NCBI GenBank assembly: GCA_012520595.1
Contig: JAAYNZ010000141.1
Span: forward strand, 1 to 52,690
From: Candidatus Epulonipiscium sp.
GTDB lineage: Bacteria; Bacillota; Clostridia; Lachnospirales; JAAYNZ01
Direction: 5' to 3'
Length of the DNA: 52,690 bases
Numbering within the stretch: position 1 is the first letter of the stretch; each line of letters opens with the position of its first letter. Of the stretch, positions 1 to 52,690 are shown in pieces. A program made the translations under genes and the position numbers. The notes under the pieces were generated by a model. That model was not told the DNA's origin and made no database searches. It was given only the letters and a program-made list of their open reading frames with translations.

Positions 1-1208
1 AAGCCATTGAAGAAGAATTAGAAGAAAGAGTCAAAGAATTAAAGGAACAAGATAAATTATTAGAAGCCCAACGTTTAGCCCAGCGAACTCATTTTGATAT
101 TGAAATGATGCGAGAAACAGGATTTTGTTCAGGAATTGAAAATTATTCCAGGCATTTATCGGGACGACCGGCCGGAAGTACTCCACATACTTTAATTGAT
201 TACTTTCCGGATGATTTTTTAATTATTATTGATGAGTCTCATATGACTTTGCCTCAAATTAGAGGAATGTATGCAGGGGATCAAGCAAGAAAAACTACAT
301 TGGTGGATTATGGGTTTCGTTTGCCTTCGGCTAAGGATAATCGGCCTTTGCGTTTTGATGAATTTGAGAAAAAAATCAATCAAATTTTATTTGTATCAGC
401 CACTCCAGGACCTTATGAGTATGAATATTCTACTACCATTGCGGAACAAATTATACGTCCTACAGGACTTCTGGACCCTAAAGTAGAGGTGCGCCCTGTT
501 CAAGGACAAATCGATGATTTGTTAGGAGAAGTACAAAAACAAATTGAAAAAAAAGAAAAAGTGTTAATTACTACGTTAACAAAAAAGATGTCAGAAGATT
601 TAACAGATTATTTAAAAGAAGCAGGAGTTCGAGTACGGTATTTACATTCTGATATTGATACATTAGAAAGAATTGAAATTGTCCGGGATTTGCGTATGGA
701 TGTTTTTGATGTTCTAGTAGGTATTAATCTATTGCGAGAAGGATTAGACATTCCAGAGGTTTCTTTAGTAGCTATTTTAGATGCAGATCGGGAAGGGTTT
801 TTACGCTCTGAGACAGCTTTGATTCAAACCATTGGACGAGCAGCTAGAAATGCAGAAGGTCGAGTGATTATGTATGCAGAGGTAATCACAGACTCTATGC
901 AAAAAGCCCTTTCAGAGACCAATCGAAGACGTCAGATTCAAGAAGCCTATAATAAAGCACATGGAATTACGCCTAAAACCATTCATAAAAAGGTTCGGGA
1001 TCTTATTCGAGCAACAAAGGTAGCAGAAGCACCTATTCCATATGAATTACAAAAAGATCCAGAATCCATGAGTCCCAAAGAGCTACAGCAATGGATTCAA
1101 AAACTCCAAAAAGAAATGAAACAAGCTGCATCAGATTTACAATTTGAACAAGCGGCCTTACTTCGAGATCAAATTATGGAGTTAAAAAAACAGCAACAGG
1201 AGTTATAG
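1..1208 (+). CDS. uvrB: UvrABC excinuclease subunit B, 3' part (5' end cut by the window edge)
   Basis: UvrB is the damage-verification helicase of nucleotide excision repair. It is loaded by UvrA and recruits UvrC for incision. The reading frame is open from base 3, so about 401 C-terminal residues of a protein usually near 660 residues are visible. Visible landmarks are the helicase motif II segment IIDESHM, the motif V/VI block ([17 protein letters not shown] ... [14 protein letters not shown]), and a C-terminal UVR coiled coil ([13 protein letters not shown]) that binds the matching domain of UvrC. It is followed 20 bases later by uvrA, forming the usual uvrBA operon. The internal ATG at 105 is not the true start, because the UvrB-like sequence continues upstream of it without a stop. 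Confidence 0.97.
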
Positions 1209-1228
1209 ACAAGAGGTGTATACAAAAT

Positions 1229-4057
1229 ATGTCAAAAGAGAAGATTATCGTTAAAGGTGCAAAAGAAAATAATTTAAAGAATATTTATCTGGAAATTCCT
1301 AGGGATCAATTTATTGTTTTTACAGGATTAAGTGGATCGGGAAAATCTTCCTTGGCATTTGATACTATTTATGCAGAAGGACAAAGACGATATGTAGAGT
1401 CTTTATCGGCTTATGCAAGGCAATTTTTAGGACAAATGGAGAAACCAGATGTAGAATATATTGAAGGCTTGTCTCCAGCTATTTCTATTGACCAGAAAAC
1501 AACGAGCCGTAATCCTCGATCTACAGTAGGAACGGTAACAGAAATTTATGATTATTTGCGACTTTTATTTGCACGAATTGGAATTCCTCATTGTCCTAAG
1601 TGTGGAAAAGAAATTAAAAAACAGACCATTGATCAAATGGTGGATCAAGTCATGGAATTACCAGAGCGAACGAAGATTCAACTTTTGGCTCCCGTAGTCC
1701 GAGGACGAAAAGGAGAACATGTTAAGATATTAGAACATGCTCGTAGGAGTGGCTATGTTCGTGCTAGAATTGATGGCGCCTTGTATGAACTTTCAGAAGA
1801 AATAAAATTAGAAAAGAATAAAAAACATACCATTGAAATTGTGGTGGATCGTTTAATGATACGAGAAGGTATTCAAAAACGATTAACAGATTCTATGGAA
1901 ACGGTGATTCAGTTAACAGGAGGATTATTAATCGTCGATGTCATAGATGGAGAAGCCATTACTTTCAGCCAAAATTTTGCTTGCCCTGATTGTAACATTA
2001 GTATTGATGAGATTGAGCCACGATTCTTTTCATTTAATAATCCTTTTGGAGCGTGTCCTGAATGTACAGGACTTGGGATGCAAATGAAAATTGATCCTGA
2101 GTTAGTTATTCCCAATCCGAATTTAACTTTGTTAGAAGGAGCTATTGCGGCACCAGGATGGAATGCTTTAACAAGTGAAGAAAGTTCCGTAAGAAGTTTA
2201 TTTTTAGCTCTTTCTCAAAAATACAAATTTGATTTAAGATCTCCTTTTAAAGATTTAGCACCAGAGGCTCAACAGATGATTTTATACGGTACAGGTGGAG
2301 AAAAGGTCAAAGTCCAATATCAAAATATGCATGGTAAAGGATCATATGAATACGTATTTGAAGGTGTCATTGCTAGTTTACAAAGACGGTATCAAGAAAC
2401 GACTTCGGAATATATGCGACAAGAATATGAAAGTTATATGACCAATACACCTTGTCCAAAGTGTAAAGGGGCTCGTCTAAAGCCAGAAGTGCTAGCTGTA
2501 ACTGTTGGAGGCAAAAACATTGCAGAAGTTACGGATATGTCCATACAGCAGGTTCAACAATTTTTTAAAGAATTGAAATTGACGGAAAGACAGCAAATGA
2601 TTGGAGAACAGATTCTAAAAGAAATCGATGCACGTATTGGCTTTTTAGTAGATGTAGGACTGGATTATTTAACCTTATCCAGATCAGCAGGAACCTTATC
2701 TGGAGGAGAAGCTCAGCGAATTCGTTTGGCCACCCAAATTGGTTCCGGATTAGTAGGAGTGGTTTATATTTTAGATGAGCCTAGTATTGGACTTCACCAA
2801 AGAGATAATGTTAGACTTCTTAAAACCTTAAAACAATTGCGGGATTTGGGAAATACATTGATTGTAGTCGAGCATGATGAAGATACGATGTATGCAGCAG
2901 ATCATATTGTAGATATTGGGCCAGGAGCAGGAGCTCATGGAGGAGAAGTGGTTTGCCAAGGAACGGTAGAAGAAATTATGGCTTGTGAAGCATCCGATAC
3001 AGGTGCTTACTTAAGTGGACGAAAGAAAATTGAGATTCCTGCTAAGCGGCGTCAGCCCAATGGTAATTGGTTGCGACTACAGGGGGCACAAGAAAATAAT
3101 TTAAAAAATATTGACATTGCTATTCCTTTGGGAGTTTTTACTTGTGTTACTGGAGTTTCAGGTTCAGGAAAAAGTACTTTTGTTAATGAGATTTTGTACA
3201 AACGGTTGGCTCGAGACTTAAATCGAGCAAAAATTAAACCTGGAAAACATAAAGATTTAAAAGGAATGGAGTATTTAGATAAGGTAATCAATATTGATCA
3301 ATCTCCTATTGGTCGTACACCACGCTCTAATCCAGCCACTTACACAGGCGTTTTTGATCACATTCGAGATGTTTTTGCAGCAACAGCAGAAGCCAAAATG
3401 AAGGGATATCAAAAAGGGCGTTTTAGTTTTAATGTAAAAGGTGGACGTTGTGAAGCTTGTCGCGGTGATGGGATTATTAAAATTGAGATGCATTTTTTAC
3501 CAGATGTTTATGTTCCTTGTGAGGTTTGTCATGGAAAACGGTATAATCGAGAAACCTTACAAGTAAAATATAAGGGAAAATCCATTTCAGATGTTTTAGA
3601 CATGACTGTAGAAGAAGCATTGGATTTTTTTGACCCGATTCCTAGGATTAAAAAGAAATTACAAACTTTATATGATGTGGGGCTTGGGTATATCCGTTTG
3701 GGGCAACCTTCGACAACTCTATCTGGAGGTGAGGCTCAGCGAGTCAAATTGGCTACAGAACTTAGTAAGCGAAGTACAGGAAAAACCATATATATTTTAG
3801 ATGAGCCTACCACAGGTCTTCATTTTGCAGATGTGCATAAGTTGATTAAAATTTTACAACGGTTAGTGGGTGGTGGAAATTCGATTTTAGTCATCGAACA
3901 TAATTTAGATGTAATCAAAACAGCAGACTATCTTATTGATTTAGGACCTGAGGGAGGAAATCGAGGAGGACAGGTAATTGCTATGGGAACACCAGAAGAA
4001 GTGGCAAAGATTCCTGAATCCTATACAGGCATGTTTTTAAAGAAGATGCTTCAATAA
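1229..4057 (+). CDS. uvrA: UvrABC excinuclease subunit A
   Basis: UvrA is the damage-sensing ABC-type ATPase dimer that loads UvrB onto lesions. The 942-residue length is normal for the family. Two ATPase modules are visible. The first has Walker [10 protein letters not shown] near residue 33 and signature [14 protein letters not shown]. The second has GVSGSGKST and [14 protein letters not shown]. Both have ILDEP Walker B segments. CxxC zinc-binding pairs are present (CPKCGKE, CPDCN ... CPEC, CEAC ... CEVC). It has its own ribosome site (AGAGGTG) and is probably cotranscribed with uvrB. Nothing is unusual. Confidence 0.98.
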
Positions 4058-4082
4058 TAATTTTTTAAAAAGGAGAATTCAG

Positions 4083-4832
4083 ATGGCTTTTATGCAATGC
4101 AATTTTTATTCGAATGTATTAGATTTATCCACTTCTATGAATGTGATTTTACCTCAAGAAAAAGGAGAACAACCCTATCCTACTCTTTATCTCCTTCATG
4201 GATTAGCAGGAGATCATACTAGTTGGATGCGTCGAACTTCCATTGAACGATATGCTTTAGAAGCAGGAATTGCTGTTGTTATGCCAGAGGTACATCGAAG
4301 TTTTTATACAGATATGACCCATGGTTACCCTTATTGGACTTTTATTTCTGAAGAAGTACCAAGGGTTGCAGAATCTTTTTTTCCCTTATCAAAGGAAAGA
4401 GAGCAGCGATTTGTTGCTGGATTATCCATGGGAGGATATGGGGCTTTTAAATTAGCTTTGCGTTGCCCAGAAAAATTTTCCGCAGCTGCTAGCTTGTCAG
4501 GGGCATTAGATATTGTTCACATGATTAAAACCTATCCAGCAGAAAACGTACAGGAGTATAAAAATATTTTTGGAGATTTAAGCCAAATTGAAAATAGTTC
4601 GGAAGATTTAATGGCTTTAATAAAAGAATATTCTAAAGAAACCCAACCAATGCTTCGTTTATATCAATGTTGTGGGACAGAAGATTTTTTGTATGAAGAT
4701 AATCAAAGATTTAAAAAACAAGCAGAAACTCTTGGTCTAAACCTGACTTATGAGGAAGGTCCAGGCACTCATGAATGGGGATATTGGGATCAATCCATTA
4801 AAAAAGTAATTCAGTGGCTCTTTAAAGAATAA
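4083..4832 (+). CDS. Alpha/beta-hydrolase esterase (EstA / esterase D-like family)
   Basis: This 249-residue cytoplasmic serine esterase belongs to the esterase D / tributyrin esterase family, whose members hydrolyse short acyl esters. The nucleophile elbow GLSMGG places the catalytic Ser at residue 115. The oxyanion segment is [10 protein letters not shown] near residues 35-43, and the likely catalytic His lies in GTHEW near the C-terminus. There is no signal peptide. An AGGAGA ribosome site precedes the ATG. It sits 25 bases after uvrA and is closed by a strong terminator, so it is probably read through from uvrA. The natural substrate is unknown. A role in sugar deacetylation is possible but nothing here shows it. 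Confidence 0.85.
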
Positions 4833-4836
4833 AAAA

Positions 4837-4868
4837 ATCCTTGCATGAAATTTCATGCAAGGGTTTTT
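4837..4868 (+). terminator. Rho-independent terminator after the esterase gene
   Basis: A perfect 12-bp inverted repeat (CCTTGCATGAAA at 4839-4850 and TTTCATGCAAGG at 4851-4862) is followed by GTTTTT. It starts a few bases after the esterase stop codon. Confidence 0.9.
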
Positions 4869-5063
4869 AAAATAATCAAACAAAATAATACAGTTAAAGG
4901 GGGGAAGTTTATATTTTTAAGGGGTAATAGGTTACGATATTATTATTACATAATAATTCTTATTTGTAAAGGAAAACTTTTATATATTTGAAAAATATAG
5001 AATGGGAGTATATCTATCTATTCACAGATGTGGATAAGGTATACGTGAAAATAAGGAGGGCCT
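4869..5063. other. Intergenic leader upstream of the ABC exporter, with a short inverted repeat
   Basis: This 195-base AT-rich stretch lies before the exporter pair. ATTATTA (4939-4945) and TAATAAT (4951-4957) form a short inverted repeat that could be an operator. No convincing -35/-10 pair and no leader peptide with its own ribosome site was found. The GGGGGGAAG run near 4899-4907 resembles a ribosome site but has no start codon after it. B. subtilis bmrCD has a translated leader, and no equivalent can be shown here. Confidence 0.3.
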
Positions 5064-6812
5064 ATGAAAAACATAGAAAGTTTAAAACCCTATTTAAAAA
5101 AATATGCTTTTCATTTTCTTTTTGGTCTTATAGCTTTGGTTATAGTGGATGTTTTACAACTTTTTATTCCAGAAATAACAGGGCAAATAGCTGACGGATG
5201 GCGAGAAGGAACCTTAAGTCGTGAAGGATTGTATGGAAAGATTGGGCAAATATTTATTTTGACCATAGGCATTGTTTTGGGACGGTTTGTTTGGAGGTAT
5301 TTTATTTTTGGGACTTCACGAAAAATAGAATATCATATGAGGAATGATCTGTTTGCCCATTGGGAAACATTATCGTTACGATATTTTACAGAAAATAAAA
5401 CAGGGGATTTAATGGCTCATGCTACCAATGATTTAACAGCCGTTCGTTCAGCTTTAGGATCCGGACTCATGATGGCATTTGATGCATTGATTTTAACGAG
5501 TTTAGTGATTGTTCGAATGGCTACTCGAGTTCACCCAAAGCTTACGATGGTTGCCATCATTCCTCTTCCTCTCATTGCCATAGGAGGTTTGTTATTTGGC
5601 ATTTCAGTCCGAAAAAGATTTAAAGAAAAACAAGATGCTTTTGCTCAATTAACAGATCATGTACAAGAAAATTTTTCGGGTATTCGGGTTATTAAGGCTT
5701 TTGTACAAGAAACAAAAGAGATTCAAAAGTTTGAAAAAGTAAATCAATATAATTTTGAGAAAAACATGAGGCTGGCAAAATTATTTGCTCTTATGATGCC
5801 TTTGGCTGGTGGGGTTGCAGGCCTAAGCATGTTGATTGTCATGGGATATGGCGGATACTTAGCAATGATTGGAGACATTAGTTTAGGTGGTTTTATCATT
5901 TTTATTCAATATTTAGAAATGCTTATATGGCCTATGATGGCGTTAGGTTGGTGCATTAATATTCTATCCCAAGGAATGGCTTCTCAACAGCGGATTCAAA
6001 CTATTATGAATGAAAAACCTGATATTTATGATAGGGATACGGTTCAAAAAATAAATTCTTTCACAGGAAAAATAGAAATAAAAAAGTTAACTTTTTCTTA
6101 TCCGAGAACCAAGGAACCCGCATTGAAGAATATTACAGTGAAAGTAGAACCTGGTCAAACGTTGGCTTTGTTAGGACGAACTGGTAGTGGAAAAACAACC
6201 TTAATGAATCTGATTTTGCGTTTGTATGATCCACCTAAAAATACAATTTTGATTGACGGAGTGGATATTTTGGATATTCCTCTTCGGGTTCTTCGAAAAA
6301 ATATCGGTTATGTTCCGCAAGATAATTTTTTATTTTCAGATACCATTGCAAGGAATATTGCTTTTGGTAAGAAAGAAGCAACCATAGAAGAAATCCAGGA
6401 AGCAGCCAAGAGGGCTAAAGTTCATGAAAATATTATGAACTTTCCTAAGCAGTACGATACTGTAGTAGGAGAAAGAGGAGTTACCTTATCAGGAGGACAA
6501 AAACAAAGGGTATCTATGGCAAGAGCCTTTATTAAAGATCCAGCCATATTGATTCTAGATGATTCTCTCTCGGCAGTAGATACTCAGACGGAAGAAGAAA
6601 TATTATACAATTTATACTATCATCGCAAAAAGAAAACAAACATTATGATTGCTCACCGAATTTCTACCATCCAACGAGCGGATCTTATTGTGGTGTTAGA
6701 AGAGGGAAATATTATAGAACAAGGAAATCATCATACTCTTTTAGAACAAAAGGGAATGTATTATGAAATGTACAAAAAACAATTGTTAGAGAAACAATTA
6801 GAAGAGGTATAG
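5064..6812 (+). CDS. ABC exporter subunit with degenerate ATPase site (BmrC/TM287-like)
   Basis: This is half of a heterodimeric multidrug-type ABC exporter: an N-terminal six-helix membrane domain (about residues 15-310) followed by an ATPase domain. Walker A is GRTGSGKTT (starting at residue 371) and the signature is LSGGQ. Walker B ends in D499-D500, so the catalytic Glu is replaced by Asp. This is the mark of the non-canonical partner in TM287/288- and BmrCD-type pairs. AGGAGGG precedes the ATG. It is followed 14 bases later by its partner. The transported compound cannot be told from sequence; drugs or lipids are usual for the family. Confidence 0.9.
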   Translation: MKNIESLKPYLKKYAFHFLFGLIALVIVDVLQLFIPEITGQIADGWREGTLSREGLYGKIGQIFILTIGIVLGRFVWRYFIFGTSRKIEYHMRNDLFAHWETLSLRYFTENKTGDLMAHATNDLTAVRSALGSGLMMAFDALILTSLVIVRMATRVHPKLTMVAIIPLPLIAIGGLLFGISVRKRFKEKQDAFAQLTDHVQENFSGIRVIKAFVQETKEIQKFEKVNQYNFEKNMRLAKLFALMMPLAGGVAGLSMLIVMGYGGYLAMIGDISLGGFIIFIQYLEMLIWPMMALGWCINILSQGMASQQRIQTIMNEKPDIYDRDTVQKINSFTGKIEIKKLTFSYPRTKEPALKNITVKVEPGQTLALLGRTGSGKTTLMNLILRLYDPPKNTILIDGVDILDIPLRVLRKNIGYVPQDNFLFSDTIARNIAFGKKEATIEEIQEAAKRAKVHENIMNFPKQYDTVVGERGVTLSGGQKQRVSMARAFIKDPAILILDDSLSAVDTQTEEEILYNLYYHRKKKTNIMIAHRISTIQRADLIVVLEEGNIIEQGNHHTLLEQKGMYYEMYKKQLLEKQLEEV

Positions 6813-6826
6813 AGAGGAGGAGAAAA

Positions 6827-8893
6827 ATGCAAAATTTCCAAGATGAAACGCTAGAAGTAAGAAAATACGATTCAGGATTAATGAGACGTTCATTGGAATA
6901 TGCAAAACCTTATTGGGGCTGGTTTTCTCTTGCCATAGGTTTATTATTGGGTATTACTGCTTTGGAATTGATTCGACCTTTGTTGGTAGGGAAAGCAATT
7001 GATGACTATATTAATGGGTATGATATGGTTTATTCCATGGTAGAAGATTCAGAATCTTTTACTATTCAAGGATATTCTCTTTTACCAGATCCAACAAATT
7101 ATTATCAGGACGTTCCAAAGGCTCGGATTATTTATGGAAAAGAGAAATATTTTTTGATTCCTCATCTATCTCAAAAAGAAGTAGAAACGATTGCATCTTT
7201 AGAACAAGGAGAGGCTTCTTTTGTTTTTGAAACCCAAGAGGGGCAGAATTGGATTCAATTAAACGGAAAAAGCTTTTTAACGATTCCTCTTCAACGTGAA
7301 GACATGAAGGTTCTACGAAAAAAAGATTTTACAGGATTGTTGAAGATTTCACTTTTGTTTTTACTTGTATTACTAGGAGGACTGCTGTTAGGATATATTC
7401 AAACATTGATCCTCCAATATACAGGACAAAAAATTATTTATAATATACGTCTCCAAGTATTTTCGCATGTACAAACCCTTTCTCTTTCTTTTTTTGATCA
7501 AAATCCGGTAGGTCGATTAGTAACTCGTGTAACCAATGATACAGAAGCTCTTAATGAAATGTATACTAGTGTATTGGTAAACCTTTTTAAAAATATATTT
7601 ATGCTAGTAGGTATTCTAGTTATGATGCTTCGACTTCATGTAAAACTATCTTTAATTACTTTTGCGGTGATTCCTATTATCGTGGCGGTTACTTTTTTAT
7701 TTAGAAATTTAGCTCGTAAAACTTATCGAGAAATTAGAGGAAAGTTATCAAAGATCAATGCTTTTTTATCAGAACATCTTTCGGGGATGAAGATTGTTCA
7801 GATTTTTGCACAAGAAGAAGAAAAATTTAAAGAATTTAATGAGATTAATGAAGACCTTAAAGATTCCAGTATGAGAGAAATTATTTTGTTTGGCATTTTT
7901 CGCCCGATTATGTATTTCCTTTTTAATATAACTCTGTGCCTTGCATTAGGAGTGGGAGGACTTAGGGTAATGGAGGGAAGCTTATCCATTGGTGTTTTAT
8001 TTGCCTTTATTCAATATGTGGCTTTATTTTTTAATCCCATTCAAGAGTTGGCAGAACAGTTTAATATCTTACAATCAGCCATGGCAGCTTCTGAACGAAT
8101 TTTTATGTTACTAGATGAAGAGCCAGCCATTCAAGATTTAAAACAACCCGTGGACATGCCAAAGATCCAAGGACAAATTGAATTCAAAAATGTATGGTTT
8201 GCTTATGAAGGAGAAGATTGGGTACTAAGGGATGTGTCTTTTACCGTTGAACCAGGAGAGACAGTAGCCTTTGTAGGGGCTACTGGGGCAGGAAAAACAT
8301 CCATATTAAATTTATTAAGCCGATATTATGAAATTCAAAAAGGAGAAATACTTATTGACGGTGTGAATATTCAAAAGATGTCTCAACAACAACTTCGCTC
8401 CCATATTGGCCTTATGCTTCAAGATGTCTTTTTGTTTACAGGAGATATTACTAGTAATATTCGTTTGAATGAAGAGAGAATTTCGGATGAGACAGTACAA
8501 CAATCAGCTCAATATGTCAATGCTCATTCTTTTATTGAAAAATTGCCAGGACAATATAAGGAACCAGTACGAGAGAGAGGAGCCACCTTATCTTCGGGAC
8601 AAAGACAGCTACTATCTTTTGCTCGCACCTTAGCTTTTGATCCTAAGATTTTGATATTGGATGAAGCAACAGCTAATATCGATACAGAAACAGAACAACT
8701 GATACAGGATGGATTAGTGAAACTAATGGAAGGAAGAACGACGTTGGTAGTGGCTCATCGTCTTTCAACCATTCAACATGCGGATCATATTATTGTCCTT
8801 CATAAGGGAAAGGTTAGAGAAAAAGGAAACCATCAAGAGTTATTGAAACAAAAAGGAATTTATTATCGTTTATATCAGCTGCAGTATCAATAA
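6827..8893 (+). CDS. ABC exporter subunit with canonical ATPase site and extracellular insert (BmrD/TM288-like)
   Basis: This 688-residue protein is the partner of the preceding exporter half. About 100 hydrophilic residues (roughly 60-165) separate the first and second membrane helices. They match the position of the extracytoplasmic domain in BmrD-type subunits and explain the length. The ATPase domain has Walker [10 protein letters not shown] and an intact Walker B with D612-E613, but the signature reads LSSGQ instead of LSGGQ. LSSGQ faces the Asp-containing site of the first subunit, so one composite ATP site is weak and the other active, as in known heterodimers. GGAGGAG precedes the ATG. 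uvrC follows after 14 bases. Confidence 0.9.
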
Positions 8894-8907
8894 AGGTAGG
8901 TGGAGAA

Positions 8908-10767
8908 ATGTTTGACATCCAGGAAGAATTGAAAAAATTGCCGGATAAACCAGGGGTTTATTTAATGAAAGATGATTCGGATACGATTATTTATGTAGGA
9001 AAAGCCATTAATCTAAAAAATCGAGTTCGTCAGTATTTTCAAAGTTCTAGAAATCATTCACCTAAAGTTCAAAAAATGGTTCCTCAGATAAAAGAATTTG
9101 AATATATTGTGACGGATTCAGAATTAGAGGCATTAATTTTAGAGTGTAATCTAATTAAGAAACATCGGCCTAAATACAATGTACTTTTGAAAGATGATAA
9201 AAATTATCCATATATTAAAATTACAATACAAGAGGACTTTCCAAGAGTATTTTTGACAAGAAAATTAACAAAAGATAAAGCAAAATATTTTGGGCCTTAT
9301 ACAGATACAGGTGCTGTTAGAGAAACCCTTGATTTGATTCATAAGGTATGGCCCATACGAAGCTGTAATCGAGTTCTACCTAGAGATATAGGAAAAGAAC
9401 GTCCTTGTCTTAACTATCACATTGGACAATGTAAAGCTCCTTGTGCAGGTTTTATTTCCACTCAAGAATATCATGCAGTGATCGAAGAAATTCTAGAATT
9501 TTTGGGAGGAAAATATGAACCGATCCTTGAACAATTACAAGAAAAGATGGAGAAAGAAGCCCAGGAGTTAAATTTTGAGCAAGCTGCAGAAATTCGAGAT
9601 CAGATCCAAAATGTACAACGATTGGCTCAAAAACAGAAGATGATTCATGCTTCCATGGAAGATCAAGATATTATTGCTTTTGCTAGGGCTCATGATGAAG
9701 CTTTAGTACAAGTGTTTTTTATCCGTGGAGGGAAATTAATTGGAAGAGAACATTTTCTTCTAGATGGTGTGGATGAAATGACTCGTGGAGAAGTAATGAA
9801 TTCTTTTGTAAAGCAGTTTTATTCTGGAACCCCTTTTATTCCCAAGGAAATCATTCTTCAAGAAGAAATTGATGAAGCAAATATTATTCAAGCTTGGCTT
9901 TCAGATAAACGAGGACAAAAAGTATATATTCGTGTTCCTAGAAAAGGAGAAAAATCCAAGTTGGTTGAGTTAGCCGCTAAAAATGCCATCCTTACCTTAG
10001 AACAATTTGGTGAAAAAATAAAGAGAGAGCAAAAAAGAACCCAAGGAGCACTGGAAGAAATTCAACACGCATTAGGTCTTTCACAAGAAATTTATCGAAT
10101 AGAAGCTTTTGATATTTCCAATACCCAAGGGTTTGAATCTGTAGGATCCATGGTAGTTTTTGAGGGAGGGAAACCGAAACGAAATGACTACCGTAAGTTT
10201 AAAATTAAATTTGTAACAGGTCCCAATGATTATGCTAGTATGGAAGAGGTACTAAGACGTCGGTTTATAAGAGCCTTAGAAGAACGAAAAGAATTAGAAG
10301 AAAAAGGATTTGAGATGGAATTCGGTAAGTTTTCAAATTTACCGGATCTTATTCTTATTGATGGGGGTAAAGGACAGGTAAATATAGCAGAACAAGTACT
10401 GGCTAATTTAGATCTTTCCATTCCTATTTGTGGCATGGTAAAAGATGATCGACATCGTACAAGAGGGTTAATGTATGAAAATAAAGAAATACGATTACCG
10501 ATGGGTACAGAAGGAATGAAATTAGTCACCAGAATTCAAGATGAAGCCCATCGATTTGCAATTGAATATCATCGTAAGTTAAGGAGCAAACAGCAGATAC
10601 AATCTATTTTGGATGAGATTCCAGGCATTGGACCTGTACGTAGAAAAGCCTTGTTACAACATTTTGGTTCTGTGAATAAAATTCGAGAAGCAACCATGGA
10701 AGAACTTAAAAAAGTGGATCGGATGAATGAGAAAGCAGCTGAATCTGTCTATCATTTTTTCCGTTGA
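8908..10767 (+). CDS. uvrC: UvrABC excinuclease subunit C
   Basis: UvrC makes both incisions around the lesion in nucleotide excision repair. The 619-residue product has an N-terminal GIY-YIG nuclease domain ([18 protein letters not shown] from about residue 16), a central UVR motif ([14 protein letters not shown]) that contacts UvrB, the RNase H-like endonuclease domain (AFDISNTQG ... [11 protein letters not shown]), and a C-terminal helix-hairpin-helix region ([18 protein letters not shown]). AGGTGGAG precedes the ATG. It is separated from uvrBA by the exporter genes and directly precedes hprK. Confidence 0.98.
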
Positions 10768-10808
10768 TATGGTACAATAAGGTCGAAGAAAATGGAGGAG
10801 GGATTGGT

Positions 10809-11750
10809 GTGTTTTCTGTAGAACTAAGAGATATTATTGAAAAATTTCAATTAATAAATTTAACTCCTGAAATTAGTTTTGAGCATATTAAAATTACTCA
10901 TTCTGATATCAATCGTCCTGCTTTACAATTGGCTGGTTTTTATGATTACTTTGATTCGGAAAGGGTGCAAGTTATCGGTAAAGTAGAACATACCTATTTA
11001 AGTAAAATGGAGGTATCTTTTCGAAATCAAGTGTTAGAAGCTCTTTTTTGTTTTAAAATTCCCTGTTTAATTTTATGTCGTGAATTGGATCCTTTTCCAG
11101 AAATGCTTTTTTATGCTCGAAAAAATGGGGTACCTATTTTACAATCAGCAGAAACGACTTCTAGCTTTATGGCAGAGTTGATTCGTTGGCTTCGTGTAGA
11201 GTTAGCACCCCGTATATCTGTCCATGGTGTACTGGTGGATATTTATGGGGAAGGAATTTTAATCATGGGTGAAAGTGGAATTGGGAAAAGTGAAACCGCA
11301 TTAGAATTAATCAAAAGAGGGCATCGATTAGTAGCCGATGATGTAGTAGAGATTAAACGAGTATCAGCCCAAACTCTCCTTGGTTCTTCTCCAGAAGTGA
11401 TACGTCATTTTATTGAGCTTAGAGGTATTGGCATTATTGATGTCAAAGAATTATTTGGAGTAGAGTCAGTGAAAGACCAACAAACTATTGATTTGGTTAT
11501 TAAATTAGAATTATGGGATCCAAGTAAGGAGTATGATCGTCTTGGTTTAAACGAAGAATACATGGAGATTTTAGGAAACCGAGTGGTGTGTCATTCTCTT
11601 CCCATCCGACCAGGCCGTAACTTGGCCATTATTGCTGAATCAGCAGCCATTAATCATAGGCAAAAACAAATGGGTTATAATGCTGCTCAAGAGCTCAATG
11701 ATCGAGTCATGGGTAATATTCAAAAAAAGCGTAATCAACGAAAAAATTAA
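10809..11750 (+). CDS. hprK: HPr kinase/phosphorylase
   Basis: HprK phosphorylates Ser46 of HPr and Crh when fructose-1,6-bisphosphate is high and removes the phosphate when Pi rises. It thereby controls CcpA-dependent catabolite repression. The P-loop is GESGIGKSE. VADDVV and the HprK signature region (ELRGIGIIDV) follow. The GTG at 10809 is chosen because GGAGGAGGG (10794-10802) lies 6 bases before it and gives 313 residues, the usual length. The upstream ATG at 10764 would overlap the uvrC stop and has no ribosome site. A TACAAT hexamer at 10773-10778 might be a -10 box, but its -35 is weak. Confidence 0.97.
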   Translation: MFSVELRDIIEKFQLINLTPEISFEHIKITHSDINRPALQLAGFYDYFDSERVQVIGKVEHTYLSKMEVSFRNQVLEALFCFKIPCLILCRELDPFPEMLFYARKNGVPILQSAETTSSFMAELIRWLRVELAPRISVHGVLVDIYGEGILIMGESGIGKSETALELIKRGHRLVADDVVEIKRVSAQTLLGSSPEVIRHFIELRGIGIIDVKELFGVESVKDQQTIDLVIKLELWDPSKEYDRLGLNEEYMEILGNRVVCHSLPIRPGRNLAIIAESAAINHRQKQMGYNAAQELNDRVMGNIQKKRNQRKN

Positions 11751-11770
11751 AAGGGAATGGAGGAAATCGC

Positions 11771-12724
11771 ATGTACTATATTGGGATTGATTTGGGAGGA
11801 ACAAATATAGCAGCTGCTATTGTAACAGAAGAAGGTAAGATTATTCGGAAGGATAGTATTCCCACCTTACGTGAAAGGGAGTATTCAGAAATTTTAAAAG
11901 ACATGGCTAACCTTTGTTTACGACTCATGGAAGAAGAGGGGTTAGAAACAAAAGATATTCATTCCATCGGTATTGGAAGTCCTGGAACAGCAGATCCACA
12001 AAATGGAATATTGTTATATGCCAATAATCTAAAATTTAAAAATGTTCCCATGCGAACAGAAATGCAAAAATATATTTCGGTACCTGTTTATTTAGACAAT
12101 GATGCCAATTGTGCTGCTTTGGGAGAAAGTGTTAGTGGTGCAGCTAGACATTATGGTGACTCAGTAACAGTAACCTTAGGAACGGGGGTTGGTGGTGGTA
12201 TCATTGTTGATGGGAAAATTATTACAGGTAGTTTTCATGGGGGAGGAGAACTAGGACATCATGTGATTAAAATGGATGGAGATCGATGTAATTGTGGTCG
12301 TCTAGGATGTTGGGAAGTATACGCTTCTGCTACAGCGCTAATTCGAGATGCTCGTGTTGCGGCTGCTAAAAATCCTAAATCATTACTTCTTACTTTAGTT
12401 GACGGAGATATTCAAAAAATGAATGCTAAAATTCCTTTTGATGCAGCAGCCCAAGGAGATGAAATTGCTCAAGAAGTAGTTGCTCAATACATTCGATATT
12501 TGGCAGTAGGAATGGTAAATATTATTAATATTTTCCAACCAGAAGCCATTGTAATTGGGGGAGGAGTTTCAGCCCAAGGTGAAAATCTATTAGTTCCTCT
12601 ACGAGAAGAAATACAACGTCAAATTTATGGAGAAGATCAATTACAGACAAAGCTAGTAACAGCAGAATTAGGGAATGATGCTGGAATTATTGGAGCAGCC
12701 ATGCTAAGTAAGATTTATAAGTAA
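11771..12724 (+). CDS. ROK-family sugar kinase (probable glucokinase)
   Basis: This 317-residue ROK protein probably phosphorylates glucose or a related hexose. The N-terminal phosphate-binding DLGGTN lies at residues 6-11. The sugar-binding LDNDAN and GELGHH segments are present. So is the ROK zinc motif CNCGRLGCWE, which argues for a kinase and against a pure repressor, as does the absence of an N-terminal helix-turn-helix. TGGAGG precedes the ATG and it lies 20 bases after hprK, so the two are probably cotranscribed. The substrate is inferred from the family. Confidence 0.88.
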   Translation: MYYIGIDLGGTNIAAAIVTEEGKIIRKDSIPTLREREYSEILKDMANLCLRLMEEEGLETKDIHSIGIGSPGTADPQNGILLYANNLKFKNVPMRTEMQKYISVPVYLDNDANCAALGESVSGAARHYGDSVTVTLGTGVGGGIIVDGKIITGSFHGGGELGHHVIKMDGDRCNCGRLGCWEVYASATALIRDARVAAAKNPKSLLLTLVDGDIQKMNAKIPFDAAAQGDEIAQEVVAQYIRYLAVGMVNIINIFQPEAIVIGGGVSAQGENLLVPLREEIQRQIYGEDQLQTKLVTAELGNDAGIIGAAMLSKIYK

Positions 12725-12770
12725 GAAAGTACTATCTTGCTAAAATCATAGAAGACCAAGGAGGGTAAAG

Positions 12771-13916
12771 ATGGAAGGACCACGAGGAACTAAAACGTTG
12801 GAAATACAAAAAGTAATCGATCTAATTAATCAAGTATTTCGTATTGATGCAGGTCTAGCTCCTACTATGGGGCAAGAATTTCCTTTATTGCTGACAGAAA
12901 AGAATAAGGAACGTATGCGAATTATGCTAGAAGACGATCAACCCGTTGCAGTAGTAAACTATTATAAAAGTAATTTTTTGATTCAAGGAACACCGATTTC
13001 AGTAGGATCTGTAGGTGCTGTTTGTACACATCCAGAGTACCAAGGACAAGGCTTAGCTACCATTTTACTGGATGATGTAGAAGAGCAAATGAGGCAAGAG
13101 GGTATTTTGATCATGTTAGTATCAGGACGATTAAATGTATACCGAAGACGAGCTTGTTCTGTAGCAGGGGATTTTTATAAAGTATCCTTATTGCCTTCCA
13201 AGGAAGAAAAAGAAGTAACCTTAATTCCTTATGAATTACAACATATGGATCTTATGAGGCAATTATATCACTTAGAAAGCCTTCGATATGAACGAACATA
13301 TGAAGAATTTGATGGACTTTTAGAGGGGAGCATCACTCCTTGGGGAAATTATCAATATGAAGTGTACATGATCCAACAACAGGAAGAAATATGTGGCTAT
13401 TTTGTGCTTCGCCTGATTCAAGAAGGTGAAAAGACTTATGGTTATATTCGAGAGTATGCAGGGGATCGAAGTATGATTTTAGAAGGAGCTTTGGCAGCCC
13501 TTGATCGACATCATTTATCCCATATAGACATCTATTTTCCTTCCCAAGATCCTATTAAGTTTCCTATGATGAGGAAAGGAATAGAAATTCAAAGAGAAAA
13601 TCAACTGGGTACCATGAAGATTTTACAATTTACAAAATTAATGGATCAATTACAATCTTATTTCTCTAGGTACGTTCCAGAAGATTTGTTAAACCAATTA
13701 GAATATTATGAAAAAGATAGAATTTATGGATTAGCCATAGGAGAAGAAAAAATTGAATTTGCTACATTAAATGAAGTAAACCAATTTATTTTTGGTATTG
13801 ACCATGAAAATGCATCCTATTCCTGGGACATGGAAGATAAACCCTTCCTTCGTAAATTTTGTACTGCTGTTTTTCCAGTGCCTGTTCCTTGGGCAGGCGG
13901 TTTGAACTTCATTTAA
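12771..13916 (+). CDS. GNAT-family N-acetyltransferase
   Basis: This 381-residue protein has an acetyl-CoA-binding GNAT fold in its first ~150 residues, recognised by the motif-A segment VGAVCTHPEYQGQGLATILL with the Q-G-Q-G-L-A loop. The C-terminal ~200 residues look like a second, degenerate acyltransferase-type half. Two-part enzymes of this size occur among the Eis-like group. AGGAGGG precedes the ATG. It ends the uvrC-hprK-kinase run and is followed by a terminator. The acceptor substrate is unknown. Confidence 0.75.
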   Translation: MEGPRGTKTLEIQKVIDLINQVFRIDAGLAPTMGQEFPLLLTEKNKERMRIMLEDDQPVAVVNYYKSNFLIQGTPISVGSVGAVCTHPEYQGQGLATILLDDVEEQMRQEGILIMLVSGRLNVYRRRACSVAGDFYKVSLLPSKEEKEVTLIPYELQHMDLMRQLYHLESLRYERTYEEFDGLLEGSITPWGNYQYEVYMIQQQEEICGYFVLRLIQEGEKTYGYIREYAGDRSMILEGALAALDRHHLSHIDIYFPSQDPIKFPMMRKGIEIQRENQLGTMKILQFTKLMDQLQSYFSRYVPEDLLNQLEYYEKDRIYGLAIGEEKIEFATLNEVNQFIFGIDHENASYSWDMEDKPFLRKFCTAVFPVPVPWAGGLNFI

Positions 13917-13929
13917 ATCCGTGTATAGT

Positions 13930-13972
13930 AAAGCACCCCTTCGTCAAAATGATGAGCGAGGGGGCTTATTAT
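13930..13972 (+). terminator. Probable terminator closing the hprK run
   Basis: AAGC-CCCC pairs with GGGG-GCTT across 13931-13966, with further CGTCA/TGATG pairing inside the stem. A T-rich tail (TATTATTAT) follows. It separates the housekeeping block from the pectin locus. Confidence 0.7.
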
Positions 13973-13988
13973 TATAAAAAAGAACCAT

Positions 13989-14017
13989 TCGACATTCTTA
14001 TAGGAGTATGATATAAT
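13989..14017 (+). promoter_or_regulatory. Sigma-A-type promoter of the YesS-like regulator
   Basis: TCGACA (13989-13994), a 17-base spacer and TATAAT (14012-14017), with an extended TG before the -10 (TGATATAAT). Confidence 0.7.
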
Positions 14018-14019
14018 CA

Positions 14020-14035
14020 AAATGCACACGTTTGT
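14020..14035 (+). promoter_or_regulatory. Cre-like / repressor-like site shared with the uxaB promoter
   Basis: AATGCACACGTT (14021-14032) lies just after the -10 box, around the expected transcription start. The same 12 bases occur at 32797-32808 before uxaB. The left half and CG centre fit a CcpA cre, but the right half is poor here. Confidence 0.35.
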
Positions 14036-14128
14036 TTTTTTGAAATAATATGAAGAAAATCAGATTCATTTGTTGTATAGAAAGGCTAGAGCCAGAACAA
14101 CCCATCGTTATTTATAGGGGGGATATAG

Positions 14129-16435
14129 TTGGTTAATAAATTTAGTACTTATAATGATAAACTTGTAAAAAGGCTTATTTTATCCTATATGTTTTTGGTT
14201 TTAATCTCCTTAATTATGGGACTTAATATGTATACAATAGGAGTTAGTGTTGTTAAAGAAGAAATAAAACAATCAAACCTTTTTATGCTTAACGAAGCAA
14301 AGGATGCCATTGATCATAAATTAAAAACAATCCAGTCATTATCATATCAAGTAGCTACCAATCCAAAATTAAATCAGCTTTTAAAAGTGAATCATACAAC
14401 GGGTAAATTTTATTTAGAGGCAAAGGATATTATTCACCAACTTTCTTCTTATACAACAAATTTAAATTTTATTGATGGTTATTATGTATATTTAAAAAAT
14501 TCAGATTATATTATTACATGTGATAGTTTGTATTCTACCCAGCTTTTTTACGATCAAGTATTAAAATATGATAAAAACAAATATCCGATTTGGCATAATC
14601 TATTATCGAATCATTCTTTTCAAGGTGTTTTTTTATCCTTGGACGATTTTACTCTTGAAAAAAATAAGAGTATGACTTATGTACAATCCATTCCTCTATC
14701 CTATAATCAACAATTTATGGGAGCTATCTGTATCCAATTTAATAAATCCAATCTGATAGAAACATTTTCGAACATTGATTTACGTGAAGGTGGATTTATT
14801 TATATTGAAAATGAATTAGGGGAACAAGTTATTTCAATTGCACAAAACGATGATGTTTTTAATACTGATTTTAAACCTTATTTAACAACCTATGAAGATT
14901 ATTATTCTATTGATATTAATAACCAAAAGATGATTATTACATCCGTTACATCGGAGTTTAATGGTTGGAATTATTATATTGTTTTACCATCGAAGGTTGT
15001 TTTAACAAAATTGGATTATTATCAAAACATATATATTCTTATTATGGGTATCTTTATTTTTATTGGTGTTATCATAGCAACCTTGTTGGCATACAAAAAT
15101 TCCAAACCTTTATTAAACATAGCGAAACAATTGAAAGATTTTGTGAAAGAAAGTGAAGGTTGTAGGGTAGAGGATAAAACAGATGCTGTCAATTTAATTG
15201 GAAGCAGTATCAATCAATTAATTACACAAAATACAAGTTTGCAAAAAGACATTAAAAAGCAGAAACCTTTTTTATATGCAGCGTACCTGGATAAATTATT
15301 AAAAGGCTTTGTTTATAATCGTTCAGAACTAAATGCCATTGCCAATTATTTAAATGTAAATCTAGCTTATAAAAATTTTGTAGTTCTTTACGTACAAATT
15401 AATAAAGATGATACAATCTTTGATATTGACAAGAATGGTATTCATGAAATGGCCATGTATAAAGCCATTGTTAAAAATATGCTTTATAAGTATTTTGGTG
15501 ATGCTATACTGATCCATGAATCAGATCATGAAGCCCTTAGTGTTATTGCAAGTTCAGATGATGAGATAGATACATTTATGGAGCAGGTAGAACAAAAAAT
15601 TGAAAAGATTAATGATGAATTGATTCAAGACTATTCCTTTAAAGTGATTGCCGGAGGAGGAGAAGTTTTCCATGATTTAATGTATACTTGGCAAGCTTAT
15701 GAACAGGCTTATGAATCCCTTAATTATAATATTAGTAAAGAAAACTTCTTGATTTGGTATACGACCATACCCAAAGATAGCGATATGTACTATTATCCTT
15801 TAGATCTTGAGCAGCATTTTATAAATTTTGTTAAGTTGGGAGACATTAAACAGATCAAAGGTATTCTTCAACGTATTTACGAAGAAAATTTCAAACAAAG
15901 AAACTTATCCCTTAACATGACGAAGTATTTAATATCAGATTTGAAAAGCACCATGGTTAAGATTGCTTACGTAGTACCTCATGCTAGTACAATCGTTGAT
16001 GTTACAAGAATTGATAAAAACAATTCTATTAAAGAAAATTTTGATATTATCGAGGAAATGTGTATACAATTGTGTGATCGAATTCATTCTAGTACGACCA
16101 ATCAAACGAATCAGCTTATTAGTAATATACAAGAGTATATTGATGAGAACTATATGGATCCAAGCCTTGGTTTAAATAAAATATCAAATGAGTTTAATAT
16201 TTCAGAGGGATATTTTTCTCATTTGTTTAAAGAGCAGACCAACATCAATTTTGTAGATTATCTTGAAAAAGTACGTATTGATAAAGCCTTAGAACTTTTA
16301 AAAGATGAAAAACTAAGTATTAATAGTATTTCAGAAAAGGTAGGGTATAATAGTGCACAATCTTTTCGGCGTGCTTTTAAAAGAGTTTGTGGTTTAAGTC
16401 CTACTGCCATAAGAAATAATCAGCGAGCGGAATAA
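14129..16435 (+). CDS. Membrane-bound AraC-type transcriptional regulator (YesS-like)
   Basis: This 768-residue one-component sensor-regulator resembles B. subtilis YesS, which controls rhamnogalacturonan genes. A membrane helix near residues 15-37 and another near 298-320 bracket an extracellular sensor region of about 260 residues. A cytoplasmic linker follows. The last ~100 residues are an AraC helix-turn-helix pair (LNKISNEFNISEGYFSHLFKEQ ... SINSISEKVGYNSAQSFRRAFKR). The start is TTG, supported by GGGGGG (14117-14122) 6 bases upstream; no ATG is better placed. The position directly before the importer genes suggests that it senses an extracellular pectin fragment and activates the locus. 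Confidence 0.88.
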   Translation: MVNKFSTYNDKLVKRLILSYMFLVLISLIMGLNMYTIGVSVVKEEIKQSNLFMLNEAKDAIDHKLKTIQSLSYQVATNPKLNQLLKVNHTTGKFYLEAKDIIHQLSSYTTNLNFIDGYYVYLKNSDYIITCDSLYSTQLFYDQVLKYDKNKYPIWHNLLSNHSFQGVFLSLDDFTLEKNKSMTYVQSIPLSYNQQFMGAICIQFNKSNLIETFSNIDLREGGFIYIENELGEQVISIAQNDDVFNTDFKPYLTTYEDYYSIDINNQKMIITSVTSEFNGWNYYIVLPSKVVLTKLDYYQNIYILIMGIFIFIGVIIATLLAYKNSKPLLNIAKQLKDFVKESEGCRVEDKTDAVNLIGSSINQLITQNTSLQKDIKKQKPFLYAAYLDKLLKGFVYNRSELNAIANYLNVNLAYKNFVVLYVQINKDDTIFDIDKNGIHEMAMYKAIVKNMLYKYFGDAILIHESDHEALSVIASSDDEIDTFMEQVEQKIEKINDELIQDYSFKVIAGGGEVFHDLMYTWQAYEQAYESLNYNISKENFLIWYTTIPKDSDMYYYPLDLEQHFINFVKLGDIKQIKGILQRIYEENFKQRNLSLNMTKYLISDLKSTMVKIAYVVPHASTIVDVTRIDKNNSIKENFDIIEEMCIQLCDRIHSSTTNQTNQLISNIQEYIDENYMDPSLGLNKISNEFNISEGYFSHLFKEQTNINFVDYLEKVRIDKALELLKDEKLSINSISEKVGYNSAQSFRRAFKRVCGLSPTAIRNNQRAE

Positions 16436-16466
16436 AGGAATGGAATTAAGAATAAAAAAATTCACT

Positions 16467-16501
16467 GAGGATCTTACTATAGATGAGGAGATCCTCTTTT
16501 T
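16467..16501 (+). terminator. Rho-independent terminator after the YesS-like gene
   Basis: GAGGATCT (16467-16474) pairs perfectly with AGATCCTC (16489-16496), followed by TTTTTGTGT. Confidence 0.85.
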
Positions 16502-16662
16502 GTGTCTAAAAATCAGATGATTCATTTTTAAAGAAAAAGGAATAAATCATACAATTTTATAGATTTATGAGGGAAATGGAGGGTACATTACTTTAAAAAA
16601 GTCATAGAAGCAACAATTTTTATGCAACTAAAAGAAGGTATCATTTTATACAAAAGTGTTTC

Positions 16663-16691
16663 TTGACAGTTGTGCAGAAAGTTGTTATTCT
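16663..16691 (+). promoter_or_regulatory. Promoter of the sugar-binding protein operon
   Basis: A consensus TTGACA (16663-16668), a 17-base spacer and TATTCT (16686-16691). The 5' leader to the ATG at 16820 is about 120 bases. Confidence 0.75.
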
Positions 16692-16763
16692 GTTAACGAA
16701 CAAGAAATATTTGCACAAAAAAAATACAATAAGTCAGTTGTAATTGGGCAAATTTTTGCTTGT
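16691..16763 (+). promoter_or_regulatory. Leader of the binding-protein gene: TGTTAACG half-site and imperfect inverted repeat
   Basis: TGTTAACG (16691-16698) abuts the -10 box and also occurs on the opposite strand of the uxaB cre-like site. Just downstream, ACAAGAAATATTTGC (16700-16714) is an imperfect inverted copy of GCAAATTTTTGCTTGT (16748-16763), able to form a stem in the mRNA leader. A regulatory role is inference. Confidence 0.35.
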
Positions 16764-16819
16764 TGCTATTTCACTATTATTTTAATTATATTACAATATC
16801 ATTAAGGGAGGAAGAAAAA

Positions 16820-18346
16820 ATGAAAAGAAAGTTTTTATCCAAAGCTGCAAGTATTCTTATGGTTATTTTATTAGTAACAACCTTAGCGGCATGTGGTGGT
16901 AAAGATTCAACATCTAACGATTCTGAACAGCCATCAAAAAAAGAAGAAACAACAACAAAAGCAGATGATACAGATTCTAAAGAAGTTGTAAAGGAAATTG
17001 AAAAGCCTGAAAAGATCCATATTATGATGACCACAATTTTAACAGAAGAAAATGGTCATAAACAATTAATTGATAAGTATAAAGAATTAAGTGGAATCCA
17101 ACTTGAAATTACAAAACCAGATCATAATCAATATTATGAAAAAGTAAACTTAGCTTTTGCTTCTGGAGATATTCCAGATGTAATCGAATTAGGCGGTACA
17201 AACTATACGACCTATGCAGTGAATGGTGCTTTATGGGATATGACAGATGCTTGGGAAAGTTCAGATTTAAAAGCTTCTGGGATTGTAAAAGAACAATACG
17301 TAGATGCTCTTAAATTAGATGGAAAATTATATGGTTTCCCAATGGCAAAAGGAAATGGTACCATTACTTACGTAAGAAAAGATTGGATGGATAAATTAGG
17401 TCTAAAAGCACCTACTAATTATGCTGAATTTTTAGATATGTTACGAGCTTTTACCAATGAAGATCCAGATGGTAACGGCAAAAATGATACGTATGGGATT
17501 ACAGCAGCTGGTTTAATCAATAGCGAAACTCCTTATGATATTTATTTAAGAGAATTTTATCAAGATGCAAAACCAGATTTTTATCAAAAAGATGGAAAAT
17601 ATGTTGATGGTATGTCTGAACCAGCTATGAAGGAAGCTCTTCAAAGAATGAGAGATGCTTATGCAGAAGGTTTAATTGACAAAGAAATTATCACCAACAA
17701 AACTTCAACTTGTCGAGACAAATTTTATGCAAACCAAGTAGGTGCCTTTAACTATTGGGCTGGCTATTGGAATGTAAATCTTGAAACAAGTTTACAAGCT
17801 GCAAATCCAGAAGGAAGTGTTATGCCTATTCCTCCAATTGCAGAGACAAAATATATCGAAAGACCACCAACAGCTTTAGTTATTACTAATAAAGCTAAAA
17901 ATCCAGAAGGTATTTTCAAATATTTCATTGAATATTCTCATGACGGTGGAGAAGGGCAAATGTTATTTACTCGTGGTGTAGAAGGCGTACATTACGAAAC
18001 AAAAGATGGAAAAACAGTAGCATTACCTTATATTGCAACACCTGAAAAACTTTTTGAAAAAGCTCTTTATTCTCCAGAGCTATCCATTACTGACTTTGAT
18101 GATCCTATTGCTTTTGATGAAAGAGTTACAAATTCTTTAAAAATGTTTGAAGAAAACTCCTTTATCTATCCTATACCAAGATCATCTGAAGTGATTTCAG
18201 CTAACTTACCTGAGCTTAACACCCTTAAAAATCAAATTGTAGCCAAAATTGTAATTGGTGAATTAACTGTTGAGGAAGGGATTGCTCAATATGAATCTCA
18301 AGGAAAAGCTCAAATTGAAGCTATTCTTGCAGATTTAAATAAATAA
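16820..18346 (+). CDS. Extracellular sugar-binding lipoprotein of an ABC importer (LplA/YtcQ-like)
   Basis: This 508-residue lipid-anchored binding protein captures oligosaccharides for the two permeases that follow. The N-terminal signal sequence ends in a lipobox (TTLAAC-GG). A Ser/Thr/Lys/Glu-rich linker follows, then a family-1 solute-binding fold (e.g. LAFASGDIPDVIELGG). The ATG at 16820 is chosen because GGGAGGAAG lies 6 bases upstream and the signal peptide then starts as MKRKFL; the ATG at 16760 adds 20 unlikely residues. Its place in a YesS-YtcQ-YteP-YtcP-YteR-like order suggests rhamnogalacturonan or unsaturated galacturonide fragments as ligand. Confidence 0.9.
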   Translation: MKRKFLSKAASILMVILLVTTLAACGGKDSTSNDSEQPSKKEETTTKADDTDSKEVVKEIEKPEKIHIMMTTILTEENGHKQLIDKYKELSGIQLEITKPDHNQYYEKVNLAFASGDIPDVIELGGTNYTTYAVNGALWDMTDAWESSDLKASGIVKEQYVDALKLDGKLYGFPMAKGNGTITYVRKDWMDKLGLKAPTNYAEFLDMLRAFTNEDPDGNGKNDTYGITAAGLINSETPYDIYLREFYQDAKPDFYQKDGKYVDGMSEPAMKEALQRMRDAYAEGLIDKEIITNKTSTCRDKFYANQVGAFNYWAGYWNVNLETSLQAANPEGSVMPIPPIAETKYIERPPTALVITNKAKNPEGIFKYFIEYSHDGGEGQMLFTRGVEGVHYETKDGKTVALPYIATPEKLFEKALYSPELSITDFDDPIAFDERVTNSLKMFEENSFIYPIPRSSEVISANLPELNTLKNQIVAKIVIGELTVEEGIAQYESQGKAQIEAILADLNK

Positions 18347-18369
18347 TATTTTTACCAGTTGTTTTCTAC

Positions 18370-18399
18370 CATAGGGGATTTAAAAGTAAATCCCCTATG
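18370..18399 (+). other. Perfect stem-loop between binding protein and permease genes
   Basis: CATAGGGGATTT (18370-18381) and AAATCCCCTATG (18388-18399) form a 12-bp stem with a 6-base loop and no T-run after it. Such stems often stabilise the binding-protein mRNA or partly end transcription, giving more binding protein than permease. Confidence 0.7.
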
Positions 18400-18453
18400 A
18401 TTATTCATGTGTAGATTCACAGGTGTTAATCATTAAAAGGAGGATGGTGAAAC

Positions 18454-19410
18454 ATGGCAAATATAAATTCAACAGTGACGATGAAAAAAAAGCCCTTAGG
18501 CGGAAAATCTGATTTGAGAACAAGAATATGGAAATATCGATATTTTTATATTATGTTTTTACCTGTACTTGTAGCACTTATTTTATTCTATTATTTACCA
18601 ATGGTAGGAATACGATTCGCTTTTTATAAGTATACTCCCTTTGCACCACCTACTTTTGTAGGAATGGCCAATTTTAAAAGGTTATGGAGTACCCCTAGTT
18701 TTTGGACAGCATTTCGTAATACATTAGAAATTAGTTTGGTCAATCTCTTCTTAAGTATGATTATTTCTATTGTTGTAGCATTATTAATTAACGAGATTGG
18801 CCATTTAAGATTAAAGAAGACGGTTCAAACCATTATTTATTTACCCCACTTTTTATCATGGGTTGTAGTGGCTTCTATTTTTATGATTGTTTTATCACCC
18901 CAAGGTGGCTTTGTAAATCAAGTTTTATTAAGTTTAGGAATCATCAAGGAACCTATTTATTTTTTAGCAGAAGAAAAATGGTGGAGACCTGTTTATTTCT
19001 TTATTAGTCGATGGAAAGAAACAGGTTGGGGAACGATTATTTATTTAGCCACATTAACTAGTATTAGTCCTGAGCTTTATGAAGCAGCCAGTATTGATGG
19101 TGCAGGAAGATTCAAACAAACGTTATATATAACCATTCCAAGCATTATGAATACGGTAATTATTGTTTTAATCTTAAACCTTGCAAAAGTATTGAATTTA
19201 TTTGAGTCTGTATTCGTACTTTACAATCCTTTAGTTTATCATGTATCTGATGTTATTCAAACTTATGTATATCGTTTGGCACTAAATGCCAATGCTCCAG
19301 ATTATGGTTTTTCAACGGCAGTTGGTTTATTTAAGTCCGTAGTATCATGCATGTTGGTTCTTTTTTCTAACTGGGCTAGTAAAAAAGTAAGAGGACGAGG
19401 AATTTTATAA
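18454..19410 (+). CDS. Sugar ABC importer permease (LplB/YteP-like)
   Basis: This 318-residue inner-membrane protein has six predicted helices and the binding-protein-dependent permease loop EAASIDGAGRFKQTLYITIP (EAA motif), which docks with the ATPase. AGGAGG precedes the ATG. It lies 107 bases after the lipoprotein gene, with the stem-loop between them, and 16 bases before the second permease. Together they form the translocation pore. No ATPase gene is present nearby. Confidence 0.92.
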   Translation: MANINSTVTMKKKPLGGKSDLRTRIWKYRYFYIMFLPVLVALILFYYLPMVGIRFAFYKYTPFAPPTFVGMANFKRLWSTPSFWTAFRNTLEISLVNLFLSMIISIVVALLINEIGHLRLKKTVQTIIYLPHFLSWVVVASIFMIVLSPQGGFVNQVLLSLGIIKEPIYFLAEEKWWRPVYFFISRWKETGWGTIIYLATLTSISPELYEAASIDGAGRFKQTLYITIPSIMNTVIIVLILNLAKVLNLFESVFVLYNPLVYHVSDVIQTYVYRLALNANAPDYGFSTAVGLFKSVVSCMLVLFSNWASKKVRGRGIL

Positions 19411-19426
19411 GAAAGGAGGAAGAAGA

Positions 19427-20296
19427 ATGAAAGAAAAATTTAGTTTTAAAAAACAATACAGAGCAAGAACTATTTTTAATATTTTTAATTTTCTATTCTT
19501 TACCCTTGTACTCGTTGCAGTGCTTATACCTCTTATAAAAGTATTTGTAGACTCCCTTGATGCATCAGGAAGTTATGGTATTCGTTTATGGCCACAAAAT
19601 CCTTCCTTTTCTGCATATAAAATTATTTTTTCAACAACAGCTTTGTATCAACCTTTTCTGATTTCTTTATACGTTACGGCATTAGGTACTTTTTTAGGAT
19701 TATTTATGTGTACCATTGGTGCTTATGTACTTATTCAGTTTGAAATGCCAGGACGAACTCTATTTAGTTATTTACTTTTGTTTACGATGATTTTTAGCGG
19801 TGGTTTAGTACCAACCTATCTTGTTATGAAAGATTTGCACTTGTTAAATACATTATGGGCCATTGTCCTACCTGCTAGTTTAAATGTATATAACTTAATT
19901 TTAATGAGAAACTTTTTTGAAGCCATTCCAGGAAGTTTATTTGAATCTGCGGAAATTGATGGTTGTACACCCTTTGGTATTTTTACTCGTATTGTATTGC
20001 CTTTATCCAAGCCTGCATTAGCTTCTATAGGTTTGTTTTTTGCGGTAGCTTTTTGGAATGAATATACAAACTTTACAATTTATATATCAAATCCTAAACT
20101 ATTTAACTTCCAAGTAAAATTAAGATCTTTAATTTTAGATGATCAATCACTAGCAGCAGCTTCAAGTGAAGGTATTTATGCAAAAACAGTACAAAATGCA
20201 GCTATTATTGTTGCTGTCCTTCCTTTTATGTTTATTTATCCTTTTTGTCAAAAATATTTTGTAACAGGAATTACAATGGGAGCAGTGAAAGAGTAA
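19427..20296 (+). CDS. Carbohydrate ABC importer permease (LplC/YtcP-like)
   Basis: This 289-residue second pore subunit has six predicted helices and an EAA-loop variant (ESAEIDGCTPFGIFTRIVLPLSKP). AAGGAGG precedes the ATG. It is followed after 32 bases by the GH105 gene, matching the ytcP-yteR pairing known from B. subtilis. The substrate is inferred from context: unsaturated rhamnogalacturonan or galacturonan oligosaccharides. Confidence 0.92.
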   Translation: MKEKFSFKKQYRARTIFNIFNFLFFTLVLVAVLIPLIKVFVDSLDASGSYGIRLWPQNPSFSAYKIIFSTTALYQPFLISLYVTALGTFLGLFMCTIGAYVLIQFEMPGRTLFSYLLLFTMIFSGGLVPTYLVMKDLHLLNTLWAIVLPASLNVYNLILMRNFFEAIPGSLFESAEIDGCTPFGIFTRIVLPLSKPALASIGLFFAVAFWNEYTNFTIYISNPKLFNFQVKLRSLILDDQSLAAASSEGIYAKTVQNAAIIVAVLPFMFIYPFCQKYFVTGITMGAVKE

Positions 20297-20328
20297 GAAA
20301 TAATTAAAAGCTATAGGAGGGCCTTTTT

Positions 20329-21429
20329 GTGAAAATCATTGAGAATCAATGGTATCAAAAAGTTTCAGATAGTGTTATGAAACGATTTCCTATTTTAGAT
20401 GAAAAATGGACGTATGATTACGGCGTTGTTTTTAAGGGCATGGAACTGGTCTGGAAAATAACTGGAGATCATAAATACTACGATTATATAAAACAAAGTA
20501 TGGATCAGTTTATTAACGAAAAAGGTGAAATAAGAGATTATCATCTTGAAGAATATAATATTGATCATATTAATAATGGTAAACTTTTATTCTTATTATA
20601 TGAACAAACAGGAGAAGAAAAATATAAAAAAGCCATTGAATTACTCATAAGCCAGCTTAAAACCCATCCACGTACAAAAGAAGGTGGTTTCTGGCATAAA
20701 AAGATTTATCCTGACCAAATGTGGTTGGATGGGATTTATATGGGGTCTCCCTTTTATGCAGAATATGGGAAGAAATTTAACCATCCGAAAGTTTTTGATG
20801 ACGTAGCGAAACAAGTGATTCTTTGTGCAAATCATACAAAAGATCCCAAAACAGGATTGCATTATCATGCTTGGGACGAAAAACATGAAGAATTTTGGTG
20901 CAATAAGGAAACCGGATGTTCAAAGAATTTTTGGGGACGTGCTATGGGATGGTTTGTTGCAGCTATTGTTGATATTTTGGATTACATGCCTGAAGATCAT
21001 AAGGATCATCCTGAAATCATTGAAGTTTTTCAAGATTGTATAGAGGCTTTATTAAGGGTACGAGATCCTGAGTCAGGAGTTTGGTACCAAGTGTTAGACC
21101 AAGGGCATCGTCCAGGTAATTATCTAGAAGCTTCTTGTTCTTGTATGTTTTTATATGCCATTACGAAAGGGATCAAAAAGGGCTACATTAGCGAAGAAAA
21201 AATAGAAACGGCAAAGGATATCTATAAAGGAATTATTACTCAGTTTATTGAAGTGAGAGAGGATGGACTTGTGAATCTAAATAAAACATGTCAAGTGGCA
21301 GGCCTTGGAAATAAAGAGAAGCGGGATGGTACTTTTGTCTATTATATTAGTGAACCCATTATTTGTAATGATCTAAAAGGCATTGGAGCTTTTATACAAG
21401 CCAGTGCTGAAACAGAAACCTTATCATGA
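20329..21429 (+). CDS. GH105 unsaturated rhamnogalacturonyl/galacturonyl hydrolase (YteR-like)
   Basis: This 366-residue cytoplasmic enzyme removes the unsaturated uronic acid that pectin lyases leave at the non-reducing end of oligosaccharides. It has an alpha/alpha-barrel sequence with the family block MWLDGIYMGSPFYAEYG, in which D134 corresponds to the catalytic Asp of YteR. Other barrel residues include GFWHKK and WGRAMGWF. There is no signal peptide, so it acts on imported products. The start is GTG at 20329, with TAGGAGG 8 bases upstream. It is the last gene of the importer operon. Confidence 0.92.
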   Translation: MKIIENQWYQKVSDSVMKRFPILDEKWTYDYGVVFKGMELVWKITGDHKYYDYIKQSMDQFINEKGEIRDYHLEEYNIDHINNGKLLFLLYEQTGEEKYKKAIELLISQLKTHPRTKEGGFWHKKIYPDQMWLDGIYMGSPFYAEYGKKFNHPKVFDDVAKQVILCANHTKDPKTGLHYHAWDEKHEEFWCNKETGCSKNFWGRAMGWFVAAIVDILDYMPEDHKDHPEIIEVFQDCIEALLRVRDPESGVWYQVLDQGHRPGNYLEASCSCMFLYAITKGIKKGYISEEKIETAKDIYKGIITQFIEVREDGLVNLNKTCQVAGLGNKEKRDGTFVYYISEPIICNDLKGIGAFIQASAETETLS

Positions 21430-21630
21430 TTCTGTTGTCCTGCTGCGGTTGTTTTTAAAAAATCAATAACAACCGCATAGAGGATAAACAACAAGATTAT
21501 TTTTTTACATATTATTTTCTGATAATTCAATCAAACATCGTTCTGCATGGTAAAAACCATTCTCATACAAAGGTATTAGGAGGGTTTTGCATATTATAAA
21601 AAAATAATAAAATAAGGGGGATGTATCAAA
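21430..21630 (+). other. 200-base gap before the PL9 gene with a 10-bp stem-loop
   Basis: TGCGGTTGTT (21444-21453) pairs with AACAACCGCA (21468-21477), soon after the GH105 stop codon. The T-run (21495-21502) is too far away for a classical terminator. No clear promoter for the PL9 gene could be picked in the remaining AT-rich sequence. Confidence 0.5.
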
Positions 21631-24600
21631 GTGAAGAAGTACAAGAAGATTTTGTCTTTCGTTCTATCCTTTGTAATGATCTTTTCATCCTTGGTTTTTA
21701 CAGTTGCCGGGGAAGAAGTAGAAAGGTCATCTGCAATTAAAAAGGATAGCAGTTTAAAGGCAGAAGGTGAAATTGACCTTGGAGAATGGAATTTTAGTGC
21801 TTTTGGTAGCAATACCAGTGAAACTAAGAATCCAGTTCCCATCATACAAGACGATGGTTCCATTACTTTAAAAGCTACGGGAGGTAAAATTGCTAGTGGA
21901 GATGAAGGAATGTCCTTCTACTACAAGGAATTACCTGCAACGGCTAACTTTGAACTTTATACAAAAGCCACTGTTCATAGTTTCAATAATGATAGTGGGA
22001 TTAGTACACCGAATCAAAAATCCTTTGGTCTTATGTTAAAAGAGAAAATTGGCGAAAATGGAACAACCAGCAAGTCAACTTCAAAGTATGTGGCTGTAGG
22101 TGCTTTGGATCAAGTTATGAAGCCATTTTATAAAATATATGATTCGGAAACAGAAGGCATTACACAAATAAAGGGGAATGCTTTTGATACTACAGTCCCT
22201 GCGGCCGATGAAATCTATGACCTTTCTATTAAAAAATCGGGAAATACCTATGTATTAACTTGTAATGGTGAGGCTGAAACCAAAACAGTAGAAAATGTAT
22301 TTAGTGGTGGTATTTTTGCAGGTTTGTATGTAGCAAGGGATGCTGAAATCAGGTTTAGTGATTTTGATATAAAAGTAGACTCAAGAAAAGTTTCAGAACT
22401 AAAAGTAAGTAATGATGAAGGGGGAACAGAATACTTACAACACGAAGAGTTAGATATAACAGGTTTAAAGGTTATTGCTATGTATTCTGATGGCACAGAA
22501 GAAGTTCTTTCAGAGGAGGATTATATTATCACTGGTTTTGATAGCAGTCATCCAGGAGTAAATACCATTACGATTCATTATAATGGTGTAACAGCAAACC
22601 TTGATCTTATCATTAAGGAGTTAACTTGTACTTCTTTAGAAATCAAATATTTACCAAGTAAAATAGAGTATTATGTTGGTGATGCCTTTGATCCACAAGG
22701 ATTTTCTATAATAGGAATTTATAACGATGGTTATCTTACAAAAGAATTAGCAGAACAAGATTATTGCTTTTACTTTGATGACCAAGAAATTACAGAGGGC
22801 TATATTTTTAATACTCCAGGGACTCAAACCATTACAGTGAAATCCGTAGAGACTCCAGAAACAGTAACTCAATTTACCATTGAAGTAAAAGATACAGTGT
22901 TGGAGAAGTTGGAAATTCGAAAACAACCTATAAAGGACATTTATTTTATTGGTGATGATTTTGATCCTACAGGAATGATTGTTTATGCTAAATATGCGGA
23001 TGGGACAGATGTACGGTTATTAGCAAATGAATATACCTTATCTACCTTTGATTCAGATATAGCAGGGGAAAAAACAGTGACTATTACGTATAAAAATAAA
23101 ACAGTGGATGTAGTAGTGACAGTAAAAGAAAAAGAAGTTATTGGACTTGAGGTAATCCGTTATCCTAAAACAACTTATGTGGTAGGAGAAGAATTAAACC
23201 TAGACGGCTTAGAAATATCAAAGGTCTATGATAATGAAGAACGGGAAAAACTAGATATTGATCAATACCATATAGATGATTCTACTTATGACAAAGATGT
23301 TATAGGAATTTATGATATTCAAATAAAATCAAAAGACGAAAATATAAAGTCCACTTCTTTCTCTGTAACCGTACGTGAAGCGGTGGAACGAGAATGGAAA
23401 ACCATTGTATTTGGACAGTCTATCAAAAGTAGTACAAACTATGTGGAAGAAAAAGAAGATGCCATTCAATTGGTTGCCCTAGAAGGTGGAGGAAAAGTTA
23501 CAGGGGATCATGATGGAATCACTTTCTACTACGTAGAATTGGATGCGGATGAGGATAATTTTATTTTATCAGCAGACATTACTGTAAAAGAGTATGCAAA
23601 GACACCTCATGATGGGCAAGAATCTTTTGGCATGATGGCAAGGGATGCCATTGGAACCCATTTAGATGCCAGTGTATTTGCTTCTAATATAGCAGCCATC
23701 GGTGGTTATAGTGGTGGAACCAGAGATAGTAATGGAACTCAGTTATTTGTAAGAACAGGAGTAGAATCTTCCGATGGAGCCGGTAGTCAAGGGATCCAAA
23801 AAATAATGCTTAAAGAGGAAAGACCTACCGCTGCTAATACAGCTAGAGATTATCGATTAACCTTAGCAAAAACCAATAGTGGTTTTACAGGAAAAATCAA
23901 TGATGAAGAAGAGAAAATTTTATATGCACCCGATATTTTAAAGGTACAGGACTCGAAAATGTATGTGGGCTTTTATACAGCTCGTTTGGCTGCTATTGAA
24001 GTACGTAATATTGAACTAAAGGTTACATCGACAAAGACAGATGCACCTAAAGTAGAACCTCCTATTCAGCCTGTAGAGCCTAATTTTGAATTTGTATCCT
24101 TAGGAACGAGTTCACAAACTGATTATAACCTCATGATCCAAGGAAATGTAGATGGAATAGTTACCATTAAAAAAGACAATGAAGTTATTGCAAGGGAACA
24201 ACAGGTGAAAGCTGGCACCATGGTAATGATTTCAACTACCATTAATAATCAAGGAAATACAAACTTTAGTGGGATTTTCTTACCAGATGATGAGGCTTAC
24301 TTAACTTCTTATGATAAAATAGTGAAAAACTTTACAGTAGAAATGAAAAGTTTTAGAGAAAATGAGGATATTTATGTTTCACCAAATGGCACAAGAACAG
24401 GAGAAGGTACAAAAGAAAATCCTCTTGATCTAGATACAGCCATTACCTTTGTAAAACCAGGGCAAAAGATTATTATGCTAGAAGGTACCTATCATCGAAA
24501 CGAGATTCTCCATATTATGAAATATAATGATGGTACAGAAGAGAAGAAAAAGCACCTTTGGAGTGATGAAGGAGCCAAGGTCATTATTGATTTCAATAAG

Positions 24601-26229
24601 AAATCAGAAGGTGGCTTATTAAGTGGAGATTATTGGCACATTAAAGGAATTGATTTTACCAATTCTGCAGGCAATACAAAAGGATTTACAGTAGGTGGAA
24701 ATCACAATAGAATCGAGCTTTGTAATTTTTACAACAATGGAGATACTGGATTACAAATTAGCCGTACGGATTTTGCCACTACCATTGCACAGTGGCCTTC
24801 TTACAACTTGATTCTTAACTGTACTTCCTTTGATAACAAAGATCCTTCAGAAAACAATGCCGATGGTTTTGGAGCCAAGTTAACAGTAGGAGTCGGTAAT
24901 GTATTTGATGGATGCATTGCTCATAATAATATTGATGATGGTTGGGACCTTTATACCAAAGCTGGATCTGGCCCCATTGGTCCAGTAACCATAAAAAATT
25001 GTATTACCTATGACAATGGAAGATTAACAAATGGAACGGTAGGAAAAGGGGATAAAAATGGTTTTAAATTAGGTGGAGAGGGGATCCATGTTCCTCATAA
25101 AATTGAAAACTGTATATCTTTTCATAATGGAGCGTATGGTTTTACGAGCAATAGCAATCCGGGGATTATTGCCAAAGATAATATTGCTTTTAACAATGCA
25201 GGAGGAAATCTTAACTTTACCACCTATGGACAAATACCGACAGATTTTACTCTTGATGGTTTTATATCCTATCAAAATAAGTATGATAAAAAAGATAATT
25301 ATCCATCAGCACTCCAATCAGACAAAAATTTCTTATTTAATGGGAAAGTATCTCAAAACAAAGCAGGTTTCCTGTTAACAGATGAAAACTTTGTAAGTTT
25401 AGATGTAGAAAGTGCAATACCTTATAAAAGGGATGGAGAAGGAAAGATTATCCAAGGTGATCTTTTGAAGTTTATTCCACCACAAAATTATCAAGATACG
25501 GATTCAGACCAAAATCAAGATATGGAACAAGATACAAGTCAAGAGCAAGACAAAGGCAAAAATGAAAAAGATACAAAGAAGGATCAAGATAAAGAGATAG
25601 AAACCAAGACACCAGAAAATGTTGTAGAAAGTGCTATGGGTGTAAAACTGAACAAAGATATAGTAGGGTATGTTAGCGGGTATCCTGATGGAACCTTTAA
25701 ACCCGATCAATCCATTACAAGGGAAGAAGCATTATCTTTAATCTATCAATTAGTAATCAATGAAGATAAAGATGAAATTCATATGGCAGAATCTCCTTTT
25801 TATGATTTGGATGTACATTCTTGGTCTGCTAAAGCTGTTTTATATTTTTATAATAAGGCTTTGATCCAAGGGTATACAGATGGTACTTTTAAACCTGGAC
25901 ACAGTATGACCCGAGCTGAATTTATCTGTATCATGGCTCATTTTATACCCAAAGACGTTTATGGTGGTTTGGATTTCACTTTTACGGATCTTCAAGGTCA
26001 TTGGGCAAGAGTATTAATTGAAAAAGCAGCTGCTGCTGGATGGGTTATGGGTTATACAGATGGTACATTTAGACCTGATCAACCTCTTACAAGAGCAGAA
26101 GTGATTACCATTATGAATCGAGTTTTAGATAAAAAGATAGACACGAATGATGGAGACTTAGCGATGATTTATAAAGATGTCCCTCAAGATCATTGGGCAT
26201 ACCAACAAATTGTAAAAGCATCAAAATAA
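21631..26229 (+). CDS. Cell-surface pectate lyase, family PL9, with Ig-like repeats and SLH anchor
   Basis: This 1532-residue secreted enzyme cuts polygalacturonate by Ca-dependent beta-elimination. The layout is: signal peptide (1-27); a beta-rich module (52-250); four bacterial Ig-like type 3 domains (about 255-585); a second copy of the first module (588-800); a further beta domain (about 812-910); and the PL9 parallel beta-helix (about 913-1260). In the helix, D1078, D1102, D1103 and D1106 have the spacing of the Ca ligands D209/D233/D234/D237 of Pel9A, and K1146 (or K1142) is the likely base. A Gln/Asp/Lys linker (1287-1330) and three SLH repeats (1341-end) follow, and should hold it to the cell wall. 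The start is GTG, with GGGGG 10 bases upstream. Confidence 0.93.
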   Translation: MKKYKKILSFVLSFVMIFSSLVFTVAGEEVERSSAIKKDSSLKAEGEIDLGEWNFSAFGSNTSETKNPVPIIQDDGSITLKATGGKIASGDEGMSFYYKELPATANFELYTKATVHSFNNDSGISTPNQKSFGLMLKEKIGENGTTSKSTSKYVAVGALDQVMKPFYKIYDSETEGITQIKGNAFDTTVPAADEIYDLSIKKSGNTYVLTCNGEAETKTVENVFSGGIFAGLYVARDAEIRFSDFDIKVDSRKVSELKVSNDEGGTEYLQHEELDITGLKVIAMYSDGTEEVLSEEDYIITGFDSSHPGVNTITIHYNGVTANLDLIIKELTCTSLEIKYLPSKIEYYVGDAFDPQGFSIIGIYNDGYLTKELAEQDYCFYFDDQEITEGYIFNTPGTQTITVKSVETPETVTQFTIEVKDTVLEKLEIRKQPIKDIYFIGDDFDPTGMIVYAKYADGTDVRLLANEYTLSTFDSDIAGEKTVTITYKNKTVDVVVTVKEKEVIGLEVIRYPKTTYVVGEELNLDGLEISKVYDNEEREKLDIDQYHIDDSTYDKDVIGIYDIQIKSKDENIKSTSFSVTVREAVEREWKTIVFGQSIKSSTNYVEEKEDAIQLVALEGGGKVTGDHDGITFYYVELDADEDNFILSADITVKEYAKTPHDGQESFGMMARDAIGTHLDASVFASNIAAIGGYSGGTRDSNGTQLFVRTGVESSDGAGSQGIQKIMLKEERPTAANTARDYRLTLAKTNSGFTGKINDEEEKILYAPDILKVQDSKMYVGFYTARLAAIEVRNIELKVTSTKTDAPKVEPPIQPVEPNFEFVSLGTSSQTDYNLMIQGNVDGIVTIKKDNEVIAREQQVKAGTMVMISTTINNQGNTNFSGIFLPDDEAYLTSYDKIVKNFTVEMKSFRENEDIYVSPNGTRTGEGTKENPLDLDTAITFVKPGQKIIMLEGTYHRNEILHIMKYNDGTEEKKKHLWSDEGAKVIIDFNKKSEGGLLSGDYWHIKGIDFTNSAGNTKGFTVGGNHNRIELCNFYNNGDTGLQISRTDFATTIAQWPSYNLILNCTSFDNKDPSENNADGFGAKLTVGVGNVFDGCIAHNNIDDGWDLYTKAGSGPIGPVTIKNCITYDNGRLTNGTVGKGDKNGFKLGGEGIHVPHKIENCISFHNGAYGFTSNSNPGIIAKDNIAFNNAGGNLNFTTYGQIPTDFTLDGFISYQNKYDKKDNYPSALQSDKNFLFNGKVSQNKAGFLLTDENFVSLDVESAIPYKRDGEGKIIQGDLLKFIPPQNYQDTDSDQNQDMEQDTSQEQDKGKNEKDTKKDQDKEIETKTPENVVESAMGVKLNKDIVGYVSGYPDGTFKPDQSITREEALSLIYQLVINEDKDEIHMAESPFYDLDVHSWSAKAVLYFYNKALIQGYTDGTFKPGHSMTRAEFICIMAHFIPKDVYGGLDFTFTDLQGHWARVLIEKAAAAGWVMGYTDGTFRPDQPLTRAEVITIMNRVLDKKIDTNDGDLAMIYKDVPQDHWAYQQIVKASK

Positions 26230-26233
26230 AAGT

Positions 26234-26270
26234 ACAAATCCAGCTGAATAATAACTTCAGCTGGATTTGT
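26234..26270 (+). terminator. Perfect 15-bp stem-loop after the PL9 gene
   Basis: ACAAATCCAGCTGAA (26234-26248) pairs perfectly with TTCAGCTGGATTTGT (26256-26270) around a 7-base loop. The tail GTTGCATTTA has only a weak T-run, so it may end transcription partially and let the next gene be expressed. Confidence 0.65.
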
Positions 26271-26304
26271 GTTGCATTTATTACATGACATAAGGAGGTT
26301 TACA

Positions 26305-28533
26305 ATGGAACGATTATTTTTTGAAAAATTGGCTAATTTTGATCGTAATTTGGAACCCTGTTCAGTTGCTATTCCTTTTCCGAAAGGAAAGCTATATGAT
26401 ATCAATCAGGTGATCATAACTGATGGAAAGGGCCAAATGAAGTCACAAGCAAAAGTAACAGGATATTGGGATGATGGAAGTATTAAATGGGGGCTTATTT
26501 ATTTTTTGGTTGATTTACCAGCCAACCAAAGTAAAGAATATTTTTATGACATTCAAGAACAAACACAAGAATATGAAAGTGAATTTAAAATCGAAAACAC
26601 AGGTGATGTCCTCAGCATTGATAATGGGGTGATACAATTAAAATTAAACCAACGGAAGGGTAAAAATTTATTTGCTGAAATGAAGAGGGGAGAATTTTTA
26701 CTTGATGAAAGTCAAATCCAGGGCCCCATTATTCAAGATGCACAAAGTCGATGGATAGCTAAAGTGTCGTCACCTTGGGAAATCCTTGAAAGGGGTCCAG
26801 TAGTAACCCAGTTGAGAGCCTATGGTAAGCACAAGAATGAAAATCATGATGGTTTTATGGATTACATGATAACTTTATGGATTTATGCAGACAAACCTTG
26901 GATTAAAATGGATTATAAAATGATTAATAAAGAACAAGAGGATTTTCAATTTTTAAAATCCATTCAATTGAACTTCCAGTTTTATGCCAATCATCATAAG
27001 ATAAAAAGGGTTTTGGGTATTTCCAACTACCAGACTCGTTTGATAGAAGGAACATCGAATGATAAAGTTTTTTATATGATTGATGAGGAACATATGTTAA
27101 AGGAAGCCAATGAGCATATGCCAGAAGTGTTCTATGGTACCTTTTTTGCTGATTGGACAGATGAGGAAAAAGGAGGAGTTTGTGCTACCTTGTATCAAGC
27201 TCATCAAAACTTCCCCAAAGCCTTTGAAATCAACAATCATCAATTAAGTATTCAACTGTTACCTGAACAATCGGAGGGACTAAAATTTTATCAAGGAATG
27301 GCTAAAACCCATACTCTTTTTTTGTATTTTCACAAACCTTCAGAAGATATAATGGAGATCAACAAGCGGAGTTTACACTTTCAATGTCCAGACAGGCCTG
27401 TTTTATCCCCCCATGTGTATCAAAAAGCGAATGTATATGGAAACATATTTACGGATAAAAAAATAAATCAAGTGGAAGCTACTTTGATCAATCGGGCTGA
27501 CCGGCGTGGAAAAGCGTATGGAATTTTACATTGGGGAGATGCACCAGATAGTGGATATACACAGCAAGGGAGAGGAAATGGGGCTCCTGTTTGGACCAAT
27601 AATGAATATGATTTTCCTCATGCTGTTATGCAAATGTATGCACGTACAGGGGAGAGGCGGATGCTGGATTATATGCTAGTGGCTGCTAGACATTGGATGG
27701 ATGTTGATGTTTGTCATTATAGTACAGATCCTTTACGGCAAGGGGGACAGATTGAGCATTCAGCAGATCATGTAACGGGACCAGTGGAAATTAGCCATGA
27801 GTGGGTAGAAGGATTATTGGATTATTATCATCAAACGGGAGATTCTTTTGCCTATGATACGGCTATCCATATAGGACATAATATACTTCGTTGGCTAGAT
27901 GAACCCCGTTATCATAAAAAAGGTGAAATTAACGCTCGTGAAACAGGGTGGGCATTACGTTCTTTGGTAGCTCTTTACAATGAAACCTATGATCCCTCTT
28001 GGCTTGAAAAAGCAGATTTTATTATAGGGCATTTTGAACAGTGGAAAGAATTATACGGCGAATGGCTTGCACCTTATACAGATCATGCAGTAATACGTGT
28101 TCCTTTTATGATTTCTATCGCTGTTTGTAGTTTGATGAGATACTATCAAATCAATCCACAGGAAAAAATTAAGGAAATGATCATTGATGCTATGGATGAT
28201 ATGATGAAAAATTGTATTTTAGATAACGGGCTTTTTTATTATAAAGAGTTTCCAAGTTTACGTCGGTTAGGAAATAACACGATTATTTTAGAAGTTTTAG
28301 TTTATGCTTATGAACTGACAGGAGATGAAAAATATTTACTCGCTGGGATTCCAACATTTCAATCTTATTTACAAAAGACTTTAGCAACATCCTCAAGTAA
28401 GCAAAAAGTAGGGGATGCCATCTTATTATCTGGTGAAGGACCCAAAGGGTTTGCACAGTCTTTTTACCCTGTTGTTAGTTACTATGTGACAGGAGCCAAG
28501 GTTGGAATACTAGATCCATATATGAATCGATAG
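26305..28533 (+). CDS. PcRGLX/YetA-like protein, putative exo-rhamnogalacturonan lyase
   Basis: This 742-residue protein resembles the PcRGLX/YetA group (fungal members are PL26 exo-rhamnogalacturonan lyases). The N-terminal RIFT-barrel signature is visible: SVAIPFPKGKL ... VTGYWDDGSIKWGLI. A central beta-sandwich (about residues 100-370) follows, then an alpha/alpha-toroid C-terminal half with conserved His/Asp/Arg blocks (ADRRGKAYGILHWGDAPDSGY, GQIEHSADHVTGPVEISHEW). There is no signal peptide, so cytoplasmic action on imported fragments is inferred. The ATG at 26305 has AAGGAGG 7 bases upstream; the ATG at 26269 lies in the preceding hairpin. The exact activity is uncertain. Confidence 0.75.
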   Translation: MERLFFEKLANFDRNLEPCSVAIPFPKGKLYDINQVIITDGKGQMKSQAKVTGYWDDGSIKWGLIYFLVDLPANQSKEYFYDIQEQTQEYESEFKIENTGDVLSIDNGVIQLKLNQRKGKNLFAEMKRGEFLLDESQIQGPIIQDAQSRWIAKVSSPWEILERGPVVTQLRAYGKHKNENHDGFMDYMITLWIYADKPWIKMDYKMINKEQEDFQFLKSIQLNFQFYANHHKIKRVLGISNYQTRLIEGTSNDKVFYMIDEEHMLKEANEHMPEVFYGTFFADWTDEEKGGVCATLYQAHQNFPKAFEINNHQLSIQLLPEQSEGLKFYQGMAKTHTLFLYFHKPSEDIMEINKRSLHFQCPDRPVLSPHVYQKANVYGNIFTDKKINQVEATLINRADRRGKAYGILHWGDAPDSGYTQQGRGNGAPVWTNNEYDFPHAVMQMYARTGERRMLDYMLVAARHWMDVDVCHYSTDPLRQGGQIEHSADHVTGPVEISHEWVEGLLDYYHQTGDSFAYDTAIHIGHNILRWLDEPRYHKKGEINARETGWALRSLVALYNETYDPSWLEKADFIIGHFEQWKELYGEWLAPYTDHAVIRVPFMISIAVCSLMRYYQINPQEKIKEMIIDAMDDMMKNCILDNGLFYYKEFPSLRRLGNNTIILEVLVYAYELTGDEKYLLAGIPTFQSYLQKTLATSSSKQKVGDAILLSGEGPKGFAQSFYPVVSYYVTGAKVGILDPYMNR

Positions 28534-28554
28534 ATTGTAGGAGGAACAAGAGAG

Positions 28555-30162
28555 ATGAAAGTAGAAAATAAAATTGCACAATATCGAAAGGAAGGATTTC
28601 CAAAAATATGGGTATCAGATCAAGGAGATGGTACTTTTATCAATCCGGTACTTTATGCAGATTATTCTGATCCCGATATCATACGAGTCAAGGACGACTT
28701 TTTTATGGTGGCATCCAGTTTCAATTGTATACCTGGACTTCCTATTCTGCACTCAAAGGATTTGATAAATTGGAAAATTGTAAATCATATCATTGATGAA
28801 ATTCCCTTTTCCAATTATAAGCAGCCAGAACATGGTAAAGGGGTATGGGCACCGAGTCTTCGCTACCATGATGGATACTATTGGGTGTATTTTGCTATGC
28901 CGGATGAAGGAATTTTTATGAGTAAGACCAAAGATCCCTTTGGGAAATGGGAATCTTTGGTTTGTGTAAAAGAAGTAAGAGGGTGGATCGATCCTTGTCC
29001 GTTTTGGGACGAAGATGGAAATGCTTATTTAGTAAATGCCTTTGCTAAAAGTAGAATTGGCTTCAAAAGTATTTTAGCCATCAGTAAAATGAAATCAGAT
29101 GGAACAGAATTATTGGATGAATTTCGAATTATAATTGATGGAAATGTGAATCAACCTACTATTGAAGGCCCTAAAATGTACAAGAGAAACGGGTATTATT
29201 ATATCTCGGCTCCTGCTGGAGGAGTACCCACTGGTTGGCAGGTTATTTTACGTTCCAAGCATGTTTATGGCCCCTATGAAGAAAAAATTGTTTTACACCA
29301 AGGTAATGGTCCTATCAATGGACCTCACCAAGGAGGTTGGGTAGAGTTAGAAAATGGAGAATGCTGGTTTATGCATTTTCAAGATGCAGGTGTCTATGGT
29401 CGGATTGTTCATTTACAGCCAGTACATTGGGAGGATGATTGGCCTCTAATGGGGAGCAATCCCAATCAAGATGGGATCGGAGAACCTGTTTTGCACTATA
29501 AAAAACCTGATGTAGGAGCAGTATATCCGGTGGAAGTGCCAGTTACCAGTGATGATTTTAATAAAAAAACTTTAGGGTTACAGTGGCAGTGGCATGGGAA
29601 TCAAGGAGAAGGTTGGTACTCTTTGCAGGAACGTAAAGACCATATCAGGCTATATTGCTGCAATGCTTTAAAAAAAGAAGGACAAACTTTATGGCATATT
29701 CCTAATCTTCTTATGCAGAAGTTTCCGGCTCCCCAATTTGAAGTAACCACCAAATTGCATTTTTCACCTCAATCCATAAAAGATCAAGCAGGATTAGTAG
29801 TTATGGGCTTTGCGTATGCCGCCATGGGATTGGAAAAAGATTCGTTAGGCTGTACTCAACTATTTTTTATTATAGGCAATGGGCCAGAAGGGATGGAAGA
29901 GGAAAAGGTATGCATCCCTGTAGAAACAAATGAAGCATACCTTCGAGTAACGATTAAAGCAGGAGGGAAATGTACTTTTTACTACAGTTTAGATGGAGAA
30001 CATTTTTTAGAGCTGGATCCAACATTTACAGCTAAAGAAGGTCGATGGATAGGAGCGAAAGTAGGTATTTTTTCTACCAATCGTAAAGAAAAAGAGAGCA
30101 GTGGTTTTGCTGATTTTGATTGGTTCTTAGTAGAAGAAGTAAAACAATTATATTTTAAGTAA
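28555..30162 (+). CDS. GH43 glycoside hydrolase (beta-xylosidase / alpha-L-arabinofuranosidase type)
   Basis: This 535-residue protein has an N-terminal five-bladed propeller of family GH43. D39 (in SDPD) is the expected base, D146 (GWIDPCPF) the pKa-modulating Asp, and E204 (IEGPKM) the acid. A C-terminal beta-sandwich from about residue 335 (DDFNKKTLGLQWQWHGN) is typical of xylosidase/arabinosidase members. There is no signal peptide, so it probably removes arabinose or xylose side chains from imported pectin pieces. AGGAGG precedes the ATG. Its stop overlaps by 8 bases the stop of the convergent AraC gene. Confidence 0.88.
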   Translation: MKVENKIAQYRKEGFPKIWVSDQGDGTFINPVLYADYSDPDIIRVKDDFFMVASSFNCIPGLPILHSKDLINWKIVNHIIDEIPFSNYKQPEHGKGVWAPSLRYHDGYYWVYFAMPDEGIFMSKTKDPFGKWESLVCVKEVRGWIDPCPFWDEDGNAYLVNAFAKSRIGFKSILAISKMKSDGTELLDEFRIIIDGNVNQPTIEGPKMYKRNGYYYISAPAGGVPTGWQVILRSKHVYGPYEEKIVLHQGNGPINGPHQGGWVELENGECWFMHFQDAGVYGRIVHLQPVHWEDDWPLMGSNPNQDGIGEPVLHYKKPDVGAVYPVEVPVTSDDFNKKTLGLQWQWHGNQGEGWYSLQERKDHIRLYCCNALKKEGQTLWHIPNLLMQKFPAPQFEVTTKLHFSPQSIKDQAGLVVMGFAYAAMGLEKDSLGCTQLFFIIGNGPEGMEEEKVCIPVETNEAYLRVTIKAGGKCTFYYSLDGEHFLELDPTFTAKEGRWIGAKVGIFSTNRKEKESSGFADFDWFLVEEVKQLYFK

Positions 30163-31012
30163 ACGAACGGTATGTTTGACGATATTGTAAGGGCGTATTT
30201 TTAGCAATGGCCTTAAAGATACGTCCAAAATGGGACACATTGTTAAATCCTACCATATGAGCAATTTGAATCACTTGCTCATCAGTTTCACGAAGAAGTC
30301 GTTGGGCTTCTCGAATTCGAACACTATTTAGATATTCAACAAAAGTAAATCCAGTCACTTGTTTAAAGGAACGACTAAGATAATACTGACTGATAAAAAA
30401 GTGAGTAGAAATATATTCCAAGCTTAGAGGTTTCATATAATGAGTATTTATATACTGAACAATATCTGAAATTTTTTCATGCATGGGGCTTAGATGAGGT
30501 TTTGAGGTGTCTACAATGGCATTTTCACAATAGCGAGCTAGATAAATTAAAACTTGAGTAAAAAGACATTGAATGGCTGCTTCAAAACCAATGGAACGAT
30601 GATGCACTTCATCAAGTATTTTATCAAATATTTTTTCTAAGTACTGTTTTTGGGTAGGGGAAAAAGTAAAAGCACCACATTTTTTGTCATACAAAAGCTG
30701 TAGTATTTCTTCCATTAGATTAGGTTGGGGAAAAAAACTTTTTTTAAAATTAAAAAGCAGCCTTTGGTGATCTGGAGGCCCTCCATCGGTAGTTTTATGA
30801 AGAGCATAAGGTTTGATAAGAATTAAATTTCCTTGACTGATTTCTAAAGTTCGGCCTTCAATAAAATAATGTCGTTTGCCCGAGATCAGATAGTAAAGCT
30901 CATAGGTATCATGAAAGTGGTAGGAGGGCATGGTAAAATAACCTCCTACCTCCCTAAGGGATAGAGAAAAAGAATGAGTTTGGTTGGAATAGTCACAATT
31001 TGTAAGGTTCAT
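30155..31012 (-). CDS. AraC-family regulator with cupin sensor domain
   Basis: This protein of about 285 residues has an N-terminal cupin that should bind a sugar ligand (SYHFHDTYELYYLISGKRHYFI) and a C-terminal double helix-turn-helix (LSLEYISTHFFISQYYLSRSFKQ ... VIQIAHMVGFNNVSHFGRIFK). The start at 31012 is the best placed: AGGAG lies 11 bases upstream on the minus strand. ATG 31033 and TTG 31069 are possible but lack a ribosome site. It is divergent from the GH28 gene and its leader holds the repeated regulatory motif described at 31039-31088. It probably controls pectin or galacturonate genes and its own expression (inference). Confidence 0.85.
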   Translation of the reverse strand: MNLTNCDYSNQTHSFSLSLREVGGYFTMPSYHFHDTYELYYLISGKRHYFIEGRTLEISQGNLILIKPYALHKTTDGGPPDHQRLLFNFKKSFFPQPNLMEEILQLLYDKKCGAFTFSPTQKQYLEKIFDKILDEVHHRSIGFEAAIQCLFTQVLIYLARYCENAIVDTSKPHLSPMHEKISDIVQYINTHYMKPLSLEYISTHFFISQYYLSRSFKQVTGFTFVEYLNSVRIREAQRLLRETDEQVIQIAHMVGFNNVSHFGRIFKAIAKNTPLQYRQTYRSFT

Positions 31013-31038
31013 ATGGATTACAACTCCTAGCATTTCTA

Positions 31039-31088
31039 ACTTTTTTGTGTTATGCCTATGGATTTTCAATTATGAGCATGGATATTGA
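31039..31088. promoter_or_regulatory. Third copy (core only) of the repeated regulatory motif, araC/GH28 intergenic
   Basis: The plus strand reads ACTT, a T-rich stretch, GTTATG, then GGATTTTCAATTATGAG (31060-31076) and CATGGATAT. The same order occurs at 32667-32710 and 50191-50236. TATGGAT (31057-31063) and CATGGAT (31077-31083) form direct repeats two helical turns apart, as is usual for AraC-type sites. Confidence 0.5.
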
Positions 31089-31095
31089 TATCTCT

Positions 31096-31123
31096 AGTAT
31101 AACAAAAAAAATAAATAAAGCAA
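31096..31123 (-). promoter_or_regulatory. Probable promoter of the cupin-AraC gene
   Basis: On the minus strand TTGCTT (31123-31118), a 16-base spacer and TATACT (31101-31096). Transcription would start near 31089 and run straight into the repeated motif, a position suited to autorepression. Confidence 0.5.
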
Positions 31124-31134
31124 AATATGCATGG

Positions 31135-31163
31135 TTTTCTCAATAAGAGGCAAAAAATATGAT
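31135..31163 (+). promoter_or_regulatory. Weak candidate promoter for the GH28 gene
   Basis: TTTTCT (31135-31140), a 17-base spacer and TATGAT (31158-31163). TATACT at 31185-31190 is an alternative -10. Both have poor -35 boxes, which would fit an activator-dependent promoter. Confidence 0.3.
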
Positions 31164-31228
31164 GAATTTAACAAGAAAATTCCTTATACTGAAACCAAAG
31201 AAGAGTTTTTGAAGGAGGAAGGCGTATA

Positions 31229-32530
31229 ATGAAACAAGAAGCATGGTATTCCATTGAAGATTTTGGAGCCGTAGGTGATGGAAAGACCTTATGTACGGAT
31301 GCTTTTGCTGCAGCCATGGCCAAGTGTGAAGAACAAGGGGGAGGAACCGTATATGTTCCTGCGGGGAAATTTTTTACAGGCCCTATTCATTTAACAAGTA
31401 ACTTAACGTTATATATTGATGCAGGAGCAACGGTTGTTTTTACACAAGATCTCAAGGAATATCCTGTGATCGATACTTTTTGGGAAGGAGCCGATTGTAA
31501 GGCGTATTCTCCTCAAATCTATGGGAAAAACCTTAAGAATGTAGCCATTGTAGGAAGAGGAAAGTTTGATGGACAAGGTGATTTTTGGTGGAAAAACTTT
31601 AGAGCAAAGACCCTTAACTACGTTCGTCCGCGAATGGTTAGCTTTGAAAATTGCCAAGATATTTTAATCGAAGGGATTCAATTGGTGAATTCACCTAGCT
31701 GGACCGTACATCCTCTTTTTTCAGAAAGCGTTACAGTGGATAAAATAACCATTCGAAATCCTTATGATTCACCCAATACAGATGGAATCAATCCAGAATC
31801 CTGTAAAAATGTTCGCATTTCTAATTGTCATATTGATGTAGGTGATGATTGCATTGCCATTAAAGCAGGAACAGAAGATTGTTCCATACAGGTTCCTTGT
31901 GAAAACATTGTGATTACCAACTGTACCATGGTACATGGACATGGTGGTGTTGTTATTGGGAGTGAAATGAGTAGTGGCATTCGTAATATAACCATTAGCA
32001 ACTGTGTTTTTGAAGGAACTGATCGAGGAATTCGTTTGAAAACAAGGCGAGGCAGAGGAGGCGTTGTAGAAGATATACGAGTGACAAATATTATTATGAA
32101 AAAAGTATTTTGTCCCTTTGTCTTGAACCTATATTATTTCTGCGGTAAAGGTGGAAAAGATAAATTTGTTTGGGATAAAAATCCTTATCCTGTTACCAAA
32201 GCAACGCCAGCTTTTAGAAGAATCTATTTTAGCAATATTACAGCATTGGATGTGCAAGCAGCTGCAGGATTTATTTATGGACTTCCTGAAATGCCCATAG
32301 AAGATATTGGATTCGAAAACATTAGTATTTATATGGATCCTAATGGGAAAGAAGCCCATCCAGCTATGATGAGCCATTTAGAACCTATGAAACAACAAGG
32401 CTTTTTCTGTACCCATGGAAATCGAATTTTCTTTGATCGGGTAGATATCCATGGTCATACAGGAGAGGCATTTCACATCGAACAGTCAGAGGATGTTGAA
32501 TTTTCCAACTGTCATCATCAAAGGTTATAA
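31229..32530 (+). CDS. GH28 polygalacturonase
   Basis: This 433-residue right-handed beta-helix enzyme hydrolyses alpha-1,4-galacturonan. All four family motifs are present: NTDG with D185, GDDC with D206-D207, GHGG with H238, and RLKT. These are the catalytic Asp trio, the His and the subsite +1 Arg/Lys. There is no signal peptide, so it is expected to be cytoplasmic and may act as an exo-enzyme on imported oligogalacturonides, releasing galacturonate for the uxaBA genes downstream. GAAGGAGGAAGG precedes the ATG. It is followed by a long hairpin at 32539-32583. Confidence 0.94.
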   Translation: MKQEAWYSIEDFGAVGDGKTLCTDAFAAAMAKCEEQGGGTVYVPAGKFFTGPIHLTSNLTLYIDAGATVVFTQDLKEYPVIDTFWEGADCKAYSPQIYGKNLKNVAIVGRGKFDGQGDFWWKNFRAKTLNYVRPRMVSFENCQDILIEGIQLVNSPSWTVHPLFSESVTVDKITIRNPYDSPNTDGINPESCKNVRISNCHIDVGDDCIAIKAGTEDCSIQVPCENIVITNCTMVHGHGGVVIGSEMSSGIRNITISNCVFEGTDRGIRLKTRRGRGGVVEDIRVTNIIMKKVFCPFVLNLYYFCGKGGKDKFVWDKNPYPVTKATPAFRRIYFSNITALDVQAAAGFIYGLPEMPIEDIGFENISIYMDPNGKEAHPAMMSHLEPMKQQGFFCTHGNRIFFDRVDIHGHTGEAFHIEQSEDVEFSNCHHQRL

Positions 32531-32538
32531 AAAAGGCT

Positions 32539-32583
32539 AAGTGATTCATTGGGTTGTAAAGAACAAAACCCAATGAATCACTT
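32539..32583. terminator. Perfect 17-bp hairpin after the GH28 gene; T-run only on the minus strand
   Basis: AAGTGATTCATTGGGTT (32539-32555) pairs perfectly with AACCCAATGAATCACTT (32567-32583). On the plus strand it is followed by AAGAAGT, not T residues. On the minus strand it is followed by AGCC and a T-run. It may stop transcription weakly forwards and strongly backwards. Confidence 0.55.
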
Positions 32584-32586
32584 AAG

Positions 32587-32712
32587 AAGTAGCATATCGA
32601 GTTGTATATACGTTTTTTATTTAAAGCAACCAAGGTACAAAAATTATGTATACGCCGATATTATGTACTTGCTTAGTAATGCGTATTTTCAATTATGAGG
32701 GTGTCTATACAA
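32587..32712 (+). promoter_or_regulatory. Duplicated upstream module, copy A (before uxaB)
   Basis: This is a roughly 125-base non-coding block homologous to 50089-50236. Matching segments in order are AAGTWGCATAT/GAGT/GTATAT, TTTTTTATTT, AAGYAAC, ACAAAAAT, GTAATG and CGTATTTTCAATKATGA. It ends about 30 bases before the -35 box of the uxaB promoter, so it is probably a DNA-binding region and not part of the mRNA leader. Confidence 0.6.
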
Positions 32713-32739
32713 GTATTTAAAGATAAGTATAAATTAGGA

Positions 32740-32769
32740 TTGATTATGAATGGGGTGGTATGATATAAT
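32740..32769 (+). promoter_or_regulatory. Promoter of uxaB-uxaA
   Basis: TTGATT (32740-32745), an 18-base spacer and an extended TATAAT (TGATATAAT; -10 at 32764-32769). The lacI operon promoter has the same TTGATT and TATAAT. Confidence 0.65.
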
Positions 32770-32796
32770 AAAAATAAATAGGGTTCTTTATTAAAA

Positions 32797-32814
32797 AATG
32801 CACACGTTAACATT
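32797..32814 (+). promoter_or_regulatory. Candidate cre (CcpA) site in the uxaB leader
   Basis: ATGCACACGTTAACAT (32798-32813) fits the cre consensus WTGNAANCGNWNNCAW with one mismatch. It lies about 20-35 bases after the expected transcription start, where a bound CcpA would block elongation. Confidence 0.5.
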
Positions 32815-32858
32815 TTGATTTCTGTTTCTATTTCAAGATGGGAAAAGGAGGATATGAA

Positions 32859-34307
32859 ATGAGATTAAATCAACAATCCTATGGTGGTTACAAAAGGTAT
32901 CCAGAGAAGATTATTCAATTTGGAGAAGGAAATTTTTTACGAGCTTTTGTAGACTGGATTATTCATGAAATGAATCAAAAGGTAGGTTTTGAAGGTAGTG
33001 CTGTTGTGGTTCAGCCTTTAAAAGAGGGACTGATTGATGTACTGAATGAACAGGATGGGTTATATACCCTTTATCTAAATGGAATTCAAAATGGAGAAGT
33101 TCGTAGTGATCACCAAGTCATTAATAGTATTAGTAGAGGAGTTAACCCATATACTCATTATGAAGATTATTTGGCTTTGGCTGAAAACCCAGATATGCGT
33201 TTTATTATTTCCAATACAACAGAAGCAGGTATTGCCTTTGATGAAAATGATACTTTAGAGGGAATGGTTCAAAATAGTTTTCCAGGAAAACTAACGGCTT
33301 TATTGTATCGAAGGTATCAATTTTTTAAAGGGGATAAAGAAAAAGGTTTTATCCTAATACCTTGTGAATTAATTGATCGAAATGGAGAAGAGTTAAAAGC
33401 AACCATATTCCGTTATATTGATCATTGGAATCTAGAAGAAGAATTTGCTACTTGGATCCAAGAGGCAAATGTATTTTGCAATACCTTAGTGGATCGCATT
33501 GTTCCAGGATACCCCAAAGATAAAATAACTCAAATTTATGAAGAGTTAGGATATGAAGATAAATTAGTCGTAGAAGGAGAACAATTTCATTTGTGGGTAA
33601 TCGAAGGACCCAATTGGGTGCAAAAAGAATTTCCAGCTAATGAAGCAGGACTTAATGTTCTCTTTGTAGATGATATGACTCCTTACCGTATTAGAAAAGT
33701 TCGAATTTTAAATGGGGCTCATACGAGCATGGTACCAGTGGCTTATTTGTATGGATTAGATACTGTGCGGGAAACCGTAGAACACCCTGTATTAGGCCAA
33801 TTTGTAAAAGACGTTATTTTTGAAGAAATTATTCCAACTTTAGAATTATCCCAGGAAGCATTAGAGAAATTTGCGAATGACGTATTGGATCGTTTTCGTA
33901 ATCCTTTTATTAAACACTTTTTACTGAGTATTTCTTTAAATTCGATGTCTAAATATGAAACAAGAGTCTTACCTACCCTTTTAGAATATCGTCAACGAAA
34001 AGATCAATTACCCAAAAAATTAGTTTTTGCTTTAGCTGCTATGATTGCTTTTTATAAAGGAGAACGTAATGGAGAAGTAATCCCAGTAAAAGATAGTGAA
34101 GATATTATTCAATTGTACAAAGAGGCATGGTCCTTAGCAGATGGAAGTGTAGAAGCCCTAGAAAAAGTAGTACGCAAGATTCTAGCTTATGAAGCAAATT
34201 GGAAAATAGACCTTACGACCCTTCCAGGCTTAGTTGAAGAAGTAACAAAATATTTGGTTCTGATTGAGAAAAAAGGAATACAACAAGCTGTGACGGAGGT
34301 GATGTAG
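32859..34307 (+). CDS. uxaB: Tagaturonate reductase (altronate oxidoreductase)
   Basis: This NAD-dependent enzyme of the mannitol dehydrogenase superfamily interconverts D-tagaturonate and D-altronate in galacturonate catabolism. The 482-residue length matches UxaB (about 483), and the N-terminal block [18 protein letters not shown] is the family's nucleotide-binding start. [20 protein letters not shown] is the conserved catalytic stretch containing the Lys-x-x-x-x-Asn-x-x-His pattern. The ATG at 32859 has AAAGGAGG 8 bases upstream; the ATG at 32838 precedes that ribosome site. Its stop abuts the start of uxaA, showing tight translational coupling. Confidence 0.94.
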
Positions 34308-35798
34308 ATGAAAGAATGGATTCATATTCATTCTCGGGATAATGTTATTATTGCATTGCGAGATCTTACAATTGGAACAGAACTTTGCATTGATGAGCAT
34401 AAGAAGTTAGTTCTTGTATCTGATGTAAAAAAAGGACATAAGATTGCTTTGCAGCCTATTAAAAAAGGAGAAGACATTATTAAATATGGTTTTCCACTAG
34501 GACATGCAACAGAAGATATTGCAACAGGAGAGCATGTACACACCCATAATGTTAAAACAAATTTAGAGGGAATACAGGAGTATAGTTTTGCTCAAAAATT
34601 ATATGAACTTACCCATAAAAAACGTAATTTAACCTTTCGGGGATATCGAAGATCTAATGGAGACGTAGGGATTCGAAATGAGCTATGGATTGTGCCAACA
34701 GTAGGTTGTGTAAATGGTATGGCAGATCGTATCATTGAAATTTTTAAACAAGAGATAGGAGCAGAAGATATTGATACTGTTACTGTTTTCAAACACAATT
34801 ATGGATGTTCTCAATTAGGAGATGACCACGAAAATACAAAAACGATTTTAGGGAATATAGTTAAACACCCCAATGCAGGAGGAGTCCTTGTTTTCGGATT
34901 GGGATGTGAAAATAATGTTTTAGCTGATTTTCGAGAATCCTTAGGACAATATAATCCTAAACGAGTGAAGTTTTTAGAGGCACAAACGGTAGAAGATGAG
35001 ATAGAAGCAGGAGTAGAATTGCTGAAAGAACTGTATGAAGAAATGAAAAAGGATCAGCGAGAAGAAATACCTATTTCTGAGTTAAAAATAGGTTTAAAGT
35101 GCGGAGGATCCGATGGATTTTCAGGAATTACGGCCAATCCACTTTTAGGCACTTTTTCAGATTTTTTGATCGCTCAAGGAGGTACTACGGTTCTTACAGA
35201 AGTGCCAGAAATGTTTGGGGCAGAAACCATTTTAATGGAAAGAGCACAAGATGAAGAGGTTTTTCAGAACATTGTATCCTTGATTAATGATTTTAAGGCT
35301 TATTTTGTATCTCATAACCAACCCATTTATGAAAATCCTTCTCCTGGAAACAAAGCAGGAGGAATTACTACATTAGAAGAAAAGTCCTTAGGGTGTATTC
35401 AAAAGGGTGGGGTAGGTACCATTGTAGATGTTTTAAAATATGGTGAAATTCTTCGAAAACCTGGATTAAATCTTTTAAATTCTCCAGGGAATGATTTGGT
35501 TTCTTCCACCGCATTAGGAGCTTCTGGGTGTCATATGGTTTTATTTACCACTGGAAGAGGAACACCTTTTGGTAGCTTTGTTCCGACTATGAAAATTGCT
35601 ACGAATACAGCATTATATGAAAAAAAACCTCATTGGATGGACTTTAATGCAGGGAGTCTAGTACAAGATCATTCTATGGAAGAAGTGTTAGAACAATTTA
35701 TTTCTTATGTTCTTCGCATAGCCAGTGGGGAACAGGTAAATAATGAAAAAAATGGGTTTCGTGAAATGGCTATTTTTAAAACAGGAGTTACATTATAG
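34308..35798 (+). CDS. uxaA: Altronate dehydratase
   Basis: UxaA converts D-altronate to 2-keto-3-deoxygluconate. The 496-residue protein has an N-terminal SAF domain (about residues 1-95) and the catalytic UxaA/GarD region with conserved blocks (RRSNGDVGIRNELWIVPTVGC, FKHNYGCSQLGDDH, KCGGSDGFSGITANP). The conserved Cys and His residues suit metal binding. ATG follows the uxaB stop directly, with GGAGGTGA in the uxaB end as ribosome site. UxaC, KdgK and KdgA, needed before and after these two steps, are not in the window. Confidence 0.95.
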   Translation: MKEWIHIHSRDNVIIALRDLTIGTELCIDEHKKLVLVSDVKKGHKIALQPIKKGEDIIKYGFPLGHATEDIATGEHVHTHNVKTNLEGIQEYSFAQKLYELTHKKRNLTFRGYRRSNGDVGIRNELWIVPTVGCVNGMADRIIEIFKQEIGAEDIDTVTVFKHNYGCSQLGDDHENTKTILGNIVKHPNAGGVLVFGLGCENNVLADFRESLGQYNPKRVKFLEAQTVEDEIEAGVELLKELYEEMKKDQREEIPISELKIGLKCGGSDGFSGITANPLLGTFSDFLIAQGGTTVLTEVPEMFGAETILMERAQDEEVFQNIVSLINDFKAYFVSHNQPIYENPSPGNKAGGITTLEEKSLGCIQKGGVGTIVDVLKYGEILRKPGLNLLNSPGNDLVSSTALGASGCHMVLFTTGRGTPFGSFVPTMKIATNTALYEKKPHWMDFNAGSLVQDHSMEEVLEQFISYVLRIASGEQVNNEKNGFREMAIFKTGVTL

Positions 35799-35815
35799 AT
35801 AAAAAGTTTACATGT

Positions 35816-35861
35816 AAAAAAGCCTACAAAGATAGATAATATCTATTTTTGTAGGCTTTTT
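35816..35861. terminator. Bidirectional terminator between uxaA and the convergent namZ-like gene
   Basis: AAAAAGCCTACAAA plus ATAGAT pairs with ATCTAT plus TTTGTAGGCTTTTT across 35816-35861. There are T-runs in both directions, serving the two convergent genes. Confidence 0.92.
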
Positions 35862-35883
35862 CTTATGGTTCGATTCATGTGTA

Positions 35884-37038
35884 TTAACAATATAAATGGT
35901 ACTTGGTTTTTTGTTTTTTGAATTGTAAACCTTCTTTTTCATATCGTTCCAACAACTCTTCTAAGGAATAGGTTTTTTCTCGAATGTAACAGTCACCAGT
36001 AGAATAATCAATTTTATGTTTTTGATCATCAGAAACCGGAGGTAAAAATGTAAAGTTGTCTTTGTACAAATCCATGATGGTATACATAAGAGTCAGGGCT
36101 GTTTTTACAGGTTTGTATTGTTTACGATTTGTAATATGTATTTGAACACCGTTACAAAGTTCATTTTTATATTTATAGAAAGTAGGAGTAAAGTAAGCAG
36201 GACGGAAATAGGCACCGGGTAATGCTTTCTGATTCATCACTGTGCTTAATTCTAATGCATTGATCCAAGGAGCTCCAATGAGTTCAAAAGGTTGGGTAGT
36301 ACCTCGTCCTTCTGATACATTGGTTCCAGAAAACATACAGGTTCCAGGGTAAACAATGGCAGATTGTAGGGTTGGTAAATTAGGAGAAGGAGCTACCCAA
36401 GGAAGTCCTGTATCATCATAATACATGGAGCGGTCCCAGTTTTTTAAAGGAATGACATGGAGGTCACAGTGAATATGAAATTCTGTATTAAAAAATTGAG
36501 CAATTTCCCCAATGGTTAAACCGTGACGTTGAGGAATAGGGTAGAGACCGATAAAAGATGAAAATGCAGGATTGAGCAGATTTCCTTCCACATCTGTTCC
36601 ATTTAAAGGATTAGGACGATCTAGCACAACGACATTTTTATTGTATTTGGCACAACTTTCCATGGCATAGGCTAAAGTATAAATATAGGTATAAAACCGA
36701 GCTCCTACATCTTGAATATCAAAAACCAGTGTATCGATATTTTGTAGTATTTCATAAGAAGGTTTTTTGTTTTCACCATACAAACTATAAACAGGTAGGT
36801 TTGTTTTTTCATCTATATAGGTATATACAACTTCTCCAGCTTGTATATTTCCACGAATTCCGTGTTCAGGAGCGTATAGGGCTACTAAATCAGTATGTTG
36901 ATATAAAATATCGATGGTGCTCTGAAATTGCTGATTAATACCTGTAGGATTGGTAATAAGACCTATTTTTTTATCTTTAAATAGATGTGGGTAGTTTAAA
37001 ATTTGATCAGCACCTGTTAAAACCTTTGAGGATATCAT
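35884..37038 (-). CDS. DUF1343 protein, NamZ-like exo-beta-N-acetylmuramidase (GH171)
   Basis: This 384-residue DUF1343 protein is related to B. subtilis NamZ (YbbC), which releases MurNAc from the ends of peptidoglycan glycans. Conserved blocks include LITNPTGIN, the catalytic-region LYAPEHGIRG, VFDIQDVGARFYTYI, LDRPNPLNG, and the C-terminal-half TNVSEGRGTTQPFE. No signal peptide or lipobox is visible, unlike secreted NamZ, so the location is unclear. GGAGAA precedes the ATG on the minus strand. It is monocistronic, ends at the bidirectional terminator, and is divergent from the patatin gene. Confidence 0.85.
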   Translation of the reverse strand: MISSKVLTGADQILNYPHLFKDKKIGLITNPTGINQQFQSTIDILYQHTDLVALYAPEHGIRGNIQAGEVVYTYIDEKTNLPVYSLYGENKKPSYEILQNIDTLVFDIQDVGARFYTYIYTLAYAMESCAKYNKNVVVLDRPNPLNGTDVEGNLLNPAFSSFIGLYPIPQRHGLTIGEIAQFFNTEFHIHCDLHVIPLKNWDRSMYYDDTGLPWVAPSPNLPTLQSAIVYPGTCMFSGTNVSEGRGTTQPFELIGAPWINALELSTVMNQKALPGAYFRPAYFTPTFYKYKNELCNGVQIHITNRKQYKPVKTALTLMYTIMDLYKDNFTFLPPVSDDQKHKIDYSTGDCYIREKTYSLEELLERYEKEGLQFKKQKTKYHLYC

Positions 37039-37247
37039 TGTATTTTCTCCTTTTCTATGATTTTATGAAAGATAAGAATATTATACCATATAGTAAAATT
37101 TTAATAGGAAAAAGTTAAAAAATTTGGATTTTTATATTTTCTAATGATATAATTATTTTTAAAGTAAATTCTTTTACAGTATGTATAATCAATATGAATA
37201 GGTTCATAAAACAAAGTCAAAGAAATCGTTTAATAAAGGGTGAGAGT

Positions 37248-38102
37248 ATGAAAGAGGTTGGATTGATTCTAGAAGGCGGAGGAATGAGAGGCGTATATAC
37301 CAGTGGGGTATTGGATTTTTTTATGGAAAAAGATCTATATTTCCCTTATGTAATTGGTGTTTCAGCAGGAGCCTGTAATGCTGTTTCTTATGTTTCAAAG
37401 CAAAAGGGCCGTAGTAAAAAAGCAACCATTGATTCCATTGAGGATCCTAAGTATATGAATTATCGAAATTTATTTGAATATGGTTCATTGCTTCATATGG
37501 ATATGATTTTTGATGAATTTCCGAACAAGACAATTCCTTTTGATTATGATACTTTTTTTGCTTCTGAACAAGAGTGTGTTATTGTAACGACTAATTGTAT
37601 TACAGGAAAAGGGGAATACTTTTATAAAGACGAGAGTAAAGATATTATGAAGATTTGTAGAGCTTCTAGTAGTTTACCTTTGCTCTCCCCCATTGTAGAA
37701 ATTAATGGAACCCCGATGTTAGATGGTGGGATTGCCGATTCCATTCCAATTCGAAAATCCATTGAGGATGGGAATCGGCATAATGTGTTGGTTTTAACAA
37801 GAGATCAAACCTATCGAAAAAAACCTCATAAAATAAAATGGATTATTGAAAAGACATATAGAGAATATCCTTATTTACAGGAAGCCATCTTTCAGCGCTA
37901 TGAAATGTATAATGATACTTTAGATTTTATTGAGAAAGAAGAAAAAGAAGGTAAGGCTTTTGTTATTCGCCCTGAGGAGCCAGTACAAATTCGAAGGATG
38001 GAAAAAGATGTACATCGTTTAACTGCTTTATACTGCCAAGGATATGAGGATGGAAAAAAGGTATACGATCAACTGATTCGTTGGTTATCCGTGGAAGGAT
38101 AA
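37248..38102 (+). CDS. Patatin-like phospholipase (YjjU/RssA-like)
   Basis: This 284-residue cytoplasmic serine acyl hydrolase has a Ser-Asp dyad. The oxyanion loop is LEGGGMRGVYTSGVLD near residue 8, the nucleophile elbow is GVSAGA, and the dyad Asp lies in LDGGIADSIP. The ATG at 37248 is preferred because AGGGTGAGAG lies just upstream and the family sequence starts there; the ATG at 37194 adds 18 residues without a ribosome site. The cellular role is unknown. Members act on phospholipids or lysophospholipids. Confidence 0.86.
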   Translation: MKEVGLILEGGGMRGVYTSGVLDFFMEKDLYFPYVIGVSAGACNAVSYVSKQKGRSKKATIDSIEDPKYMNYRNLFEYGSLLHMDMIFDEFPNKTIPFDYDTFFASEQECVIVTTNCITGKGEYFYKDESKDIMKICRASSSLPLLSPIVEINGTPMLDGGIADSIPIRKSIEDGNRHNVLVLTRDQTYRKKPHKIKWIIEKTYREYPYLQEAIFQRYEMYNDTLDFIEKEEKEGKAFVIRPEEPVQIRRMEKDVHRLTALYCQGYEDGKKVYDQLIRWLSVEG

Positions 38103-38126
38103 AGTTAAGAAATCGGCTGCATGAAG

Positions 38127-38155
38127 TTGTATCTCTCTTTCATATACTATATAAT
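38127..38155 (+). promoter_or_regulatory. Promoter of murB
   Basis: TTGTAT (38127-38132), a 17-base spacer and a perfect TATAAT (38150-38155), 40 bases before the murB start. Confidence 0.7.
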
Positions 38156-38195
38156 AAATACAAAGTTGTAATGGACAAAAAAGGAGTTGAAGTAG

Positions 38196-39104
38196 GTGCG
38201 TCAACAAGAGATTATGCAACGTTTGCAGCAAGAGATGCCAGGGACCTGTATTTTACAAAAAGAACCCATGAAAAAGCACACTTCCTTTAAAATAGGAGGG
38301 CCAGCAGATCTATTTTTTATACCTCGAAATAAAGAGGAAATTACTTTGGCAATAGGCCTATGTAAAGAGTATGATTTCCCTTTCTATATTATGGGGAATG
38401 GCAGCAATCTCTTGGTTTCAGATGAAGGATATCCAGGAATGATTATTCAAATATATAAAAATATGAGTCAAGTTAAGATCGAAGGAGAAAAAGTATGGGC
38501 AGAAGCGGGAATTTTATTATCAACCCTGTCTAAAAAAATAGTTGATGAAGGATTGGCAGGGTTTGAGTTTGCCAGCGGCATTCCTGGAACTTTAGGAGGA
38601 GCCTTGTATATGAATGCAGGAGCTTATGATGGCGAAATGAAGTTGATAGTAGATTCTGTTGAGGTTCTTGATGATAAAGGTAAATGCATGACCTTACGTA
38701 ATGAAGAAATGAAGTTTGGATATCGTACTAGTATTTTGCATCATTCTCCATATATTGCCATAGGGGCTTCTTTACAATTGGCAAAGGGAGATAAAACCTG
38801 TATTCTGGGAAAAGTAGAAGATTTCACAGAAAGAAGAAAAACAAAACAGCCTTTAGAATATCCCAGTGCAGGAAGTGCTTTTAAAAGACCAGAAGGATTT
38901 TATGCAGGAAAGTTAATTATGGATACAGGACTTAGAGGTTATCGCATTGGTGGAGCACAAGTTTCTGAGAAACACTGTGGTTTTATTATTAATGTGGGTG
39001 ATGCTACAGCAAAAGATGTAAAGGCTCTAATTTCCTTTGTACAGGAGCAAGTATTTGAAAAATTTGGAGTACAGTTAGAACCTGAGGTTCGAATGTTAGG
39101 ATAA
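38196..39104 (+). CDS. murB: UDP-N-acetylenolpyruvoylglucosamine reductase
   Basis: MurB is the FAD- and NADPH-dependent enzyme that makes UDP-MurNAc in peptidoglycan synthesis. The 302-residue product has the FAD-binding segments KKHTSFKIGGPADLFFIP, YIMGNGSNLLVSDEGY and EFASGIPGTLGGALYMNAGAYDGEM, and the active-site stretch YPSAGSAFKRP with its conserved Ser. The start is GTG, with AAGGAG 9 bases upstream. It heads the conserved murB-rapZ-yvcK-whiA-crh group, although rapZ has its own promoter. Confidence 0.96.
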   Translation: MRQQEIMQRLQQEMPGTCILQKEPMKKHTSFKIGGPADLFFIPRNKEEITLAIGLCKEYDFPFYIMGNGSNLLVSDEGYPGMIIQIYKNMSQVKIEGEKVWAEAGILLSTLSKKIVDEGLAGFEFASGIPGTLGGALYMNAGAYDGEMKLIVDSVEVLDDKGKCMTLRNEEMKFGYRTSILHHSPYIAIGASLQLAKGDKTCILGKVEDFTERRKTKQPLEYPSAGSAFKRPEGFYAGKLIMDTGLRGYRIGGAQVSEKHCGFIINVGDATAKDVKALISFVQEQVFEKFGVQLEPEVRMLG

Positions 39105-39138
39105 TAGTAGAAGCAGTTTAATAGAAATTTAAACTGGA

Positions 39139-39167
39139 TTTTCAGTTTTCATTTTTTGTGATACAAT
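39139..39167 (+). promoter_or_regulatory. Promoter of rapZ-yvcK-whiA-crh
   Basis: TTTTCA (39139-39144), a 17-base spacer and TACAAT (39162-39167) with an extended TGA directly before the -10. Confidence 0.6.
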
Positions 39168-39214
39168 GGATGCATAAGAAAAGTCCTGCGGCAACGTAAG
39201 AGAGGAGCATACGT

Positions 39215-40087
39215 ATGCGTTTTGTCATCGTTACAGGAATGTCAGGAGCAGGAAAAACAACGGTGATTAAAATATTAGAAGACATCGGTTTTTTTTGTGT
39301 GGACAATCTTCCACCAGCCCTTATTCCTAAAATGGCAGAAGTTTGTTTTAATCCAGGAAGTCAAATTACACAAGTAGCTTTAGGAATTGATATTCGTGGT
39401 GGTGATTTATTTTCTGAATTATTTGCTGGCTTAGATTCACTAAAAGAAAAAGGATATGATTATGAAATTTTGTTTTTAGATGCTTCCGATGAGGTCCTTA
39501 TTAAGAGATATAAAGAGACAAGAAGAAAGCATCCATTAGCTCAAGATGACCGACTTACTGTTGGAATTGAAAAAGAAAGGGCAATGTTGCAAGAAGTAAA
39601 ACAAAAAGCGAATTATATTTTAGATACAACATATATTTTAACAAGGGAACTAAAAGGAGAAATACAGAAAATATTTTTAGAAGGAAGCAAATTCGATAAT
39701 TTAGTTATTAATATTCTTTCTTTTGGTTTTAAATATGGAATTCCTAATGATTCCGATTTGGTATTTGATGTTCGATTTATTCCCAATCCTTATTATATAC
39801 CAGAGATGAGGAGTCAAACAGGAAACGATCCCCAAGTTCAACACTATGTTCTACAGTGGGAAGAAACAAAAAAATTCATGGAGAAACTAGAAGATATGGT
39901 TTCTTTTCTTATTCCTTATTATGTAAAAGAGGGGAAAAATCAATTGGTTGTTAGTATTGGTTGTACAGGAGGGAAACACCGTTCTGTTACTTTGGCCAAT
40001 GAATTGTATCATTTTTTGCGATCAAGGCGAAACAGTGTTATGATTCAACACCGAGATATTGAAAAAGATCAAAAATGGGGGAAATAG
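39215..40087 (+). CDS. rapZ: RapZ/YvcJ-family nucleotide-binding protein
   Basis: This 290-residue P-loop protein binds nucleotides. E. coli RapZ adapts RNase E to a small RNA, and YvcJ in B. subtilis affects competence. Walker A is GMSGAGKTT near residue 8, followed by [18 protein letters not shown]. The C-terminal sensing domain carries [12 protein letters not shown] and [19 protein letters not shown], whose Gly-Gly-Lys-His-Arg pattern is family-typical. GAGAGGAG precedes the ATG. yvcK begins one base after its stop. Confidence 0.95.
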
Positions 40088-40088
40088 T

Positions 40089-41090
40089 ATGATAATGAAA
40101 CAGCAGAAAGAACCCCAGATAGTAGTGATTGGGGGAGGAACAGGGATATCCACCATGTTAAGAGGATTAAAAAAATATACTTCTCAGATTACAGCTATTG
40201 TTACAGTAGCTGATAATGGAGGAGGTTCAGGGATTTTAAGGGAAGAAATGAAGATGCTCCCACCAGGGGATATCCGTAATTGTATTTTAGCTCTTGCCAA
40301 TACAGAACCCATTATGGAAAAACTATTTCAATATCGGTTTACAGAAGGTTCTCTAAAAGGACAGAATTTTGGAAACTTATTTTTAGCAGCTATGAATGGG
40401 GTTTGTGGTAGTTTTGAGCAGGCAGTCAAATCAACAAGTGAGGTATTGGCAGTAACAGGTAGGGTTTTACCTGTTACCAATGAGGATATTCAACTTTGTG
40501 CTGAATTTATAGATGGGACAACAATCTGTGGAGAGTGGGAAATTGTACAAGCCAGTAAAGTTTATCGAAAGTCGATTCAGAGGGTATACTTAGAACCCGA
40601 CCATCCAAAGGCATTAGCAGAGGTGATACAAGCCATTGAACAGGCGCAAATTATTATTTTAGGTCCTGGTAGCTTATACACCAGTATTATTCCTAATTTA
40701 TTGGTAGATGGAGTGGCAGAAGCTTTACAAAATTCCAAAGGAATGAGAATATATATTAGTAATATTATGACTCAGCCAGGGGAAACAGAAGGATATGATT
40801 TAAAAAGACATATTCAGGCTCTAGAAGAACACGGTATTTCAAATGTAATTCAATACGTTATCGCAAACAATAAGAAGATTCCAGAAGAAATTCTGCAAGT
40901 TTATGAAGAAGATGGAGCCATTCCGGTTAAATATGAAAAAGAAGAATTTGTAAAAAATAACATTCATTTAATTGAAGCACCAGTATGCAAAGTATATAAA
41001 GAAAATAAGCTTATTCGACATGATCCAGATTGCTTAGCCTATCATATTATGGAATTAGCGAAGGAGTATCAAAATGTCTTTTTCGTCTGA
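40089..41090 (+). CDS. yvcK: Gluconeogenesis factor YvcK (CofD-like)
   Basis: This protein of about 333 residues is in the CofD/YvcK family, which binds UDP-sugars. It is needed in B. subtilis for growth on gluconeogenic carbon and for wall synthesis. The N-terminal VVIGGGTGISTMLRGLKKYT and the VTVADNGGGSGILREE block are diagnostic. The ATG at 40089 follows TGGGGGAAA by a proper gap; the ATG at 40059 would overlap rapZ by 29 bases without a ribosome site. The end overlaps the start of whiA by 17 bases. Confidence 0.95.
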   Translation: MIMKQQKEPQIVVIGGGTGISTMLRGLKKYTSQITAIVTVADNGGGSGILREEMKMLPPGDIRNCILALANTEPIMEKLFQYRFTEGSLKGQNFGNLFLAAMNGVCGSFEQAVKSTSEVLAVTGRVLPVTNEDIQLCAEFIDGTTICGEWEIVQASKVYRKSIQRVYLEPDHPKALAEVIQAIEQAQIIILGPGSLYTSIIPNLLVDGVAEALQNSKGMRIYISNIMTQPGETEGYDLKRHIQALEEHGISNVIQYVIANNKKIPEEILQVYEEDGAIPVKYEKEEFVKNNIHLIEAPVCKVYKENKLIRHDPDCLAYHIMELAKEYQNVFFV

Positions 41091-42030
41091 TGTAAAAAGA
41101 GAGTTGGCAAGGCAGATAGAAATACCAAGGCATTGTCAAATTGCAGAAATTGCAGGTATTATCAACATGTGTGGACAAATTGTTGATCAATCGGATAAAA
41201 TTTTGATAAAGGTACAAACAGAAAATGCAGCGGTTGCTAGAAAATACTTTACATTATTAAAAAAAGCTTTTAATATAAATACAGAGGTATTAATTCGACG
41301 AAATACTCAGTTAAAGAAAAATAGAGTTTATATTTTAGTTGTAACAGATCCTGTTTTAGCAGAAAAATTATTGTTAGCAACAGGGCTCATTGTAAAAAAA
41401 GAAAAAGTTAAAAAGAAGATGGAGATTGATCCTCTTTTAATCCAAAGTACTTGTTGTAAAAGAGCCTATATTCGTGGAGCTTTTCTAGGAGGAGGTTCTG
41501 TTAGCGATCCAGAAAAAACATACCATTTAGAGTTTGTAAATGGGACCTATAAACACAGTAAACAGTTACAAGAATTAATCAATAGCTTTGAAATGGATGC
41601 GAAAATTATTCAGCGAAAGAAAAATTATGTTGTATATTTAAAAGAGGGAGAGCAGATTGTAGATCTTCTAAATATCATGGAAGCCCATGTAGCCCTTATG
41701 GACTTAGAAAATATCCGTATTATTAAAGAAATGAGAAACAATGTAAATCGCATGGTTAATTGTGAAACAGCCAATCTAAAAAAGACTGTATCTGCTGCAG
41801 TCAAGCAATTACAAGATATTGAATATGTTGATCAGAAAATAGGGCTTCATAATTTACCTCCACCATTAGAGGAGGTTGCCCGATATCGAATTCAGTATCA
41901 AGATGCAAGTTTAAAAGAATTAGGAACTCTTTTAGATCCACCTGTAGGAAAATCTGGTGTAAATCACCGATTAAGAAAAATAAGCACTATTGCAGAACGT
42001 TTAAGAGAAAAAAGAGGAGGTCTATCATGA
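41074..42030 (+). CDS. whiA: DNA-binding protein WhiA
   Basis: WhiA is a conserved Gram-positive DNA-binding protein linked to cell division. The N-terminal two-thirds resemble a LAGLIDADG homing-endonuclease fold (AYIRGAFLGGGSVSDPEKTYHLEFV). The C-terminal region is a helix-turn-helix (YRIQYQDASLKELGTLLDPPVGKSGVNHRLRKI). The 318-residue length is typical. AAGGAG inside yvcK is the ribosome site. The stop overlaps the ATG of the Crh-like gene (ATGA), implying coupled translation. Confidence 0.96.
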   Translation: MSFSSDVKRELARQIEIPRHCQIAEIAGIINMCGQIVDQSDKILIKVQTENAAVARKYFTLLKKAFNINTEVLIRRNTQLKKNRVYILVVTDPVLAEKLLLATGLIVKKEKVKKKMEIDPLLIQSTCCKRAYIRGAFLGGGSVSDPEKTYHLEFVNGTYKHSKQLQELINSFEMDAKIIQRKKNYVVYLKEGEQIVDLLNIMEAHVALMDLENIRIIKEMRNNVNRMVNCETANLKKTVSAAVKQLQDIEYVDQKIGLHNLPPPLEEVARYRIQYQDASLKELGTLLDPPVGKSGVNHRLRKISTIAERLREKRGGLS

Positions 42031-42296
42031 TTGAAAAAGAAATTGTAGTGAAAATTCCTTCTGGATTAGAAGCTCGTCCAGCAGCTTTATTTGTGCAAGT
42101 TGCTAGCAAGTTTAATAGTCACGTATATGTGGTTATAAATGAGAAAAAAGTTAATGCCAAAAGTATTATGGGTATGATGTCCTTAGGAGTTATTGAAGGA
42201 GAAACAATTATTATCGGTGCAGAAGGAGAAGATGAAGAGCAAGCCATTGCTGAATTAATGAAGTTTTTAACAGATACAAAAGAAGTTGAATTATAA
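42027..42296 (+). CDS. crh: Crh-like HPr-family protein with Glu at position 15
   Basis: This 89-residue HPr-fold protein lies in the rapZ-yvcK-whiA-crh position known from B. subtilis. The PTS phosphorylation His15 of HPr is replaced by Glu15 (SGLEARPAALFVQ; codon GAA at 42069). B. subtilis Crh has Gln there. Ser46, the HprK target, is kept (KVNAKSIMGMMSLGV; codon at 42162). It should therefore not carry PTS phosphate but can be phosphorylated by HprK and act as a CcpA corepressor. Glu15 could mimic a charged phospho-His (inference). AGAGGAGG precedes the ATG. Confidence 0.9.
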   Translation: MIEKEIVVKIPSGLEARPAALFVQVASKFNSHVYVVINEKKVNAKSIMGMMSLGVIEGETIIIGAEGEDEEQAIAELMKFLTDTKEVEL

Positions 42297-42326
42297 AAAT
42301 GTCAAAAGAATATGGAAAATATTCAT

Positions 42327-42367
42327 AAAGTAGTGAGGATTTAGGACTATCCCACTACTTTCTTTTG
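42327..42367 (+). terminator. Terminator after the crh-like gene
   Basis: AAAGTAGTG-GGAT pairs with ATCC-CACTACTTT over 42327-42362 with one bulged base, followed by CTTTTGTTT. A smaller GAATAT/ATATTC hairpin lies just before it at 42308-42324. Confidence 0.7.
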
Positions 42368-42469
42368 TTTAGATTTTCAATGTGTATATCTTAATAACTT
42401 ATAAATAAAGAATTAAAAAGTAATTGATTTGTTTTAAAGGCAATGACTATAGTGTATTGTATGAATTTT

Positions 42470-42478
42470 TGATATAAT
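42470..42478 (+). promoter_or_regulatory. Extended -10 promoter element before the small membrane protein
   Basis: TGATATAAT (TG-N-TATAAT). No good -35 box is present, as is common for extended -10 promoters. Confidence 0.5.
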
Positions 42479-42536
42479 AAAAGAGTAACTTATACTCTCA
42501 TAAGATGATATATATTCGAGAGAAGGAGGTTTAGCT

Positions 42537-42776
42537 ATGAAAAAGATACTTCACTGGGCAGAACAGATTACTTTTTATGTAGGACTTCTCATTGCGGGGT
42601 ATGCTTTTTTTCGTATTTATGTATCTAGAAAAGGACTTCCACCTGGAGCTTGTCCTGTTGATGATAATAGAGTATGGATGTATACAGCCATTGGCTGTTT
42701 ATTTATTTCCATAATTTTATCGTATATTCAAAAACAACAAAATAACAAAGGCCAGGGAGAGAATCAGAAAAAATAA
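42537..42776 (+). CDS. Small two-helix membrane protein of unknown function
   Basis: This 79-residue protein is not recognised as a family member. It has two predicted membrane helices (about residues 12-28 and 47-64), a short loop with RKGLPPGACPVDDNR containing a single Cys, and a charged, Gln/Asn/Lys-rich C-terminal tail. GAAGGAGG precedes the ATG, and a promoter element and the following 30-base gap to dnaE suggest cotranscription with dnaE. The good ribosome site and ordinary composition support a real gene. Confidence 0.72.
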   Translation: MKKILHWAEQITFYVGLLIAGYAFFRIYVSRKGLPPGACPVDDNRVWMYTAIGCLFISIILSYIQKQQNNKGQGENQKK

Positions 42777-42806
42777 AGACAGATGAACAAGAAAGGAGGA
42801 ACTATT

Positions 42807-45800
42807 TTGCAACGTCCTTTTACTCATCTCCATGTTCATACAGAATACAGTTTATTAGATGGTTCTTCCAAGATAAAAGAATTAGTGAGCCAAACGAAAG
42901 AATTAGGTATGGATAGCATTGCGATTACTGATCATGGGGGTATGTATGGAGTCATTGATTTTTATAAAGAATGTAAATTCCAAGGGGTTCACCCTGTAAT
43001 AGGATGTGAGGTATATGTAGCTCCTAGAACTCGTTTTGATAAAGAAGGAGCTACTGATGCTAATTACTTCCATTTGGTTTTATTAGCAGAAAATAATGAG
43101 GGGTATCAAAATTTATTAAAGATTGTTTCGGCAGGATTTTTAGAAGGATTTTATTATAAGCCACGGATTGATCTTGACTTGCTTCGGCAATATCATAAAG
43201 GTCTCATTGGTTTAAGTGCTTGTTTAGCTGGCCCTGTAGCTAAGACTCTTACTCAAATTTCTTATGAAAAGGCAAAAGAAGTAGCTTTGCAATATGAAAA
43301 AATTCTAGGTAAAGGAAATTTTTTTTTAGAGCTACAGGATCATGGATATCCGGAACAATCCAATGTAAACCAAGGCTTGCTTCGAATTCACCAAGAAACA
43401 GGAATTCCTTTAGTAGCCACCAATGATATACATTACACATTTAAAGAGGATGCCAAAGCTCATGATATTCTTTTATGCATCCAAACAGGGAAAACGGTAG
43501 AAGAAGAAGATCGGATGCGATATGAGGGAGGCCAATTTTACTTAAAATCCCCAGAGGAAATGTACAAGCTTTTTCCTTATGCAAAAGAAGCTTTAGAAAA
43601 CACATACAAAATAGCACAAAGGTGCCAAGTGGAATTTGAATTTCATCATTTAAAACTTCCTAAATACGATGTGCCTGATGAAGAAGAAGCATCCACTTAT
43701 TTACGTAAACTATGTCGAGAAGGGCTAGAAAAAAGGTATGCTCATCCTACGGAAGAAATAAAAGAACGACTGGAATATGAATTAGAAATCATTGAGAAAA
43801 TGGGCTACGTAGATTATTTTTTAATCGTATGGGATTTTATTAAATATGCTAAGGATCAGGGCATTATGGTAGGACCAGGACGAGGATCAGCAGCGGGAAG
43901 TATTGTGGCTTATTGTTTGCAGATTACAAATATTGATCCAATTCAGTATCAGCTTCTATTTGAACGTTTTTTAAATCCAGAACGGGTTAGTATGCCAGAT
44001 ATTGATATCGATTTTTGTTATGAGCGGCGACAAGAAGTGATTGATTATGTAATAAAAAAATATGGGGAAGATCATGTTGCCCAAATTATAACTTTTGGGA
44101 CGATGGCAGCCAGGGCTGTTATTCGAGATGTAGGACGAGCTTTAAACCTACCCTATGGAGAGGTAGATACAGTAGCAAAGATGATTCCTACTACATTAGG
44201 TATTACGATTGAAAAAGCTTTGAAAGTAAATCCCGAATTACAAGATTTATATAATTCAAATGAAGAAATAAAATATTTAATTGATATGAGTAAACGGTTA
44301 GAAGGTTTACCTAGGCACTCATCGACTCATGCTGCCGGTGTTGTCATTGCCGAAAAGCCTGTTGTAGAATACGTACCTTTAAGTTCCAATGAAGGCGTTA
44401 TGACTACTCAATTTCCCATGACCACTCTAGAAGAATTAGGTCTTTTAAAAATGGATTTTTTAGGGTTGCGTACTTTAACAGTAATCCAAAATGCGGTAGA
44501 ACAGATAAGGCATAATCATCAAAGAGAAATCCATATAGATCAAATTGACTTTGACGATCCTAAAGTATATGAATTGATTTCTCAGGCGAAAACAGAAGGG
44601 GTTTTTCAATTAGAAAGTTCAGGAATGAAAGTATTTATGAAAGAATTACAACCTCAAAGTTTGGAGGATTTAATTGCGGGAATCTCACTCTATCGCCCGG
44701 GGCCTATGGATTTTATTCCTAAATACATTCAAGGGAAGAGAAACCCACAAACCATTGAATATCTTTGCAAAGAGCTGGAGCCTATTTTACAAACAACCTA
44801 TGGCTGTATTGTATATCAAGAACAAGTTATGCAAATTGTGCGAGATTTAGCAGGGTATACGTTAGGACGAAGTGATTTGGTTAGAAGAGCCATGTCAAAG
44901 AAAAAAGCAGATGTTATGGCAGAAGAAAGAAAGAACTTTATCTATGGAAAAGGAGAAGAAGTTCCTGGATGTATTCAAAAAGGAATTTCAGAAAAAATAG
45001 CAGAAAAAATTTTTGATGAAATGACAGACTTTGCAAAGTATGCTTTTAATAAATCACATGCAGCTGCCTATGCGGTAATTGCTTATCAAACAGCATGGTT
45101 AAAAACCTATTATCCTGTAGAATTTATGGCAGCCCTTATGACTTCCGTTATGGATCATGCTACAAAAGTATCAGAATACATCAATAGCTGCAAAAGAATG
45201 GGGATTGATTTATTGCCTCCAGATATTAATGAAGGATACTATGGATTTTCTGTATGGGAAGGAAAGATTAGATACGGTTTAGGAGCCATTAAAAATGTAG
45301 GTAAGGGCATAATAGAAGCTTTGGTAAAAGAACGAGAAACCAACGGGAATTTTTACAGTTTAACGGATTTTTGCCAACGCCTTGATGGAAAAGATTTAAA
45401 TAAAAGGGCATTAGAAAGTTTCGTTAAAGCAGGGGCATTGGATTCTTTAGGAGGAAATCGTCAACAATATATGACCATTTATAAAAATATTCTAGATGCC
45501 ATTCAACAAAACAAAAAGAAAAATATTCGTGGACAAGTCAATTTATTTGATCTTGAAGAAACAGGTGCACCGGAAGATTACCTTCCTGACATTGATGAGT
45601 ATCCTAAAAAAGTATTACTTGGACTAGAAAAAGAAGTGTTGGGCATTTATGTAAGTGGACATCCTTTAGCTGAGCATGAAAAGCAATTATTACAGCATAT
45701 TACAGCTCAAAGTACTGATTTTATGATGAATGCATCAGAAGAGGAAACTTCTCCTCTATTAGATGGCCAAAGGGTTATTATCGGAGGATTGTTAACAGAA

Positions 45801-46265
45801 AAGAGCATAAAAACCACTCGAAACAATAAAATAATGGCCTTCTTAACCATAGAAGATTTATATGGCACAGTGGAAGTCATTGTATTCCCAAAACAATATG
45901 AAAGTTTTGGTTCCCAATTAAAAGAGGATGGAATTTATTATATTGAGGGACGGGTAAGTCAACAGGAAGGTGAAAGTGGGAAAGTTATTTGCCATAAGAT
46001 TATTCCCTTTGAAACAACAGAAAAGAAAACACAGACAGTATGGATCAAGATCCCAAAAATGAGGGAAGAAAATTTGTTATCAAAAGAAATACTACCCATA
46101 TTACAACAATTTCCAGGCAAGGTTCCAGTTCAGATTTATATAGAAAAAACAAAACAACGATTGCAGGCATCAAAGGATTTATGGGTAGAGCCAACAGAAG
46201 AATGCATACAAAATTTAGGTCAGATTGTAGGAGAAAAAAATGTAATTCTACAGGAAAGGTCATAA
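42807..46265 (+). CDS. dnaE: DNA polymerase III subunit alpha (DnaE)
   Basis: DnaE is a replicative polymerase; in Gram-positives with PolC it extends primers. The 1152-residue product has an N-terminal PHP domain (HLHVHTEYSLLDGSSKI), the polymerase palm with catalytic Asps in PDIDIDF, the thumb and fingers (SAAGSIVAYCLQITNIDP, GVFQLESSGM, YNKSHAAAYA-type block), a helix-hairpin-helix region and a C-terminal OB fold (VIIGGLLTEKSIKTTRNNKIMAFLTIEDL). TTG at 42807 is preferred: AAAGGAGG (42792-42799) lies 7 bases before it, whereas the ATG at 42783 lies in front of that ribosome site. Confidence 0.96.
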   Translation: MQRPFTHLHVHTEYSLLDGSSKIKELVSQTKELGMDSIAITDHGGMYGVIDFYKECKFQGVHPVIGCEVYVAPRTRFDKEGATDANYFHLVLLAENNEGYQNLLKIVSAGFLEGFYYKPRIDLDLLRQYHKGLIGLSACLAGPVAKTLTQISYEKAKEVALQYEKILGKGNFFLELQDHGYPEQSNVNQGLLRIHQETGIPLVATNDIHYTFKEDAKAHDILLCIQTGKTVEEEDRMRYEGGQFYLKSPEEMYKLFPYAKEALENTYKIAQRCQVEFEFHHLKLPKYDVPDEEEASTYLRKLCREGLEKRYAHPTEEIKERLEYELEIIEKMGYVDYFLIVWDFIKYAKDQGIMVGPGRGSAAGSIVAYCLQITNIDPIQYQLLFERFLNPERVSMPDIDIDFCYERRQEVIDYVIKKYGEDHVAQIITFGTMAARAVIRDVGRALNLPYGEVDTVAKMIPTTLGITIEKALKVNPELQDLYNSNEEIKYLIDMSKRLEGLPRHSSTHAAGVVIAEKPVVEYVPLSSNEGVMTTQFPMTTLEELGLLKMDFLGLRTLTVIQNAVEQIRHNHQREIHIDQIDFDDPKVYELISQAKTEGVFQLESSGMKVFMKELQPQSLEDLIAGISLYRPGPMDFIPKYIQGKRNPQTIEYLCKELEPILQTTYGCIVYQEQVMQIVRDLAGYTLGRSDLVRRAMSKKKADVMAEERKNFIYGKGEEVPGCIQKGISEKIAEKIFDEMTDFAKYAFNKSHAAAYAVIAYQTAWLKTYYPVEFMAALMTSVMDHATKVSEYINSCKRMGIDLLPPDINEGYYGFSVWEGKIRYGLGAIKNVGKGIIEALVKERETNGNFYSLTDFCQRLDGKDLNKRALESFVKAGALDSLGGNRQQYMTIYKNILDAIQQNKKKNIRGQVNLFDLEETGAPEDYLPDIDEYPKKVLLGLEKEVLGIYVSGHPLAEHEKQLLQHITAQSTDFMMNASEEETSPLLDGQRVIIGGLLTEKSIKTTRNNKIMAFLTIEDLYGTVEVIVFPKQYESFGSQLKEDGIYYIEGRVSQQEGESGKVICHKIIPFETTEKKTQTVWIKIPKMREENLLSKEILPILQQFPGKVPVQIYIEKTKQRLQASKDLWVEPTEECIQNLGQIVGEKNVILQERS

Positions 46266-46279
46266 AACGAAAAAATTGG

Positions 46280-46308
46280 TTGCAAATAAAACCAGGTTTG
46301 TTTACAAT
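46280..46308 (+). promoter_or_regulatory. Promoter of pfkA-pyk
   Basis: TTGCAA (46280-46285), a 17-base spacer and TACAAT (46303-46308), 52 bases before the pfkA start. Confidence 0.7.
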
Positions 46309-46360
46309 AAGGGTAAATAGTTAGTAATAGACATCAATCATATAAATGGAGGGAACAACA

Positions 46361-47335
46361 ATGACTGAACCTATCAAAACCATTGGTGTATTAACCAGCG
46401 GTGGTGATGCTCCAGGAATGAATGCTGCCATTCGAGCCGTTGTTCGAACAGCAATTTCTAAAGGATTAAGAGTAATGGGAGTAAGGAAAGGATACAATGG
46501 TCTTCTAAGTGGAGATATCTATGAGATGCATAGTAAAGATGTATCGGACATTATACAACGTGGAGGTACCATGTTGTATACTGCACGATGCCCAGAGTTT
46601 ACAAAAGAAGAAGGACAACTACGTGGGGCACAAATGTGTAAAGTATTTGGTATCGAAGGGTTGGTAGTAATCGGCGGTGATGGTTCCTTTAAAGGAGCAG
46701 AAAAATTAGCTAACTTAGGAATTAACACCATTGGGATACCAGGTACTATTGATTTAGACGTTGCTTGCACTGATTATACAATCGGATTTGATACAGCTGT
46801 TAATACAGCTATGGATGCTATTAATAAAATAAGAGATACTTCTACTTCTCATGAACGTTGTAGCGTTATCGAAGTCATGGGAAGAAATGCAGGCTATATT
46901 GCTTTATGGTCTGCTATAACCAGTGGGGCAGAAGAAACATTAATACCAGAAAAAGAAAATCTTGCAGAAGAAGAATTGATTCGAACCATTGTACAAAATC
47001 GACATAAAGGAAAACGTCATAATTTAATCATTGTGGCAGAAGGAGTTGGAAGATCAGCTGAGTTAGCTCAAAAAATTGAAGAAGTAACAGGAATTGAAAC
47101 ACGAGCTACTATTTTGGGTCACTTACAGCGTGGAGGTTCTCCTACCGCATTGGATCGTATGCATGCTTCTATGATGGGGGCCTTAGCAGTAGAACTTTTG
47201 AAAGAAGGAAAAAGCAATCGTGTTATTGCCCATCAAAACGGGAAGTATGTAGATTATGATATTAATGAAGCGTTACAAATGCAAAAAACCATTGATGATC
47301 AAATGTATAAAGTTTGCAAAATGTTATCATTGTAA
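46361..47335 (+). CDS. pfkA: ATP-dependent 6-phosphofructokinase
   Basis: PfkA makes fructose-1,6-bisphosphate, the glycolytic signal that activates HprK. The 324-residue protein has ATP-binding GVLTSGGDAPGMNAAIR, the GGDGSFKGA block, and the catalytic IGIPGTIDLDVACTDYTIGFDTA stretch. The usual motif reads TIDND, but here it is TIDLD. The ATG at 46361 has GGAGGG 7 bases upstream; the ATG at 46346 lies before this ribosome site. It forms the standard pfkA-pyk operon, which in this window also directly follows dnaE. Confidence 0.97.
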   Translation: MTEPIKTIGVLTSGGDAPGMNAAIRAVVRTAISKGLRVMGVRKGYNGLLSGDIYEMHSKDVSDIIQRGGTMLYTARCPEFTKEEGQLRGAQMCKVFGIEGLVVIGGDGSFKGAEKLANLGINTIGIPGTIDLDVACTDYTIGFDTAVNTAMDAINKIRDTSTSHERCSVIEVMGRNAGYIALWSAITSGAEETLIPEKENLAEEELIRTIVQNRHKGKRHNLIIVAEGVGRSAELAQKIEEVTGIETRATILGHLQRGGSPTALDRMHASMMGALAVELLKEGKSNRVIAHQNGKYVDYDINEALQMQKTIDDQMYKVCKMLSL

Positions 47336-47376
47336 AATAATAGATAGGCATAAGCAAAGAAAACAAGGAGGCTACC

Positions 47377-49182
47377 ATGCGTAAGACAAAGATCGTATGT
47401 ACCATAGGTCCAGCATCACAGGATGTTGAAACCATAAAAAAGCTAATTCAAAATGGAATGAATGCAGCAAGAATTAATTTTTCCCATGGAACATATGAAA
47501 CACATGGAGTGTTAATTAAAAATCTAATTCAAGCACGAGAAGAATTAAATGCACCTATTCCCATGATCTTGGACACAAAAGGACCAGAAATCCGTATTAA
47601 GGATTTTAAAGATGGCAGTGTTTGTTTAGTACAAGGTCAATTGTTTACACTAACCACAGAAGAAGTAGAGGGAGATGCCAATCGAGTTAGTGTAACCTAT
47701 CAAAACCTTCCTTTTGATTTAAAAAGGGGAAGTCGAGTTTTGATTGATGATGGTTTGATAGAGTTGAGGGTCAAAAACCTAACGGATACAGATGTAGAAT
47801 GTGAAGTCATTAATGGAGGAACGATTAGCTCCAAAAAAGGGGTTAATGTTCCGGATGTATATGTAAATCTTCCTTCCCTTACAACTAAAGATATTGAAGA
47901 TATTAAATTTGGTATAAAAATGGGTTTTGACTACATTGCTGCTTCATTTATTCGCTCAGCTAATGATGTAATAAAAATACGTAAAGTACTAGAAGATCAT
48001 GGCGGTTCTCAAATTTCAATTATTGCTAAAATAGAAAATAGAGATGGTGTTAATGATATTGATGAAATTTTAGAAGTAGCAGATGGAATTATGGTAGCAC
48101 GTGGAGATTTGGGAGTAGAAATTGCAACAGAAGAAGTACCTCTTGTGCAAAAAATGTTAATTAAAAAGGCACATGAAAAAGGAAAGCCTGTTATTACTGC
48201 CACCCAGATGCTGGATTCTATGGTTCGAAATCCAAGACCTACTAGGGCAGAAGCTAGCGATGTAGCCAATGCTATTTTTGATGGAACAGATGCCATTATG
48301 CTTTCGGGAGAAACGGCTTCAGGGGCGTACCCAATAGAAAGTGTGAAAGTAATGGCTACCATTGCAAGACGAACAGAAAGTTCCATTAACTATGTAGAGG
48401 CAATTAATAAAAACTATCGTCAGATACGAACCAATATTACAAATGCCATTAGTCATGCTACCTGTACAACAGCAGCAGATTTGAATGCAGCCTGTATTGT
48501 AACAGTTACCAAATCAGGAAGTACAGCACGAATGGTATCTAAATTTAGGCCTGCATGTCCTATTTTAGCCTGTACTATCGATGAAAGAGCTTGGCGTCAA
48601 GCCAATTTAGTTTGGGGATGTGTTCCTGTTAAAGCCCAATTGAAAGCGACTTCAGATGAGCTTTTTCAACAAGCAGTGGATAAGGCAGTAGAAACAGGAA
48701 TTGCACAAAATGGTGACTTGGTTGTTATTACAGCAGGAGTTCCTGTTGGAGTATCAGGCACAACAAATATTTTAAAAGTTCATATTGTAGGGAACGTATT
48801 AGTAAAGGGTATAGGAATTGGAAATAAAGTCATATCTGGAGATGTAACGGTTATAAAAGTATTGGAAGAAGCTGAAAAATACTTTAAAAAAGGGGACATT
48901 CTTGTAGCCTACGATACAAATAATGATTATTTACCCTATATGAAGAAGGCATCAGCTATCATTGTGGAAGCAGAAGGAGAAGGAGATGAACCTACTCATG
49001 GAGAAATTGTAGGTAGAGCCTTAGATATTCCTGTTATTATAGGAGCTAAAAATGCAGTAGAGCTTCTTCAAAAAAGCAAGGTAATTACTGTAGATAGTAA
49101 AGTGGGTTTAGTTTATAATGGAATCCCAAATTTAAACAAAGAAGAAAACAAAAAGCAGGAAAAAATAAAACCTAGTAAATAA
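47377..49182 (+). CDS. pyk: Pyruvate kinase with C-terminal PEP-utiliser-like domain
   Basis: Pyruvate kinase makes pyruvate and ATP from PEP. Its 601 residues exceed the basic ~475 because of an extra C-terminal domain (about 490-585) related to the PEP-utilising mobile domain (GEGDEPTHGEIVGRALDIPVIIGA), as in Bacillus enzymes. Visible motifs are RINFSHG, LDTKGPEIR, the active-site SIIAKIENRDGVNDIDEIL with its catalytic Lys, and MVARGDLGVEI and ITATQMLDSM. CAAGGAGG precedes the ATG. A long antisense reading frame over it is a shadow. Confidence 0.97.
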   Translation: MRKTKIVCTIGPASQDVETIKKLIQNGMNAARINFSHGTYETHGVLIKNLIQAREELNAPIPMILDTKGPEIRIKDFKDGSVCLVQGQLFTLTTEEVEGDANRVSVTYQNLPFDLKRGSRVLIDDGLIELRVKNLTDTDVECEVINGGTISSKKGVNVPDVYVNLPSLTTKDIEDIKFGIKMGFDYIAASFIRSANDVIKIRKVLEDHGGSQISIIAKIENRDGVNDIDEILEVADGIMVARGDLGVEIATEEVPLVQKMLIKKAHEKGKPVITATQMLDSMVRNPRPTRAEASDVANAIFDGTDAIMLSGETASGAYPIESVKVMATIARRTESSINYVEAINKNYRQIRTNITNAISHATCTTAADLNAACIVTVTKSGSTARMVSKFRPACPILACTIDERAWRQANLVWGCVPVKAQLKATSDELFQQAVDKAVETGIAQNGDLVVITAGVPVGVSGTTNILKVHIVGNVLVKGIGIGNKVISGDVTVIKVLEEAEKYFKKGDILVAYDTNNDYLPYMKKASAIIVEAEGEGDEPTHGEIVGRALDIPVIIGAKNAVELLQKSKVITVDSKVGLVYNGIPNLNKEENKKQEKIKPSK

Positions 49183-49206
49183 TAAAAATTATTTCAAAAG
49201 AATCTT

Positions 49207-49235
49207 TTGACAACCTTTTAAAATGATGGTATATT
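49207..49235 (+). promoter_or_regulatory. Promoter of the rubredoxin gene
   Basis: A consensus TTGACA (49207-49212), a 17-base spacer and TATATT (49230-49235). A TATAAT at 49239-49244 is the alternative -10 but is 26 bases from this -35. The CAAAAG-AAT-CTTTTG mini-hairpin just before it may help to end pyk transcription. Confidence 0.65.
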
Positions 49236-49290
49236 TATTATAATGTTAGGGAAGAATTCCCTTCAGATGCATAAGAAAGGAGAATGTAAG

Positions 49291-49449
49291 ATGGATACTT
49301 GGGTTTGTTTAGTTTGTGGTTATGTATATGATCCAGCAGAAGGGGATCCAGATAATGGAGTTGCTCCAGGAACAGCTTTTGAGGACATTCAAGAAGATTG
49401 GGTTTGTCCATTATGTGGAGTAGGAAAAGATCAATTTGAAAAAAACTAA
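49291..49449 (+). CDS. Rubredoxin
   Basis: This 52-residue iron protein carries single electrons, typically to oxygen- or peroxide-reducing enzymes in anaerobes. Two CxxC iron-binding knuckles ([15 protein letters not shown] and [11 protein letters not shown]) and the usual aromatic core are present. The ATG at 49291 follows AAAGGAG; the ATG at 49243 adds 16 foreign residues and overlaps the promoter. It is monocistronic, with its own promoter and terminator, and lies just before a ferritin-like gene. Confidence 0.97.
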
Positions 49450-49456
49450 GATAAAG

Positions 49457-49478
49457 ACCGCCTAAAAGGCGGTTTTTT
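49457..49478 (+). terminator. Terminator of the rubredoxin gene
   Basis: ACCGCC (49457-49462) and GGCGGT (49468-49473) form a GC-rich stem with a TAAAA loop, followed by six T residues. Confidence 0.92.
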
Positions 49479-49544
49479 CAATCACCTTGTTTAGTTTTTC
49501 ACATATTCACATATGTAGTAATAAAAAAGAAAGGATGAATGAGG

Positions 49545-50015
49545 ATGAGGGGTCAGTATAGTGGATTAGAAATTTTAAAACTTGCGATTAGTATGGAACA
49601 AGAAGGTGTTCAATTTTATCAATCCTATGCTCAAAAAGCAGAAGGAGAGATGAAACAAGAATTACTTCGATTAGCCGAAGATGAAAAAAAACATGAAGAC
49701 ACCTTTAAGAAAATGTATCAGCGATTAGAAGAACAGTATTCTACTGAAAATGGGGATTATCTCTTTTTAGAAGAAGTGGATCAACTATTTCGTTCTCTTG
49801 CAGCAGAAAAAGGATTTGCTAGAGAGCAAAAGGAATTAGGTAGCACAAAAGAAGTATTAGAGACAGGGATCGAAACAGAAAAAACAACCATTCAATTATA
49901 TGAGAAAATGTTAGAATATGCCAATGAAGAAACAAAACAAATTCTTAAGCGATTAATTAAAGAGGAAAAAAGTCATCAACATATTTTAGAAAGACATTTG
50001 GCACAATTGGGATAA
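49545..50015 (+). CDS. Ferritin-like diiron protein (rubrerythrin-type, no rubredoxin domain)
   Basis: This helical protein of about 156 residues has the metal-binding pattern of a rubrerythrin-like four-helix bundle: AISMEQEGVQFYQSYA, EDEKKHEDTFKKM, ETEKTTIQLYEKM and EEKSHQHILERH supply paired Glu and His ligands. The C-terminal rubredoxin domain of true rubrerythrin is missing; the separate rubredoxin upstream could be the electron donor (inference). A role in peroxide defence or iron handling is likely. The start is uncertain: ATG 49545 is 9 bases after AAAGGA, while ATG 49539 is only 3 bases after it. Confidence 0.82.
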   Translation: MRGQYSGLEILKLAISMEQEGVQFYQSYAQKAEGEMKQELLRLAEDEKKHEDTFKKMYQRLEEQYSTENGDYLFLEEVDQLFRSLAAEKGFAREQKELGSTKEVLETGIETEKTTIQLYEKMLEYANEETKQILKRLIKEEKSHQHILERHLAQLG

Positions 50016-50044
50016 AAATTTGATCTTCAACTTTGACATTCTTA

Positions 50045-50081
50045 GCCCTTGCTCTTATAAAACCGAATAAGGAGCAAGGGC
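50045..50081 (+). terminator. 10-bp hairpin after the ferritin-like gene, without T-run
   Basis: GCCCTTGCTC (50045-50054) pairs with GAGCAAGGGC (50072-50081), and the inner TTAT/ATAAG segments can extend the stem. ATGACAAAAG follows, so it is an atypical terminator. Copy B of the duplicated module begins 8 bases later. Confidence 0.55.
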
Positions 50082-50088
50082 ATGACAA

Positions 50089-50236
50089 AAGTTGCATATT
50101 GAGTGGTATATGTATGGCTTACTTTCTAGTCTTTTTTATTTTTATTCGAAGTAACAAGGGGACAAAAATCACCTATTCGCGATCATATGCACTTCTTCCG
50201 TAATGGACGTATTTTCAATGATGAATGTGGATATTT
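50089..50236 (+). promoter_or_regulatory. Duplicated upstream module, copy B (before the lacI operon)
   Basis: This roughly 148-base non-coding block is homologous to 32587-32712. It starts AAGTTGCATATTGAGT and ends with CGTATTTTCAATGATGAA (50208-50225). It carries about 20 extra bases near 50112-50130. Direct-repeat-like TGGACGTAT (50204-50212) and TGTGGATAT (50226-50234) are 22 bases apart. It lies about 40 bases upstream of the -35 box. Confidence 0.6.
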
Positions 50237-50275
50237 ATAAAAAATAGGAAGCAAGGGAAATAGGAAGAATAGTGG

Positions 50276-50304
50276 TTGATTTTTTAAAATAACTATTATA
50301 TAAT
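50276..50304 (+). promoter_or_regulatory. Promoter of the lacI operon
   Basis: TTGATT (50276-50281), a 17-base spacer and a perfect TATAAT (50299-50304). Both hexamers match those of the uxaB promoter. Confidence 0.75.
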
Positions 50305-50308
50305 AAAA

Positions 50309-50324
50309 ATGTAATCCATTACAT
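50309..50324. promoter_or_regulatory. LacI-type operator 1
   Basis: ATGTAA-TCCA-TTACAT is a perfect 6+4+6 palindrome starting 5 bases after the -10 box, over the transcription start. The probable ligand is the adjacent LacI-family repressor. It also resembles a cre with one centre mismatch. Confidence 0.65.
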
Positions 50325-50343
50325 AGTATATATTTTTTTAAGC

Positions 50344-50365
50344 AAAATGTAATCCGTTACATTTT
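50344..50365. promoter_or_regulatory. LacI-type operator 2
   Basis: AAAATGTAA-TCCG-TTACATTTT is a palindrome with 9-base arms. Its centre is 38 bases from that of operator 1, so two dimers could bind cooperatively in the leader. Confidence 0.65.
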
Positions 50366-50448
50366 CACTGTAATAATCAGATCTTTTATTTATTTTACCA
50401 ATTAAGTATTCATCGAACAATACTTGAACGAAAGAGGAGGGATGAAAA

Positions 50449-51447
50449 ATAAAAATTCAAGATGTAGCCAAAGAAGCAGGTGTTTCTGTAGCAACCGTAT
50501 CAAGGGTACTAAATGATCATCCTTCTGTAGCACCACAGACTCGAGAAAAAGTTCAACGAGCTATTGGGAAATTAGGATACGAACCGAATCTTTTAGGAAG
50601 AAATTTACGTCGATCAGAGACTAAAATGATTTTAGTACTTCTTCAAAGTTTATCCAATCCTTTTTATTCAAAGGTGGTACAGGGAATGGAAGATATAGGA
50701 CATCAACACGGATATAATGTTATGATTTGTAATACAGATTTAGATGTTAAAAGAGAAAAAGAATATTTGGATTTACTTAGAAATAAGTTGGTTGATGGAG
50801 TTATTTTTGCTGCTCCCACTTTGAGTAAAGAGGAATTATCTAGCATTGCAAAACAATACCCTATTGTGCAATGTTGTGAATATAAGGAAGAAGCCAATGT
50901 TTCGAAGGTTTCTATTGATAATATAAAAGCAGGTTATTGTGCTACACGTCATCTTATTGAATTAGGACATCAAAAGATTGGTATGATTAGTGGAAAAAAC
51001 CAGCTGCTTTCTGCTCAAGATCGAGAAAAGGGATATAAGATGGCTTTGCAAGAGGCAGGAATTTCTTTACAAGAAAATTGGATTCAATATGAAAGTTATG
51101 GTTTTCATGGAGGATTTCGAGGCACCCAAGCTCTTTTAAAATTAGATCCCAAACCTACGGCTATTTTTGCTATTTCTGATATTATGGCCATTGGTGCCAT
51201 GAAGGCTTTAAAAGAAGCGAAAATTTCGATCCCGGATAAAATGGCAGTTGTTGGGTTTGATAATACGGGGATTTCAGCTATGTATGATCCAGCGTTGACC
51301 ACTATTGCTCAACCTAGGTATCAGTTAGGTGCTACAGCCATGGCTTTGTTGATTCAAAAGATTCGTAATAAAGAAAGTAAGGTTGAGAACAAAATATTAC
51401 CTCACGAATTGATTGTTCGTGATTCAACGACTGATTTAAGTAAGTAG
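50449..51447 (+). CDS. LacI-family transcriptional repressor with an apparent AUA start
   Basis: This 332-residue LacI/GalR regulator has an N-terminal helix-turn-helix (IQDVAKEAGVSVATVSRVLN) and hinge, then a periplasmic-binding-protein-like sensor (VLLQSLSNPFYSKVVQGMEDIG ... AIFAISDIMAIGAMKALKEA ... DKMAVVGFDN). No ATG, GTG or TTG begins this frame before the domain; an in-frame TGA lies at 50443. ATA at 50449 is exactly where the family's Met falls (M-K-I-Q-D-V-A) and is 8 bases after AGGAGG (50435-50440). ATG at 50442 is out of frame and only 1 base from that site. It may be a rare start, a mutation or a sequencing error. It probably represses its own operon. Confidence 0.85.
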   Translation: MKIQDVAKEAGVSVATVSRVLNDHPSVAPQTREKVQRAIGKLGYEPNLLGRNLRRSETKMILVLLQSLSNPFYSKVVQGMEDIGHQHGYNVMICNTDLDVKREKEYLDLLRNKLVDGVIFAAPTLSKEELSSIAKQYPIVQCCEYKEEANVSKVSIDNIKAGYCATRHLIELGHQKIGMISGKNQLLSAQDREKGYKMALQEAGISLQENWIQYESYGFHGGFRGTQALLKLDPKPTAIFAISDIMAIGAMKALKEAKISIPDKMAVVGFDNTGISAMYDPALTTIAQPRYQLGATAMALLIQKIRNKESKVENKILPHELIVRDSTTDLSK

Positions 51448-51495
51448 TGTTTACTAAAATATATTTTAATAAAATGCAATAAGGAGGAATGAAAA

Positions 51496-52578
51496 ATGGA
51501 AAAAGAAGTAAGGATAGGAATTATTGGATGTGGAGGTATCGCAAATTCAAAACATATGCCTAGTTTGGCTAAGATTAAAAATGTGAAAATGGTGGCTTTC
51601 TGCGATATTGTAGAAGAAAGAGCACAAAAAGCAGTAAAAGAATTTGGAACTCCTGATGCAAAAGCATATAAAGATTATCATGAACTATTAAAGGATTCTT
51701 CTATTGATGTAATTCATGTTTGTACTCCTAATAAGTCTCATGCAGATATTACTATCGCAGCTTTAGAAGCGGATAAACATGTGATGTGTGAAAAACCAAT
51801 GGCGAAAACAGCACAGGATGCAAGGAGAATGTTGGAGGCAGCAAAACGAACGGGAAAAAAATTAACCATAGGATATCAAAATCGTTTTCGAAATGATTCG
51901 CAGTATTTATACCAAGCATGTCGGCGTAATGATTTAGGAGAGATTTATTTTGCGAAAGCTCATGCTCTGCGACGTCGTGCTGTTCCTACTTGGGGTGTCT
52001 TTTTAAATGAAGAGGAGCAAGGAGGAGGTCCTTTGATCGACATAGGAACTCATGCATTGGATCTAACATTATGGATGATGGATAATTATAAACCAAAAAC
52101 AGTTATGGGTACGGTTTACCATAAATTAGGGGACCAAAAAAATACAGCTAATGCCTGGGGGGATTGGGATCCTGAAAAGTTTACGGTGGAGGACTCAGCT
52201 TTTGGTTTTATTACAATGGAAAATGGGGCAACTATTATTTTAGAATCCAGCTGGGCTTTAAATACATTGGATATAGGAGAAGGAAAAACCACTCTTTGCG
52301 GAACAAAGGCAGGAGCAGATATGAAGGATGGACTTCGTATTAATGGAGTGGAATTTAATAGAATGTATGTAAAAAAACCAGAATTAAAAGCAGGCGGTGT
52401 TGATTTTTATGATGGGCAATCAGAATCTCCATCAGATAAAGAAGCTCGGATGTGGATTGAGTCCATTATCAATGATACAGACCCTGTAGTAAAGCCAGAA
52501 GAAGCTCTTGTGGTTACAGAAATTTTGGAAGCCATTTATCAATCAGCAAAAACTGGAAAACCAGTTGAATTAGTATAA
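51496..52578 (+). CDS. Gfo/Idh/MocA-family sugar dehydrogenase
   Basis: This 360-residue NAD(P)-dependent oxidoreductase acts on a sugar or cyclitol. The N-terminal Rossmann fold has GIIGCGGIANSKHMPSL, and the family motif CEKPMAKTAQDARRM supplies the catalytic Lys. The C-terminal alpha/beta domain includes GGGPLIDIGTHALDLTLWMM with the conserved Asp and His. AAGGAGG precedes the ATG. It is cotranscribed with lacI and the next gene. The substrate is not evident; the shared upstream module hints at a link to uronate or pectin sugars. Confidence 0.88.
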   Translation: MEKEVRIGIIGCGGIANSKHMPSLAKIKNVKMVAFCDIVEERAQKAVKEFGTPDAKAYKDYHELLKDSSIDVIHVCTPNKSHADITIAALEADKHVMCEKPMAKTAQDARRMLEAAKRTGKKLTIGYQNRFRNDSQYLYQACRRNDLGEIYFAKAHALRRRAVPTWGVFLNEEEQGGGPLIDIGTHALDLTLWMMDNYKPKTVMGTVYHKLGDQKNTANAWGDWDPEKFTVEDSAFGFITMENGATIILESSWALNTLDIGEGKTTLCGTKAGADMKDGLRINGVEFNRMYVKKPELKAGGVDFYDGQSESPSDKEARMWIESIINDTDPVVKPEEALVVTEILEAIYQSAKTGKPVELV

Positions 52579-52629
52579 AAGCATTATTTGTATGAAGATT
52601 AATCGCGTATCATATGGGGGAGGTAAGAG

Positions 52630-52690
52630 ATGGATTTAGGCATTATATCTGGATACCAAGAACAAGATTTTCAGATGGCTAAAAATAAAG
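52630..52690 (+). CDS. Start of a further operon gene, cut by the window edge (possibly sugar isomerase/epimerase)
   Basis: An ATG at 52630 follows GGGGGAGG and opens a frame (MDLGIISGYQEQDFQMAKNK) that runs to the end. Only 20 residues are visible. The place after a Gfo/Idh/MocA dehydrogenase and the opening resemble TIM-barrel sugar-phosphate isomerase/epimerases, but this is a guess from context. Confidence 0.5.
   Translation, partial: MDLGIISGYQEQDFQMAKNK

Follow-up and report, generated by a model that had tools for sequence, protein, structure and literature searches.

The window analysed here, a stretch of 52,690 nucleotides of Candidatus Epulonipiscium sp., carries a gene for a LacI-family transcriptional repressor whose conserved beginning is preceded by a strong Shine-Dalgarno (SD) sequence and by no ATG, GTG or TTG in its own frame, raising the question of which codon starts its translation. 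A preliminary description of this DNA had proposed an AUA start, AUA being inefficient and very rarely used for initiation. The comparison with a second species of the genus supports this proposal, since ATA, SD and spacing are common to the two orthologues and neither has an upstream canonical codon. Thus, we infer with good support that initiation occurs at AUA, and the most convincing account of the locus, which we consider probable, is that of a self-repressing LacI-family regulator, in charge of a small regulon for sugar or polyol catabolism and translated from this AUA, the poor codon lowering repressor synthesis.

The start region and the encoded protein

Re-reading of the sequence gave exactly the coordinates described for the AGGAGG, the 8-base gap and the ATA (Table 1). 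The LacI frame from 50449 begins, as had been stated, with ATA AAA ATT CAA GAT GTA GCC, and the codon preceding ATA is AAA. An upstream start is blocked by the in-frame TGA, and the next in-frame ATG, GTG, TTG or CTG is the ATG at 50626, located past the DNA-binding domain; both points had been made in the preliminary description. The same is true for the ATG at 50442-50444, which belongs to another frame, lies 1 base from the SD and opens an ORF of 24 codons encoding MKNKNSRCSQRSRCFCSNRIKGTK followed by a stop.

Table 1. Features of the LacI-family locus and of the predicted regulon; positions refer to the window unless a contig is given.
Feature	Position	Strand	Remarks
-35 element TTGATT, probable lacI operon promoter	50276..50281	+	consensus match only; TTGATT kept in relative
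-10 element TATAAT	50299..50304	+	17 bases from -35; TATAAT-like box in relative's alignment (ATATAATAAAAATGTAA)
Predicted operator 1, ATGTAAT-CC-ATTACAT	50309..50324	+	7-base arms; overlaps expected transcription start
Predicted operator 2, ATGTAA-TCCG-TTACAT	50347..50362	+	palindrome, 6-base arms; 5' leader
Shine-Dalgarno AGGAGG	50435..50440	+	8 bases before ATA; AGGAGGGAT identical in relative, equal spacing
Out-of-frame ATG with 24-codon ORF, probably not used	50442..50516	+	1 base from SD; ATA in relative, so not conserved
In-frame TGA	50443..50445	+	shuts LacI frame upstream of ATA; sequence reading
Probable AUA start codon	50449..50451	+	ATA also in same-genus orthologue; outgroups canonical
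LacI-family transcriptional repressor gene	50449..51447	+	332 codons and stop
Gfo/Idh/MocA oxidoreductase, next gene of probable operon	51496..52578	+	ATG start, own AAGGAGG
Predicted operator 3	L221 9908-9923 (G000:C65); L148 2570-2585 (G001:C1)		pattern search

A Pfam profile search indicates that a full LacI-family protein is encoded from this frame: the LacI HTH domain (PF00356) spans residues 2-47, covering positions 1-46 of the 46-position profile with an E-value of 6.9e-20, and is followed by a C-terminal periplasmic-binding-protein-like sugar domain, matched by PF00532 (E 1.2e-42) and PF13377. None of the curated NCBIfam cut-offs for the named LacI subfamilies CytR, RbsR, PurR and CcpA was reached, the best scores being 293 for CytR (cut-off 436), 279 for RbsR (382) and 258 for CcpA (442).

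Conservation of the probable start in a second species of the genus

An orthologue with 79% protein identity and 76% DNA identity is found in the one other species of the same genus available for comparison, in a Candidatus Epulonipiscium sp. metagenome assembly (JAAYSE010000028.1, G001:C103); conservation at the genus level is therefore a single comparison between two fragmented draft assemblies. From AGGAGGGAT onward the two sequences are colinear and the start regions align without indels; that of the relative reads AAAGGAGGGATATATA-ATA-AAG-ATT-CAG-GAT, with ATA at the matching place and the SD and its spacing unchanged. A canonical start at the same place in a relative had been named as evidence against AUA; the orthologue has none there and retains ATA, and no ATG, GTG or TTG occurs anywhere between this codon and the stop that closes the frame upstream.

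The beginning of the gene is under strong purifying selection. Between the two species, codons 2-20 show a pS of 0.573 and a pN of 0.036, and codons 2-60 a pS of 0.579 and a pN of 0.096. A synonymous difference of 57% against a nonsynonymous one of about 4% in codons 2-20 indicates that both lineages translate the N-terminal DNA-binding domain, and initiation must consequently lie at the ATA or in its immediate vicinity. This non-AUG codon has been kept in both available species despite the synonymous divergence of about 57%; a shared isoleucine codon is by itself weak evidence, and the weight rests on the missing canonical start.

A start at or near the ATA also leaves room for a different non-canonical codon, which would lengthen or shorten the protein by one or two residues: either the ATT at codon 3, which is kept in both species, represents a known type of start codon and has a counterpart in the infC gene of the genus, which seems to start at ATT, or a further ATA, which in the relative occupies codon -1, 5 bases from the SD. 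However, the ATT lies 14 bases from the AGGAGG, beyond the usual range, and the earlier ATA is missing from the window, where codon -1 is AAA; such a shifted start is thus unlikely, and the ATA at normal SD spacing appears the best candidate, the ATT being far from the SD and the earlier ATA present in the relative only.

Somewhat less probable still is an error of sequencing or assembly, consisting of an extra base in the A-run or a misread start codon, with the true start at ATG 50442 or at another canonical codon. Indeed, an A-run one base shorter would bring ATG 50442 in frame, and the genome of the window is a fragmented assembly of 230 contigs. However, the relative, a separate assembly of a separate species, is colinear and has neither the A-run nor an ATG at the place of ATG 50442, where it carries ATA, and it too is devoid of a canonical start; the same site would have to have been hit by error twice, independently. 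The search of the relative for an A-run error, which the preliminary description had named as a possible refutation, thus revealed no A-run, no ATG and no indel, and an A-run error was rejected: a canonical start absent from two species, together with an ATA common to them, is not explicable by an error in a single assembly.

It is very improbable that the gene is a decaying pseudogene with a lost start, or that only a 273-aa core protein is made from ATG 50626, as would follow from mechanical ORF calling, which yields this ORF as its sole product; the selection acting on codons 2-60 despite heavy synonymous change argues against this, as does the retention by both species of the SD, the predicted operators and the operon, and the pseudogene was rejected on the former ground. 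Hardly credible, finally, is a start at ATG 50442 followed by a +1 shift into the LacI frame on the A-rich stretch ATG AAA AAT AAA AAT, which is out of frame by one, since the SD is just 1 base away from this ATG; the relative, which has ATA in its place and no A-run, offers no such route, and the frameshift was rejected on this latter ground.

Outgroup orthologues, paralogues and start codon usage

More distant orthologues, with 42-56% identity, start at ATG (12 of the 14 that were parsed) or GTG (the other two), their N-termini reading MPTIQ, MVTIQ, MATIQ, MYTIQ, MSTIK, VATIK and similar; in 13 cases the start precedes the ATA position by one codon, and in one (L259) it coincides with it. 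As these orthologues use ATG or GTG, the AUA start represents an innovation at the level of the genus. Parsing succeeded for six LacI paralogues of the same genome, all of them with a canonical start, ATG or GTG.

A census of start codons covered 874 kb of the 2.5 Mb genome, which gave 702 ORFs with a length of 110 aa or more, and 315 kb of the relative. Canonical starts preceded by an SD amounted to 673 (545 ATG, 72 TTG and 56 GTG), and the LacI gene is the only convincing case of an ATA behind a strong SD with no canonical SD-preceded start nearby, the next one lying 79 codons downstream. The other ATA, ATT, ATC or CTG codons found behind a strong SD nearly all have a canonical start directly after them, and those left over are unconvincing as gene starts. 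Among 168 conserved ORFs compared with the relative, the LacI gene is also the sole clear case in which, in each of the two species, coding conservation begins far ahead of the earliest canonical codon; three further entries were judged to be leader, antisense or non-coding stretches. A genome-wide loosening of start choice was rejected on the basis of the 673 SD-preceded canonical starts and of the lack of a second comparable ATA case in this sample. On these sequence comparisons, the AUA start is specific to the LacI gene and to the genus.

Promoter, operators and operon

Two palindromes, ATGTAATCCATTACAT and ATGTAATCCGTTACAT, follow the probable promoter and are predicted operators. A pattern search located the operator core TGTAAYSSRTTACA in three places in each of the two genomes, while the reversed control pattern gave none; in both species the third site lies just before the SD of a second gene for a Gfo/Idh/MocA oxidoreductase, which would probably constitute the rest of the regulon. 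Two predicted sites are also present upstream of the relative's orthologue and of many outgroup orthologues, TGTAAnnnnTTACA-type operators preceding 11 of 14 outgroup genes. Autoregulation is supported by these two putative operators, which lie between the promoter and the gene and which both species and most outgroups retain.

Just upstream of the SD, the window (50402-50427) can form a leader hairpin of 9 base pairs, which has no equivalent in the relative, and shuffled sequences fold equally well; no conserved leader structure around the SD was detected by folding, with z-scores of -0.09 and -0.36.

The order repressor-oxidoreductase is also found in the relative and in outgroup L015, and in the relative the oxidoreductase is followed by a further gene that, by eye, resembles a sugar isomerase/epimerase. 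Judging from these surroundings, the protein is most probably a local repressor that regulates its own operon and acts in a sugar or polyol pathway. A plasmid search returned weak matches only, to the oxidoreductase gene.

Possible role of the AUA start and comparison with known systems

In the proposed mechanism, the AGGAGG eight bases upstream would direct initiation to the AUA, which the ordinary initiator tRNA would read despite mispairing at the third base of the codon; the strong SD would make this mismatch tolerable. The poor codon would cut repressor synthesis several-fold with respect to AUG. Output of the operon's leading gene would then be low, and the oxidoreductase, provided with its own SD and ATG, would be translated normally; by analogy, the shared mRNA may yield only a fraction as much repressor as downstream enzyme. 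Low translation and self-repression through the two palindromic operators would together lead to a scarce repressor and an easily induced operon. The weak AUA start as a brake that keeps an autoregulated repressor scarce is plausible; its regulatory purpose, the size of the reduction and the benefit are inferred. Alternatively, the ancestor of the genus may have fixed a poor but still workable start by drift.

The closest precedent is CcpN, a repressor whose AUA start, conserved between S. aureus and B. subtilis, has been located by Ribo-Ret and assayed in reporter constructs (PMC13009471). Reporters in S. aureus show about 10% of AUG expression from AUA and AUU starts, and up to 30% from the ccpN AUA in rich medium (PMC13009471). 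CcpN resembles the LacI repressor in being a Bacillota transcriptional repressor that acts on carbon metabolism and has a conserved AUA behind a strong SD, its expression being about 10-30% of that from AUG; however, it does not belong to the LacI family and its start was mapped experimentally, whereas the AUA start described here is supported by sequence comparison, in an uncultured bacterium and within one genus. Given this published and measured precedent, the AUA-started LacI repressor is not the first of its kind: AUA-started repressors were already known, and what is new is the LacI family, the lineage and the gene-specific occurrence. LacI would be, beside CcpN, a second protein family with an AUA-started repressor, suggesting that poor starts recur as a means of keeping autorepressors scarce.

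A more tentative extension, less likely than not, is that the change from an ancestral ATG to AUA adds a translational control, the repressor level becoming sensitive to IF3 and to the supply of initiator tRNA and of its formylation, and the induction of the sugar operon being thereby tied to nutrition; a sensitivity to nutritional state is hinted at by the rise of CcpN AUA initiation in rich medium.

Other genes share some of these features. The infC gene, encoding IF3, likewise combines a poor AUN start with a strong SD and a low or regulated synthesis, and in S. aureus it starts at AUA (PMC13009471); it differs in that IF3 discriminates against its own start codon, whereas the LacI repressor would lack such a direct loop, its feedback acting at transcription. 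E. coli pcnB has an AUU start (Binns and Masters 2002, as cited in PMC13009471) and, according to that citation, is similar in that an inefficient start codon limits the protein amount, while codon and function are different and the product is not a repressor. Local regulators of the LacI/GalR type share the domain order, the palindromic TGTAAnnnnTTACA operators and the autoregulated operon with a Gfo/Idh/MocA gene, and differ in the canonical start of all the parsed outgroup orthologues.

Ordinary gene calling misses AUA starts; in the present case it would lead to the annotation of a 273-aa repressor without DNA-binding domain and, in the relative, to a TTG start that halves this domain.

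Genetic code, initiator tRNA and infC

A genome-wide reassignment of AUA to methionine was rejected: residues aligned to ATA codons are Ile (30%), Val (19%), Leu (12%) and Met in only 3%, and the Met share is the same for ATT and ATC. A changed initiator tRNA, with a UAU anticodon, was not found among the 22 tRNA matches recovered from the window-genome assembly, rated 100% complete, nor was any initiator tRNA gene; both tRNA-Met copies recovered from this assembly (G000) look like the elongator type.

The AUU start of infC is a known, classic type. In both species of the genus infC seems to start at ATT, in the context GGAGGTGTGCAGTT ATT AGC GAT TTA ATG (L145, about 1475-1500 of G000:C48; L143, about 1475-1500 of G001:C186), and ATT AGC GAT sits behind GGAGGTG in both.
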